DNA from: a virus | Length of the DNA: 35,720 bases | Virus record (IMG/VR): IMGVR_UViG_3300048837_001136 | Location: 1-35,720 of that record | Direction: 5' to 3' (one strand) | Shown: positions 1-35,720 of the stretch, in pieces | Numbering within the stretch: the first letter of the stretch is position 1 | Layout: each line of letters begins with the position of its first letter | Position numbers and translations under genes: made by a program | Notes under the pieces: generated by a model | Told to the model about the DNA's origin: nothing | What the model saw: the letters and a program-made list of their open reading frames with translations, nothing else | Database searches by the model: none

Positions 1-424
1 AACGTGTTCCTATCTCTTCTGAGCGCACTCCTGCACCTTCCGGATCGTCACCGGGACTCGCTCCACCCCCCGGTCTAATATTTCCCGGTTCGGCTGAACC
101 CGGATCTTGTCCTAGATCGGCATTCAATTCATCTACGATTTCAGAATATGTTTCGTTGTAAAGTCTAGCTTCCCAGCCAGTGTCATTTGGAGTGTTTAAA
201 ATAACATTTCCTACCGCATCTATACTAGAGCCACCATTGCCGAAAGCAATTCTTTTTATAAAATAGTTTTCTTCTCTAGCCAATCCTCTAGCAATAACTC
301 TAGCCATATTTTGAGTATGAATAGCATTACTCTTGTCTACAAGAGTTTTAATTTCATTAGTTTTAATATTTTTTTCTTTTATTAAAACTCTGGTGTCTAT
401 GCTTACATTAAATAAATCTTTCAA
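1..424 (-). CDS. Virion structural-type protein, C-terminus beyond window
   Basis: The reading frame is open from the window edge to a TTG start at 424-422, giving about 141 visible residues. The TTG overlaps the TGA stop of the upstream gene (TTGA) and has a GGAG ribosome site 8 nt upstream. A GTG at 454-452 in the same frame is an alternative start. The visible part has an alpha/beta segment with RVIARGLAREENYFIKRIAF (about residues 42-61), a GNGGSSIDAVGN turn and NTPNDTGWEARLYNE. It ends in a Gly/Pro/Asp-rich hinge (GQDPGSAEPGNIRPGGG). This wording recalls conserved T4-like and cyanophage structural proteins, but that is from memory, without a search. The TATAAATC motif at 459-466 would start a transcript with a short leader before the TTG, which favours the TTG. 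The role in the virion is unknown. Confidence 0.6.
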   Translation of the reverse strand, partial: MKDLFNVSIDTRVLIKEKNIKTNEIKTLVDKSNAIHTQNMARVIARGLAREENYFIKRIAFGNGGSSIDAVGNVILNTPNDTGWEARLYNETYSEIVDELNADLGQDPGSAEPGNIRPGGGASPGDDPEGAGVRSEEIGTR

Positions 425-897
425 GGTGAAATCTCCGGTTTCATTATTATACACTTAGGATTTATACCTAAAATAAATGCAACATCCATTCTGGTATTAC
501 CGCTAAAAACTCTTTTTGTATTATTAAAATTAAAAATTATAGGCATAACCATCGGTAAGTTATTTTTAAATCCATCAAAAATGGCATCAAGGGTGTCCTC
601 ATTTCTATATTTTGGATATGATCTATAGCTTTTAATTAATTTTAATAAATCTTCTTTACTATTTAGTCTGCTTCTGTTTGATATTGTTGCATCAATTTGC
701 TTATTTATTTGAAATATTTCCGAATTCTTGGCTGCCCTTAAAAAGCTATCTTCGGTAGGATATGGATCAAAATTTATTATGTCAGGCAAATCTTTAAGGA
801 TATACTCAACTTTATATTCGCGTTTCAGATCCTCATCTGAAGGCATAATCCAGTTGTCAAATTGTAAATCTTGTGGTACAATGTCATTTAATTTCAT
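421..897 (-). CDS. ParB/sulfiredoxin-like domain protein
   Basis: This is a 158-residue protein. Near the C-terminus the pattern LPMVMPIIFNF followed by FSGNTRMDVAFILGI (about residues 114-145) matches the ParB/Srx-fold signature: a beta strand, then G-N-x-R, then a helix ending in -LGI. In ParB-like proteins this box binds or hydrolyses nucleotides. The N-terminal half is charged, helical and not recognised. No helix-turn-helix is visible, so a plasmid-type partition role is not supported; phages carry many ParB-like proteins of unknown role, some nucleases. The gene is divergent from the nucleotidyltransferase at 923 and overlaps the downstream structural-type gene by 4 nt. Its start at 897 lies only 5 nt from a TATAAATA motif, so a transcript from it would be nearly leaderless. 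Confidence 0.55.
   Translation of the reverse strand: MKLNDIVPQDLQFDNWIMPSDEDLKREYKVEYILKDLPDIINFDPYPTEDSFLRAAKNSEIFQINKQIDATISNRSRLNSKEDLLKLIKSYRSYPKYRNEDTLDAIFDGFKNNLPMVMPIIFNFNNTKRVFSGNTRMDVAFILGINPKCIIMKPEISP
459..466 (-). promoter_or_regulatory. Possible late promoter (TATAAATC)
   Basis: On the minus strand this reads TATAAATC, one base from the T4 late consensus TATAAATA. It lies inside the end of the ParB-like gene. It would start transcription about 28 nt before the TTG start of the structural-type gene, leaving room for the GGAG ribosome site. An AT-rich 8-mer can occur by chance. Confidence 0.3.
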
Positions 898-902
898 GCT
901 AT

Positions 903-910
903 TATTTATA
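903..910 (-). promoter_or_regulatory. Late promoter motif TATAAATA
   Basis: This is an exact T4 late promoter octamer on the minus strand, in the 25-bp divergent spacer. It ends 5 nt from the ATG of the ParB-like gene. T4 late transcripts start about 6 nt after the motif, so the mRNA would be leaderless or nearly so. The motif is exact; its use is inferred. Confidence 0.45.
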
Positions 911-922
911 AGGATATACGCA

Positions 923-1801
923 ATGTCAGTTATAAGCTCTTTACAGAAAAAGAATCTTTTGAATCTGGATTCTCATAAATTTGCTTCAGAAAATTCTATA
1001 TTTGAAGGAATTACAGGATCATTTGCTTACGGAATGTCTGGAAATGCATCAGATGTAGATTTAATTTCTATTTGCATTCCTCCTGTTGATATGGTCTTTC
1101 CTCATACTACAGGATATATTGATGGATTCGGTCCTAGACCGCAAAATTTTGAAGTATTCCAGAAACATCACATTATTGATTCTTCTAAACAAAAAGAATA
1201 CGATGTAACAATTTATTCAATTGTTAAATTTTTTAATTTAGCATATGACAATAATCCAAATATCATTGATATTCTTTTCCTTCCAGACAGATGTATAATT
1301 TTCCAAAATGAAATAGGAAAACTTATCAGACAAAATAGACATCTTTTTTTATCTAAAAAATGCTTCTATAAATTTATTGGATATGCATATTCTCAACTTA
1401 ATAAAATTGGCTCTACTAGAAAAAGAGAAGAGCTAGTAGAAGAGTTTGGATATGATGTAAAGTTTGCTTCTCACACGCTTAGGCTAGCTTTACAAGCAGA
1501 ACAGATATTGAACGAACATACTTTAGATCTCGAAAAAAATAGCGAAATCTTAAAATCTGTAAGACGCGGAGAGTGGAAGCTAGAAGAAATACAATCTTGG
1601 TTTAAGGAAAAAGAAGCCTCGCTAAATAAACTATATGAGACGAGTACTCTTAGATATTCGCCAGCTTTCGATGAAATTAAAACATTGTTGGTAAATTGTT
1701 TAGAAATGCAATACGGGGATTTGTCTTCCGTGTATAAGCATGAATACGATGGATCTATTCACAGAAAATACATGGAAATTGTTAAAATAATTAACTCTTG
1801 A
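923..1801 (+). CDS. Nucleotidyltransferase, DNA polymerase beta superfamily (COG3541-like)
   Basis: The protein has 292 residues. The start at 923 has AGGA 8 nt upstream; longer in-frame starts would run into the divergent gene. The catalytic box GSFAYGMSGNASDVDLISI (residues 32-50) gives the Gly-Ser pair plus two metal-binding aspartates (D44, D46), as in minimal nucleotidyltransferases. The spacing resembles the predicted phage and bacterial nucleotidyltransferases of COG3541. The following segment with IVKFFNLAYDNNPNIIDILF is also typical. The C-terminal third is helical (FASHTLRLALQAEQIL). The substrate is not known; relatives are often found with RNA ligases, and this phage has one at 30717. 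The gene is followed 7 nt later by thymidylate synthase, so the two are probably co-transcribed. Confidence 0.8.
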   Translation: MSVISSLQKKNLLNLDSHKFASENSIFEGITGSFAYGMSGNASDVDLISICIPPVDMVFPHTTGYIDGFGPRPQNFEVFQKHHIIDSSKQKEYDVTIYSIVKFFNLAYDNNPNIIDILFLPDRCIIFQNEIGKLIRQNRHLFLSKKCFYKFIGYAYSQLNKIGSTRKREELVEEFGYDVKFASHTLRLALQAEQILNEHTLDLEKNSEILKSVRRGEWKLEEIQSWFKEKEASLNKLYETSTLRYSPAFDEIKTLLVNCLEMQYGDLSSVYKHEYDGSIHRKYMEIVKIINS

Positions 1802-1808
1802 GGAAAAT

Positions 1809-2669
1809 ATGGATTCTTTTGATTATCAATATATAAATTTATTACGAGACATTTTATTATTTGGAGAAGATAAAGCAGATAGGACCGGAATCGGAAGCCG
1901 GTCCTTATTTGGTTATTTCATAAGAGTTCCATTAAGTAAGGGCTTTCCAATAATTACTACCAGAAAAGTATCCTTACGTATTGCATTTGAAGAAACAATG
2001 TTTTTTCTACGCGGACAAACTAACACTAAAATTTTAGAAGATAAAAAAATAAACATATGGAAAGGAAATACTAGCAGAGAGTTTCTTGATTCTGTTGGAC
2101 TAACAGATTTACCAGAAGGTGATATGGGTAAGGGATACTCATATCAATGGCGATCTTTCGGAAAAGACGAAAACAATCCCGGAGTTGACCAGATAGCCAA
2201 TTTGATTAAAGAGCTTAAAGACAATCCAAATAGCAGGCGACATATTGTTTCTGCGTGGAATCCTGTTCAATTAAGCGAGGCTGCGTTACCGCCGTGCCAT
2301 ATATTAAATCAATATCAGGTAATTAATGGAAAGCTAAATTCTCTATTTTACATGCGCTCAAATGATGTATTATACGGTGCCCCTTACAACTTTATGTCTT
2401 ATGCGTTGCTTAATCACATATTTGCAAAATATTTAAAAATAGAACCGGGAATTTTGTGTTATTCTTGCGGAGATGCCCACCTGTATTCAAATCAGCTTGA
2501 AATTGCAGAAAATCAATCATACAGAGAGCCATTTAAAGCCCCAATGATAAATATTAACAAAGATCTTAATAGTTTGGATGATATATTAAATCTTGAATTT
2601 TCCGATATAGAACTAATTAATTATGTTTCTTGGCCGGATTATAAAAACAAACCACCGATGGCCGTATGA
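1809..2669 (+). CDS. thyA: Thymidylate synthase (folate-dependent, ThyA type)
   Basis: It methylates dUMP to dTMP with methylene-tetrahydrofolate, supplying dTTP for phage DNA. The protein has 286 residues (E. coli ThyA has 264). Family motifs appear in order: RTGIGSRSLFGYFIR (25-39), GFPIITTRKV (45-54), the arginine pair in SRRHIVSAWNP (142-152), the nucleophile Cys163 in LPPCHILNQYQ, the dUMP-binding YMRSNDVLYGAPYN (181-194), GDAHLYSN (221-228), and a C-terminus ending PPMAV, which closes the active site in the family. The start has a GAGGAAA ribosome site. An 8-bp GC-rich hairpin (1881-1905) sits within the first 100 nt of the gene. It overlaps the next gene by 4 nt. Confidence 0.97.
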   Translation: MDSFDYQYINLLRDILLFGEDKADRTGIGSRSLFGYFIRVPLSKGFPIITTRKVSLRIAFEETMFFLRGQTNTKILEDKKINIWKGNTSREFLDSVGLTDLPEGDMGKGYSYQWRSFGKDENNPGVDQIANLIKELKDNPNSRRHIVSAWNPVQLSEAALPPCHILNQYQVINGKLNSLFYMRSNDVLYGAPYNFMSYALLNHIFAKYLKIEPGILCYSCGDAHLYSNQLEIAENQSYREPFKAPMININKDLNSLDDILNLEFSDIELINYVSWPDYKNKPPMAV

Positions 2670-2908
2670 CAGATATTCTTAAAATTTTTCCACAAAAACA
2701 AAGAGAGAAAGTTTTTTACTTTTTAGTTGGATTTGTTCTATCTGGATTAATGTGTATAGATATAGAATATCCGGTGTATTATGAAAATACAGAAACTTTT
2801 AGGCAGTTATGCGTAGATTCCAAACCTAAAATATATTTTGTTAATATAATAGGCCGAGTCAGTAAACTTAGATGTGAAGATGGTAGAGAAATATTACTCA
2901 AAAACTAA
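2666..2908 (+). CDS. Small protein of unknown function
   Basis: This is an 80-residue protein whose ATG overlaps the thyA stop (ATGA), so it is probably translated by coupling. It begins with a basic segment (FPQKQREKVF), then a hydrophobic stretch FYFLVGFVLSGLMCIDIEY (about 18-36) that could be a single membrane segment or a buried core, and ends IIGRVSKLRCEDGREILLKN. No family is recognised. It is the last gene before the strong hairpin at 2970-3004. Confidence 0.6.
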   Translation: MTDILKIFPQKQREKVFYFLVGFVLSGLMCIDIEYPVYYENTETFRQLCVDSKPKIYFVNIIGRVSKLRCEDGREILLKN

Positions 2909-2969
2909 CAACTGAGTAAATAATACATTTAACAAAAATCTATATAACATTATTTATTAATTATAAAAT

Positions 2970-3004
2970 GAACAATACATTCAGTGTATTTGAATGTATT
3001 GTTC
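2970..3004. terminator. 14-bp hairpin between convergent genes
   Basis: A perfect 14-bp stem (2970-2983 paired with 2991-3004) has a 7-nt loop, and A/T-rich tracts flank both sides. It lies in the 145-bp gap between the thyA operon and the minus-strand fibre gene, the right place for a bidirectional terminator. The stem is AT-rich and the T-runs are short, so termination strength is uncertain. Apart from AT-rich sequence nothing else is seen in this gap. Confidence 0.7.
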
Positions 3005-3053
3005 TTTATATTTAGTTTAAAAATTTTATTTTATATTCAAATTAATTAAACTG

Positions 3054-5126
3054 TCATATAGGGTTAGGGAACGGTGCGCTAGGTGGTGTGAAGTTGGCGG
3101 TGTAGCGGGCTACGCCGCGAGTGATTCGGATGTCGTCTATCCAGCCCTGAACATTGCCCTGCGGAACGCCTGAATAAATCGCAGTGCCAATCCTAGAACG
3201 TGTGCCTTGTAGCGTGCCCGTACTGATATTCCCTGTAGCCTCTAGATTACCGTCCAAGAATATGCGAACGGTAGAACCAGAACGTGTGACAGCCGCGTGA
3301 TGCCACTCATTAAGAGTCACGGTAGTTGTACTACCTATCACGCCCATCGTGGGGTGAAATGCTATCAGCTTCTGTACGCTGGGGGCGATAGACTCAGGCA
3401 TACCAAACAAGAACCGCCCTGCGAAGCCCGACTCTCCAAAGTGGTACTGGCTGTACAGGTAAAACCCCCAACCGTCAGTAGTGTGGTATCTCTGTGGGTA
3501 GAACCACATCTCAATAGTGAAATCCTCGTCGTTGAGTAACGCGCTGTCAGCCGTTATGTAGTCATCGGTTCCGTCTAGGTAGAGAGAGGCTGTTCCAAAC
3601 TTTTTCTCGGCAGTGTCCAGATGTGCGTCGTTCGCCACTCCCCACGTGCGGGCGGGTATCTCATCAACCATCGTAGTACTTGCATCCGCTCCGTCAAAGT
3701 GCAGCAAAGATATCACATTATCGATAAATGGATCTGCATCTGGGGACGCCGATGGAGTCACTGTTGGAGTGACGGTGACAGATGGTGTTATAGATGGAGT
3801 AATTGTTGGAGTCATTGTTGGAGTCACTGTTGGAATGACAGTGGCAGATGGTGTTATAGATGGAGTTATAGATGGTGTTATAGAAGGTGTGATGGTTGGA
3901 GTCACTGTGACGGACGGTGTTATAGATGGGGTTATAGATGGAGTCACTGTGACGGACGGTGTTATAGATGGGGTTATAGATGGAGTCACTGTGACAGATG
4001 GGATTATAGATGGAGTTATAGAAGGTGTGATGGTTGGAGTCACTGTGACAGATGGGGTTATAGATGGTGTTATAGATGGTGTTATAGATGGTGTTATAGA
4101 TGGTGTTATAGATGGAGTCACTGTGACGGACGGTGTTATAGATGGGGTTATAGATGGGGTTATAGATGGAGTCGGGGTGATTGTTGGAGTTATAGAAAGG
4201 ATTCCATTAGTATTATACACCGGCTGGCGTATATCTATCAAAATATAATTTTCTGATAAAATTTTACCCAAATATTGATTAAATTTATTTTTTATGCTAG
4301 GAAATTTGGTTAACTGCCCATTATTCCCCAACCAAATCTCGGGCATATTTAAATTTAAGGAATTTGAATTTAAAACACCGTTGAATGCGACATAACACAA
4401 ATCACCCTTAGCACACGCATTTGCTGCCAAACCATGACATTCTTTTAGAATATCATTGGAATCCGCCAAAACAACTTCATCGTTTATTATATTGATTGGA
4501 TCTAAAAAATTTATGGGAACTTTAGCTTTATAAAATCTAGCTTTATTTAGAAATGAAAAAGCACACCCGTCTATAATAAAATTCGTATCCGTTTTAAATA
4601 TTTTAGTTTCTGATGCAATATTTAAATTATCTGCAGAAAAAATAAAAGATCCAGTATAATTAAGTTTGTCATATAAGCCAATCTGATCATTTTGGTTAAC
4701 ATATTCAATTTTATTGTTTAAAATGTTTGCGCAGAAAACTATACATGTTTCATTCCATTTTGAATTTTGGAATTTAAAAAATTTATTTTGCTTTGTGTTA
4801 AATATAATCTGATTAGATTTCGGGTTTTTTGGAAAACTTTTGCTTTTCAGAGAAACAAACGGATCGGATAAGGTGTAATTATATTCAAATTTTAAATTTT
4901 TCAAATTTAATTCCCAATAAATCCATATTCTCTGAGAAACATTTGGGAGAGTCCAATGAGATTCATTCGACTGCTTTTCTATCAATAGAAACTGCTGTCT
5001 ACCATGCAAAAAATTTACAAAAACATTATTTTTGTATGCATTAATAAAAACTTTATTTTGTTTCTTTACCAAAAAGTCACTAATAGAATTAGTTGTCGAA
5101 AATCCGTTTTTAAAAGTTATATTCAT
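3054..5126 (-). CDS. Tail fibre or adhesin: TPSI-repeat stalk and LamG-type lectin head
   Basis: This is a 690-residue mosaic protein. Residues 1-310 are Asn/Lys/Phe-rich, beta-type and unrecognised, probably the virion-anchoring part. Residues 311-464 are almost only Thr-Pro-Ser-Ile/Val units, an extended stalk. Residues 467-690 look like a concanavalin A/LamG-type jelly roll: VISLLHFDGADASTT, then FGTASLYLDGTDDYI, FTIEMWFYPQ, EWHHAAVTRSGSTVRIFLDG and IDDIRITRGVARYTANFTPP. These are signature strings of LamG-like domains in phage and marine bacterial surface proteins, which usually bind glycans. DNA of the head is much richer in G+C (39 of 60 bases at 3061-3120) than the rest, suggesting recent acquisition. 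A receptor-binding role is inferred. No ribosome site is obvious; AATAAATA motifs lie upstream. Confidence 0.8.
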   Translation of the reverse strand: MNITFKNGFSTTNSISDFLVKKQNKVFINAYKNNVFVNFLHGRQQFLLIEKQSNESHWTLPNVSQRIWIYWELNLKNLKFEYNYTLSDPFVSLKSKSFPKNPKSNQIIFNTKQNKFFKFQNSKWNETCIVFCANILNNKIEYVNQNDQIGLYDKLNYTGSFIFSADNLNIASETKIFKTDTNFIIDGCAFSFLNKARFYKAKVPINFLDPINIINDEVVLADSNDILKECHGLAANACAKGDLCYVAFNGVLNSNSLNLNMPEIWLGNNGQLTKFPSIKNKFNQYLGKILSENYILIDIRQPVYNTNGILSITPTITPTPSITPSITPSITPSVTVTPSITPSITPSITPSITPSITPSVTVTPTITPSITPSIIPSVTVTPSITPSITPSVTVTPSITPSITPSVTVTPTITPSITPSITPSITPSATVIPTVTPTMTPTITPSITPSVTVTPTVTPSASPDADPFIDNVISLLHFDGADASTTMVDEIPARTWGVANDAHLDTAEKKFGTASLYLDGTDDYITADSALLNDEDFTIEMWFYPQRYHTTDGWGFYLYSQYHFGESGFAGRFLFGMPESIAPSVQKLIAFHPTMGVIGSTTTVTLNEWHHAAVTRSGSTVRIFLDGNLEATGNISTGTLQGTRSRIGTAIYSGVPQGNVQGWIDDIRITRGVARYTANFTPPSAPFPNPI
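3735..4196 (-). repeat. Tandem 12-bp repeat array coding for the Thr-Pro-Ser-Ile stalk
   Basis: The DNA is built of degenerate 12-bp units, each coding TPSI, interspersed with units for TPSV-TVTP. It covers about 154 codons. Some blocks recur almost identically as 48-60-bp higher-order repeats, so slippage or recombination could change stalk length. The complement is also open in two frames, but those frames are artefacts of the repeat. Confidence 0.95.
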
Positions 5127-5151
5127 AGACTTTATTTATTTTTGTATAGAT

Positions 5152-5159
5152 TATTTATT
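5152..5159 (-). promoter_or_regulatory. Possible late promoter (AATAAATA)
   Basis: AATAAATA on the minus strand sits in the 33-bp gap before the fibre gene; a second related motif lies closer to the start (about 5131-5138). Cyanophage T4-like late promoters accept any first base (NATAAATA). The sequence is very AT-rich, so chance is possible. Confidence 0.35.
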
Positions 5160-6254
5160 TTATGGACTTGGAATAATTGAAGGTGGAGACGGTTCAACTA
5201 TATTAACTTTTGAAATTTCAGGATATATTTTTTCTACAAAACTTTCCGATATTTGGAATTCTTCTCCATTAAATACAAATACTACATTACTTAACTTAAA
5301 TGTTTCGCCAACATCTAGCACTCTATCTTTAATTTTATCAAACGGGGTATAGGGTGATGCTGTCAACAAAGACAGTAACCCTCTTGATGGCAAATCTACA
5401 AGCTTTCCCGTTCCATAATCTATTCTAGTTATTTTAACCGTAGTTCCAAAAGGAATTTCATCAATTTTTATATCAGGGTTACCAAACGATTTAAAATTTA
5501 ATATGTTTATAGTTTTTACACAATATTTTTTTCTATTATTAATTATTATAGTATTCCACGTATTCCATGCGGATCTTGAATCAATGATAGAATCAAGCTC
5601 TTCTATACAAAAAACTGTTTCGGAATTTGGTATAGTCAGCTCAACTTCAATATATACTTTATTATTCGAATTGCACGTAAAAAAAGGTAAAGCTGGGGGG
5701 GTAACTTCAGAATCCGGATTGTCCACTCCTTCGTCTATAGTTATATAAACGGGTATAGCAAAGGTAAAAACCCCTTGATTTGTTATAATGAATTGATTTT
5801 CGGAATCGGTGGGAAAAGTTATGGTAGAATCTGTTGTTCGCGCAATTAAATGTACGAGTCCTTTCTTTTGAGTATTAAATTTAAGTATGATATTGTTTCT
5901 ATCTACTATAATTACCGAATATTCTTTTTGTCCGACTTCAATTAAATTTCCAGAAATATCTTCATATACTGTTACAGCGGGAGCTACCCCCATATTATGA
6001 TTGATTTTCCATTCGGTCTTTTCTATCGTTTGAGTATATGAAAAAAATGCTTTTCTTTTTTGATAGTTTTGTAACCCCGGAATATACGGTAAATTAGATT
6101 CTCTAACATTGTCCGGATTATATCCTGTTTTATATAATTTGCCTCGGCATCCAGTAGTAATTACACATTTAGAAAATTGCGTAAGGCCATTCTTGTTTTC
6201 TATTAAATCGATGCTTCTTTTACATGTATCACATTTATATGTAACTGTTGCCAT
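5160..6254 (-). CDS. Tail or baseplate-type structural protein with N-terminal zinc-ribbon-like motif
   Basis: The protein has 364 residues. It begins with a cysteine cluster (C8, C11, C30, C36; YKCDTCKRS ... KCVITTGC) that could bind zinc. Then comes WKINHNMGVAPAVTVYED with SGNLIEVGQKEYSVIIVD and NIILKF. This W-x-I-x-HNMG...P.V.V-D...G pattern is a small beta domain common in phage tail-fibre and appendage proteins. The remainder is beta-rich and not recognised, ending in EPSPPSIIPSP, which echoes the Pro/Ser-rich stalk of the fibre gene 33 bp downstream. The two genes probably belong to the same host-recognition apparatus. Exact virion position is unknown. Confidence 0.6.
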   Translation of the reverse strand: MATVTYKCDTCKRSIDLIENKNGLTQFSKCVITTGCRGKLYKTGYNPDNVRESNLPYIPGLQNYQKRKAFFSYTQTIEKTEWKINHNMGVAPAVTVYEDISGNLIEVGQKEYSVIIVDRNNIILKFNTQKKGLVHLIARTTDSTITFPTDSENQFIITNQGVFTFAIPVYITIDEGVDNPDSEVTPPALPFFTCNSNNKVYIEVELTIPNSETVFCIEELDSIIDSRSAWNTWNTIIINNRKKYCVKTINILNFKSFGNPDIKIDEIPFGTTVKITRIDYGTGKLVDLPSRGLLSLLTASPYTPFDKIKDRVLDVGETFKLSNVVFVFNGEEFQISESFVEKIYPEISKVNIVEPSPPSIIPSP

Positions 6255-6283
6255 TAGTTCTTAATATCCATAGTATATTAGCT

Positions 6284-6291
6284 TATTTATT
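6284..6291 (-). promoter_or_regulatory. Possible late promoter (AATAAATA)
   Basis: AATAAATA on the minus strand overlaps the stop codon of the methyltransferase-glycosyltransferase gene. It would give a leader of roughly 24 nt for the zinc-ribbon tail gene at 6254. Same caution about chance as for other AT-rich octamers. Confidence 0.35.
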
Positions 6292-7591
6292 TCCATATGC
6301 TACTTATTAAAGTGTTACTTTTAGCCAAAATATGTATACGTGGCTCTCCATGAAAACACAGAACGGAAGAATTTTGTGGTATTTCTATACTGGAGTCTGG
6401 CTTTAAACAATCCTTTTTAAAAGATATAAATTTTTTCGGAAAATAATCTTGCCAGTATAATAAATTTTTATTTGAAATGATTTCTTCAATCCACCTTTGA
6501 TCCCCTTCGGAATAGTGCTTAATTATGTAATCAGATTTTTTCAAGAAATCTCTATAAATTTTTATAGAGTTATGATCAGTCTTCCAACTCAAAACTCCGC
6601 TTCCTAAATTTACTAGATGATAAAAATCTCGCAGCCCACAAAACCCTTCCGAAAAATCAAAAATTTCGTCAAGATTGCCTACTATTATAGTATCCAAATC
6701 GAAGAAGAAATTTTGATCATCTGTTGTTATTTCTGGATTAAAGAGTTCAATTTTACTCCACCATTTAGGGAAATTGTGCTTTAGAGGAATTATTTTATCA
6801 ACAAGAGAGGTATCTAATCCATTTGGATTATCTGTTAAACATGAAAAACAAACTTTATATGAAGTATTGGATTTGATGCCGGAGGCCAGCTTGTTAACAT
6901 ATTCTGCATTATATAGTCCTCCAGTTTTCAATACAGAAAATACGTTAACAGTTCTATCTTGCGAACTTTCGCCTTGGGGGCTTTCTGGTTTAAACATTGG
7001 ATTAAAACATTTAATCACTAAATCGGATTCTTTATTACCGTTAACCATCATTTGCCTAGATGATATGATTTCATCACTATGCTCGTACATAAATTCATTC
7101 AAAGCTTTAACTGCACCAGCATAAATCGGAGAGTAGTTTCTGAAAAAAATTACTCCACCATAAGCCATTCTGGTCCATAATAGACTGAGAATATCTCTAT
7201 TATCAAAATATGTAGCAAAATCTATTATTATAAAGTTTATGGCATTGTCTAGTTTTTTTATCTTATCTAAAAAAATAGTTTTATTTGTGAATATCATATT
7301 TTTTTGTAATGGCTTTTTTGTGGCTTTTTCTATATTGTTTACCAACAAATTATAATCAGATTTTTTGTGCCCATTTTTAAAAGTATATGTATTATCTGCA
7401 TTTTTATCACTAGGAGTTATAGATTGTACGCCATCGACGTTACAATAACCAATAAAATTGTTTCTGCTGTTTATAGAGTGCAGTAAAGCAGTAATAGTAT
7501 GTCTAATACTAAAACAGCCAGCATCGATTATATATCCATCGGATTTATTCAGAGACTGCAGATGTTTAGTAAATTTTATGATATTATCCAT
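6287..7591 (-). CDS. Fusion of methyltransferase-like and glycosyltransferase domains
   Basis: This is a 434-residue two-domain protein. Residues 1-200 look like a class I SAM-dependent methyltransferase of the TylF/Methyltransf_24 kind: GYIIDAGCF (19-27) as the glycine/acidic start, then NFIIIDFATYFD (119-130) and MAYGGVIFFRNYSP (142-155), the 'make the response visible' strand typical of these enzymes. A Ser/Glu-rich linker follows (about 201-213). Residues 214-434 resemble a nucleotide-sugar glycosyltransferase of GT8-like type, with FFFDLDTIIVGNLDEIF (295-311) carrying the metal-binding D-x-D (298-300) and a C-terminal HGEPRIH. The acceptor is unknown. The start overlaps the end of the preceding DUF115-like gene by 16 nt. 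With its neighbours it probably builds or modifies a glycan on tail proteins or on the host surface. Confidence 0.65.
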   Translation of the reverse strand: MDNIIKFTKHLQSLNKSDGYIIDAGCFSIRHTITALLHSINSRNNFIGYCNVDGVQSITPSDKNADNTYTFKNGHKKSDYNLLVNNIEKATKKPLQKNMIFTNKTIFLDKIKKLDNAINFIIIDFATYFDNRDILSLLWTRMAYGGVIFFRNYSPIYAGAVKALNEFMYEHSDEIISSRQMMVNGNKESDLVIKCFNPMFKPESPQGESSQDRTVNVFSVLKTGGLYNAEYVNKLASGIKSNTSYKVCFSCLTDNPNGLDTSLVDKIIPLKHNFPKWWSKIELFNPEITTDDQNFFFDLDTIIVGNLDEIFDFSEGFCGLRDFYHLVNLGSGVLSWKTDHNSIKIYRDFLKKSDYIIKHYSEGDQRWIEEIISNKNLLYWQDYFPKKFISFKKDCLKPDSSIEIPQNSSVLCFHGEPRIHILAKSNTLISSIWK

Positions 7592-8256
7592 GATAATCCT
7601 TGTTCAATTGTGCCTCGATCAAAACATTTTACGGAACTATTTGGGCTTCCGTTGAAAACTTTAGTACCTCGTTTATCTAACTGTTCTTTTGCCGACTCAA
7701 ATAATTTGGGCAAAGAGTTTAAAGGTCTGGTTCTTTGAGTACTATTGTAATAATATCCAGATCCGCCATCTATACCAAGTAAAAGAATTTTTTCAGCATG
7801 TAAATGATATGCCAAGTTTAATGCACCATATCCAGAATTTCCTGTGCTTATACATGAGCGATCTTCTGATAATCTTAATTTAAACGCACTATCAGATGAT
7901 ATATCAACATAATTATGCGACATCAATCTATGCAAAAACAAAATTCTTCTATCTGGTGTTACCCTGTGAGCGGGACATCTGGCACTGGGCGTACCATAGT
8001 CATCTGGAACCGCAGCATACATTTTACCATAGAATTTCTTAGGCAACTGTGGGCCATTTAGACCCCACGGATCTAAGGTAAACCATGCATTCGCCATAGG
8101 CAAAGAGTTGCCAGCACCGTTAACTGCGATTATAAAGCAATTGAGAAGATTTAACTCACCAAAATTGAAACCGGAAAGACTGGTTCCACTGCCGACTATA
8201 ATTGTTCTTTTAGCTTTAGAATTTGGGAGAATTTCTGTCCATTTAATTCCTTTCAT
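7576..8256 (-). CDS. DUF115/GT42-like glycan enzyme, copy 2
   Basis: The protein has 226 residues and resembles the neighbouring gene at 8253-8900. Both have an N-terminal Rossmann-like start (RTIIVGSGTSLSGFNF, residues 17-32), a middle strand with an Asn (FIIAVNGAG), and a C-terminal STGNSGYGALNLAYHL ... KILLLGIDGG. This order (G-x-G-x-SL, then S/T-x-G/N-x-A, then LLG-x-D) is seen in the DUF115/6-hydroxymethylpterin pyrophosphokinase-like and CST-type (GT42) sialyltransferase superfamily. I infer a glycosyl or nucleotide-sugar transfer role. It overlaps the upstream paralogue by 4 nt. The enzymatic activity is not established by sequence alone. Confidence 0.55.
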   Translation of the reverse strand: MKGIKWTEILPNSKAKRTIIVGSGTSLSGFNFGELNLLNCFIIAVNGAGNSLPMANAWFTLDPWGLNGPQLPKKFYGKMYAAVPDDYGTPSARCPAHRVTPDRRILFLHRLMSHNYVDISSDSAFKLRLSEDRSCISTGNSGYGALNLAYHLHAEKILLLGIDGGSGYYYNSTQRTRPLNSLPKLFESAKEQLDKRGTKVFNGSPNSSVKCFDRGTIEQGLSWIIS

Positions 8257-8900
8257 ATAAAATCCTTAATGGCTGCATAGCTTTTAATCGGAAAACATTT
8301 AAGAGCAGTATCCGAGTTGAAATTTATAACTTCAATATTTAATCTGGACATCTGTTTTGCTAAACTTTCCATGCAAGGAATAAACAAATCCGAATATACA
8401 GAGTCTGGGACGGCTAATTGATTTCTGTTGTGGTAGTGAGTTTTTTTATTTAAAGATCTCTTCATATCAAATCCTAACAAGTAAATAGATTTGGCTTTAA
8501 AGTTTGCACACAGGCTAAGAGCTATAGCACCTGAATTATTTCCCGAAACATTCAATTGATGAGAAAAATCTAAATCAAAATCAGAAACTTTATTTAAAAA
8601 GTAAGCACCGCAAAATCCTTTATAATTTTTTTCTATTAAGTTTAAACAATTTTTTCTTGGATAAAATTTAAGATCAGAAGAAAACTTTTCGATGCCATTA
8701 TGAAAATTATTTGCAAAACTTTCATCAGACCAAATTAAAATATCCGCAAATGGTACATCTAAAAAAGATGAATTTAGTACTATTATAGTATTACCTTGCA
8801 GTATCGAGAAATCAAAGTTTTTCAACGACGCGCCGCCGCCTATTATAAATACCTTTTTTCCTGCCAGCTTATCTGAAAGACGTTGAATTATTTTTTGCAT
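8253..8900 (-). CDS. DUF115/GT42-like glycan enzyme, copy 1
   Basis: This is a 215-residue paralogue of the next gene. It has VFIIGGGASLKNFDF (17-31), TIIVLNSSF, VSGNNSGAIALSLCANF and SIYLLGFDMKRS. The glycine-rich P-loop-like turn and the LLGFD strand match the DUF115/CST-like superfamily. The gene is the first of a minus-strand group that runs through the glycosyltransferase fusion and the two tail genes. The only upstream AAGGA lies 15 nt before the ATG, so the ribosome site is weak. Tandem duplication followed by divergence is the simplest reading of the pair. Confidence 0.55.
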   Translation of the reverse strand: MQKIIQRLSDKLAGKKVFIIGGGASLKNFDFSILQGNTIIVLNSSFLDVPFADILIWSDESFANNFHNGIEKFSSDLKFYPRKNCLNLIEKNYKGFCGAYFLNKVSDFDLDFSHQLNVSGNNSGAIALSLCANFKAKSIYLLGFDMKRSLNKKTHYHNRNQLAVPDSVYSDLFIPCMESLAKQMSRLNIEVINFNSDTALKCFPIKSYAAIKDFI

Positions 8901-8924
8901 TATGATAACATATATTCCTTACGA

Positions 8925-8932
8925 TATTTATT
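8925..8932 (-). promoter_or_regulatory. Possible late promoter (AATAAATA)
   Basis: AATAAATA on the minus strand is in the 39-bp divergent gap, and its inferred start site is about 18 nt before the first DUF115-like gene. It is in a suitable place but is a low-complexity octamer. Confidence 0.35.
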
Positions 8933-8939
8933 ACTAAAA

Positions 8940-9458
8940 ATGATACCTGAACAAATTAAACTAGAATGCAGTGATTTCTTGAAAAATAAGCCGGACGGGC
9001 TCTTATGTAAACCATTACATAAGAATAAATCGTCTATAATTAAGGTTAAGATTAGACATAAGAAGATAAAAGAAGAATACCAAGAAGAGTTCAATAATGT
9101 ATTCTCTTCCGAATACCAAAAACTTCTACAGAGGTGTCTCATTGCGTATACAAATAATAAAAATTTAACTTATCTTAATGAATCGCATGAACTATATTAC
9201 GTTTTCCCTATAAACGGGTATAAATTTATCTATAACCCTATTATAGATTATTCTTTAGAGCAATACAATGATTTATTAGATCAATTGGCTGATATGGGAT
9301 CATCTAGACGAGATATATTCTATAACACAATCAAACTCTCATATAAATCGGAGGATTTGGCTGAGGCGTTCTCTAAAAGTTCGGAAATCATATTTTATAA
9401 TATACCGTATTATTATGCTGTCAAAAAATCTCTTTTTGATCTTGATAGCCAACTGTAA
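8940..9458 (+). CDS. Phage protein of unknown function
   Basis: The protein has 172 residues, taking ATG at 8940; an in-frame ATG at 8883 would overlap the divergent gene. There is no clear ribosome site. The protein is charged and mixed alpha/beta: a Lys-rich early segment (KVKIRHKKIKEEYQEEF), then ELYYVFPINGYKFIYNP, then a long helix with YNDLLDQLADMGSSRRDIF. No family is recognised. A perfect 10-bp hairpin with an ACCA loop (9001-9024) lies 60 nt into the gene. It precedes the reductase operon by 89 bp. Confidence 0.5.
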   Translation: MIPEQIKLECSDFLKNKPDGLLCKPLHKNKSSIIKVKIRHKKIKEEYQEEFNNVFSSEYQKLLQRCLIAYTNNKNLTYLNESHELYYVFPINGYKFIYNPIIDYSLEQYNDLLDQLADMGSSRRDIFYNTIKLSYKSEDLAEAFSKSSEIIFYNIPYYYAVKKSLFDLDSQL

Positions 9459-9485
9459 AATAAGTGTTTAAAAATTCTAGATTTT

Positions 9486-9513
9486 TTGAAAAAGCACATA
9501 TTAAAAGTAAATA
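9486..9513 (+). promoter_or_regulatory. Possible sigma70-like promoter for the reductase operon
   Basis: TTGAAA (9486-9491) and TAAATA (9508-9513) are spaced by 16 bp in the gap before nrdA. The ribosome site GAGG is just before the ATG at 9548. The -10 is imperfect, so this is tentative. Confidence 0.35.
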
Positions 9514-9547
9514 AAAATTACCCAAAATAGACTTAGAAGAGGAAAAA

Positions 9548-11182
9548 ATGACTAAAGATTTAAACGGACTTTTTGTTACAAAGCGGAATGGAAGCAAAGA
9601 ACTTTTTGATTTGGAAAAAATCCATACCATAGTAGAAAGAGCATGCATGGGAATTACTGGAGTATCTGTTTCCGATATTGAAATGAAAACACATTTAAAT
9701 TTCTATCAAAACATTTCTACAGCAGAGATAACAGAGGCATTGGTCAAATCATCCGCAGATTTGATCTCTGAAACATCGCCTAATTATCAGTATGTTGCGG
9801 CAAATTTACTTAATTATAATTTAAGAAAGGATGTATGGGGAAGCTCAGAACCTATTCACATTTATGATCATGTAGTTAAAATGGTGGAATTGGGATTCTA
9901 TACGCAAGAATTATTAGAAGCCTATTCAAAGGATGATTGGAATGTATTAAATCACTACATCGACCATGATAGGGACTTTAAATTCGCATATGTTGGCTTA
10001 CGTGAATATATTGACAAATATTGTGTTAGAGACAGATCTCTTAAAGATATTAAACCGCTTGAAACTCCACAAATAACTTATATGCTAATTGCTGCGACAA
10101 CATGCATGCAAGAAAAAAATATGAAGAAAATCAAGAGCTTGTATAATGATTTCTCTCAGTGGAACATTAGTCTACCTACTCCGATTATGGCAGGCTTGCG
10201 AACACCCACAAAGCAGTTTTCCAGTTGCACCGTTATATCTGTTGGTGACTCCCTTGATTCTTTAATTGCCGGATCTGGCGCGATTGTTAAATATGTTGCT
10301 AAAAAGGCTGGAATAGGATTAGATGCAACACGAATACGCGCCGAAGGATCGCCAGTAGGAAAGGAAAAGGGTATTAAGCATACCGGAGTTGTGCCATTTT
10401 TACGCATGTATGAAGGCGCGCTTAAATCTTGTTCACAGGGCGGCGTCCGTGGCGGATCAATGACCGTTCATTTACTTTTATGGCATAAAGAAATAGAAGA
10501 TCTTTTAGTCTTGAAAAATAATAAAGGAACTCCCGACTCCAGAGTGCGAAAGATGGATTATAGTATAGAAATCAATAATTATCTATACAATAGATTCATA
10601 CAAAAAAAGCCAATAACATTATTTTCTCCAAATCAAGTACCGGACTTATACGATGCTTTTTATTCGGATTCCGATAAGTTCGCCGAATTATATGAAAAAT
10701 ATGAGAAGGATGATTCCTTATTTAAGAAAACTGTAGACTCGGTACAATTGTTTACCGCACTTATGACAGAAAGAAAAGAAACTGGCCGCATTTATATTTT
10801 TAATACGGAAAATGCCAATAAATTCAAGCCATTTAAAGTTCCAGTAACAACTAGTAATTTATGCTTGGATGGGCAAACTATAGTTACTGTAACTATAGAT
10901 AACTCTAGTCCAGTAGACATAACTATGGAGGAAGTTAATGATTTATTTAATCATGGCAAGCAACTTTCAGTATTATCGAAAAACATACATACTGGAGAAA
11001 TAGTATTTTCTTCAATTCAAAATTCAGCACTTACAAATCCTAGTGCTGATGTTATAAAAATAACTGATGAAAAGTCTGGTAAAAGTATTATTTGCACACC
11101 AGAACATAAAGTGTTCACCGTAAATAGAGGATATGTGGAAGCTGCAAAATTAATGCAAGACGATATTTTGGATATACAATGA
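9548..11182 (+). CDS. nrdA: Ribonucleotide reductase large subunit, N-terminal part fused to N-intein
   Basis: This 544-residue gene product is the first half of a class Ia large subunit. Residues 1-438 are NrdA: ATP-cone start (VTKRNGSKELFDLEKIHTIV, about 10-29), SLPTPIMAGLRTPTKQFSSC (208-227) with the redox Cys, substrate-binding loops GGVRGGSMTVHL, and the end VPVTTSNL. At residue 439 the sequence switches to an intein: CLDGQTIVTVTID (block A) and ITDEKSGKSIICTPEHKVFT with the block B T-x-x-H, then it stops after DDILDIQ. Asn437 and the following cysteine match the E. coli active-site N437-L-C439 in position. The half has no catalytic cysteine of its own unless spliced to the product of 11962-13077. 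Ribosome site: AGAAGAGGAAAAA. The pair is the reductase of this phage, making dNDPs. Confidence 0.95.
   Translation: MTKDLNGLFVTKRNGSKELFDLEKIHTIVERACMGITGVSVSDIEMKTHLNFYQNISTAEITEALVKSSADLISETSPNYQYVAANLLNYNLRKDVWGSSEPIHIYDHVVKMVELGFYTQELLEAYSKDDWNVLNHYIDHDRDFKFAYVGLREYIDKYCVRDRSLKDIKPLETPQITYMLIAATTCMQEKNMKKIKSLYNDFSQWNISLPTPIMAGLRTPTKQFSSCTVISVGDSLDSLIAGSGAIVKYVAKKAGIGLDATRIRAEGSPVGKEKGIKHTGVVPFLRMYEGALKSCSQGGVRGGSMTVHLLLWHKEIEDLLVLKNNKGTPDSRVRKMDYSIEINNYLYNRFIQKKPITLFSPNQVPDLYDAFYSDSDKFAELYEKYEKDDSLFKKTVDSVQLFTALMTERKETGRIYIFNTENANKFKPFKVPVTTSNLCLDGQTIVTVTIDNSSPVDITMEEVNDLFNHGKQLSVLSKNIHTGEIVFSSIQNSALTNPSADVIKITDEKSGKSIICTPEHKVFTVNRGYVEAAKLMQDDILDIQ
10862..11179 (+). mobile_element. Split intein, N-terminal half (106 residues)
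   Basis: It starts with Cys (codon 10862-10864) directly after SNL of NrdA and runs to the stop. Block A is CLDGQTIVTV and block B contains CTPEHKVFTVNRGYV with the Thr and His expected of a self-splicing intein. The sequence is similar, as I remember it, to the metagenomic split intein NrdA-2. It contains a 21-bp near-perfect palindrome at 10878-10898. Confidence 0.93.
10878..10898. repeat. 21-bp palindrome in the N-intein coding sequence
   Basis: CTATAGTTAC, a central T, then the exact reverse complement. As RNA it would form a 9-bp stem with a 3-nt loop. It starts 16 nt after the splice junction codon. Confidence 0.85.
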
Positions 11183-11183
11183 A

Positions 11184-11969
11184 ATGTTGGTAAAAAAATT
11201 TCATTATAATAAATATAGAAATAATTTGAGAAATTTTTCTATGGACAAAATCTATAAAGTTTATAAAATAACTAACAATATAAACAAAAATGTATATTTT
11301 GGTTATACATCCAAGTCCGTTATAGAAAGGTTTAAAAAACATGCACTAAATGCTGCACATGGAATTGATTCGTATCTATACAGAGCTATAAGAAAACATG
11401 GCATAACTAATTTTTCATGTATTCAGCTAAAGTCATTCACCAACAAGAAAGAAGCATTAGAATGTGAGAAAAAACTTATAATGGAATATTCCGATACTAA
11501 TACTTTATATAATATATCTTCAGGTGGTACTGGAGGGTTTGTAGTTCCAAAAGACAAAATGAATAAGTGGAAAGAGAGTATCAAGGTTAGAACACAACAT
11601 TCGGATAATCCAAATTTTTCCGGGTTCTCAGATCAAGAACTAGTAGACATAGCATGCGAATATTTTAAATCTATTGGATACATCGCAGGTAGCAAAGTAT
11701 GGGCAAGATTTGCTAAAGAGAATGGATACCCGCAAACTTTCTCTAAAAATCGTTTTGGTGGAAAGTATGATAATTTCGCAAAACGAGTTCAAGAAAAAAC
11801 TAATCTAACATACGCCAAACATCGAAAAAGTGAAGACCATAAACAAAAGCTCAGAGAATGCAGTAAATCAAAGGCATGGGTCACCGATGGTAGTATTAGC
11901 AAATATATAAACAAAAATGAATTAGATTTATACATTAAAAAAGGATTTAGAAGAGGCAGACATGCTTAA
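11184..11969 (+). CDS. GIY-YIG homing endonuclease between the intein halves
   Basis: The protein has 261 residues from this ATG. The ATG at 11241 (242 residues) fits the domain border better and may be the real start. The N-terminal domain has YKVYKITN, VYFGYTSKSVIERFKKH and a conserved Glu in KKEALECEKKLIMEY: the GIY-YIG nuclease core, with the first motif degenerate (KVY). The C-terminal part carries DNA-binding modules, ending in KAWVTDGSISKYINKNELDL and GFRRGR, a typical phage homing-endonuclease tail. It starts 1 nt after the stop of the N-intein and overlaps the C-intein gene by 8 nt. The ribosome site is weak compared with its neighbours, as is common for homing endonucleases. It presumably cuts intein-free nrdA and spreads the whole insert. 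Confidence 0.88.
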   Translation: MLVKKFHYNKYRNNLRNFSMDKIYKVYKITNNINKNVYFGYTSKSVIERFKKHALNAAHGIDSYLYRAIRKHGITNFSCIQLKSFTNKKEALECEKKLIMEYSDTNTLYNISSGGTGGFVVPKDKMNKWKESIKVRTQHSDNPNFSGFSDQELVDIACEYFKSIGYIAGSKVWARFAKENGYPQTFSKNRFGGKYDNFAKRVQEKTNLTYAKHRKSEDHKQKLRECSKSKAWVTDGSISKYINKNELDLYIKKGFRRGRHA

Positions 11970-12060
11970 AATAGAAAAAATTACAAATAAACATGAAGTA
12001 TATGATATAACCGTTAGCATAACAAATAATTTTTATGCTAACGGAATTCTAGTGCATAAT
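11962..12060 (+). mobile_element. Split intein, C-terminal half (33 residues)
   Basis: Residues 1-33 of the second nrdA gene form blocks F and G: VYDITVSITNNFYANGILVH then Asn33. The next residue, Cys34, begins the C-extein (CQEILLP). Penultimate His and terminal Asn are present, so trans-splicing chemistry looks intact. A perfect 12-bp inverted repeat (12011-12044) lies inside it. Confidence 0.93.
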
Positions 12061-13077
12061 TGCCAAGAAATCCTCTTGCCAACCACGCCACTTATGAGTC
12101 TTGAAGATGACCAAAATTTAATTTCTTTATGTACATTACTTGCAATCAATTTAGGTAATATAAGAAATTTTGATGAGCTTGAATCTCAATGCAAAAATGC
12201 AGTTCTCGCTCTAGATAATTTATTAGATTATCAAGACTATATGGTTCCTGCAGCAAAAACTGCAACTGCATTATATAGGCCATTAGGGATAGGTGTTATA
12301 AATCTTGCATACTATCTTGCCAAAAACGGAGTGGATTATCAATCTCCAGAAGGTTGGAAATTGATTGATGAAACAATGGAAGCAATTAATTATTATTGTA
12401 TCAAAGCCTCCATTGAACTTGCTGCAGAAAGAGGACCATGTGCTGGATATAAAAATACTAAATGGGCACAAGGTCTTTTACCTATCGATTACTATAAACC
12501 AACGATTGATGAAATAGTAAAATTTAACCCTAAGCAAAACTGGGAATGGTTGCGAGAGATGCTAAAAATTCATGGCATAAGAAATGCTACTTTAACAGCT
12601 TTCATGCCAGCAGAATCCAGTGCAAAAATTTCTAACGCAACAAGCGGAGTAGACCCTATCCGCGCTCTTGTTACTATTAAGAAAAATAAAACTAGTATAA
12701 CAAAACAGGTTGTTCCGGAAATTAACAGATTAAAAAATAAATTTGATCAACTTTGGGAAATGCAGTCCATGGACGGGATGATTAAATCTATGGCAATAAT
12801 TAATAGATTGTGCTCTCAATCTATATCTACCAACTTAAGCTATAATCCAGCACATTATCCTAATGGGGAAATTCCTCAATCGGTAATGATTAAAGATTTA
12901 CTTAAAGCGAACTACTATGGCCTACCAACTTTATATTATCACAATACACGTGACGGTAGAGAAGACGCGATAGTAGAAGATGCCCCAAATACTCAACCAA
13001 CTAATGAAAGTGTTGCAGAAAACTCACAACCAGAGTATAATGTAGAAGAAGATACATGTTCTTCTTGTACTATATAG
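11962..13077 (+). CDS. nrdA: Ribonucleotide reductase large subunit, C-terminal part fused to C-intein
   Basis: This 371-residue product has a 33-residue C-intein followed by the C-terminal 338 residues of NrdA. After splicing the junction reads SNL-CQEILLPTTP, restoring the catalytic Asn-x-Cys-x-Glu; the first C-extein residue is therefore also the thiyl-radical cysteine. Downstream are ATLTAFMPAESSAKISNATS (the phosphate-binding region) and a C-terminal redox pair in EEDTCSSCTI (C366, C369) for reduction by thioredoxin or glutaredoxin. Spliced NrdA would be 776 residues, against 761 in E. coli. It has a strong ribosome site (AGAAGAGG), so it is translated independently. Its start lies inside the end of the endonuclease gene. 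Confidence 0.95.
   Translation: MLKIEKITNKHEVYDITVSITNNFYANGILVHNCQEILLPTTPLMSLEDDQNLISLCTLLAINLGNIRNFDELESQCKNAVLALDNLLDYQDYMVPAAKTATALYRPLGIGVINLAYYLAKNGVDYQSPEGWKLIDETMEAINYYCIKASIELAAERGPCAGYKNTKWAQGLLPIDYYKPTIDEIVKFNPKQNWEWLREMLKIHGIRNATLTAFMPAESSAKISNATSGVDPIRALVTIKKNKTSITKQVVPEINRLKNKFDQLWEMQSMDGMIKSMAIINRLCSQSISTNLSYNPAHYPNGEIPQSVMIKDLLKANYYGLPTLYYHNTRDGREDAIVEDAPNTQPTNESVAENSQPEYNVEEDTCSSCTI
12011..12044. repeat. 12-bp perfect inverted repeat in the C-intein
   Basis: CCGTTAGCATAA at 12011-12022 pairs with 12033-12044 across a 10-nt loop. It is wholly coding (residues 17-28 of the gene product). No T-run follows, so it is not a normal terminator. Confidence 0.85.
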
Positions 13078-13085
13078 GATAAAAT

Positions 13086-13748
13086 ATGAGATTGGTGGCT
13101 ATTTCTGACACTCATTTTAATATGAGCGAAGAGCAAATTAAAGAATTAATTCCGGATGGGGATGTCTTAGTTCATGCGGGAGATCTTATGTATGAAGGCA
13201 CTCCCATGGAATGGAAAGAGCGTCTAGATTTTTTAGGATCTTTGCCCCATAAAATAAAAATTTATGTTCCCGGTAACCATGACTATCATCCGGCAGTGTA
13301 TACTGGACCAGCAGTAGAAAATCTTTTACATAGAGGAATTAAGCCTTTGTTTGGTGCAAAATATACTACAACCTTACCTAATGGAATGAAAATTTTAGGA
13401 TTGCCATTTGTGACGAATCTTGTCGGATGGGCATTTAATTCCAGCGAGCATCTTTTGGAAGAATTCTTATTCAATAAGTATTATCATAATCATGTGGATA
13501 TAATTGTATCACATAGCCCTCCTCACGGAATATTAGATAAACTAAATGATGGTAAAAACACTTCGGTTGGCATACATGCGTATACTGATTTCTTCCATAA
13601 GAAAGTAATTAAACCTAAGCACTGGATATGCGGACATATACACGAAAGCTATGGGACTGCTGAAATGGATGGATGCAAGTTTTACAATGTAGCTATGTGC
13701 AATGAAGATTACTTACAGACTAACAAAGGAATGGTAATAGATATATGA
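13086..13748 (+). CDS. Metallophosphoesterase (calcineurin-like)
   Basis: The protein has 220 residues. Metal ligands follow the family order: D8 and H10 (AISDTHFN), D33 (HAGDL), N64-H65 (PGNHDYH), H143 (SHSPPHG), and H184 and H186 (CGHIHES). It is close in size and motif spacing to the small MJ0936/UPF0046-like phosphoesterases. The substrate is unknown; nucleotide or nucleic-acid phosphate ends are plausible. It lies between the nrdA C-half and nrdB, has an AGGAT ribosome site, and overlaps nrdB by 4 nt, so it is expressed with the reductase. A second phosphoesterase is at 26173. Confidence 0.88.
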   Translation: MRLVAISDTHFNMSEEQIKELIPDGDVLVHAGDLMYEGTPMEWKERLDFLGSLPHKIKIYVPGNHDYHPAVYTGPAVENLLHRGIKPLFGAKYTTTLPNGMKILGLPFVTNLVGWAFNSSEHLLEEFLFNKYYHNHVDIIVSHSPPHGILDKLNDGKNTSVGIHAYTDFFHKKVIKPKHWICGHIHESYGTAEMDGCKFYNVAMCNEDYLQTNKGMVIDI

Positions 13749-14842
13749 CAAATGAAACAGTTTTTAATACAGTACCAAATACTAAGCAAAATAGATTTAT
13801 GTTTTTTGGCGAAAAACCAAATTTGGCTCGCTATGATGAATTAGTGCATCCAGTATTCGATAAACTGACTGCTAAGCAAAAATCTTTTTTTTGGCAACCA
13901 GAAGAAATTGATTTAAACAAAGATATAAAAGATTTTAAAATTTTATCAGATGCACAAAAATCAATTTTTATCAACACGATAAGCTATCAAATAGTGCTTG
14001 ATACAATACAAGCAAGGAGTCCAGCACTGGCATTACTCCCATTTTGCACACTTCCAGAACTTGAAGCCTGTATAGAATGGTGGTGCGCAATGGAACAAAT
14101 GCATAACCATGCATATTCATATACGCTAAGAAACCTATTTCCGACGCCCGCTGTAATTTTTGATGGGGTAGTAGTGAATGATAGAATCAAAGAACGTGCA
14201 GAAAGAACCGTAAAGTATTATGATAAATTTATTAATTTGGGAAATAAGTATAGAGTTGATGAAAAATCCGTCGATATGACAGAGCTTAAGCGGGCTCTAA
14301 TTATGTGCGTTGCTTCAATTAATGCACTTGAAGGCTTAAGTTTTTATGCCTCATTTGCTTGCACATTTGCCTTTGCGGAACAGGGATTGATGGAAGGAAA
14401 CGCTAAAGAAATCTCATTAATTGCTAGAGACGAAGCGTTGCATCTGGCTATAACTCAAAATATTTTGAAGAAATGGTCGTCCGGTTCCGATGATCCTGAA
14501 ATGGCTAAACTTTATGTGGAGTGCTTGCCTGAAATCGAACAACTATATTTAAATATTGTAAAACAAGAAAAGGAATGGTGTGAATATTTGTTTAAAGACG
14601 GCTCAATGATTGGATTGAATACTAAGATTTTATCCGAGTATGTAGAATATATGGCTGGTAAAAGAATGAAAAACTTAGGTATTAAGACATCTTTTACTAC
14701 AAAGAATCCTATTCCTTGGGTTGACAAATACTTAAATAGTAGTGATGTTCAGGATGCTCCGCAAGAAGTCGATCTTTCTTCTTATATAATAGGAGGAGTT
14801 AAAAATGATTTAAATGATACAGACTTTAGTAATTTTTTATAA
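13745..14842 (+). CDS. nrdB: Ribonucleotide reductase small subunit (class Ia)
   Basis: The protein has 365 residues. It houses the di-iron-tyrosyl radical that drives NrdA. Iron ligands and radical site are all present: D86 (LDTIQARSP), E117 and H120 (MEQMHNHAY), Tyr124 at the radical position, E196 (ALEGLSFY), and E230 and H233 (ARDEALHLAITQ). The C-terminal tail NDTDFSNFL is the acidic peptide that docks on NrdA. It is not interrupted. A large homing endonuclease gene follows after 2 nt. Co-transcribed with nrdA and the phosphoesterase. Confidence 0.97.
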   Translation: MTNETVFNTVPNTKQNRFMFFGEKPNLARYDELVHPVFDKLTAKQKSFFWQPEEIDLNKDIKDFKILSDAQKSIFINTISYQIVLDTIQARSPALALLPFCTLPELEACIEWWCAMEQMHNHAYSYTLRNLFPTPAVIFDGVVVNDRIKERAERTVKYYDKFINLGNKYRVDEKSVDMTELKRALIMCVASINALEGLSFYASFACTFAFAEQGLMEGNAKEISLIARDEALHLAITQNILKKWSSGSDDPEMAKLYVECLPEIEQLYLNIVKQEKEWCEYLFKDGSMIGLNTKILSEYVEYMAGKRMKNLGIKTSFTTKNPIPWVDKYLNSSDVQDAPQEVDLSSYIIGGVKNDLNDTDFSNFL

Positions 14843-14844
14843 CA

Positions 14845-16641
14845 ATGAATTGTAAATTTGATGAATTATTACTATGCCTTAAAAAAATAAATTATGAAGA
14901 AAATCCAAGAATTCTTCTTCTGAAAGAACATAAAGAATTAGTAAATCAAATAAAAGAAGCTACAAGTTTTTTGGATTCGTCTTTTAAAAAAATTGAATGT
15001 GCTCAACGTGTTTGGCACATTCTACACTCATCACATAACATTCAAAAATGTGCAGTTTGTAAGCAAAATTCTGTATTATGGGACAAAAGAAATAGAAGTT
15101 ACTTTAATACTTGTAGTAAAAAGTGCAGTGCAGCCGATCCTGATAGGATTAAAAAATATAAATCTACGATGCTAAAAACTTATGGCGTGGAGAATCCTTC
15201 GCATAGCGATGAAATATTACTCAAAAAAGCTGAAAATTATAAAGAGAGTTACTCGGATACTAAGAATAAAGAAATAGTTCAAAAACGATTTGATACTATT
15301 TGTGATCGATATAATGTCGATTCTATTTCGGACTTTTATAATTCTGAACAAAGGATTGCTAAAATAAAGCAAACATGTAAACAAAAATATGGAGTAGAAA
15401 CATATTTATTGCACCCGGAAATCGACAAAATATTTAAAATTAAATATGGAGTAGATAAAATTAATTTTATTCAACAAAAAGCCAAAGAATCTATTATAGA
15501 AAAATATAGCACGGATAATATATTTCTGCTCGATCATATTAAAGAGATACGAATTAAAAATATTAGAAAAAAAGAGTTTAATAAAAGATTAAAAAACAAC
15601 GAGTTTGCATATCCTCTTTTTAGTGAGGATACGTATTCTGGAATTTCGTCAAAGTCTAAAACATTATGGAAATGCAAAAATTGCTTAAATGACTTTACGG
15701 ATATTTTACACAGTTCGCGAACACTCCCACTATGTCCCTATTGTACAAAAAAAGGAATTTCTAACTTCGAAAAAGAAGTTAGAAATTTTGTAATTGAGTT
15801 ACTAGAAGGTACTACGAACATAAGTTTTAATGATAGAAGTATTTTGAACGGAAAAGAAATTGATATTCTCGTAGATAATAAAATAGGAATAGAATTAAAT
15901 GGGGCGTATTGGCATTCTGAGTTAGCTGGAAAGAGAGATAAAAATTATCACTATAATAAAACTAGATTGGCGGCTTATAAAAATATAGACCTTTTTCATA
16001 TATGGGATTTTGAATGGAATAATAAAAAGGAAATATGTAAATCTTATCTATCTTCCATGTTCGGTAAAAATGAAAAAATTTTTGCAAGGAAATGCAAAAT
16101 AATTAAAATTACAAAATCTGAAGCTGCCAATTTTTTTACCAACACACATTTTCAAGGATTCAATAAATCGTTGAACACAGAAAACTTTGGATTGGTTTTT
16201 AATGATGAATTAGCTGCTTGCATTAGTTTTACAAAATCTAGATTTGATAGTAACTCTCAAGTTGAAATATATCGATTTAGCAACAAGTTATACTCAAATG
16301 TAATTGGTGGTTTCGGTAAGCTGCTTAAATATTACATAGATAAGCAAAATCCAGAATCTATCGTATCGTATTGCGATTTGTCAAAATTTAAAGGAACAAT
16401 TTATAAAAAATTTGGGATGCAGCACTCACATAATTCATCTCCAAATTATTTTTACACACAAAATTACATTCGTTTTTATTCAAGGCATAAATTTCAAAAA
16501 CACAAATTAAAGAACAATTTATTAAATTTTTGTGAAACAATGACAGAATGGGAAAACATGATGCAAAATGGATTTGATAGAATATGGGATTGCGGTAATG
16601 CCGTATTTGAATATAAATATAATAAAAAGGATTCTTTATGA
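14845..16641 (+). CDS. Large free-standing homing endonuclease, Vsr-like EDxHD type
   Basis: The protein has 598 residues. The N-terminal half holds a zinc cluster (C69, C72, C90, C94) and repeated modules of the type KTYGVENPSHSDEI, KQKYGVETYLLHPEI, KYGVDKINFIQQ and KYSTDNIFLLDHI, typical DNA-recognition repeats of phage homing enzymes. A second zinc-ribbon is C277, C280, C297, C300. The nuclease core is about 332-392: KEIDILVDNKIGIELNGAYW then HS, and LFHIWDFEW, giving the Glu/Asp/His/Asp arrangement of the Vsr-like EDxHD enzymes known from split-intein 'fractured genes'. The C-terminal part (about 410-598) is another conserved domain. It starts 2 nt after nrdB with no ribosome site. Its last codons contain a late promoter for the next gene. 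Confidence 0.85.
   Translation: MNCKFDELLLCLKKINYEENPRILLLKEHKELVNQIKEATSFLDSSFKKIECAQRVWHILHSSHNIQKCAVCKQNSVLWDKRNRSYFNTCSKKCSAADPDRIKKYKSTMLKTYGVENPSHSDEILLKKAENYKESYSDTKNKEIVQKRFDTICDRYNVDSISDFYNSEQRIAKIKQTCKQKYGVETYLLHPEIDKIFKIKYGVDKINFIQQKAKESIIEKYSTDNIFLLDHIKEIRIKNIRKKEFNKRLKNNEFAYPLFSEDTYSGISSKSKTLWKCKNCLNDFTDILHSSRTLPLCPYCTKKGISNFEKEVRNFVIELLEGTTNISFNDRSILNGKEIDILVDNKIGIELNGAYWHSELAGKRDKNYHYNKTRLAAYKNIDLFHIWDFEWNNKKEICKSYLSSMFGKNEKIFARKCKIIKITKSEAANFFTNTHFQGFNKSLNTENFGLVFNDELAACISFTKSRFDSNSQVEIYRFSNKLYSNVIGGFGKLLKYYIDKQNPESIVSYCDLSKFKGTIYKKFGMQHSHNSSPNYFYTQNYIRFYSRHKFQKHKLKNNLLNFCETMTEWENMMQNGFDRIWDCGNAVFEYKYNKKDSL
15756..15787. repeat. 13-bp perfect inverted repeat in the EDxHD endonuclease gene
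   Basis: AATTTCTAACTTC at 15756-15768 pairs with 15775-15787 across a 6-nt loop of mostly A. It lies in coding sequence just before the nuclease core. Only a weak T-run follows. Confidence 0.85.
16612..16619 (+). promoter_or_regulatory. Late promoter TATAAATA inside the end of the endonuclease gene
   Basis: An exact T4 late octamer lies 18 nt before the ATG at 16638. The inferred transcript would start about 16625 and carry AAGGAT as its ribosome site. The same bases code for the last residues of the endonuclease. Confidence 0.55.
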
Positions 16642-16940
16642 AATTTTCTGAATTTTTGTTACTGGAAGCAGAGCACAAAGGAAAAAAGGTTAAATTAAAT
16701 AAACCATTTAGAACTCCGGGAGGCCCCAAAAAATTTGCGGTATATGTTAAAAATGAAAAGGGGAATATCCAAATTGTTCGATTCGGCGACCCTAATATGG
16801 AAATTAAACGCGATGATCCAGAAAGACGTAAATCTTTTAGAGCCAGACACAATTGTTCTGAGCAAAAGGACAAAACAACTGCGGCATACTGGTCTTGTAA
16901 GATGTGGCAAGCTGGAAAATCCGTATCCGATCTTACTTGA
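16638..16940 (+). CDS. Conserved phage protein of unknown function (GPKKFAVYVKN family)
   Basis: The protein has 100 residues. It has a short N-terminal FSEFLLLEAE, then HKGKKVKLNKPFRTPGG and KKFAVYVKNEKGN, then VRFGDPNMEIKRDDPERRKS and FRARHNC, ending YWSCKMW. I recall this C-terminal block in many T4-like and marine phage proteins, sometimes as a domain of larger virion or head proteins, but its function is not settled. Two cysteines (HNC, SCK) are conserved in that block. It overlaps the endonuclease stop by 4 nt, with AAGGAT as ribosome site and a late promoter just upstream, so it is probably a late gene. Confidence 0.65.
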   Translation: MKFSEFLLLEAEHKGKKVKLNKPFRTPGGPKKFAVYVKNEKGNIQIVRFGDPNMEIKRDDPERRKSFRARHNCSEQKDKTTAAYWSCKMWQAGKSVSDLT

Positions 16941-16965
16941 CACTAGAATTTTTGCGTAGTACTAT
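16937..16965 (+). promoter_or_regulatory. Sigma70-like promoter for the HD-domain gene
   Basis: TTGACA (16937-16942), 17-bp spacer, TACTAT (16960-16965). The -35 is a perfect consensus and overlaps the stop codon of the preceding gene. The transcript would start about 15 nt before the ATG at 16987. Confidence 0.6.
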
Positions 16966-16986
16966 AAGAAAAACTAGAGAAAATTC

Positions 16987-17697
16987 ATGAAAGATTCATA
17001 TATTAGATATTTTACAATTCTCAGCAAAGAGATTAAGATAGATATTGATAAAATGGCTTCAATAGTTTCTCTGTACAATAGCCCAGATAGACACTACCAT
17101 AATTTTGAACATATTAACCATTGCCTGTCTAAACTTAAAGAATATTTTCTATACAATTCATCCAGTCAGTTTTTGAAGCTATCTTCCTCAGATAAAAAGA
17201 AGTTATGGAGAATAGTGTATATGGCAATTCTTTATCATGACATTATATATAATCCATTCGACGATTTAAATGAGTTAAATTCCGCCGAATTCTTTTTAAA
17301 AGAAAAGTTTACTTGGCTAAATGAAACGGATATTAATGCAATATATGATTGCATAATGCTAACATCTAAACATTTAAGCGACTTTGATTCAAAAGATTTA
17401 ACTCTTTATGAAGCATTGATGTTAGATATAGATTTATCTGGATTTTATGACAGTTTAAGAGACGATTCTCTTCTTATCAGAAGAGAGTACTTCTTTATAG
17501 AAGGGAAGCAGTATTATACTAACAGGAAGAAATTTTTAGAAAAACTGCTAAATAAAGATAGGATTTATTATACTGACTATTTTTTCAATAAATGTGAAAT
17601 TAAAGCGCGAGAAAATATAAAAAAGCAAATCGCAGAAACTGAAAAAATCTTAAATAAGTATTATTCAAATTTACCGAGACAATTAAATGAAAATTAA
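16987..17697 (+). CDS. HD-superfamily metal-dependent phosphohydrolase (COG4339-like)
   Basis: The protein has 236 residues. HD-type metal ligands are in RHYHNFEHINHCL (35-47) and AILYHDIIYNP (80-90), followed by ELNSAEFF. This set, with Y-H-N-x-x-H and F/Y-H-D-x-x-Y-x-P, is characteristic of the predicted HD hydrolases of COG4339. Substrates in that group are not well defined; nucleotide phosphohydrolase activity would fit the neighbouring nucleotide genes. It has its own sigma70-like promoter, which suggests early expression. It overlaps the following small gene by 11 nt. A tight 8-bp hairpin is visible at 17467-17486. Confidence 0.8.
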   Translation: MKDSYIRYFTILSKEIKIDIDKMASIVSLYNSPDRHYHNFEHINHCLSKLKEYFLYNSSSQFLKLSSSDKKKLWRIVYMAILYHDIIYNPFDDLNELNSAEFFLKEKFTWLNETDINAIYDCIMLTSKHLSDFDSKDLTLYEALMLDIDLSGFYDSLRDDSLLIRREYFFIEGKQYYTNRKKFLEKLLNKDRIYYTDYFFNKCEIKARENIKKQIAETEKILNKYYSNLPRQLNEN

Positions 17698-17866
17698 TGA
17701 TAAAGTAAAAGTTATAGCCGGATCAGACTTTGGGCGAATTGGAACAGTTTTTAAAGTTTTTGAAGACGAAGTAAACTCCGTTGCAGTTACATATGATGAA
17801 GAACGAACCGATATTGGCGTATATCCAGAAAAATATCTAGAAGTTATTGAAGACGGGGTGTTATAA
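17687..17866 (+). CDS. Small KOW-like protein
   Basis: This is a 59-residue gene. It reads MKINDKVKVIAGSDFGRIGT, then a VFKVFEDE strand, AVTYDEERTDIGVY and PEKYLEVIED. The opening D-x-V-x-V-I-x-G-x-D-x-G-x-x-G-x-V is the KOW motif of ribosomal and NusG-type beta barrels that bind RNA. The start lies within the end of the HD gene (11-nt overlap) and its TAA shares one base with the ATG of the next gene, so the three genes are coupled. Its role, perhaps RNA or ribosome contact, is inferred only from the motif. Confidence 0.7.
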   Translation: MKINDKVKVIAGSDFGRIGTVFKVFEDEVNSVAVTYDEERTDIGVYPEKYLEVIEDGVL

Positions 17867-18195
17867 TGCCAGCAGCAGTTCTTTTAGCTCCCGGAAATAC
17901 CGCAGCAACATCTCCCACATTTACCATAACAAATACACCCGTGACATTAATTGCATACGCGGGAGACGCTGGGAAAATTGAATATCCCGGAAAATTAATC
18001 TTACAAAGAGAAAATATATTAGGAAACTTTGAAAATTTTTCTACTATATTCGATGGCAATATTCTTTTGCGAGAAGATGGTAAAATCTATTCAGTTTCAT
18101 TTCCGGGGACATTTCGAGTCGTTCGTCCAGACCTTACACAATTTCCAGACCTACTGATTGGTGCTGAAATTTCAGATGACTCTGTACTAGACTAA
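17866..18195 (+). CDS. Small beta-rich protein, possibly structural
   Basis: The protein has 109 residues and starts in a TAATG overlap. Composition is low in charge and rich in beta-forming residues: MPAAVLLAPGNTAATSPTFT, then TPVTLIAYAGDAGKIEYPGK, IFDGNILLREDGKIYSVSFP and FRVVRPDLTQFP. No cysteine or catalytic pattern is visible. This looks like a small immunoglobulin-like or decoration-type fold, which is common in virions, but no family is recognised. The downstream gene has its own late promoter. Confidence 0.5.
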   Translation: MPAAVLLAPGNTAATSPTFTITNTPVTLIAYAGDAGKIEYPGKLILQRENILGNFENFSTIFDGNILLREDGKIYSVSFPGTFRVVRPDLTQFPDLLIGAEISDDSVLD

Positions 18196-18210
18196 CAAAT
18201 GGTGTTGTGG

Positions 18211-18218
18211 TATAAATA
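18211..18218 (+). promoter_or_regulatory. Late promoter TATAAATA before the lipoprotein gene
   Basis: An exact T4 late octamer lies in the 55-bp gap. An inverted repeat CTATAAA/TTTATAG (18219-18225, 18233-18239) follows at the expected transcript start and partly covers the AGGAG ribosome site (18238-18242). Confidence 0.65.
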
Positions 18219-18250
18219 CTATAAATCTATCGTTTATAGGAGCGAATTAA

Positions 18251-19117
18251 ATGAAAAATAATATATTAAAATTAGCAGCTTTATCCTTAGTTGCTATATT
18301 TGCAACAGGATGCGCAACAGGGGCAAAGCGCGTTGATGCAAACTATGCTGCACAGTTGGAATCAATTGAAAGGCAAAAGAATGCCGAACTTCAGTTTAAT
18401 ACACTTAAGGCGCAAGCAGATGCAAATTCGGCAAAAGCATGCGAGCAGGACACAAATCCCGGTTTATGTGTAGTTGCTCTGAGATTAGCATCAAATGCTG
18501 GAACTGCCTCTAGCACGCAGCAAATGCAAGTTCCGACCTATAGACCAACTTATCATCCAGCATGGAATATTGCGGGTAATGTAATAGATAAAGTTGCTGG
18601 CATTGGATTACCTGCATATTTTGGGTATAAGAACAACAAAGTTACATCGGAAATGTGGACAAACATCGTAGATGGTATAGCATCTAGACCAACCTATAAT
18701 GTGGGGGGAAATTTAGCTATGGGTGATATGACCACTGTCGGAGGTAATTTAGGCGACACCGACAATTCTGATCATTCTGTTACAGTGGGGCAAGATTATA
18801 TAATCGGAAATGAAAATATTACAGGTGACGGTAACATAGTAGGAGATGGCAACACTTATGTATCTGGAAGTGACAACTTAGTTGGAGATAACAACAATAC
18901 TGGTGATGGGAACACGATAGGTGACGGTAACATCGGGCGTGATCAAGTAAATGGTGATCAATTTAACGGGCGTGATCAAATCAATGGCGATCAATTCAAT
19001 GGTCGTGATCAAGTCAACGGAAACGGCAACTATAATGATGGTCGCCAAGACTCCGATGGCCCATTTAATGGAGTTAATCCAGAAGGATATTGTAACCCAG
19101 CAGTTCAAAACTGTTAA
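18251..19117 (+). CDS. Lipoprotein with Gly-Asp-Asn repeat tail
   Basis: The protein has 288 residues. The N-terminus is a lipoprotein signal: basic MKNNILK, hydrophobic LAALSLVAIFA and a TGC lipobox with Cys21. Residues about 25-60 are a helix rich in Ala/Gln; a Cys pair (C59, C68) follows. From about 165 the chain becomes a run of short G-D-x-N / G-x-D-N-x units, and then a near-exact repeat of N-G-D-Q-F-N-G-R-D-Q-V/I (about 230-257). This pattern resembles left-handed or parallel beta-helix repeats. It ends with two cysteines (GYCNPAVQNC). It is expressed alone from a late promoter and closed by a strong terminator. It is probably exported to the host envelope; roles in lysis, exclusion or receptor masking are guesses. 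Confidence 0.75.
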   Translation: MKNNILKLAALSLVAIFATGCATGAKRVDANYAAQLESIERQKNAELQFNTLKAQADANSAKACEQDTNPGLCVVALRLASNAGTASSTQQMQVPTYRPTYHPAWNIAGNVIDKVAGIGLPAYFGYKNNKVTSEMWTNIVDGIASRPTYNVGGNLAMGDMTTVGGNLGDTDNSDHSVTVGQDYIIGNENITGDGNIVGDGNTYVSGSDNLVGDNNNTGDGNTIGDGNIGRDQVNGDQFNGRDQINGDQFNGRDQVNGNGNYNDGRQDSDGPFNGVNPEGYCNPAVQNC

Positions 19118-19141
19118 TATTAATCTAATTTAACCTAAAAC

Positions 19142-19169
19142 AAAAAAGGGGGATAATCCCCCTTTTTTT
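19142..19169 (+). terminator. Strong intrinsic terminator
   Basis: GGGGGA-TAA-TCCCCC stem, preceded by A6 and followed by T7. It is the clearest rho-independent terminator in the window. The A-run on the other side would also allow termination on the minus strand. Confidence 0.93.
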
Positions 19170-19217
19170 ATTTGTAAGCTTCGTGTATAATACAATCTGC
19201 ATACACGGAATTTATTC

Positions 19218-19565
19218 ATGAAATTTTCAACCATAGTATCAATTATATTCTTTATTATTATATCATTTGTTCGCGCATTTTTAATTCAGTATTCAACTAA
19301 TGTGGTGATTGAAACAGAATTTCCAACTACATCATATTCATTATCATTCTTTTCGGCTTGTGTAATAGTAATGATTTATCAGTTTCTATCAATGACTCCA
19401 GAAACATTCAAAACACTTTATATAGTAGAAAATACCAATAAAACTGTAGGTACTATTGAGAGAAATGTGGCAGCACTTATATTAGTTTTAGTACAACTTT
19501 CTACCGGAAAAGACGCAAACTCGTTAAATCAAAATATAAATAAAGAAAACAATATAAAAGAATAA
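19218..19565 (+). CDS. Small membrane protein
   Basis: The protein has 115 residues. Two strong hydrophobic stretches are visible: about 5-24 (TIVSIIFFIIISFVRAFLIQ) and about 41-58 (SLSFFSACVIVMIYQFLS). A weaker third is NVAALILVLVQL (about 83-95). The tail is polar and Asn/Lys-rich. The size and topology would suit a holin or an envelope protein, but there is no recognised family and the lysozyme gene is 9 kb away. A TATAAT box at 19186-19191 precedes it without a good -35. It is followed 7 nt later by the sugar operon. Confidence 0.55.
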   Translation: MKFSTIVSIIFFIIISFVRAFLIQYSTNVVIETEFPTTSYSLSFFSACVIVMIYQFLSMTPETFKTLYIVENTNKTVGTIERNVAALILVLVQLSTGKDANSLNQNINKENNIKE

Positions 19566-19572
19566 TTACTAA

Positions 19573-20178
19573 ATGAAAAAATTAACTATAATATCCTTCT
19601 ATACCAAAAGTTGGGAATATTCAAGTCATGCTGAACGTTTAAAAAATGAATGCAAAGCTTTAGGATTGCCATATTACATCGAAGAATATCAAGATACTGG
19701 CGATTGGTTAACTAATACTAGAATAAAACCTAACTTTATATATGAAGCATATAATAAACTTAAATCTCCTGTATTGTGGATTGATGTAGATGGATCTATT
19801 TACAACTCACCTAAATTTATAATAGATAATGGCTCGTTATATGACTTCATGGGAAGACATCAGCGAACAGGCCCGAAAAGATCTTGGCATGTAGGTACAT
19901 TATACTTTAATTATACTGATAAATCATCTAAGTTATTAGAATATTGGAAAAATTCTACGCAAGATACTACAGGATCAGATGAAGCAAGTTTTGAAGTTAT
20001 ATGGAGTAAATATAATCAGCAGCTCAATTTAAAATACTGTGAACTTCCAGAAGAATATTTCCAAATTTTAAATTTGGGTGGTATTTTACCAAAAACGGTA
20101 ATAGCTCACAGATTATCCAAATGTCCATCTAAAATGGACATGAAAAAAAGAAACGCAAAAAAGATATCTCAATCATGA
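19573..20178 (+). CDS. Glycosyltransferase with DxD motif
   Basis: The protein has 201 residues. It starts LTIISFYTKSWEYSSHAERL, typical of the nucleotide-sugar-binding strand of GT-A enzymes, and carries VLWIDVDGSIYNSP (67-80) with the metal-binding D-x-D at 71-73. Later motifs WHVGTLYFNYT and GSDEASFEVIW fit acceptor and substrate sites. This compact GT-A type is frequent in phages. It opens a run of six genes coupled by overlaps (next ATG at 20175, in the ATGA of this stop). The acceptor is unknown. Confidence 0.75.
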   Translation: MKKLTIISFYTKSWEYSSHAERLKNECKALGLPYYIEEYQDTGDWLTNTRIKPNFIYEAYNKLKSPVLWIDVDGSIYNSPKFIIDNGSLYDFMGRHQRTGPKRSWHVGTLYFNYTDKSSKLLEYWKNSTQDTTGSDEASFEVIWSKYNQQLNLKYCELPEEYFQILNLGGILPKTVIAHRLSKCPSKMDMKKRNAKKISQS

Positions 20179-20936
20179 CTGAATATATAACAAAAACTTA
20201 CGATAATACAAAAGTAATAGAAATTATTTCGGAAAAAATAAGAGAAAAGCGTCCATTTTGTATATCTAGATTTGGTGATGCAGAACTTATGGTATTAAGA
20301 AGACAAGCGACAGACTCATTGAAAAATAAAATATGCAGTTATTGGAAATATGATATCAATGAGTGGGATAAAATTAATAATATGCTCATAGACATACTTA
20401 ATTTTGCTTTATTGAATTCAGATCTAAATGGTTTCTTATTCTCTTCTGAAGATATAGGAATAAATGCTAAAGCTAACATAAAGCCGGAACATTGGCTATT
20501 GACTAAACGAGAAGAGGAAAAATTAGCTGCGTCACACTCTTTAAAATATTGTTCTCATCAGATAACCAGACGCGAAATTTTAGGTGATCCAAATAAAGCC
20601 CGAGAAATATTTCAAAATAAAAATATAGCTATTGTTCATCCAGATATCGAAGGAATGCAAAAAAATAAAATTCATGAGTTGCTAAATTGCAATATAGAAT
20701 ATATAAAATCTTTTAATGATAGAGGTAGAATGCTGTCAATTTTACCTTCTATAAAATCTCAAATAGTTTTATATGGTTGTAGTATAGTCGGAAAAGACTA
20801 TGGTGCTATTATGAAAAATGAATTTAATAAAATTTCTATAGATTATGGTGCAACTCTGGATGGATGGGCTGGCATTTCCGCCAGACATTGGTTTTCGCCC
20901 GGAATGGCGCAGCAGCACTGTCTTATTACATCATGA
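20175..20936 (+). CDS. GT-D-fold type glycosyltransferase (DUF1792-like)
   Basis: The protein has 253 residues. The signature PFCISRFGDAELMVLR (27-42), an F-x-x-S/I-R-F-G-D-x-E box, matches the GT-D glycosyltransferase fold first described in streptococcal adhesin glycosylation (DUF1792), where this acidic pair is at the active site. Other supports are NKNIAIVHPDIEGM (a Rossmann-like strand) and SQIVLYGCSIVGKDYGAIMK. The C-terminus ends in FSPGMAQQHCLITS. It overlaps the upstream and downstream genes by 4 nt each. It is likely to add a sugar to a growing glycan; substrate not known. Confidence 0.65.
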   Translation: MTEYITKTYDNTKVIEIISEKIREKRPFCISRFGDAELMVLRRQATDSLKNKICSYWKYDINEWDKINNMLIDILNFALLNSDLNGFLFSSEDIGINAKANIKPEHWLLTKREEEKLAASHSLKYCSHQITRREILGDPNKAREIFQNKNIAIVHPDIEGMQKNKIHELLNCNIEYIKSFNDRGRMLSILPSIKSQIVLYGCSIVGKDYGAIMKNEFNKISIDYGATLDGWAGISARHWFSPGMAQQHCLITS

Positions 20937-21541
20937 AAAAGTTACACATAGGTTGCGGAAAGCATATAATTTCTGGTTGGGATAATTTAGATTATCCGCA
21001 TATTGACGCAAGAAACTGCTTAAATTACAAAGATAACTCCATTGATTATATTTTTCATGAGCATATGTTAGAGCACTTGGACGAGGTTGACGGATTTAAT
21101 TTTTTAAAAGAATGCTTTAGAATATTAAAAATAAAAGGCAAAATGCGAATATCTATTCCATCATTCGATGGTTTTATAGAATGCTACAATAATTGGAATG
21201 ATGACCTATTAGTTCCTAATGAATTTAAAAAGAAATATAGAAATAGAACAGATTTTCTCAATAAAGCAACATTGGGAGAAGCAGCGGGAATACGAAGTAA
21301 AATGATATCAGTTGATTGGAAAGTTCAATATTTAAATAACAATGATTCGTGGCACAAGTACTACTATACAAAAGAAGATATATATGATAAGCTACATAGA
21401 TCTGGATTTTCCAATATAGAATTTAAAGAAAAACATATTTCCGATGACACTAATTTGCAAGGATTAGAACGCAGAGTAAATGAGGGTATATTTAAATCCT
21501 TTCCGAAAATGCTGGATCTTACAGTAGAATGTACTAAATGA
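20933..21541 (+). CDS. SAM-dependent methyltransferase
   Basis: The protein has 202 residues from the ATG within the upstream TGA. Motif I is LHIGCGKHIISGWDNLDY (4-21), followed by SIDYIFHEHMLEHL and FLKECFRILKIKGKMRISIP, the classic class I order for Methyltransf_11-like enzymes that act on small molecules or sugars. It sits in the sugar operon between glycosyltransferases and a pyruvyltransferase, so O-methylation of a glycan is the simplest guess. Overlaps its neighbours by 4 nt. Confidence 0.8.
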   Translation: MKKLHIGCGKHIISGWDNLDYPHIDARNCLNYKDNSIDYIFHEHMLEHLDEVDGFNFLKECFRILKIKGKMRISIPSFDGFIECYNNWNDDLLVPNEFKKKYRNRTDFLNKATLGEAAGIRSKMISVDWKVQYLNNNDSWHKYYYTKEDIYDKLHRSGFSNIEFKEKHISDDTNLQGLERRVNEGIFKSFPKMLDLTVECTK

Positions 21542-22332
21542 TAGATAAAACTCGAAAAACTATAAGTGTCTGGTGGCCGAAATACCCTAAGCCGGGGAAC
21601 TTCGGTGATATAATAACTCCATGGCTGATTAAAAACTTATTCGGACTAGAGAGTGAATACTCTCCACATCCAATTTCAAAGCCTTCATTGATAGCAACTG
21701 GCAGTATTATCCGAATGAGTTCCCCATTAACTACGGTATGGGGAAGCGGGGTAATGCGCGTGGGCACAAAATGTGATCCAAATGCACAATACTTGGCAGT
21801 GCGAGGACCGATAACTCATAAGGTTTTACATAATAACGGAATTTATAAAGAAGACTTGGCTTATGGTGATCCTGCCCTTTTGAGCCCAATAATTTATAAA
21901 AAACATTTCGATAAAAAATACAAAATTGGAATATTTCCACATTATGTAGATTACGATATGGTATATGAGTGGTATAAAAACAATAAAGATGTTAAAGTGA
22001 TTAATGCACTAAATGCCGATGTCACGAAGGTTATTGATGATGTAATGCATTGCGAAAAAATAATTAGCAGTTCTTTACACGGATTAATAATTTCAAATGC
22101 ATATGGAATTCCTTCATCTTGGGTAAAGTTTTCAAATAAATTATCCGGGGATGATTCCAAATTTTTTGATTACTATAAATCGGTTTCAATCGATCCTGTT
22201 GTTATTGATGTAAAAGATAAACTTAGTGAAAAGCAAATGAATCAATTGATTTTTTCATCTGGCTTAGGGGATTTAAATTTAAATAAACTTATAAAGGCAT
22301 TTCCATATGATAGTAAATTTTATACAAAATAA
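21538..22332 (+). CDS. Polysaccharide pyruvyl transferase family protein
   Basis: The protein has 264 residues. Family marks are KPGNFGDIITPWLIKNLF (18-35), LAVRGPITHKVL, AYGDPALLSP, and IISSSLHGLIISNAYGIPSS near the C-terminus, with the conserved His. Enzymes of this family add a pyruvate ketal to sugars or act as related glycosyl-transferring enzymes in capsule and LPS assembly. Translationally coupled to the methyltransferase (ATGA) and overlapping the aminotransferase start by 26 nt. Confidence 0.82.
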   Translation: MIDKTRKTISVWWPKYPKPGNFGDIITPWLIKNLFGLESEYSPHPISKPSLIATGSIIRMSSPLTTVWGSGVMRVGTKCDPNAQYLAVRGPITHKVLHNNGIYKEDLAYGDPALLSPIIYKKHFDKKYKIGIFPHYVDYDMVYEWYKNNKDVKVINALNADVTKVIDDVMHCEKIISSSLHGLIISNAYGIPSSWVKFSNKLSGDDSKFFDYYKSVSIDPVVIDVKDKLSEKQMNQLIFSSGLGDLNLNKLIKAFPYDSKFYTK

Positions 22333-23404
22333 ACCAGTAAATTATTCAAGAATAGAAGAACTATTAGAAAATCATTCTAGAAAAAATAATTTGTGGACAA
22401 ATAATGGGCCAGTAAAAGCATTATTAGAAGATAAACTGAAGAAATTAATATTGAATACTTTCCGCAGAGGAGTTGAAGATTCTAGGTTTTGGGACAAGCG
22501 TGAACAGAATATAAAAGTATTGGCAGTATCATCCGGAACTGCGGCATATCAGACTATTTTAATGTATTATTATATACATCACGGAATTAAAAAATGGCTA
22601 ACTCCCGCATATACATTCCCTACTGCGAATTGTTTACCAATTCAAAATATAACGGTTGATGTGTGTGATATAAATTTTGAAACTTTTACAATAGATGCGG
22701 ATGAACAAAAGCTGGATGATTGCGAAGGTGTATTGATCACCAATCTTTTCGGTAAAAAGGTCGATGTTCCAGAAGAAATTACTAACAGCAAAGTTGTAAT
22801 ATACGACAATTCCGCAAGTTTACAAACTATAGATGGATTTAATAGTTCAGAGTTGTCTTTTGGATCTCTGCATCATACTAAACCTCTCGGATTCGGTGAA
22901 GGTGGATATATTTGCATCAACAGCGAAAACTGTGAAGAAATTTACGAAAAGCTTAAAGAAATAACAAACTTTGGCTTCAATTTTGATAGAATATCAAAGC
23001 CATATACATCTAATTTCAAAATGTCAGAGCTATCTGCTGCGGGAATTCTTCAATTTATAGAAGAATACGATTTAAGTAGAAGGCAAAAAATATCTAATTC
23101 TTTTTCAAGTTGTGAGGAAATTAAGAATTTATACCGCAATTTTGATTCTAATTTTTTACATATAAATGCTTTAAATTGCTTGCCTTTAATATTCGACGAT
23201 TATGTTGAAATTGAGCCATTTAGACTATATGGTATCGAAGCTAACAAATACTATAAACCTTTGCAACATGAAAATAGATCTTTTTCCAATTCTAATCTTC
23301 TATTCAATCGAATAATCAATCTTCCTTTCCATGCTGGATTAACAGACTTTCAAATTGAAGTAATAGTAAACTTTATTAAAAGCGAGAAATACAAGAATGG
23401 ATAA
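22307..23404 (+). CDS. DegT/DnrJ/EryC1/StrS-type sugar aminotransferase
   Basis: The protein has 365 residues. PLP-site marks are VSSGTAAYQTIL (75-86) for phosphate, TPAYTFPTAN (99-108), YDNSAS (166-171) with the aspartate for the pyridine nitrogen, and SLHHTKPLGFGEGGYI (187-202) with the Schiff-base Lys192. These enzymes transfer an amino group to a keto-sugar nucleotide. The next gene is a PglD-like acetyltransferase, so the pair could make an N-acetylated amino sugar as PglE/PglD do, although no sugar 4,6-dehydratase is in the window. It could use the host's keto-sugar. Confidence 0.85.
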   Translation: MIVNFIQNKPVNYSRIEELLENHSRKNNLWTNNGPVKALLEDKLKKLILNTFRRGVEDSRFWDKREQNIKVLAVSSGTAAYQTILMYYYIHHGIKKWLTPAYTFPTANCLPIQNITVDVCDINFETFTIDADEQKLDDCEGVLITNLFGKKVDVPEEITNSKVVIYDNSASLQTIDGFNSSELSFGSLHHTKPLGFGEGGYICINSENCEEIYEKLKEITNFGFNFDRISKPYTSNFKMSELSAAGILQFIEEYDLSRRQKISNSFSSCEEIKNLYRNFDSNFLHINALNCLPLIFDDYVEIEPFRLYGIEANKYYKPLQHENRSFSNSNLLFNRIINLPFHAGLTDFQIEVIVNFIKSEKYKNG

Positions 23405-24038
23405 CAGCAAAGTAGCTATAATAGGTGCTGGTGGATTTGCACGAGAATGTTTAGCTGAACTATCATCTAATCAATATTTTGATAAAAAAGAATCCGAAAT
23501 TTACTTTTATGTAGACGAAGAATTCATGACTGAGGAACATAAGCTAGATCCTAAAATCAGACCACTATCTGAACTTATGGAATCAAAGTGGTCCACACAA
23601 GTAATTGTAGCTATAGGCGACCCCAAAATGAGGGAAAATATTGTAAATAGATTACCATCTAATACCAGATATATGACTTATATAAGCAATAGAGCACATA
23701 TACTAGATGGTTTTACTGTAAAGATAGGTAAAGGTAGCTTTATTTGTGCAGGAACAATAATCACTACCAATGTCACGATTGGGAAGTTTAGTCATTTAAA
23801 TTTGAATACTACAGTTGGGCATGATACTGTGATTGGTGATTATTTTACTTCGGCACCAGCAGTTAATATATCTGGAAATTGTACAATAGGGAAGAGAGTG
23901 TATATGGGGACAAATTCCGCAACTAGGGAAAAAATTTCTATAGCAGATGACATAGTTGTTGGTATGGGGGCGTGTGTGGTAAAGTCTCTGGACAGCAATG
24001 GCACTACTTGGGTGGGTAACCCGGCAAGACTATTGTAA
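23397..24038 (+). CDS. PglD/NeuD-like sugar acetyltransferase
   Basis: The protein has 213 residues. An N-terminal Rossmann segment (VAIIGAGGFARECLAEL, 6-22) is followed by a left-handed beta-helix of hexapeptide repeats (about 100-200: IGKGSFICAG, VTIGKFSHLNLNTTVGHDTV, CTIGKRVYMG). His142 in VGHD is at the position of the catalytic base in PglD. It ends WVGNPARLL, as PglD relatives do. It would acetylate the amino sugar made by the upstream aminotransferase. It overlaps that gene by 8 nt and closes the operon. Confidence 0.87.
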   Translation: MDNSKVAIIGAGGFARECLAELSSNQYFDKKESEIYFYVDEEFMTEEHKLDPKIRPLSELMESKWSTQVIVAIGDPKMRENIVNRLPSNTRYMTYISNRAHILDGFTVKIGKGSFICAGTIITTNVTIGKFSHLNLNTTVGHDTVIGDYFTSAPAVNISGNCTIGKRVYMGTNSATREKISIADDIVVGMGACVVKSLDSNGTTWVGNPARLL

Positions 24039-24057
24039 ACTCTACTAGGAACTACAT

Positions 24058-24453
24058 ATGAAAATTCAAATAAACTCTTATATTTCAGAAGCGATTCAAA
24101 GCTCTGCACGAGAATTAGCCAATCCAAAAAACATCACTAGAAAACAGATTCTAGAAAATACGGATGTATTTTCTCTTTCAAATGAGTATTTTCTATGTTT
24201 GATGCACCATTATCTCAACTTTGGTGGCAAGCAGTCTGCTACAATGAAGGCATTTGTAAATTCTTGGTATACAGCGCACGACAATGACGAAAATGTATCA
24301 GAGTGCATTCAGGATGGAGGGAATTATAATGGAACAACTCATATGCAAATAATCAAAAAGTTCCACCCAAAACTTCAAAAGAACATTCAGCAGGCTTTTG
24401 CTCTAAAGCTAATTACTCTCGACCAAGAATATATGGTGCTGGAAGATGCTTAA
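24058..24453 (+). CDS. Protein of unknown function
   Basis: The protein has 131 residues with a good AGGA ribosome site. It is mostly helical: ISEAIQSSARELANPKNITR, then FSLSNEYFLCLMHHYLNFGG, SATMKAFVNSWYTAHDND and MQIIKKFHPKLQKNIQQAF. No family is recognised. It is 19 nt after the acetyltransferase and its 3' end overlaps the convergent peptidase gene by 41 nt. Confidence 0.55.
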   Translation: MKIQINSYISEAIQSSARELANPKNITRKQILENTDVFSLSNEYFLCLMHHYLNFGGKQSATMKAFVNSWYTAHDNDENVSECIQDGGNYNGTTHMQIIKKFHPKLQKNIQQAFALKLITLDQEYMVLEDA

Positions 24454-26113
24454 AATCCGGCACGAAAGATAATACTCTTTCTTCGGCGATACAGGCTTCT
24501 CCCCCATTTTCAAGTAATTTTTCGAAATCCGAAAAGGAAATGTACGCGAAGCCTTTCTTGCCCCATCGCTTTCCCCAACTATTCTTTATTCTGAAAAATT
24601 CTCCATCGACATCAACTCCGTTGATCACATATGCGTGCCCACCTTGCCCTGCTCCAGAAGGCTTCATAAATCCGTTAGCATTAGGTCTAGTCATGTTTGC
24701 ATACCAACGAGTGCCCACAACCATTGGACCTTTCATTAAAATGGTGTTAACCATGTCATCTACAGTTTTGGCCCATCTATACTCTGAAATTACTCCTAAT
24801 TTTTTAAGAATTTTAGCTGCCGCTCTAACAGAAGTTCCGTTGTAAGAATTTCCAGTAAAAAATATCTTTCCGTTTCTTCTTGCCAAGAACGTTCCGCATG
24901 TAGTAGTGGGGCACCACACTGTTTGATTTGGGAGAGATTCTGTTTTGAATGTTCTTAAATCTATAGCATTGGACGTTCTTAATCCCCAAGTCTCCTGAAT
25001 TTGTTCACTATTTTTAGTATTATTGGTGTATAGCTTTTGAGTAGTTCTACTTATATTTACGCCCAATAATGTACATGCTAATATAAAACAATCTAAAACA
25101 TTCCCGGTTTTTGTATTTTGATGAAATAATTTTCTCTCTTTCCTGTTTGATTTAGTATTGGAATGAATGATCGATCCATCTCCTAAAATACATTCATCTA
25201 TAAAAAGTTTCAATTGATTTTCAGTTAAACGATGTATAAAATTTAAATCAACAATTTTTTCATTTGAAACTAATTCTCTTATTTTTTTTGCTATATCACC
25301 ACCAAACTCACATATAAAAATCGGCTTTTTTAGTTTATTATTCCAATAGCCACCGTGTATTCCATTTAGATGTAAAACTTCTTGTAATCTGGATGAATAC
25401 TTCTGCTGTGATATAGCAATAGAATTTCGCTTTCTCTTCGATTTACGTAAATGACCCTCAGTCAAAACCCATGCCATTAATAGAACGAATTCATCTGTAT
25501 ACATGGGATTTTCCGGTAAGTTATCATTTTTTGCGGAAATCATAAATTCATGTGCCGAATTTAATTCATTGGTCTTAACTAATTTAAATGGGGTTTTATT
25601 TATTCTGTTCCTAACAACCCAATTATGGTTTTCGGTAACTACTATATCCCATGTGGAATTGAACATTCTTACTACTGGAGCATTTTCAAATATATTAACA
25701 TTTTGAACTAATCCCCATTTTGCCGTTTGGGTTTCCAAGTCTAGACAATAAATTTCTTCATTTATTTGCAATTCATCATATTTTTTCCACCCATTTTTTG
25801 TTAAACATTCTGTAGCCGTATCTACACACTCGCCTTCCCATTGATCCCGTTTTTGGCATGCATCATAAAATTCAGCAGGATTAAATAAAGGAACGGATCT
25901 ATTTTCTATAAAATTTTGTTTAACTGGACCATCCTCAATCCAGTGCAACCAACTGTAGCATACGCATTGGCTAGTAGTTCCTTGATCACCCCACCACCCC
26001 TCTGCATCCCAGAACTTGTTGCGTATTATAGGGGATTCGGTCAATATTGCTGATACTAGGAAGTCATTGTCTCTTACATCGGGTGATTCTATGCGTCCAA
26101 ACTGTCTTTTCAT
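24413..26113 (-). CDS. Papain-like cysteine peptidase (C1 family) interrupted by an intein
   Basis: The precursor has 566 residues; after removal of the 327-residue intein a 239-residue peptidase remains. N-extein (1-95): IESPDVRDNDF recalls the D-x-RD start of bacterial C1 enzymes, and WGDQGTTSQCVCYSWLHW (42-59) has the oxyanion Gln44 and catalytic Cys50 in papain spacing (Q-x5-C). C-extein (423-566): SYNGTSVRAAAKILKKLG, the catalytic His493 in GQGGHAYVINGV and Asn511 in FRIKNSWGKRWG. The joined site WEGE-SYNGTSV reads naturally for the family. The intein therefore separates Cys50 from His/Asn, and the precursor should be inactive. A late promoter lies upstream, and GGAAT may serve as ribosome site. 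The target is unknown; a head-maturation or host-directed role is speculation. Confidence 0.9.
   Translation of the reverse strand: MKRQFGRIESPDVRDNDFLVSAILTESPIIRNKFWDAEGWWGDQGTTSQCVCYSWLHWIEDGPVKQNFIENRSVPLFNPAEFYDACQKRDQWEGECVDTATECLTKNGWKKYDELQINEEIYCLDLETQTAKWGLVQNVNIFENAPVVRMFNSTWDIVVTENHNWVVRNRINKTPFKLVKTNELNSAHEFMISAKNDNLPENPMYTDEFVLLMAWVLTEGHLRKSKRKRNSIAISQQKYSSRLQEVLHLNGIHGGYWNNKLKKPIFICEFGGDIAKKIRELVSNEKIVDLNFIHRLTENQLKLFIDECILGDGSIIHSNTKSNRKERKLFHQNTKTGNVLDCFILACTLLGVNISRTTQKLYTNNTKNSEQIQETWGLRTSNAIDLRTFKTESLPNQTVWCPTTTCGTFLARRNGKIFFTGNSYNGTSVRAAAKILKKLGVISEYRWAKTVDDMVNTILMKGPMVVGTRWYANMTRPNANGFMKPSGAGQGGHAYVINGVDVDGEFFRIKNSWGKRWGKKGFAYISFSDFEKLLENGGEACIAEERVLSFVPDFKHLPAPYILGRE
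24848..25828 (-). mobile_element. LAGLIDADG intein in the cysteine peptidase
   Basis: Residues 96-422 of the precursor. Block A: CVDTATECLTKNGWKKYDEL, starting with Cys96. Block B: VVTENHNWVVR with Thr160 and His163. Two LAGLIDADG-type motifs: LLMAWVLTEGH (211-221) and LKLFIDECILGDGSI (301-315). Block F/G: VWCPTTTCGTFLARRNGKIF then FTGN, with Asn422 and Ser423 as +1 residue. The penultimate residue is Gly, not His, as in several phage inteins ending TGN-S. All splice residues look present, so it is probably active both as splicer and as endonuclease. Confidence 0.93.
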
Positions 26114-26127
26114 TTTATTCCATTCCG

Positions 26128-26136
26128 TGGTATAAT
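26128..26136 (+). promoter_or_regulatory. Extended -10 promoter for the phosphoesterase gene
   Basis: TGG-TATAAT on the plus strand is an exact extended -10 element; the -35 region (TTCATT, 26109-26114) is poor. The transcript would start about 30 nt before the ATG at 26173. Confidence 0.5.
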
Positions 26137-26147
26137 AAGTACATACA

Positions 26148-26155
26148 TATTTATA
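26148..26155 (-). promoter_or_regulatory. Late promoter TATAAATA for the peptidase gene
   Basis: An exact late octamer on the minus strand, 34 nt before the peptidase ATG, leaving a leader of about 28 nt with a GGAAT ribosome site. It overlaps the leader of the divergent phosphoesterase gene. Confidence 0.6.
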
Positions 26156-26172
26156 AAAATAAGGTACTAAAA

Positions 26173-26982
26173 ATGAAAGCTTTAATATACAGTGATTTAC
26201 ACCTAGATTTTTCCAATTACCAGATAACTAAAAATGTGCAGGATGAAGAAGATACTGTGCTAGTTTTGGCTGGGGATATATGTGTAGCAAAAAAACCAAA
26301 TACATTTTCCGATTTTCTGCAGCAGCTTACGCAAAGAAAGTTCAAACATATTTTTCACGTGTACGGAAATCATGAGCATTACAGAGGTTCTATAGTTCGT
26401 ACAGACGACAAAATAAAGGAACAGTATGCAACTTTTGAAATAAAAAATGTAAGCTGCGGAGACATGTTTTATACAGTTTTGGATGGAGTTGCATTTACTG
26501 GTGCTACGCTTTGGACGAGCATGAATAATGACGATTGGTTTGTTAAACATGCAGCAAAAGATCGCATGAATGATTATAGTGTGATAAGAAGCGGCTCCAA
26601 ATTAGACCCATACGCAAGAAAGCTATCTGTAAACGAAACTATAACATTCAATCATAAACATTTTGAATTCATAAAATTCAAAACAGAATTAGCTAACCAA
26701 AGCGGTCTGAAAAATGTGGTGATAACACACCATGCTCCAAGTTTTAAGTCCCAAGCCGGAAGATTTTCGGAACAATTGCTAGATCATTGTTATTATAACA
26801 ACTATGATAATTATATATGCGATTCAAGTATAAAACTTTGGATTCATGGACATACTCATGAATCTGTTGATTATACTATAAACGAATGTAGAATTGTTTC
26901 AAATCCAAGAGGTTACAACTATAGAACGGATTCCAAGCAAGGGAACCCTGATTTTATAGATGATTTTATTATTCAGATTTAA
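26173..26982 (+). CDS. Metallophosphoesterase (calcineurin-like)
   Basis: The protein has 269 residues from ATG 26173 (AAGG ribosome site); longer in-frame starts run into the divergent gene. Ligands follow the family order: D8 and H10 (YSDLHLDF), D35 (LAGDI), N66-H67 (YGNHEHY), ITHHAPS, and WIHGHTHES. The long insertion between the two halves (about 75-185) is helical. It differs clearly from the phosphoesterase in the reductase operon, so it is not a recent duplicate. The substrate is unknown. The 3' end overlaps the convergent gene by 14 nt. Confidence 0.88.
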   Translation: MKALIYSDLHLDFSNYQITKNVQDEEDTVLVLAGDICVAKKPNTFSDFLQQLTQRKFKHIFHVYGNHEHYRGSIVRTDDKIKEQYATFEIKNVSCGDMFYTVLDGVAFTGATLWTSMNNDDWFVKHAAKDRMNDYSVIRSGSKLDPYARKLSVNETITFNHKHFEFIKFKTELANQSGLKNVVITHHAPSFKSQAGRFSEQLLDHCYYNNYDNYICDSSIKLWIHGHTHESVDYTINECRIVSNPRGYNYRTDSKQGNPDFIDDFIIQI

Positions 26983-27556
26983 ACTTTGCTTCACACTTTT
27001 CTAGATTCACTTGTAATGTTTTTACAAGTGAATCGAAATCGTCTGGAAGATTTAAAATTTGCATTCTGTAAGTCTTTTTTGGCAAAAAATCACCAAATAG
27101 ATATTTTAGATAGGATTTTGAGAGTAAAGTCTCATATGCTACAAATACGTCTTTTCCGTAACATACGGATGCACTTAATCTTGTCGCAATGATTTCTTGT
27201 ACAGTCCCACCAGTCCCGGTGTTGGGGTCTTCTGACCTCATGTGATTTATTAGATGATAAAGCTTTTTATAAGTTCTTGCTTTAGTTTCAACAGGTTTCC
27301 ATGAAGGAATGTCCATGCATCTGACTAAAAGTGTAGCCAGTTTTAATTTAGTCGAATCGTGAAGTCTGTCTAACACACCAACTGATATGTTAGACAGACG
27401 ATTTGCCGTTGATGTTTCCAAGTCTATTGCATTTTTTCTTCGCTTCACAGCGTTCCATTCACTATAGCATTTATTAATTATTTGAGTTACGTATGATAGC
27501 TCTTTGACTGCCGCTTTATGCGATTCATGCAATAATATTTGTTTAAATAGTTCCAT
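26969..27556 (-). CDS. Protein of unknown function containing two perfect hairpins
   Basis: The protein has 195 residues, mainly helical and basic: HESHKAAVKELSYVTQIINK, NAVKRRKNAIDLETSTANRL, LKLATLLVRCMDIPSW, TVQEIIATRLSASVCYG and KTYRMQILNLPDDFDSL. No family is recognised. The coding DNA contains two long perfect inverted repeats (27004-27034, 27364-27399), and a third 10-bp one (27544-27583) pairs the leader with codons 2-5, leaving the ATG at the edge of the loop. There is no clear ribosome site. GATAAATA at 27578-27585 is a possible late promoter. Expression may be under RNA-structure control. Confidence 0.55.
   Translation of the reverse strand: MELFKQILLHESHKAAVKELSYVTQIINKCYSEWNAVKRRKNAIDLETSTANRLSNISVGVLDRLHDSTKLKLATLLVRCMDIPSWKPVETKARTYKKLYHLINHMRSEDPNTGTGGTVQEIIATRLSASVCYGKDVFVAYETLLSKSYLKYLFGDFLPKKTYRMQILNLPDDFDSLVKTLQVNLEKCEAKFKSE
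27004..27034. repeat. 13-bp perfect inverted repeat within a coding sequence
   Basis: GATTCACTTGTAA (27004-27016) pairs with 27022-27034, with a TGTTT loop. It lies 22 nt after the stop of the convergent phosphoesterase gene but has no T-run. Confidence 0.85.
27364..27399. repeat. 12-bp perfect inverted repeat within a coding sequence
   Basis: GTCTGTCTAACA (27364-27375) pairs with 27388-27399 across 12 nt. It is in the middle of the unknown gene at 26969-27556. Confidence 0.85.
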
Positions 27557-27583
27557 ATCAATAAATTTATATAGAACTATTTA
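27544..27583 (-). promoter_or_regulatory. Hairpin around a start codon, with late promoter-like GATAAATA
   Basis: A 10-bp stem (27544-27553 with 27574-27583) encloses the ATG at 27556-27554, immediately next to the stem. GATAAATA (27578-27585) and TATAAATT (27564-27571) on the minus strand are candidate late promoters. A transcript starting at the first would lack the distal stem arm; an upstream read-through transcript would have it. Confidence 0.4.
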
Positions 27584-27591
27584 TCTTAGTT

Positions 27592-27903
27592 TTAGTTTGG
27601 TAAAACTATAGTGCTGATAGTTCCATAATAGGCTTTTTGTACATCATCTCGTGGAGTGTATTTAAAAAGTACTTGACTTTTAGGTAAAGTAAAATCTACT
27701 GCAAAAAGATTTTCTTTAGAACCGGGCTTATTTTTGCAGAAAAATGTCAATGGGACAAATCTTACTGCTAAATTTTCAGCGGATGGTTCCGCAAAAATAT
27801 GTAAAGCATCTTCTATTGTATATCCAGTTTCACTTTCTACTGAAATTTTTGCTATAATTTCATGCCCATTAGTTAATTTAAAACCCGTGACGTTATCAAA
27901 CAT
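27592..27903 (-). CDS. Small beta-type protein, possibly Sm/Lsm-like
   Basis: The protein has 103 residues. ATG 27903 is chosen because AAGGAGA lies 8 nt upstream; an earlier in-frame start would overlap the Thg1 gene. It begins MFDNVTGFKLTNGHEIIAKI, then SVESETGYTIEDALHIFAEP, VRFVPLTFFCKN and VLFKYTPRDDVQKAYYGTIS. The strand order F-K-L-x-N/T-G-x-E-I-I-A-x-V followed by a 'Y-x-I-E-D/N' strand resembles small phage proteins with an Sm-like fold, which might bind RNA. That is a fold impression only. It follows the Thg1 gene by 11 nt and is likely co-transcribed. Confidence 0.55.
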   Translation of the reverse strand: MFDNVTGFKLTNGHEIIAKISVESETGYTIEDALHIFAEPSAENLAVRFVPLTFFCKNKPGSKENLFAVDFTLPKSQVLFKYTPRDDVQKAYYGTISTIVLPN

Positions 27904-27914
27904 TAATATTCTCC

Positions 27915-28649
27915 TTATTGATATAATACATCTGTGATACAACTTCTATTTTGTAAAAATTGAGGATTTGTTAAAATTTCTTCGGAACTATAATTGACTA
28001 GAGTACCAAATTTATGTACATCATCTACTGAATTTTCCCAAGACAATTCATCGTCTGAAAGGCGTTGAAGCAATTCGTTATTAGATATTCCTTTAATTTT
28101 TGCCGGACCATAAACACTTCTGGCATACTGCTGAATTGAATTTCTCTTACAGTCGCTCTGCCTCCAAATGAAATAGTTAACTACTTCCGGTTTAGGAATT
28201 AGGAAAAATCTAGAATCAAATAATGCCAAATCTGTTTTTGAAGATTCTTTCTTGAGTAAAAAACCTGAAGGTCGTGTATATATTGAGTTAAAATATGCGG
28301 TAGCCATTGCAGCAGAAACTGATATAATTTTATTAACTTTTCCGCCGAAAAATACTTCAGAGTTAATCGAAGATCTATCTAATAAAATGGATATTTCATC
28401 CGAAAATACATATGCTAACTTTGCTGACTGAATTTCATTCAACAGATATTTTGTTGTAAGAATCATTGCATCAGAAAAATCTTTATCAAACGGCTTTTCA
28501 CAATTCGATGTAAAGTTTTTGAAAGCCTTCCCATCTACTCTAATAATTCCGGGAGCAATATTAGTAGAAACTCTGCGTTCATAACACTCTTCATACATTT
28601 TCATTCTATCGCCTAGCGACATTTGGGGAGATTCTGGGTGTTCAGTCAT
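27915..28649 (-). CDS. thg1: Thg1-like tRNA(His) guanylyltransferase
   Basis: The protein has 244 residues. Thg1 enzymes add nucleotides to tRNA 5' ends in the 3'-to-5' direction; bacterial and phage-type Thg1-like proteins repair 5'-truncated tRNAs. Marks are SLGDRMKMYEECYERR (11-26), GIIRVDGKAFKNFT (34-47) with metal-binding Asp39, YVFSDEISILLD (80-91) with Asp84-Glu85, then SAAMATAYFN, FDSRFFLIPKPEVVNYFIWR and KRNSIQQYARSVYG. All three metal carboxylates are kept. A strong early promoter (28679-28707) and an AAGGA site precede it. It fits the set of RNA-repair genes in this half of the window. Confidence 0.92.
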   Translation of the reverse strand: MTEHPESPQMSLGDRMKMYEECYERRVSTNIAPGIIRVDGKAFKNFTSNCEKPFDKDFSDAMILTTKYLLNEIQSAKLAYVFSDEISILLDRSSINSEVFFGGKVNKIISVSAAMATAYFNSIYTRPSGFLLKKESSKTDLALFDSRFFLIPKPEVVNYFIWRQSDCKRNSIQQYARSVYGPAKIKGISNNELLQRLSDDELSWENSVDDVHKFGTLVNYSSEEILTNPQFLQNRSCITDVLYQ

Positions 28650-28662
28650 TGGTGGTTTCCTT

Positions 28663-28670
28663 GATAAATA
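28663..28670 (+). promoter_or_regulatory. Possible late promoter (GATAAATA) for lysozyme
   Basis: A plus-strand NATAAATA octamer 44 nt before the lysozyme ATG, within the divergent spacer. Late expression is expected for a lysis gene. There is no clear ribosome site before that ATG. Confidence 0.4.
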
Positions 28671-28678
28671 CTAAACAC

Positions 28679-28707
28679 AGTATACATACAATACAACAAA
28701 AAGTCAA
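28679..28707 (-). promoter_or_regulatory. Sigma70-like early promoter for thg1
   Basis: On the minus strand: TTGACT (28707-28702), 17-bp spacer, TATACT (28684-28679). Start of transcription would be about 28672, 23 nt before the ATG, with AAGGA between. It is one of the two best sigma70-type promoters here. Confidence 0.75.
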
Positions 28708-28714
28708 TACAATT

Positions 28715-29185
28715 ATGGAAATTTCAAACAACACTAAAGAATTAATTAAATTAGTTGGAAAAAGTATTATACTGAATAGGTTTATAGCAAACGAAGGTTA
28801 TAGATTAAAGTCATATAAAGATACTGAAGGATATTGGACAATAGGGATTGGACATAAATTGGGCAAAGGCAATAACTACGCAAATGTCAGTATAACTTCG
28901 GAGGAAGCAATTGAAATTTTCTGGGATGATTTTGATGTTGCCGTACTGGATTCATATAGATATTTTAATGATATGAACACCTACCCATATTATGTTCAGG
29001 TTGCTGTTGCCGAAATGTGCTTTGTATTAGGACACAGTGGATTTGGTAAGTTTAAAAAAACTATAGCATACTTAAAAAATAAGAATTTTAGTGCTGCAGC
29101 GGAAGAAATCTTCGACAGTTTGTGGTTTACTCAGGCTCCCAACAGAGTCAGGAGCGTGAGCAATTTATTACACAATAAGTGGTAA
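28715..29185 (+). CDS. Lysozyme, T4 type (GH24 endolysin)
   Basis: The protein has 156 residues (T4 lysozyme 164). It hydrolyses the MurNAc-GlcNAc bond of peptidoglycan at lysis. The catalytic triad is kept: Glu27 (FIANEGYRLKSYKD), Asp36 and Thr42 (DTEGYWTIGIGH). Later AVAEMCFVLGHSGFGKFKK and SLWFTQAPNRVRSVSNLL match the C-terminal lobe. ATG 28715 is used; a TTG at 28649 would add 22 residues and overlap the divergent start codon. No signal peptide is seen, so a holin is needed; no sure holin is in the window. Confidence 0.95.
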   Translation: MEISNNTKELIKLVGKSIILNRFIANEGYRLKSYKDTEGYWTIGIGHKLGKGNNYANVSITSEEAIEIFWDDFDVAVLDSYRYFNDMNTYPYYVQVAVAEMCFVLGHSGFGKFKKTIAYLKNKNFSAAAEEIFDSLWFTQAPNRVRSVSNLLHNKW

Positions 29186-29186
29186 T

Positions 29187-30260
29187 TTACTTTCTTGACT
29201 CAGAAACATCAAACTTTGCATACGCTTCGTTAATCACCTTACCTACTCTATAAAAGCGTGCCGTTTTACAAAAGTCATCTAAGTCCTGCGAATTGTTATA
29301 CGTAAGAGAACTTCTTAAACCTCCCAATAAGTTTTGAATAGTGTGTTCAACATCGCCCTTATACGGAATTAACATATTCCTTCCTTCACTAGATCTATAA
29401 TTTCTTAACTCCGATCCATGCTTCTTCATTGCAGTAAATGAGGACATTCCATAAAATTGTACGAACTTTTTTTCACCATTTTCAATAATATCAAGTTCTG
29501 ACTCGGTATGACCGGCAAGCATTCCTCCTAGCATCACCATTTTGGCTCCAGCGGCAAACGCTACTGAAATATCACCATAGTTAACACACCCCCCATCCGA
29601 ACATACATCAAATGTTCCCGAACTGCATTCTAATACCGCAGAAAGCTGCGGTCTGCCTACTCCTGCTACAATTCTGGTAGTGCATGCACTTCCAGAACCT
29701 ATTCCTACCTTAACAATATCTGCACCGTTTTCTACCAAGCTATAGGCTGCACCATAATCTACAACATTTCCGGCCATAATATAAGACTTTGGAAACAGTG
29801 TTCTACACGTTTTAATAAACGATTGAAACTTTTTCATATATCCGTTTGCAACATCTATGTTTATATTAGGATTAGAAACTCCAATTTTCTTAAAGTAATC
29901 GGACATTCTAAGTAGCTCATCGTCGGACATTCCAATTGAATAAAATACTTTGCTATTTTCTTGCTGAAACAAAGATACACACTCTTCAGAGTCATAATCC
30001 ACATGCTTAGTTAAGGCGGTGAATAGTCCCATATGAGAAAGAACTTTAGCCATAGATATTGTTCCTACTCCATCCATATTTGACGCAATTATAGGAGTAC
30101 CAAACAATTCTTTACCGATGCCAGCAATAACCGTATCTATTTTGGTTTGACCTCTGGAGGTTATATCAACACCATTGTCCGAAAATCTCGGAGCAATTCT
30201 TACATCACAAAAATCCAGTTGAATTTCTCCGTTCAACATTAATTTTCTATTTAAATTCAT
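29187..30260 (-). CDS. guaC: GMP reductase
   Basis: It converts GMP to IMP and ammonia with NADPH. The protein has 357 residues (E. coli GuaC 347). The match runs along the whole length: DFCDVRIAPRFS, PIIASNMDGVGTISMAKVL (56-74), NINIDVANGYMKKF, AGNVVDYGAAYSLVENGADI, and VKVGIGSGSACTTRIVAGVG with catalytic Cys193, then SDGGCVNYGD, VMLGGMLAGHTESE and FYGMSSFTAMKKHG. The last block and the lack of CBS domains separate GuaC from IMP dehydrogenase. It overlaps the upstream PTH2-like gene (ATGA). In a phage this would move guanine nucleotides, perhaps from degraded RNA, toward adenine. Confidence 0.93.
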   Translation of the reverse strand: MNLNRKLMLNGEIQLDFCDVRIAPRFSDNGVDITSRGQTKIDTVIAGIGKELFGTPIIASNMDGVGTISMAKVLSHMGLFTALTKHVDYDSEECVSLFQQENSKVFYSIGMSDDELLRMSDYFKKIGVSNPNINIDVANGYMKKFQSFIKTCRTLFPKSYIMAGNVVDYGAAYSLVENGADIVKVGIGSGSACTTRIVAGVGRPQLSAVLECSSGTFDVCSDGGCVNYGDISVAFAAGAKMVMLGGMLAGHTESELDIIENGEKKFVQFYGMSSFTAMKKHGSELRNYRSSEGRNMLIPYKGDVEHTIQNLLGGLRSSLTYNNSQDLDDFCKTARFYRVGKVINEAYAKFDVSESRK

Positions 30261-30655
30261 TGTACAAGTCTCGCATTATTTAAAGTTGATAAAAGTATAT
30301 CCGATGGAGTAGCATCTGGATATTCACGTAGCTGATAAAAATCGTCCCTGCGAACAACTACAGCGACAGCGGTCAGCAATCTACCGAGAGTTTCATAATC
30401 TTCGCAAAAAAATGACACAGGATATTCAGTTTGATTATGTAGCAGGTCATATAATTTACTCATATTACCCGTATTTCCACCGTCTAGTAAAATTAAAGTT
30501 TTATCCGTCGATGCCCACTTTTTTACTAAAGGGTTTGTACTATTTTTGGTAACAAGTTCTACTGCTGCATGGGCTGCTTGAATTCCTTGATGAATTTGCC
30601 TTAAAAAGCCATGAACAAAGACGTAACATACCAATTCTTCGTTATTTGATTGCAT
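30257..30655 (-). CDS. PTH2-like (peptidyl-tRNA hydrolase 2 fold) protein
   Basis: The protein has 132 residues from ATG 30655 (AGGAG ribosome site 8 nt upstream). It starts LVCYVFVHGFLRQIHQGIQA, AHAAVELV (8-35), the 'R-x-x-x-x-G-x-x-A-A-Q/H-x-x-H-A' pattern of PTH2 proteins, followed by VKKWASTDKTLILLDGG, a strand with SFFCEDYE, and GRLLTAVAVVV. The canonical Lys/Asp catalytic set is not clearly complete, so enzymatic activity on peptidyl-tRNA is uncertain. Phages often carry such PTH2-like proteins. It has its own divergent sigma70-like promoter and is coupled to guaC. Confidence 0.6.
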   Translation of the reverse strand: MQSNNEELVCYVFVHGFLRQIHQGIQAAHAAVELVTKNSTNPLVKKWASTDKTLILLDGGNTGNMSKLYDLLHNQTEYPVSFFCEDYETLGRLLTAVAVVVRRDDFYQLREYPDATPSDILLSTLNNARLVQ

Positions 30656-30657
30656 TG

Positions 30658-30686
30658 TTGACTCCTTTATTGTTCTACTATACAAT
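30658..30686 (+). promoter_or_regulatory. Sigma70-like early promoter for the RNA ligase gene
   Basis: TTGACT (30658-30663), 17-bp spacer, TACAAT (30681-30686); transcript start near 30692 and ribosome site AGAGG before ATG 30717. A strong match to consensus in the 61-bp divergent spacer. Confidence 0.72.
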
Positions 30687-30705
30687 ATGCTCAACTTATA
30701 CGCAA
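30677..30705 (-). promoter_or_regulatory. Sigma70-like promoter for the PTH2-guaC pair
   Basis: On the minus strand: TTGCGT (30705-30700), 17-bp spacer, TATAGT (30682-30677). It lies face to face with, and shares bases with, the plus-strand promoter at 30658-30686. The -10 elements overlap, so only one polymerase can bind at a time. Confidence 0.55.
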
Positions 30706-30716
30706 GAGGTATTTTT

Positions 30717-31358
30717 ATGAACACCAAGTCAGCCGAATTAAAATATCCGAGAACAGTCCATGTTCCTTGGAGCATGGGAATGACTTCGGACGATAAAATG
30801 CACAAAGACATGTCATTCTTTGAAGGTAAGGAAGTTTGGGTATCAGAAAAAATGGACGGAGAAAATACATCTATGACAAAGGATGCGTTTTATGCTAGAT
30901 CCTTGGATAGTAAAAATCACCCGAGCCGAAACTATGTTAAAGGAATATGGGGCTCTCTCAAATATAATATTCCAGAGGGTTATAGAATTTGTGGAGAAAA
31001 CTTGTTTGCCAAACATAGTATAAAATATGATTCTTTAAAGTCTTACTTTTTGGTATTCAGTGTTTGGAAATATGATCAATGTCTTTCATATTTGGAAACC
31101 AAGCAATTTGTACAAGATATGAATTTATATATGCCAGAAACGCTATATCTAGGCAAATATGATTACAAAAAGCTACTTACTCTGCACGAGTCTATGGACT
31201 TGCAAAAAAAGGAAGGTTTTGTAGTTCGGACAACTGACAGTTTTGGTTATTCCGAATTTTCATATAATGTGGCAAAGTTTGTAAGAGAGAAGCATGTAAC
31301 AACCGATCAGCATTGGATGAATGCCGAAATAGAACCTAATGGACTACTTGGTATTTAA
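30717..31358 (+). CDS. RNA ligase family protein (ATP-dependent nucleotidyltransferase)
   Basis: The protein has 213 residues from ATG 30717. The covalent AMP site is WVSEKMDGENTSM (41-53) with Lys45 in K-x-D-G. Other ligase motifs follow in order: FYARSLDSKNHPSRNYVKG (Ia region), YRICGENLFAKHSI (III), FLVFSVW (IIIa), GFVVRTTDSFGYSEF (IV) and VAKFVREKH (V). It is shorter than T4 Rnl2 (334 residues), lacking an extra C-terminal domain, and resembles the compact RNA ligases common in large phages. It seals RNA ends, probably after host anticodon-nuclease damage. A 16-bp hairpin with T-run follows the stop codon. Confidence 0.88.
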   Translation: MNTKSAELKYPRTVHVPWSMGMTSDDKMHKDMSFFEGKEVWVSEKMDGENTSMTKDAFYARSLDSKNHPSRNYVKGIWGSLKYNIPEGYRICGENLFAKHSIKYDSLKSYFLVFSVWKYDQCLSYLETKQFVQDMNLYMPETLYLGKYDYKKLLTLHESMDLQKKEGFVVRTTDSFGYSEFSYNVAKFVREKHVTTDQHWMNAEIEPNGLLGI

Positions 31359-32096
31359 CTCAAGAAGAAAGGTAAAAGAAGACGATGATTCTTTTAATGA
31401 AAGATCATCGTCTTCTTTTTTATTTTGCATATTTCGCAATTTATCTATTAATCCTCTGTTTCTTAAAGTTTTAAATACTAAATTTTCTAAAGAAAATTCT
31501 CCTTCTTTAGTCAACCCAGATTTTCTATAATTTGCAAGTTTAGAATTCATTTCTTTAATTTTATCAACCTTTTCTTCGCTTTCATCTTCAAGAATATCAA
31601 TTATTTGTTTAGCCAAATTATCAGCTTTGTTTTTTATTAAAATTTCATTATATTTAAAATTTTCTTTTTTTGTAGGCTTTGTAATCCAGTCATTATCTAA
31701 AAGAGAATACACACCGGAATCACTCACGGTCAATTGTGAGCTGTCCTGAACATATACTTCTACTTCATGACCCCGTATAGTAATATCATGGCGATCATTC
31801 CATAAAGACTTTTTAGCTTTAAAGCAATCATCTGCGTCTATTTTACAATTTTCACAGTCGAGTGAATCAAAATCGACTAAAATATGTAAGTCAATATCTG
31901 AATACTTGGTCCAATTATAGTTGCAATTAGATCCAGTTAAAACAATATCCACTACATCGGTAAATTTATCTATATTTAAATATTCTATAAACTTATCAAC
32001 AATTTTATCCAAATGTATACGAACTTCCGGATCGAGCCTGTTATACTCATTCCAGATTTTTGGATTTAATTCGTCATGATAACTTAATTCTATCAT
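31344..32096 (-). CDS. Nucleotidyltransferase, DNA polymerase beta superfamily
   Basis: The protein has 250 residues. The catalytic box is IVLTGSNCNYNWTKYSDIDL then HILVDF (51-76), with G55-S56 and metal ligands D67 and D69; a third acidic strand is HEVEVYVQD (about 109-117). The C-terminal 90 residues are helical and charged (KADNLAKQIIDILEDESEEK) and end in KEDDDLSLKESSSSFTFLLE, partly dictated by a terminator hairpin in the same DNA. It differs from the nucleotidyltransferase at 923. The ATG-TGA overlap with the upstream 32093 gene suggests they work together. The 3' ends of this gene and RNA ligase overlap by 15 nt. Confidence 0.8.
   Translation of the reverse strand: MIELSYHDELNPKIWNEYNRLDPEVRIHLDKIVDKFIEYLNIDKFTDVVDIVLTGSNCNYNWTKYSDIDLHILVDFDSLDCENCKIDADDCFKAKKSLWNDRHDITIRGHEVEVYVQDSSQLTVSDSGVYSLLDNDWITKPTKKENFKYNEILIKNKADNLAKQIIDILEDESEEKVDKIKEMNSKLANYRKSGLTKEGEFSLENLVFKTLRNRGLIDKLRNMQNKKEDDDLSLKESSSSFTFLLELNTK
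31374..31420 (+). terminator. 16-bp terminator hairpin inside the convergent gene
   Basis: A perfect 16-bp stem (31374-31389 with 31404-31419) has a 14-nt loop and is followed by a T-run, 16 nt after the RNA ligase stop. The same DNA codes for the Asp/Glu/Ser-rich end of the minus-strand nucleotidyltransferase. Confidence 0.85.
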
Positions 32097-33022
32097 CTGA
32101 AAATATCTACTCTTCGTCGTATGTCTTCTGTCATTTTCTCAACATCTCCCCCGTATTTTTTCTTCGCTAGTTGGATTAGTGGATCTATGCTTTCTCTATA
32201 TGGATAGGTATTGGCAACGCCTAATATAGTAGATATGGCCGCAGATACGGTTTTAAACTCTTTTATATATTCGCGATATATAGGGAATTTTGCAACAAAG
32301 TCTTTGTATCTAAAGTCCGGTGGTACATTAAATATGAATAATAAAGAATTGACGAAATTTTTAATGCTAATATCGTCGAGCAATTCAACCTTTTTTCTAT
32401 CCATAGTTTTAGGTTTTACGGTTTTATTTCTATTATTAGAGATAAAACTTTTTACTTCTTCTATAGATAACGCTTTATTTCTATTGGATGCTATCCAATC
32501 CAATCTAGAATTATACACATAAATTGGAATAGAATTCTGTTTTGCCAATCGCATCAATTCGCTTAATACCGAAAAATCTATTCTGCTTAAAGATTGAGCG
32601 GAATCACCTATTAAAATATCAATCTTTTTTATATATGATAAAGCATCATTTATGAAAGGCTCTGCTGCATAGAGACGATCTTCCATTTCGTTCATTTCTG
32701 CATCCGATGAACGCTGTGATGGATCAAAATATGCTACGGGTTTAGATTTAAATCTCTTATTGAACTTGTCGCCGTCTAATGTAAAAAGAACTCCAGATTT
32801 TTTATTTACATGATATCCGCCTACTCTACTGCGAGTCAACGACATAAAATATGGGAGAGTTTTGTTCTGCATCAAAGCTTCTTCGGAACCTAATCCAAGG
32901 GAACTCCCTAATTGAAATTTGTTATTTTTTAATATATACAGTGCAGAATTTAAGCCTCTGTAATAAAATACCGTACTTGTTAGAGCCTCAAGAATGGCTT
33001 GTAATTTGATATTTTTTTGCAT
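32093..33022 (-). CDS. Unknown protein, N-terminus resembles ADP-ribosyltransferase-like folds
   Basis: The protein has 309 residues. The opening FYYRGLNSALYILKNNKFQL (19-38), then YFMSLTRSRVGGYHV (58-72), GVLFTLDGDKFN (77-88) and EMEDRLYAAEPFIN (112-125) recalls 'gate-keeper' type proteins in which Y-x-x-L-x-x-x-x-x-I-L precedes an S-x-T/S-R strand and a later acidic residue, as in DarT-like and other ADP-ribosyltransferases. The similarity is by eye and weak. The next part, YIKKIDILIGDSAQSLSRID then IPIYVYNSR, is alpha/beta; the last 100 residues are helical. The start codon lies at the base of a hairpin that holds a late promoter. Its stop overlaps the nucleotidyltransferase start. Confidence 0.45.
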   Translation of the reverse strand: MQKNIKLQAILEALTSTVFYYRGLNSALYILKNNKFQLGSSLGLGSEEALMQNKTLPYFMSLTRSRVGGYHVNKKSGVLFTLDGDKFNKRFKSKPVAYFDPSQRSSDAEMNEMEDRLYAAEPFINDALSYIKKIDILIGDSAQSLSRIDFSVLSELMRLAKQNSIPIYVYNSRLDWIASNRNKALSIEEVKSFISNNRNKTVKPKTMDRKKVELLDDISIKNFVNSLLFIFNVPPDFRYKDFVAKFPIYREYIKEFKTVSAAISTILGVANTYPYRESIDPLIQLAKKKYGGDVEKMTEDIRRRVDIFR

Positions 33023-33060
33023 AAAAATCCCGTATATAGATTATATATTTATATACGGGA
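33023..33060 (-). terminator. Terminator hairpin at the start of the 33022 gene
   Basis: An 11-bp stem (33028-33038 with 33050-33060) is followed on the minus strand by T5 and directly by the ATG at 33022. It would end transcripts from the AAA ATPase gene. The GGGA of the stem is also the only ribosome-site candidate for the next gene. Confidence 0.65.
33046..33053 (-). promoter_or_regulatory. Late promoter TATAAATA inside the terminator hairpin
   Basis: An exact late octamer on the minus strand covers one arm and part of the loop of the hairpin. A transcript starting about 33040 would miss that arm, so the ribosome site GGGA would be free. Confidence 0.55.
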
Positions 33061-33091
33061 CTTGATATAGAAACAATGCAACAAAACTAGT

Positions 33092-34627
33092 TTAATTTGT
33101 AAACCCGAATGTTTTCTTCTTTTCAATGAACGAAGTAGATAGTTTATTTTCAATTTCCAAATTATAAATATCAGCTAAAGTCATTTTTGAGTTTGCAAGA
33201 TCGCTCGCTTCATGCTCAGATATGCCATGTATTTTTGTAAGTAAAGAGACTTTCTTATCATATTCTAGTGCATCAAATTTGTATTCCAGTAAAAGTCTTC
33301 CTTTACGTAATAGAGCCGGATCAATATTATCAATATCGGTATTGAAAGTGCAAATTATTAATATGTTTAGTGCGTCTCCAATAATACCATCCGAAATGTT
33401 TAATATATTAGCCACCGCACTTACATCGCTTTGTCCCGAATCTCTAGCTCTCAATACAGTTTCAGCATCTTCGATTATGAGAACGTGATTTGCTAAAGAA
33501 TTTCTTACGAAAGTAATGAAAGATGGAGAAGACAATGCGGAAGTCATATGCGGAGGAATTAATACTACTTTCCTTTTCTTTTCCATAGAAATTATGCTTT
33601 TAATATAGGTGGTCTTTCCCGTTCCCGGCTCTCCGTGCAAAAGAACTAGTCCCTTATTCCCATTAATAATATAGTCAGTAACTCTAGCATTTGCTTTCAC
33701 ACAAGAGTCATTGTAGTTGTTCGGGTCAAACGTTGATTGGAACTTACTTGTATCGAACTCCTCTAAATCAAATCCATATTGTGTTTGAGAAACTACGTAA
33801 AACTTATTAGATTCATCCTTTGATTCATCTGATACGTGCAATTTCTTAAATTCTTCGTAAATGACATCTATATATTTTTCGGCCTCTTTTTCATATAAAA
33901 AGACGAATGCGGTAGAGCCGGGCTTATTAACTATTTCAATAACTGGATGATATGTAACGCAGCTTTGGCATTTTAAAACATAAACACCATTTGCGGTTAT
34001 AGTATAATAATCTTTTGAAGGTGAAGGCTCATTTTCGTTAACCAAATCTTCAAAAAATCTAAAACTATAGTCTACAATTTCAGCGTTATGCATGCTGAAT
34101 ATTTCATTCATTTTAGCTTCTAATTGTTCAAAATTGAAATTATTTCTAATTTCAATTAATTTTATATATCCGGGCTCAGAAGTAACGTTATATTTTGAGT
34201 AATAATATGCAGTAGAAATGGTGATGTCGCTTGATGCTTTAATTAAAGATGGGTTTGAATTTTGCATTGAGTTATTTTCCGTTTTTGTTGGTATTATTTT
34301 AATATCTACATTGTCACCATCCGCACATAATGCGGTATTGAGAACAATATTAGTCATTCTAGTTTTATAAGAAACGTTTAGTTTTGGTCTAGCAACTTTA
34401 GTCTTGTCTGGATTAATCATTGTACTCATCTGCTTGGAGCTTTCCCGTGTAGCATAATCAGATTTTGCAGAAGTTGAACTCTTATTCTCGGCTTCATTAT
34501 AGTTCGGAACATGTTTAAATATGTTTAATCTATAGATAGACCTTTGGCGTTTTTTCTTTTTAGTTTTTCGTATAGTGATATCATCTCTTTTGATCAAATC
34601 ATCTAATTCTAATAATAAATTATTCAA
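33092..34627 (-). CDS. AAA+ family ATPase
   Basis: The protein has 511 residues. The C-terminal AAA domain has Walker A HGEPGTGKTTYIKS (331-344), Walker B HVLIIEDAETVL (381-392), sensor 1 Asn429 (ICTFNTDIDNIDPALLRKGR, 425-444) and an arginine close after it (R441/R444). This resembles FtsH/BCS1-type AAA modules. The N-terminal 310 residues are unlike known domains: a very basic start (KTKKKKRQRS, 21-30), a disordered Ser/Thr part, then an alpha/beta region with YYTITANGVYVLKCQSC. The substrate is unknown; this class remodels or unfolds proteins. It follows the unknown gene at 34632 by 4 nt and ends before the terminator. Confidence 0.85.
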   Translation of the reverse strand: MNNLLLELDDLIKRDDITIRKTKKKKRQRSIYRLNIFKHVPNYNEAENKSSTSAKSDYATRESSKQMSTMINPDKTKVARPKLNVSYKTRMTNIVLNTALCADGDNVDIKIIPTKTENNSMQNSNPSLIKASSDITISTAYYYSKYNVTSEPGYIKLIEIRNNFNFEQLEAKMNEIFSMHNAEIVDYSFRFFEDLVNENEPSPSKDYYTITANGVYVLKCQSCVTYHPVIEIVNKPGSTAFVFLYEKEAEKYIDVIYEEFKKLHVSDESKDESNKFYVVSQTQYGFDLEEFDTSKFQSTFDPNNYNDSCVKANARVTDYIINGNKGLVLLHGEPGTGKTTYIKSIISMEKKRKVVLIPPHMTSALSSPSFITFVRNSLANHVLIIEDAETVLRARDSGQSDVSAVANILNISDGIIGDALNILIICTFNTDIDNIDPALLRKGRLLLEYKFDALEYDKKVSLLTKIHGISEHEASDLANSKMTLADIYNLEIENKLSTSFIEKKKTFGFTN

Positions 34628-34631
34628 TATC

Positions 34632-34985
34632 TTACCCCAACGTAAATTTATGTTTTCTAAACTTGTCTAATTCGTTGAGAGTCATATTAGCCAGAAATGC
34701 ATCTATTGTCAATACTTTAAAGGATTTGTTAGCACATATAAAATCTAAAATTATTTGATTATTATAGTATGCTTTAACGAAGAAATTGCTTTGAAAGTGT
34801 CTTTTTCCGTTTTCTATTATATCTTTTTGAATTTCTTGGCGATACTCTACGCGCATATGATCATTTATATCAATTGAATCTTCTAGATTTATAAATTTTC
34901 CAAAATATAAATCTAGAAGAATATAAACATAATCATCTAAAATTGCAGCTACTGCAAATTTCTCTTGATCGCTTAAATTATGCAT
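34632..34985 (-). CDS. Protein of unknown function
   Basis: The protein has 117 residues: helix LSDQEKFAVAAILDDYVYIL, then LDLYFGKFINLEDSID, RVEYRQEIQKDIIENGKR and LDFICANKSFKVLTIDAFLA. No family is recognised. It lies directly before the AAA ATPase (4-nt gap), so it may be an adaptor. It overlaps the upstream gene by 8 nt. A perfect 15-bp inverted repeat (34879-34920) lies within its first third. Confidence 0.55.
   Translation of the reverse strand: MHNLSDQEKFAVAAILDDYVYILLDLYFGKFINLEDSIDINDHMRVEYRQEIQKDIIENGKRHFQSNFFVKAYYNNQIILDFICANKSFKVLTIDAFLANMTLNELDKFRKHKFTLG
34879..34920. repeat. 15-bp perfect inverted repeat within a coding sequence
   Basis: TCTTCTAGATTTATA (34879-34893) pairs with 34906-34920 across a 12-nt loop. 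There is no T-run on either side. Confidence 0.87.
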
Positions 34986-35337
34986 GTTGTGAGTGTAGTA
35001 CTATAAGCGCATCGGGCTCTACATTAGGACTACTTCCACCATCTTCTTGAATATTAAAAAATTTAACTACATTAACTCGGTGAATATAAATATCTCCCTC
35101 TACTTGCTTTTCCAATTCTAATAGATAAGATTTAACTAAGTGTAAAACAAAGTCTTGAGGATTTTTTCGTGCATTAAAAGAATCAAATTTTTCAGTATGT
35201 ATTAATTTAACTTGCACGCCGGTGAGAGGAACTTCATTTATTACTTTAATTCTATCCGCATTTAAAGATAATTCTGCGATATCTTTATCCTCAAATATAA
35301 TTTCTTTCAGCATATTCGCCATTTTAGTTACTATCAT
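34978..35337 (-). CDS. Protein of unknown function
   Basis: The protein has 119 residues. It has LKEIIFEDKDIAELSLNADR, then VINEVPLTGVQVKLIHTEKF, ARKNPQDFVLHLVKSYLLEL and VEPDALIVLHSQHA. The mixture of strands with one long helix is not recognised. It overlaps the genes on both sides (ATGA with 35334; 8 nt with 34985) and belongs to the same operon as the AAA ATPase. A TATAAATA at 35085-35092 reads antisense to this gene and is probably chance. Confidence 0.5.
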   Translation of the reverse strand: MIVTKMANMLKEIIFEDKDIAELSLNADRIKVINEVPLTGVQVKLIHTEKFDSFNARKNPQDFVLHLVKSYLLELEKQVEGDIYIHRVNVVKFFNIQEDGGSSPNVEPDALIVLHSQHA

Positions 35338-35585
35338 TGTAAATCTCCATCAGTGTATATGAAATCTAAAAATATGTCTATAGTATTTGCTATATTGAAT
35401 ATTTCTTTGGAAAAGGCTTCGATGTCTTTTTCTGAAACGTTTATGTAAATATAATAGGCTCCACCTATTTTACCCGAAGTTACCAAGTCTATATTCCAAA
35501 ACGATTTATATTTTTTAATCAATTTCAATATATTATTAGTATTAGAATCATCTATAATAGATATTAAGCATTTAATTTTTTTCAT
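35334..35585 (-). CDS. Small protein of unknown function
   Basis: The protein has 83 residues: a strand KKIKCLISIIDD, helix NNILKLIKKYKSFWN, strands DLVTSGKIGGAYYIYINVSE and helix DIEAFSKEIFNIA. This beta-alpha-beta-beta-alpha order looks like a small ferredoxin-like or ACT-like fold, but there is no family match. It starts within the end of the upstream partial gene (14-nt overlap) and overlaps the next gene by 4 nt. Confidence 0.55.
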   Translation of the reverse strand: MKKIKCLISIIDDSNTNNILKLIKKYKSFWNIDLVTSGKIGGAYYIYINVSEKDIEAFSKEIFNIANTIDIFLDFIYTDGDLQ

Positions 35586-35720
35586 TTTTAATTAATTTCC
35601 TGATATAGTCATCTAAATATAATTTAGATTTTTCCATTTTTATGTTTTGTCTATATAATATGTGAGTACTTTCTTGATTATAAACATTTAGTTTTATAAA
35701 TTTACAAAAGTCAGATATGG
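35572..35720 (-). CDS. Unknown protein, C-terminus only
   Basis: A frame open from the window edge to TAA at 35574-35572 gives 48 complete codons, ending KLYLDDYIRKLIKNEKN. The visible part reads ISDFCKFIKLNVYNQES and continues helical and basic. The overlap with the next gene and the common direction make it a likely member of the AAA ATPase operon. Too little is visible to name it. Confidence 0.5.
   Translation of the reverse strand, partial: ISDFCKFIKLNVYNQESTHILYRQNIKMEKSKLYLDDYIRKLIKNEKN

What the first reader, a model, noticed from the sequence alone, without database searches (positions are those of the whole stretch)
9548..13077. nrdA fractured by a split intein, with the splice junction at the catalytic radical cysteine
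The large reductase subunit is coded by two separate genes. The first ends in an N-intein (Cys439 to residue 544), the second begins with a 33-residue C-intein ending in Asn. Joining them gives SNL-CQEILLP, so the +1 Cys needed for trans-splicing is the same residue as the thiyl-radical Cys (E. coli C439). Neither gene product can be an active reductase alone; activity depends on trans-splicing. Related metagenomic split inteins (NrdA-2 type) and 'fractured genes' have been described; Aeromonas phage Aeh1 has a split nrdA without an intein. Here the complete locus is seen in phage context with nrdB.
Basis: partly seen in the sequence, partly recalled or inferred. Interest (0 to 1): 0.85.

Follow-up and report, generated by a model that had tools for sequence, protein, structure and literature searches.

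The report
Phage nrdA split by mobile intein cassette
A phage gene for making DNA building blocks is broken in two by a split self-splicing intein with a DNA-cutting homing gene between the halves; this is a known arrangement, but related loci show the whole package jumping between phages and a targeting tail that keeps to one site while the cutting part is swapped.

Summary
nrdA is coded by two genes: 9548-11182 (438 aa of NrdA plus a 106-aa IntN) and 11962-13077 (33-aa IntC plus 338 aa of NrdA). The predicted 776-aa product restores SNL-CQE, so the +1 Cys is E. coli C439.

The 779-nt gap holds a free-standing GIY-YIG homing endonuclease gene (best start 11241, end 11969). This is the published 'fractured gene' arrangement, and at least 65 distinct split inteins of this type turned up at this nrdA site. 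It is therefore a new member of a known kind.

New evidence from relatives:
(1) IntN+endonuclease+IntC moves as one cassette: 1202 bp identical in two phages whose nrdA flanks are only 84% and 71% identical.
(2) The endonuclease's C-terminal tail follows this nrdA site (80/80 viral loci, 23/23 phage records). It is joined to GIY-YIG, free-standing HNH, or an HNH inside a cis-intein. One exception: a glycosyltransferase locus.
(3) A T4-type late-promoter motif in an RBS-masking hairpin precedes the endonuclease in nearly all loci; in the window it is weak.

Splicing and cleavage are inferred, not shown.

The parts
9548..10861 (+). nrdA N-extein (438 aa: ATP cone, all-alpha domain, first part of the barrel, ending ...TTSNL)
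   Evidence: Pfam/NCBIfam; E. coli NrdA alignment to C439
10862..11182 (+). IntN, 106 aa, Cys1 to stop TGA; block A CLDGQT, block B CTPEH
   Evidence: TIGR01445 E 6.8e-7; NrdJ-1 split intein 8ubs E 3.2e-15; relatives
11185..11247 (+). predicted RNA hairpin (MFE -10.9 kcal/mol, weak) with AATAAATA (11208-11215) in its loop and the 3' arm over the endonuclease start codon: putative late promoter plus RBS-masking hairpin
   Evidence: z -1.4; family-wide pattern 41/43 with ATAAATA, median z -5.8
11241..11969 (+). free-standing GIY-YIG homing endonuclease, 242 aa (ORF open from 11184; start 11241 preferred because relatives start there and the hairpin abuts it)
   Evidence: PF01541 E 1.2e-8; I-TevI catalytic domain by sequence and fold, E 2e-4
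11538..11966 (+). C-terminal tail of the endonuclease (aa 100-242, motif FSKNRFGG): putative target-recognition module tied to the nrdA C439 site
11951..11956 (+). AAGAGG Shine-Dalgarno-like sequence 5 nt before the IntC-nrdA start; that start overlaps the endonuclease stop
   Evidence: sequence
11962..12060 (+). IntC, 33 aa, ending HN
   Evidence: TIGR01443 E 3.1e-9, Intein_splicing
12061..13077 (+). nrdA C-extein (338 aa), starting with Cys +1 = E. coli C439, with E441, the second redox Cys, the YY motif and the C-terminal CSSC
   Evidence: Pfam E 7e-60; E. coli alignment
13745..14842 (+). nrdB (class Ia small subunit)
   Evidence: NF006576 E 1.8e-130 above cut-off

Best explanation
This is a fractured nrdA: a mobile cassette made of IntN, a free-standing GIY-YIG homing endonuclease gene and IntC sits exactly at the codon of the radical cysteine C439 in a phage class Ia ribonucleotide reductase. 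The two NrdA pieces are translated separately, the intein halves associate, and trans-splicing restores an uninterrupted 776-aa NrdA with C439 as the +1 nucleophile (inferred from intact splicing motifs). The endonuclease is probably held silent on early nrdA messages by a hairpin and made late from a T4-type late promoter in the hairpin loop (inferred; weak in the window itself, strong in relatives). Its C-terminal tail recognises the unoccupied nrdA site in co-infecting phages, the GIY-YIG head cuts it, and repair copies the whole cassette across (inferred; recent transfer of whole cassettes is shown by sequence in relatives).
For: Intein terminal models and NrdA halves exactly abut. NrdJ-1 split intein match. 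Same layout in a diverged relative (L001), in Klebsiella phage KP13-7 with a homologous GIY-YIG, and in Yersinia phage TG1 with an HNH. Natural empty site TTSNLCQEITLP in a relative with matching neighbours (L002). I-TevI-like catalytic domain by sequence and fold. Tail-only search returned 80/80 loci at nrdA, 67 with both intein halves in view, and 23/23 phage records inside or between nrdA pieces. Cassette identical over 1202 bp, or about 99% over 1189 bp, between nrdA genes with synonymous difference 0.5-0.64; no opposite case among 561 pairs. Endonuclease dN/dS 0.03-0.26 in relatives. ATAAATA in 41/43 upstream regions against 3.7 expected. No group I or II intron found.
Against: No splicing, cleavage or homing was measured. 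The window's own cassette is too diverged from its nearest relative (synonymous sites near saturation) to show recent transfer itself. Its hairpin is weak (z -1.4) and its promoter motif deviates (AATAAATA). Motif density across the window does not exceed chance, so use of a T4-type late promoter by this phage is unproven.
Confidence: 0.88

Rival explanations
1. Aeh1-like case: an endonuclease gene broke nrdA and the two halves work as separate, unspliced polypeptides.
For: Precedent in Aeromonas phage Aeh1 (PMC3653736). The gap endonuclease here is also free-standing.
Against: Both pieces carry complete intein termini with C1, TxxH and HN|C, and the break falls at the catalytic Cys, so unspliced halves would carry 106 and 33 extra residues at the active site. 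Intein ends are conserved across relatives; all tabulated C-junctions read HN|C.
Confidence: 0.05
2. The gap is removed from RNA by a self-splicing intron, with the endonuclease as an intron gene.
For: TIGR01453 'group I intron endonuclease' resembles the gap ORF, below its cut-off; phage RNR genes often carry group I introns (PMC3653736).
Against: No Rfam intron match at gathering or relaxed threshold. IntN ends in a stop codon, IntC has its own start and SD, and the junctions encode intein splice motifs.
Confidence: 0.02
3. Remnant: the intein or the endonuclease is decaying and nrdA is no longer used by the phage.
For: Relatives with no endonuclease (L034) or only a tail fragment (L111) show that decay happens.
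Against: All three ORFs are intact. Window versus L001 dN/dS is 0.09-0.42 in every segment, though synonymous sites are near saturation. nrdB and the RNR catalytic residues are intact.
Confidence: 0.05

Closest known systems
'Fractured genes' of Dassa et al. 2009 (NAR 37:2560; text not held, cited through PMC3653736 and PMC7090010), including NrdA-2
   Same: Conserved phage enzyme gene broken by a split intein with a free-standing endonuclease gene between (my recollection of the abstract); seven nrdA cases in ocean metagenomes (PMC3653736)
   Different: Here a GIY-YIG endonuclease, on a 35.7 kb phage contig with nrdB; the Vsr-like endonuclease described by Dassa (recalled) is not the one in the gap, although a large endonuclease lies after nrdB
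AceL NrdHF split class 3 intein (PMC7891396)
   Same: Phage-like contig, fractured RNR gene, intervening GIY-YIG putative homing endonuclease
   Different: Small subunit (nrdHF), class 3 intein with Ala1; here large subunit and an intein with Cys1
Yersinia phage TG1 nrdA (L008)
   Same: Same insertion register SNL|C, split intein, endonuclease in the gap
   Different: HNH endonuclease instead of GIY-YIG
Dickeya phage LIMEstone1 / Salmonella phage pertopsoe nrdA intein (L223, L224)
   Same: Same site and same endonuclease tail module
   Different: Cis-intein in one ORF with an embedded HNH-like region
Aeromonas phage Aeh1 nrdA/mobE and the T4 hairpin-controlled endonucleases (PMC2988022)
   Same: Endonuclease breaking nrdA; late promoter plus RBS-masking hairpin control
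   Different: Aeh1 has no intein; the NrdA pieces work unspliced

Membership tests
Fractured gene (split intein plus free-standing endonuclease) | Conserved enzyme gene broken into two ORFs at an intein site | tested here: met
Fractured gene (split intein plus free-standing endonuclease) | IntN and IntC with splicing motifs at the facing ends | tested here: met
   TIGR01445, TIGR01443, Intein_splicing; alignments
Fractured gene (split intein plus free-standing endonuclease) | Endonuclease gene with its own start between the halves | tested here: met
   PF01541; ORF 11241-11969
Fractured gene (split intein plus free-standing endonuclease) | Trans-splicing activity | not testable with these tools
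   needs expression and mass spectrometry
GIY-YIG homing endonuclease | GIY-YIG catalytic fold and motif residues | tested here: met
   Y8, Y19, G21, R30, H34, E76 and N91 invariant in 19 sequences; I-TevI fold E 2e-4
GIY-YIG homing endonuclease | Mobility of the element into empty alleles | tested here: inconclusive
   shown by sequence for relatives, not for the window's own cassette; no cleavage assay
Class Ia NrdA | C439, E441, redox cysteines, YY motif, C-terminal Cys pair in the predicted spliced product | tested here: met
   E. coli alignments and sequence
T4-type late-promoter/hairpin control of the endonuclease | TATAAATA in the loop of a hairpin covering the RBS or start | tested here: inconclusive
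   family 37/43 TATAAATA with hairpins; the window has AATAAATA and z -1.4
Aeh1-type unspliced split NrdA | Break without intein | tested here: not met
   intein termini present

The most novel reading that the evidence does not exclude
The unit that owns this nrdA site is not the intein or the nuclease but a roughly 100-140-residue targeting tail. The same tail has been joined to a GIY-YIG head, a free-standing HNH head and an HNH inside a cis-intein, so nuclease type and splicing format (cis or split) are exchanged around a fixed target specificity.
Probability: 0.6. Interest if true: 0.6.

Novelty: new member of a known kind. Interest (0 to 1): 0.45.

Why it matters
It puts a complete fractured nrdA in genomic context and shows that a fractured gene is a mobile unit. 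Sequence comparison of relatives catches whole split-intein/endonuclease cassettes that have recently crossed between distantly related nrdA genes. The shared tail on different nucleases at one codon gives a testable route for how homing endonucleases take over, and possibly split, inteins. The intermediates are all present in sequence data: empty site, cis mini-intein, cis-intein with HNH, split with GIY-YIG or HNH, split with a decayed endonuclease, split with none. These loci also supply many new natural split inteins for protein engineering.

Tried and rejected
Group I/II intron in the gap: no Rfam match at gathering score or relaxed threshold; the only relaxed hits were implausible miRNA/snoRNA matches. 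Longer endonuclease start at 11184: the extra 19 residues are not conserved, L001 has a stop just upstream, and the hairpin abuts 11241. Assembly error: rejected by an identical second contig and a diverged relative. Tail as a generic DNA-binding module: rejected as a general account, since 80/80 viral loci and 23/23 phage records lie at nrdA; L176 (glycosyltransferase) is one exception, so it is not absolute. PDB fold match for the tail: only the GIY-YIG head matched. Window-wide enrichment of TATAAATA: none (9 against 10.2 expected). Recent transfer of the window's own cassette: cannot be tested, since synonymous sites are near saturation against the nearest relative. The Dassa 2009 text was not held, so its list of endonuclease types could not be checked.

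Full report
WHAT IS THERE. The window is a whole 35,720-bp virus record from IMG/VR, apparently a fragment. ORF 9548-11182 (544 aa) is NrdA residues 1-438 followed by a 106-residue IntN that begins with Cys439. ORF 11962-13077 (371 aa) is a 33-residue IntC ending in His-Asn followed by 338 residues of NrdA. Pfam and NCBIfam place the NrdA barrel and the intein N- and C-terminal splicing regions exactly there. Alignments to E. coli NrdA stop at C439 from the left and start at C439 from the right. The predicted spliced protein has 776 residues and keeps C439-x-E441, both redox cysteines, the YY pair and the C-terminal Cys pair. nrdB follows at 13745-14842.

The gap of 779 nt between the IntN stop and the IntC start is filled by an ORF (11184-11969) with a GIY-YIG catalytic domain (E 1.2e-8 for the 242-aa form; PHROG 'homing endonuclease' E 1.7e-21). 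The AlphaFold2 model (mean pLDDT 84) matches the I-TevI catalytic domain (Foldseek E 2e-4). The start at 11241 is preferred: relatives begin there, and L001 has a stop a few codons upstream. The IntC ATG (11962) overlaps the end of the endonuclease and has its own AAGAGG five nucleotides upstream.

ASSEMBLY. A second contig (IMGVR_UViG_3300048591_000727) is identical to the window over 6082 bp covering the N-half, IntN, the endonuclease and the start of IntC. A diverged relative (L001) has the same three-ORF layout with a 50%-identical endonuclease. A relative with matching neighbours, L002, has an unbroken nrdA reading TTSNLCQEITLP, the natural empty site.

HOW COMMON IT IS. Searches of viral contigs with alignments of the two junction regions and of the endonuclease, followed by profile classification, found at this site: many empty alleles (123 loci); cis mini-inteins (e.g. 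L022, L024, L027, L062, L105); split inteins with an endonuclease (most of the split loci); split inteins with no room for one (L034); and one with only a tail fragment (L111). 65 distinct split IntN sequences were seen. Cultured examples are Yersinia phage TG1 (HNH in the gap), Klebsiella phage KP13-7 (GIY-YIG homologous to the window's) and Campylobacter phages. Two registers exist: SNL|C, where C439 is the +1 nucleophile (window, L001, TG1), and SNLC|C, where C439 stays in the N-extein and a Cys at position 440 is +1 (KP13-7, Campylobacter phages; the fixed C439-x-E441 spacing decides the register).

THE CASSETTE MOVES. Synonymous divergence was compared between cassette and nrdA in 561 pairs of relatives. 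In 290 pairs the cassette was below 0.6 times the extein value; the reverse never occurred. In L015 versus L265 the 1202-bp cassette is identical while the 600-bp flanks are 84% and 71% identical, with the change close to the splice junctions. L016, L230 and L241 share cassettes of about 99% identity in nrdA genes with synonymous difference 0.5-0.64. Chimeric assembly could mimic one such pair; several pairs with small differences, from different metagenomes, make it unlikely as a general account. The window's own cassette is too diverged from L001 for this test.

THE TAIL FOLLOWS THE SITE. The C-terminal tail of the window's endonuclease (aa 100-242, motif FSKNRFGG) was used alone. Against cultured phage genomes it hit 23 records, all inside or between nrdA pieces (about three independent lineages): KP13-7, and Dickeya LIMEstone-type and Salmonella phages where the same module lies in a cis-intein with an HNH-like region at the same SNL|C site. 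Against viral contigs a tail profile gave 80 kept loci (of 139 confirmed), and all 80 adjoin nrdA intein halves; 13 are cut by contig ends. The free-standing HNH endonucleases in the gap of other phages carry a related tail: BLAST E 9e-8 for the window versus L031; profile-profile probability 97.7%, E 1.8e-12, against a control with their N-terminal halves at 0.1%. The exception is L176, a split-intein glycosyltransferase whose gap GIY-YIG also has the tail. Hybrid endonucleases are known in T4 (SegF, PMC2988022), so nuclease exchange as such is not new; here the tail tracks one codon of one gene.

CONTROL REGION. Among 43 distinct IntN-to-endonuclease intergenic regions, 37 contain TATAAATA (the T4 late promoter core, established knowledge) and 41 ATAAATA (3.7 expected), in regions that fold far better than shuffles (median z -5.8). 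Stem sequences differ between families while the layout persists in most, though not all, of them. This is the control published for I-TevI, SegB and Aeh1 MobE (PMC2988022). The window has the layout in weaker form (AATAAATA at 11208-11215, hairpin 11185-11247, z -1.4).

COMPARISON AND NOVELTY. The arrangement is the fractured gene of Dassa et al. 2009 (not held; PMC3653736 reports seven nrdA cases from it). An intervening GIY-YIG endonuclease is published for the AceL NrdHF fractured gene (PMC7891396). The locus is therefore a new member of a known kind. What I did not find described in the papers I could search is the tail shared across GIY-YIG, HNH and cis-intein endonucleases at one site, and the sequence evidence for whole-cassette transfer; the search was limited to openly licensed papers.

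SHOWN AND INFERRED. Shown by sequence: gene structure, intein termini, endonuclease fold, relatives, cassette transfer in relatives, tail-site association. Inferred: trans-splicing, cleavage of the empty site, late expression.

Noticed in passing
window 14845-16641 (+): Large protein directly after nrdB matching homing endonuclease PHROG 3339 (E 8e-106) and weakly a restriction-endonuclease-like domain; looks like the Vsr-like phage endonuclease group. Yersinia TG1 has a similar-looking gene between nrdA and nrdB.
   Followed up: partly
window 13086-13748 (+): Calcineurin-like phosphoesterase gene inserted between nrdA and nrdB; L001 has a second GIY-YIG-like gene (L001 2939-3562) in that place.
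   Followed up: no
L006 (Klebsiella phage KP13-7) 3992-9522: nrdA appears broken at three places: an early HNH-like interruption, the C439 split intein with GIY-YIG, and a second apparent split intein with an HNH-like gene at the site where Campylobacter phages have a cis-intein.
   Followed up: partly
L176 4026-6927: A glycosyltransferase-like gene split by an intein with a GIY-YIG endonuclease between the halves: a fractured gene outside DNA metabolism.
   Followed up: partly
L020, L035: The same C439 site is split by related inteins in a divergent RNR large subunit, suggesting transfer between RNR subfamilies.
   Followed up: partly
L111 1812-2045: 78-codon ORF in the intein gap matching only the endonuclease tail (E 6e-20): a decaying endonuclease leaving a split intein behind.
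   Followed up: partly
L011, L013 (Campylobacter phages): Split intein in nrdA with two ORFs of unknown family in the gap instead of a recognisable endonuclease.
   Followed up: no
L009 (Xanthomonas phage XacN1) nrdA: Extra segment of about 40 residues just downstream of the empty C439 site in an otherwise unbroken NrdA.
   Followed up: no

What the first reader, a model, noticed from the sequence alone, without database searches (positions are those of the whole stretch)
24413..26113. Intein inside a papain-like protease, splitting the catalytic triad
Phage inteins usually lie in DNA polymerase, helicase, terminase or reductase genes. Here a LAGLIDADG intein lies in a C1 peptidase between Cys50 and His493/Asn511, directly before the conserved S-Y-N-G-T-S-V segment. 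The precursor cannot be an active protease until splicing, so the intein may act as a zymogen switch that delays a toxic protease in the cell. I know of no well-described case.
Basis: partly seen in the sequence, partly recalled or inferred. Interest (0 to 1): 0.8.

Follow-up and report, generated by a model that had tools for sequence, protein, structure and literature searches.

The report
Intein inside a phage papain-like protease
A bacterial virus gene for a papain-like protease is interrupted by a complete self-splicing, self-copying protein element (an intein); the element and the site are real and this host gene was not seen with one before in my searches, but nothing indicates that the intein works as a timed off-switch for the protease rather than as an ordinary selfish insert.

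Summary
The minus-strand ORF 26113..24413 (566 aa) is a phage C1 (papain-family) peptidase with a 327-aa LAGLIDADG intein at residues 96-422, between catalytic Cys50 and His493/Asn511. Spliced in silico, the 239-aa protein aligns end to end with inteinless peptidases of jumbo phages XacN1 and RAS14 (47-50% identity); a 60% identical relative predicts as a papain fold. The intein predicts as HINT plus LAGLIDADG. Its relatives (80 fetched, of at least 175) sit in portal, terminase, late sigma and other phage genes; none of 57 scanned is a peptidase, and none of 103 distinct relatives of this peptidase carries an intein. So: a new host protein for a known kind of element. The zymogen-switch reading is unsupported. 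The insertion is not conserved, the site is a length-variable loop (the precursor need not be dead), and the Gly-Asn terminus is a clade trait, not a defect. Inteins in other proteases (ClpP) are known.

The parts
24413..26113 (-). Whole precursor ORF, 566 aa: C1 peptidase interrupted by an intein
   Evidence: PHROG 16701 and Pfam PF00112
25829..26113 (-). N-extein, residues 1-95 (oxyanion-hole Gln44, catalytic Cys50)
   Evidence: alignment to XacN1/RAS14/Circinus/GX15bay peptidases; Gln44 and Cys50 65/65 in distinct relatives
24848..25828 (-). Intein, residues 96-422, 327 aa: Cys1, block B T-E-N-H-N-W, LAGLIDADG homing endonuclease, block F V-W-C, end F-F-T-G-N
   Evidence: AlphaFold2 pLDDT 91.6; Foldseek to TliVMA/PI-SceI/PI-PfuI
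24413..24847 (-). C-extein, residues 423-566 (+1 Ser423, invariant Gly426, catalytic His493, Asn511), incl. stop codon
25826..25828 (-). Cys96 = intein Cys1 (class 1 nucleophile position)
   Evidence: C in 80/80 intein relatives
25619..25621 (-). Trp165 = block B position 12, first residue of the WCT triplet
   Evidence: W in 70/80 relatives; position definitions from PMC3196547
24911..24913 (-). Cys401 = block F position 4, second residue of WCT
   Evidence: C in 80/80 relatives, though one search pattern included W-C
24848..24856 (-). Thr420-Gly421-Asn422: third residue of WCT, atypical penultimate Gly, terminal Asn
   Evidence: T 80/80, G 76/80, N 80/80
26173..26982 (+). Divergently transcribed metallophosphoesterase; same neighbour and orientation in XacN1, RAS14 and L045 (supports orthology of the peptidase)

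Best explanation
A mobile LAGLIDADG intein has homed into the C1-peptidase gene of a jumbo-phage relative. The gene is translated as a 566-aa precursor; the HINT domain folds, cleaves at Glu95|Cys96, transfers the N-extein to Ser423, cyclises Asn422, and releases the intein and a 239-aa peptidase with a Glu95-Ser joint. The central LAGLIDADG domain presumably cuts inteinless alleles at the same site so that repair copies the intein in. Splicing is expected to be constitutive; the intein persists because it is removed cleanly and can home, not because it regulates the protease. Shown by sequence: borders, intact splicing and endonuclease motifs, empty sites in relatives, predicted folds. Inferred: that it splices, that the endonuclease cuts, that the spliced peptidase is active. 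Because Cys1 is invariant in the clade, I expect the class 1 route (Cys96 attacks first), with Cys401/Trp165/Thr420 as a class-3-like active site whose role is untested.
For: Exact intein borders shared with inteins in portal, TerL, gp55-like and other phage genes. Uninterrupted peptidase homologues with the empty site, e.g. Circinus PGE|SYDGTSV, the 60% identical L086 PGE|NYSGTSV, and 103 distinct relatives, none with an intein. All splicing residues kept (Cys1, Thr/His of block B, Asn422, Ser+1) and both acidic residues in the two LAGLIDADG motifs. High-confidence HINT plus endonuclease model. Scattered host genes across the clade: portals, terminases, late sigma factors, DnaB, DNA polymerase, methylases, thymidylate synthase. 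Closest inteins in the tree, L099 and L129, sit in portal genes, consistent with a jump from another gene. The +1 residue is Ser in 12 of 103 uninvaded relatives but usually Asn (61), which fits co-conversion or choice of a splicing-competent allele (idea discussed in PMC11855218).
Against: No experiment shows splicing, homing or proteolysis. Only one example exists in the searched data, so homing between alleles cannot be seen directly. The window intein is on a long branch (2.33) and its nearest relative is only about 35% identical, so its recent source is unknown. Extein GC is 42% against 31% for the intein and 33% for the window: the intein matches the genome better than the peptidase does, so it may have been resident for long.
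Confidence: 0.9

Rival explanations
1. Zymogen switch: slow or signal-dependent splicing keeps a harmful protease inactive until late infection, and this has been selected.
For: The intein lies between catalytic Cys50 and His493/Asn511, 3 residues before an invariant Gly that by ungapped comparison matches papain Gly65 beside the substrate cleft (inference). Conditional splicing is documented for other inteins (PMC10663303; PMC6195587, listed).
Against: 0 of 103 distinct relatives have the insertion, so the family does without it. The site is a loop that varies in length and is coil between two helices in the L086 model, so a precursor could fold around the intein. Penultimate Gly is normal for the clade and is the fast form in the one tested Gly-Asn class 1 phage intein. 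No evidence that the protease is toxic.
Confidence: 0.06
2. The intein splices by the class 3 route: Cys401 (block F:4), not Cys96, makes the first attack; Cys1 is a leftover or auxiliary.
For: Full WCT triplet Trp165, Cys401, Thr420 and Ser at +1, as in class 3 inteins. The closest solved intein by profile is the class 3 AceL NrdHF intein (E=1.6e-6).
Against: Class 3 is defined by absence of a nucleophile/Cys at position 1; Cys1 is 80/80 in the clade, +1 is Cys in 5 of 80, and B:12 is Phe or Val in 10 of 80. Class 1 inteins with Cys at F:4 are known. The AceL match covers only the N-terminal part.
Confidence: 0.2
3. The insert is a dead or non-splicing domain, so that the gene is a pseudogene or the protease works with the insert in place.
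For: Length-variable loop tolerates insertions; an inactive intein pseudogene is known (PMC3196547).
Against: Every splicing residue and both endonuclease acids are kept, no frameshift or stop, catalytic Gln/Cys/His/Asn of the extein kept.
Confidence: 0.04

Closest known systems
LAGLIDADG inteins of phage portal/terminase/gp55-like genes (e.g. Gordonia phages Hail2Pitt, Belphegor, GMA3; Mycobacterium phage Pinkcreek gp135; Synechococcus phage B23)
   Same: Same domain order, borders and end motif [VLI]-W-C-P-[TS]...T-G-N; 23-35% identity over the whole intein
   Different: Host is a C1 peptidase; sequence on a long separate branch with L099/L129 (portal)
Class 1 inteins with penultimate Gly, e.g. 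Bethlehem gp51 RDF intein (PMC5050341)
   Same: Cys1, Gly-Asn end
   Different: RDF intein is experimentally shown to splice; its relationship to this clade was not tested here
Class 3 inteins (Mch DnaB1, AceL NrdHF, Catera gp206)
   Same: Trp B:12, Cys F:4, Thr G:5, Ser/Thr +1
   Different: Class 3 lacks the nucleophile at position 1; here Cys1 is invariant
ClpP intein of Chlamydomonas eugametos chloroplast and other ClpP inteins (PMC5784728, PMC1635734)
   Same: An intein inside a protease; also ends in Gly-Asn
   Different: Serine peptidase of a different fold, cellular/organelle gene
Phage C1 peptidases of PHROG 16701 (XacN1 ORF382, RAS14 WAX21594, Circinus gp80)
   Same: Whole extein, catalytic residues; divergent metallophosphoesterase neighbour in XacN1 and RAS14
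   Different: None carries an intein

Membership tests
Intein (any class) | In-frame insertion with an exact empty site in homologues | tested here: met
Intein (any class) | HINT fold and splicing blocks A, B, F, G | tested here: met
   (prediction)
Intein (any class) | Protein splicing | not testable with these tools
   needs expression
Class 1 intein | Cys/Ser at position 1 and Cys/Ser/Thr at +1 | tested here: met
   Cys96, Ser423; Cys1 80/80 in clade
Class 3 intein | Trp-Cys-Thr triplet at B:12, F:4, G:5 | tested here: met
   Trp165, Cys401, Thr420 (definition)
Class 3 intein | No nucleophile (Cys) at position 1 | tested here: not met
   Cys96; definition
LAGLIDADG homing endonuclease | Two motifs with acidic residues and the endonuclease fold | tested here: met
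   intein Glu124 (E/D in 78/80) and Asp217 (D in 79/80); Foldseek matches PI-SceI, PI-PfuI, I-DmoI
LAGLIDADG homing endonuclease | DNA cleavage of the empty allele | not testable with these tools
   needs an in vitro cleavage assay
C1 (papain) peptidase | Gln, Cys, His, Asn of the active site in order | tested here: met
   Gln44, Cys50 and His493 65/65, Asn511 63/65 in distinct relatives
C1 (papain) peptidase | Papain fold | tested here: met
C1 (papain) peptidase | Proteolytic activity | not testable with these tools
   needs an activity assay
Intein-controlled zymogen | Insertion kept in relatives as part of enzyme control | tested here: not met
   0 of 103 distinct relatives
Intein-controlled zymogen | Inactive precursor and delayed or conditional splicing | not testable with these tools
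   needs expression and activity assays

The most novel reading that the evidence does not exclude
Splicing of this intein is delayed or conditional in infected cells and serves as a natural zymogen switch for a phage papain-like protease, possibly by a dual-nucleophile (Cys96 plus Cys401) site intermediate between class 1 and class 3.
Probability: 0.05. Interest if true: 0.8.

Novelty: new member of a known kind. Interest (0 to 1): 0.35.

Why it matters
It adds a papain-like protease to the proteins invaded by inteins and gives a clean test object: a protease whose activity reports splicing. The clade around it (at least 175 loci in the viral collection; 80 fetched, all with Cys1 and the Cys F:4/Thr G:5 pair, 70 with the whole WCT triplet) is a natural place to ask which of two candidate nucleophiles starts splicing and how class 3 inteins could have arisen from class 1. 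For the peptidase itself the intein probably changes little.

Tried and rejected
Whole precursor or intein alone as a single-sequence query in the viral collection: no relatives; alignments were needed. Pfam finds no domain in the intein alone. phmmer of the intein against PDB found only a chance hit. Partial hits starting near the insertion site in DrLupo, Funsized, Shaeky and Zenteno07 suggested more inteins; the genes are uninterrupted. Contig L063 starts a few codons before the site; it is a contig end, not an intein. Sinorhizobium/Priestia C1 peptidase hits reaching into the intein half were read as chance extensions and not pursued. The genome-collection scan gave one bacterial relative, uninterrupted. 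I first took the WCT triplet as proof of class 3; rejected as proof because Cys1 is invariant and +1 Cys occurs. Paper searches for inteins with peptidase C1 or cysteine protease in phages found no prior report; the library lacks subscription papers.

Full report
CHECK OF THE OBSERVATION. The window is a 35,720-base virus record on its own. The minus-strand ORF 26113..24413 encodes 566 aa. The segment 96-422 begins C-V-D-T-A-T-E-C-L-T-K-N-G-W and ends F-F-T-G-N, followed by Ser423. tblastn of the precursor against 50,697 phage records gives two kinds of hit: flanks only, to uninterrupted 'papain family cysteine protease' genes (XacN1, RAS14, CM1), and residues about 96-423 only, to inteins in TerL, portal and other genes of Gordonia, Mycobacterium and cyanobacterial phages. 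The joined flanks align as one 239-aa protein to XacN1 (47.8%, E 5e-65) and RAS14 (49.5%), with the catalytic Gln44, Cys50, His166 and Asn184 (spliced numbering) conserved.

THE PEPTIDASE. PHROG 16701 'peptidase' E 2e-60, Pfam Peptidase_C1 E 2e-7 for the joined flanks. AlphaFold2 of the closest relative, L086 (60% identical), gives pLDDT 92.4 and matches xylellain (3ois), then cathepsins and other papain-fold proteases. The neighbour at 26173-26982 is a metallophosphoesterase, divergently oriented, exactly as in XacN1, RAS14 and L045; XacN1 and RAS14 also share the RNR genes and several others with the window. So the host gene belongs to a real, syntenic jumbo-phage lineage. What the protease does in infection is unknown; nothing here shows it to be toxic.

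THE INSERTION SITE. In 65 distinct full-length sequences (window included) Gly99 (spliced), 3 residues after the first C-extein residue, is invariant, followed by Thr/Ser-Ser/Thr; by ungapped comparison from the conserved Gly113 it falls on papain Gly65 at the edge of the substrate cleft (the papain numbering is my inference). The joint itself is in a loop: coil between helices 78-88 and 101-111 in the L086 model, and several relatives (e.g. L048, L053, L055, L066) have extra residues there. The +1 residue is Asn in 61 of 103 distinct uninvaded relatives and Ser in 12. An intein needs Ser, Thr or Cys there, so the invaded allele either had Ser or acquired it with the intein; the same has been discussed for another phage insertion (PMC11855218).

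HOW RARE. Across all loci fetched, 158 peptidase loci (103 distinct proteins; some contigs were fetched twice) read straight through the site and none has this intein. One caution: the A7 scan kept the best 80 of 179, which could favour uninterrupted genes; the A1 scan kept all 74 confirmed. Conversely, 80 intein relatives were fetched (175 confirmed). Of 57 distinct hosts scanned, PHROGs give portal, terminase large subunit, late sigma factor, virion protein, thymidylate synthase, DNA polymerase, DnaB, methyltransferase; phrog_16701 is matched by the window alone.

THE INTEIN. Aligned with 80 relatives: Cys1 80/80, block B Thr 76 and His 80, B:12 Trp 70 (Phe 8, Val 2), F:4 Cys 80, G:5 Thr 80, penultimate Gly 76, final Asn 80, first endonuclease acid E/D 78, second D 79. 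One of the two search patterns contained W-C, so F:4 conservation is partly by selection; Cys1 and T-G-N were not in the patterns. The model (pLDDT 91.6) matches whole LAGLIDADG inteins TliVMA, PI-SceI and PI-PfuI. In the tree it sits with L099 and L129, both in portal genes, on a long branch with support 81/91.

CLASS. Class 3 inteins have Trp B:12, Cys F:4, Thr G:5 and no nucleophile at position 1, with Cys F:4 attacking first (PMC3196547; PMC7891396). This intein has all three plus Cys1. By the published definition it is not class 3. Invariance of Cys1, and +1 Cys in five relatives, point to class 1; gp41-1, a class 1 intein, also has Thr at the G:5 position (PMC7664689), and class 1 inteins with Cys at F:4 are known. 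But sequence cannot settle which Cys starts the reaction. The consequence for the proposed experiment is concrete: a Cys96 mutant alone is not a safe splice-dead control; Cys401, Asn422 and Ser423 must be included.

THE SWITCH IDEA. The only support is position. Against it: absent from all relatives; loop site; clade-wide T-G-N end, and in the one tested phage class 1 intein with Gly-Asn the wild type splices completely at time zero while the His mutant needs more than 5 h for half (PMC5050341). Inteins are known in proteases: ClpP of green algae and bacteria (PMC5784728, PMC1635734), so 'intein in a protease' is not new, while a papain-like host has no report in the open-access library. Conditional splicing does exist for other inteins, so the idea is not impossible; I give it about 5%.

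VERDICT. A real, well-formed, probably constitutively splicing LAGLIDADG intein in a new host protein: new member of a known kind, moderate interest.

Noticed in passing
window 9548-13077 (+): nrdA is in two pieces joined by what looks like a naturally split intein: 9548-11182 (NrdA-N plus intein N part), 11184-11969 (free-standing GIY-YIG endonuclease ORF), 11962-13077 (intein C part ending I-L-V-H-N|C plus NrdA-C). Pfam Intein_splicing covers profile positions 11-92 and 125-155. Fits the 'fractured gene' arrangement; a second intein system in the same 36 kb.
   Followed up: partly
window 14845-16641 (+): 598-aa ORF directly behind nrdB with Pfam DUF7487 only; its middle reads like a Vsr/EDxHD-type homing endonuclease (my reading, not tested).
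   Followed up: no
L099-L178 (intein relatives): A large phage intein clade combines invariant Cys1 with Cys F:4 and Thr G:5, in most members the full class 3 WCT triplet, and ends T-G-N; commonest hosts are portal, terminase and T4 gp55-like late sigma genes.
   Followed up: partly
window 24413-24847 and 25829-26113: The peptidase exteins have 42% G+C, the intein 31%, the window 33%; most other genes are 27-39%.
   Followed up: partly
L019, L023, L024, L092: Peptidase relatives appear to be the C-terminal part of a longer protein with an upstream F-[DN]-P-D-C-P-D-C segment, perhaps a virion-linked form.
   Followed up: no
window residue Cys52 of the ORF: The residue two after catalytic Cys50 is Cys, where 63 of 65 sequences have Gly or Ala.
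   Followed up: no
window 3054-5126 (-): 690-aa ORF with a long I-T-P-S/T-V-T repeat tract and a C-terminal lectin-like segment; similar P-T-P-T tracts stand beside the peptidase in L092.
   Followed up: no
window 27915-28649 (-): tRNA-His guanylyltransferase (Thg1) homologue in the phage, Pfam E 1.5e-26.
   Followed up: no
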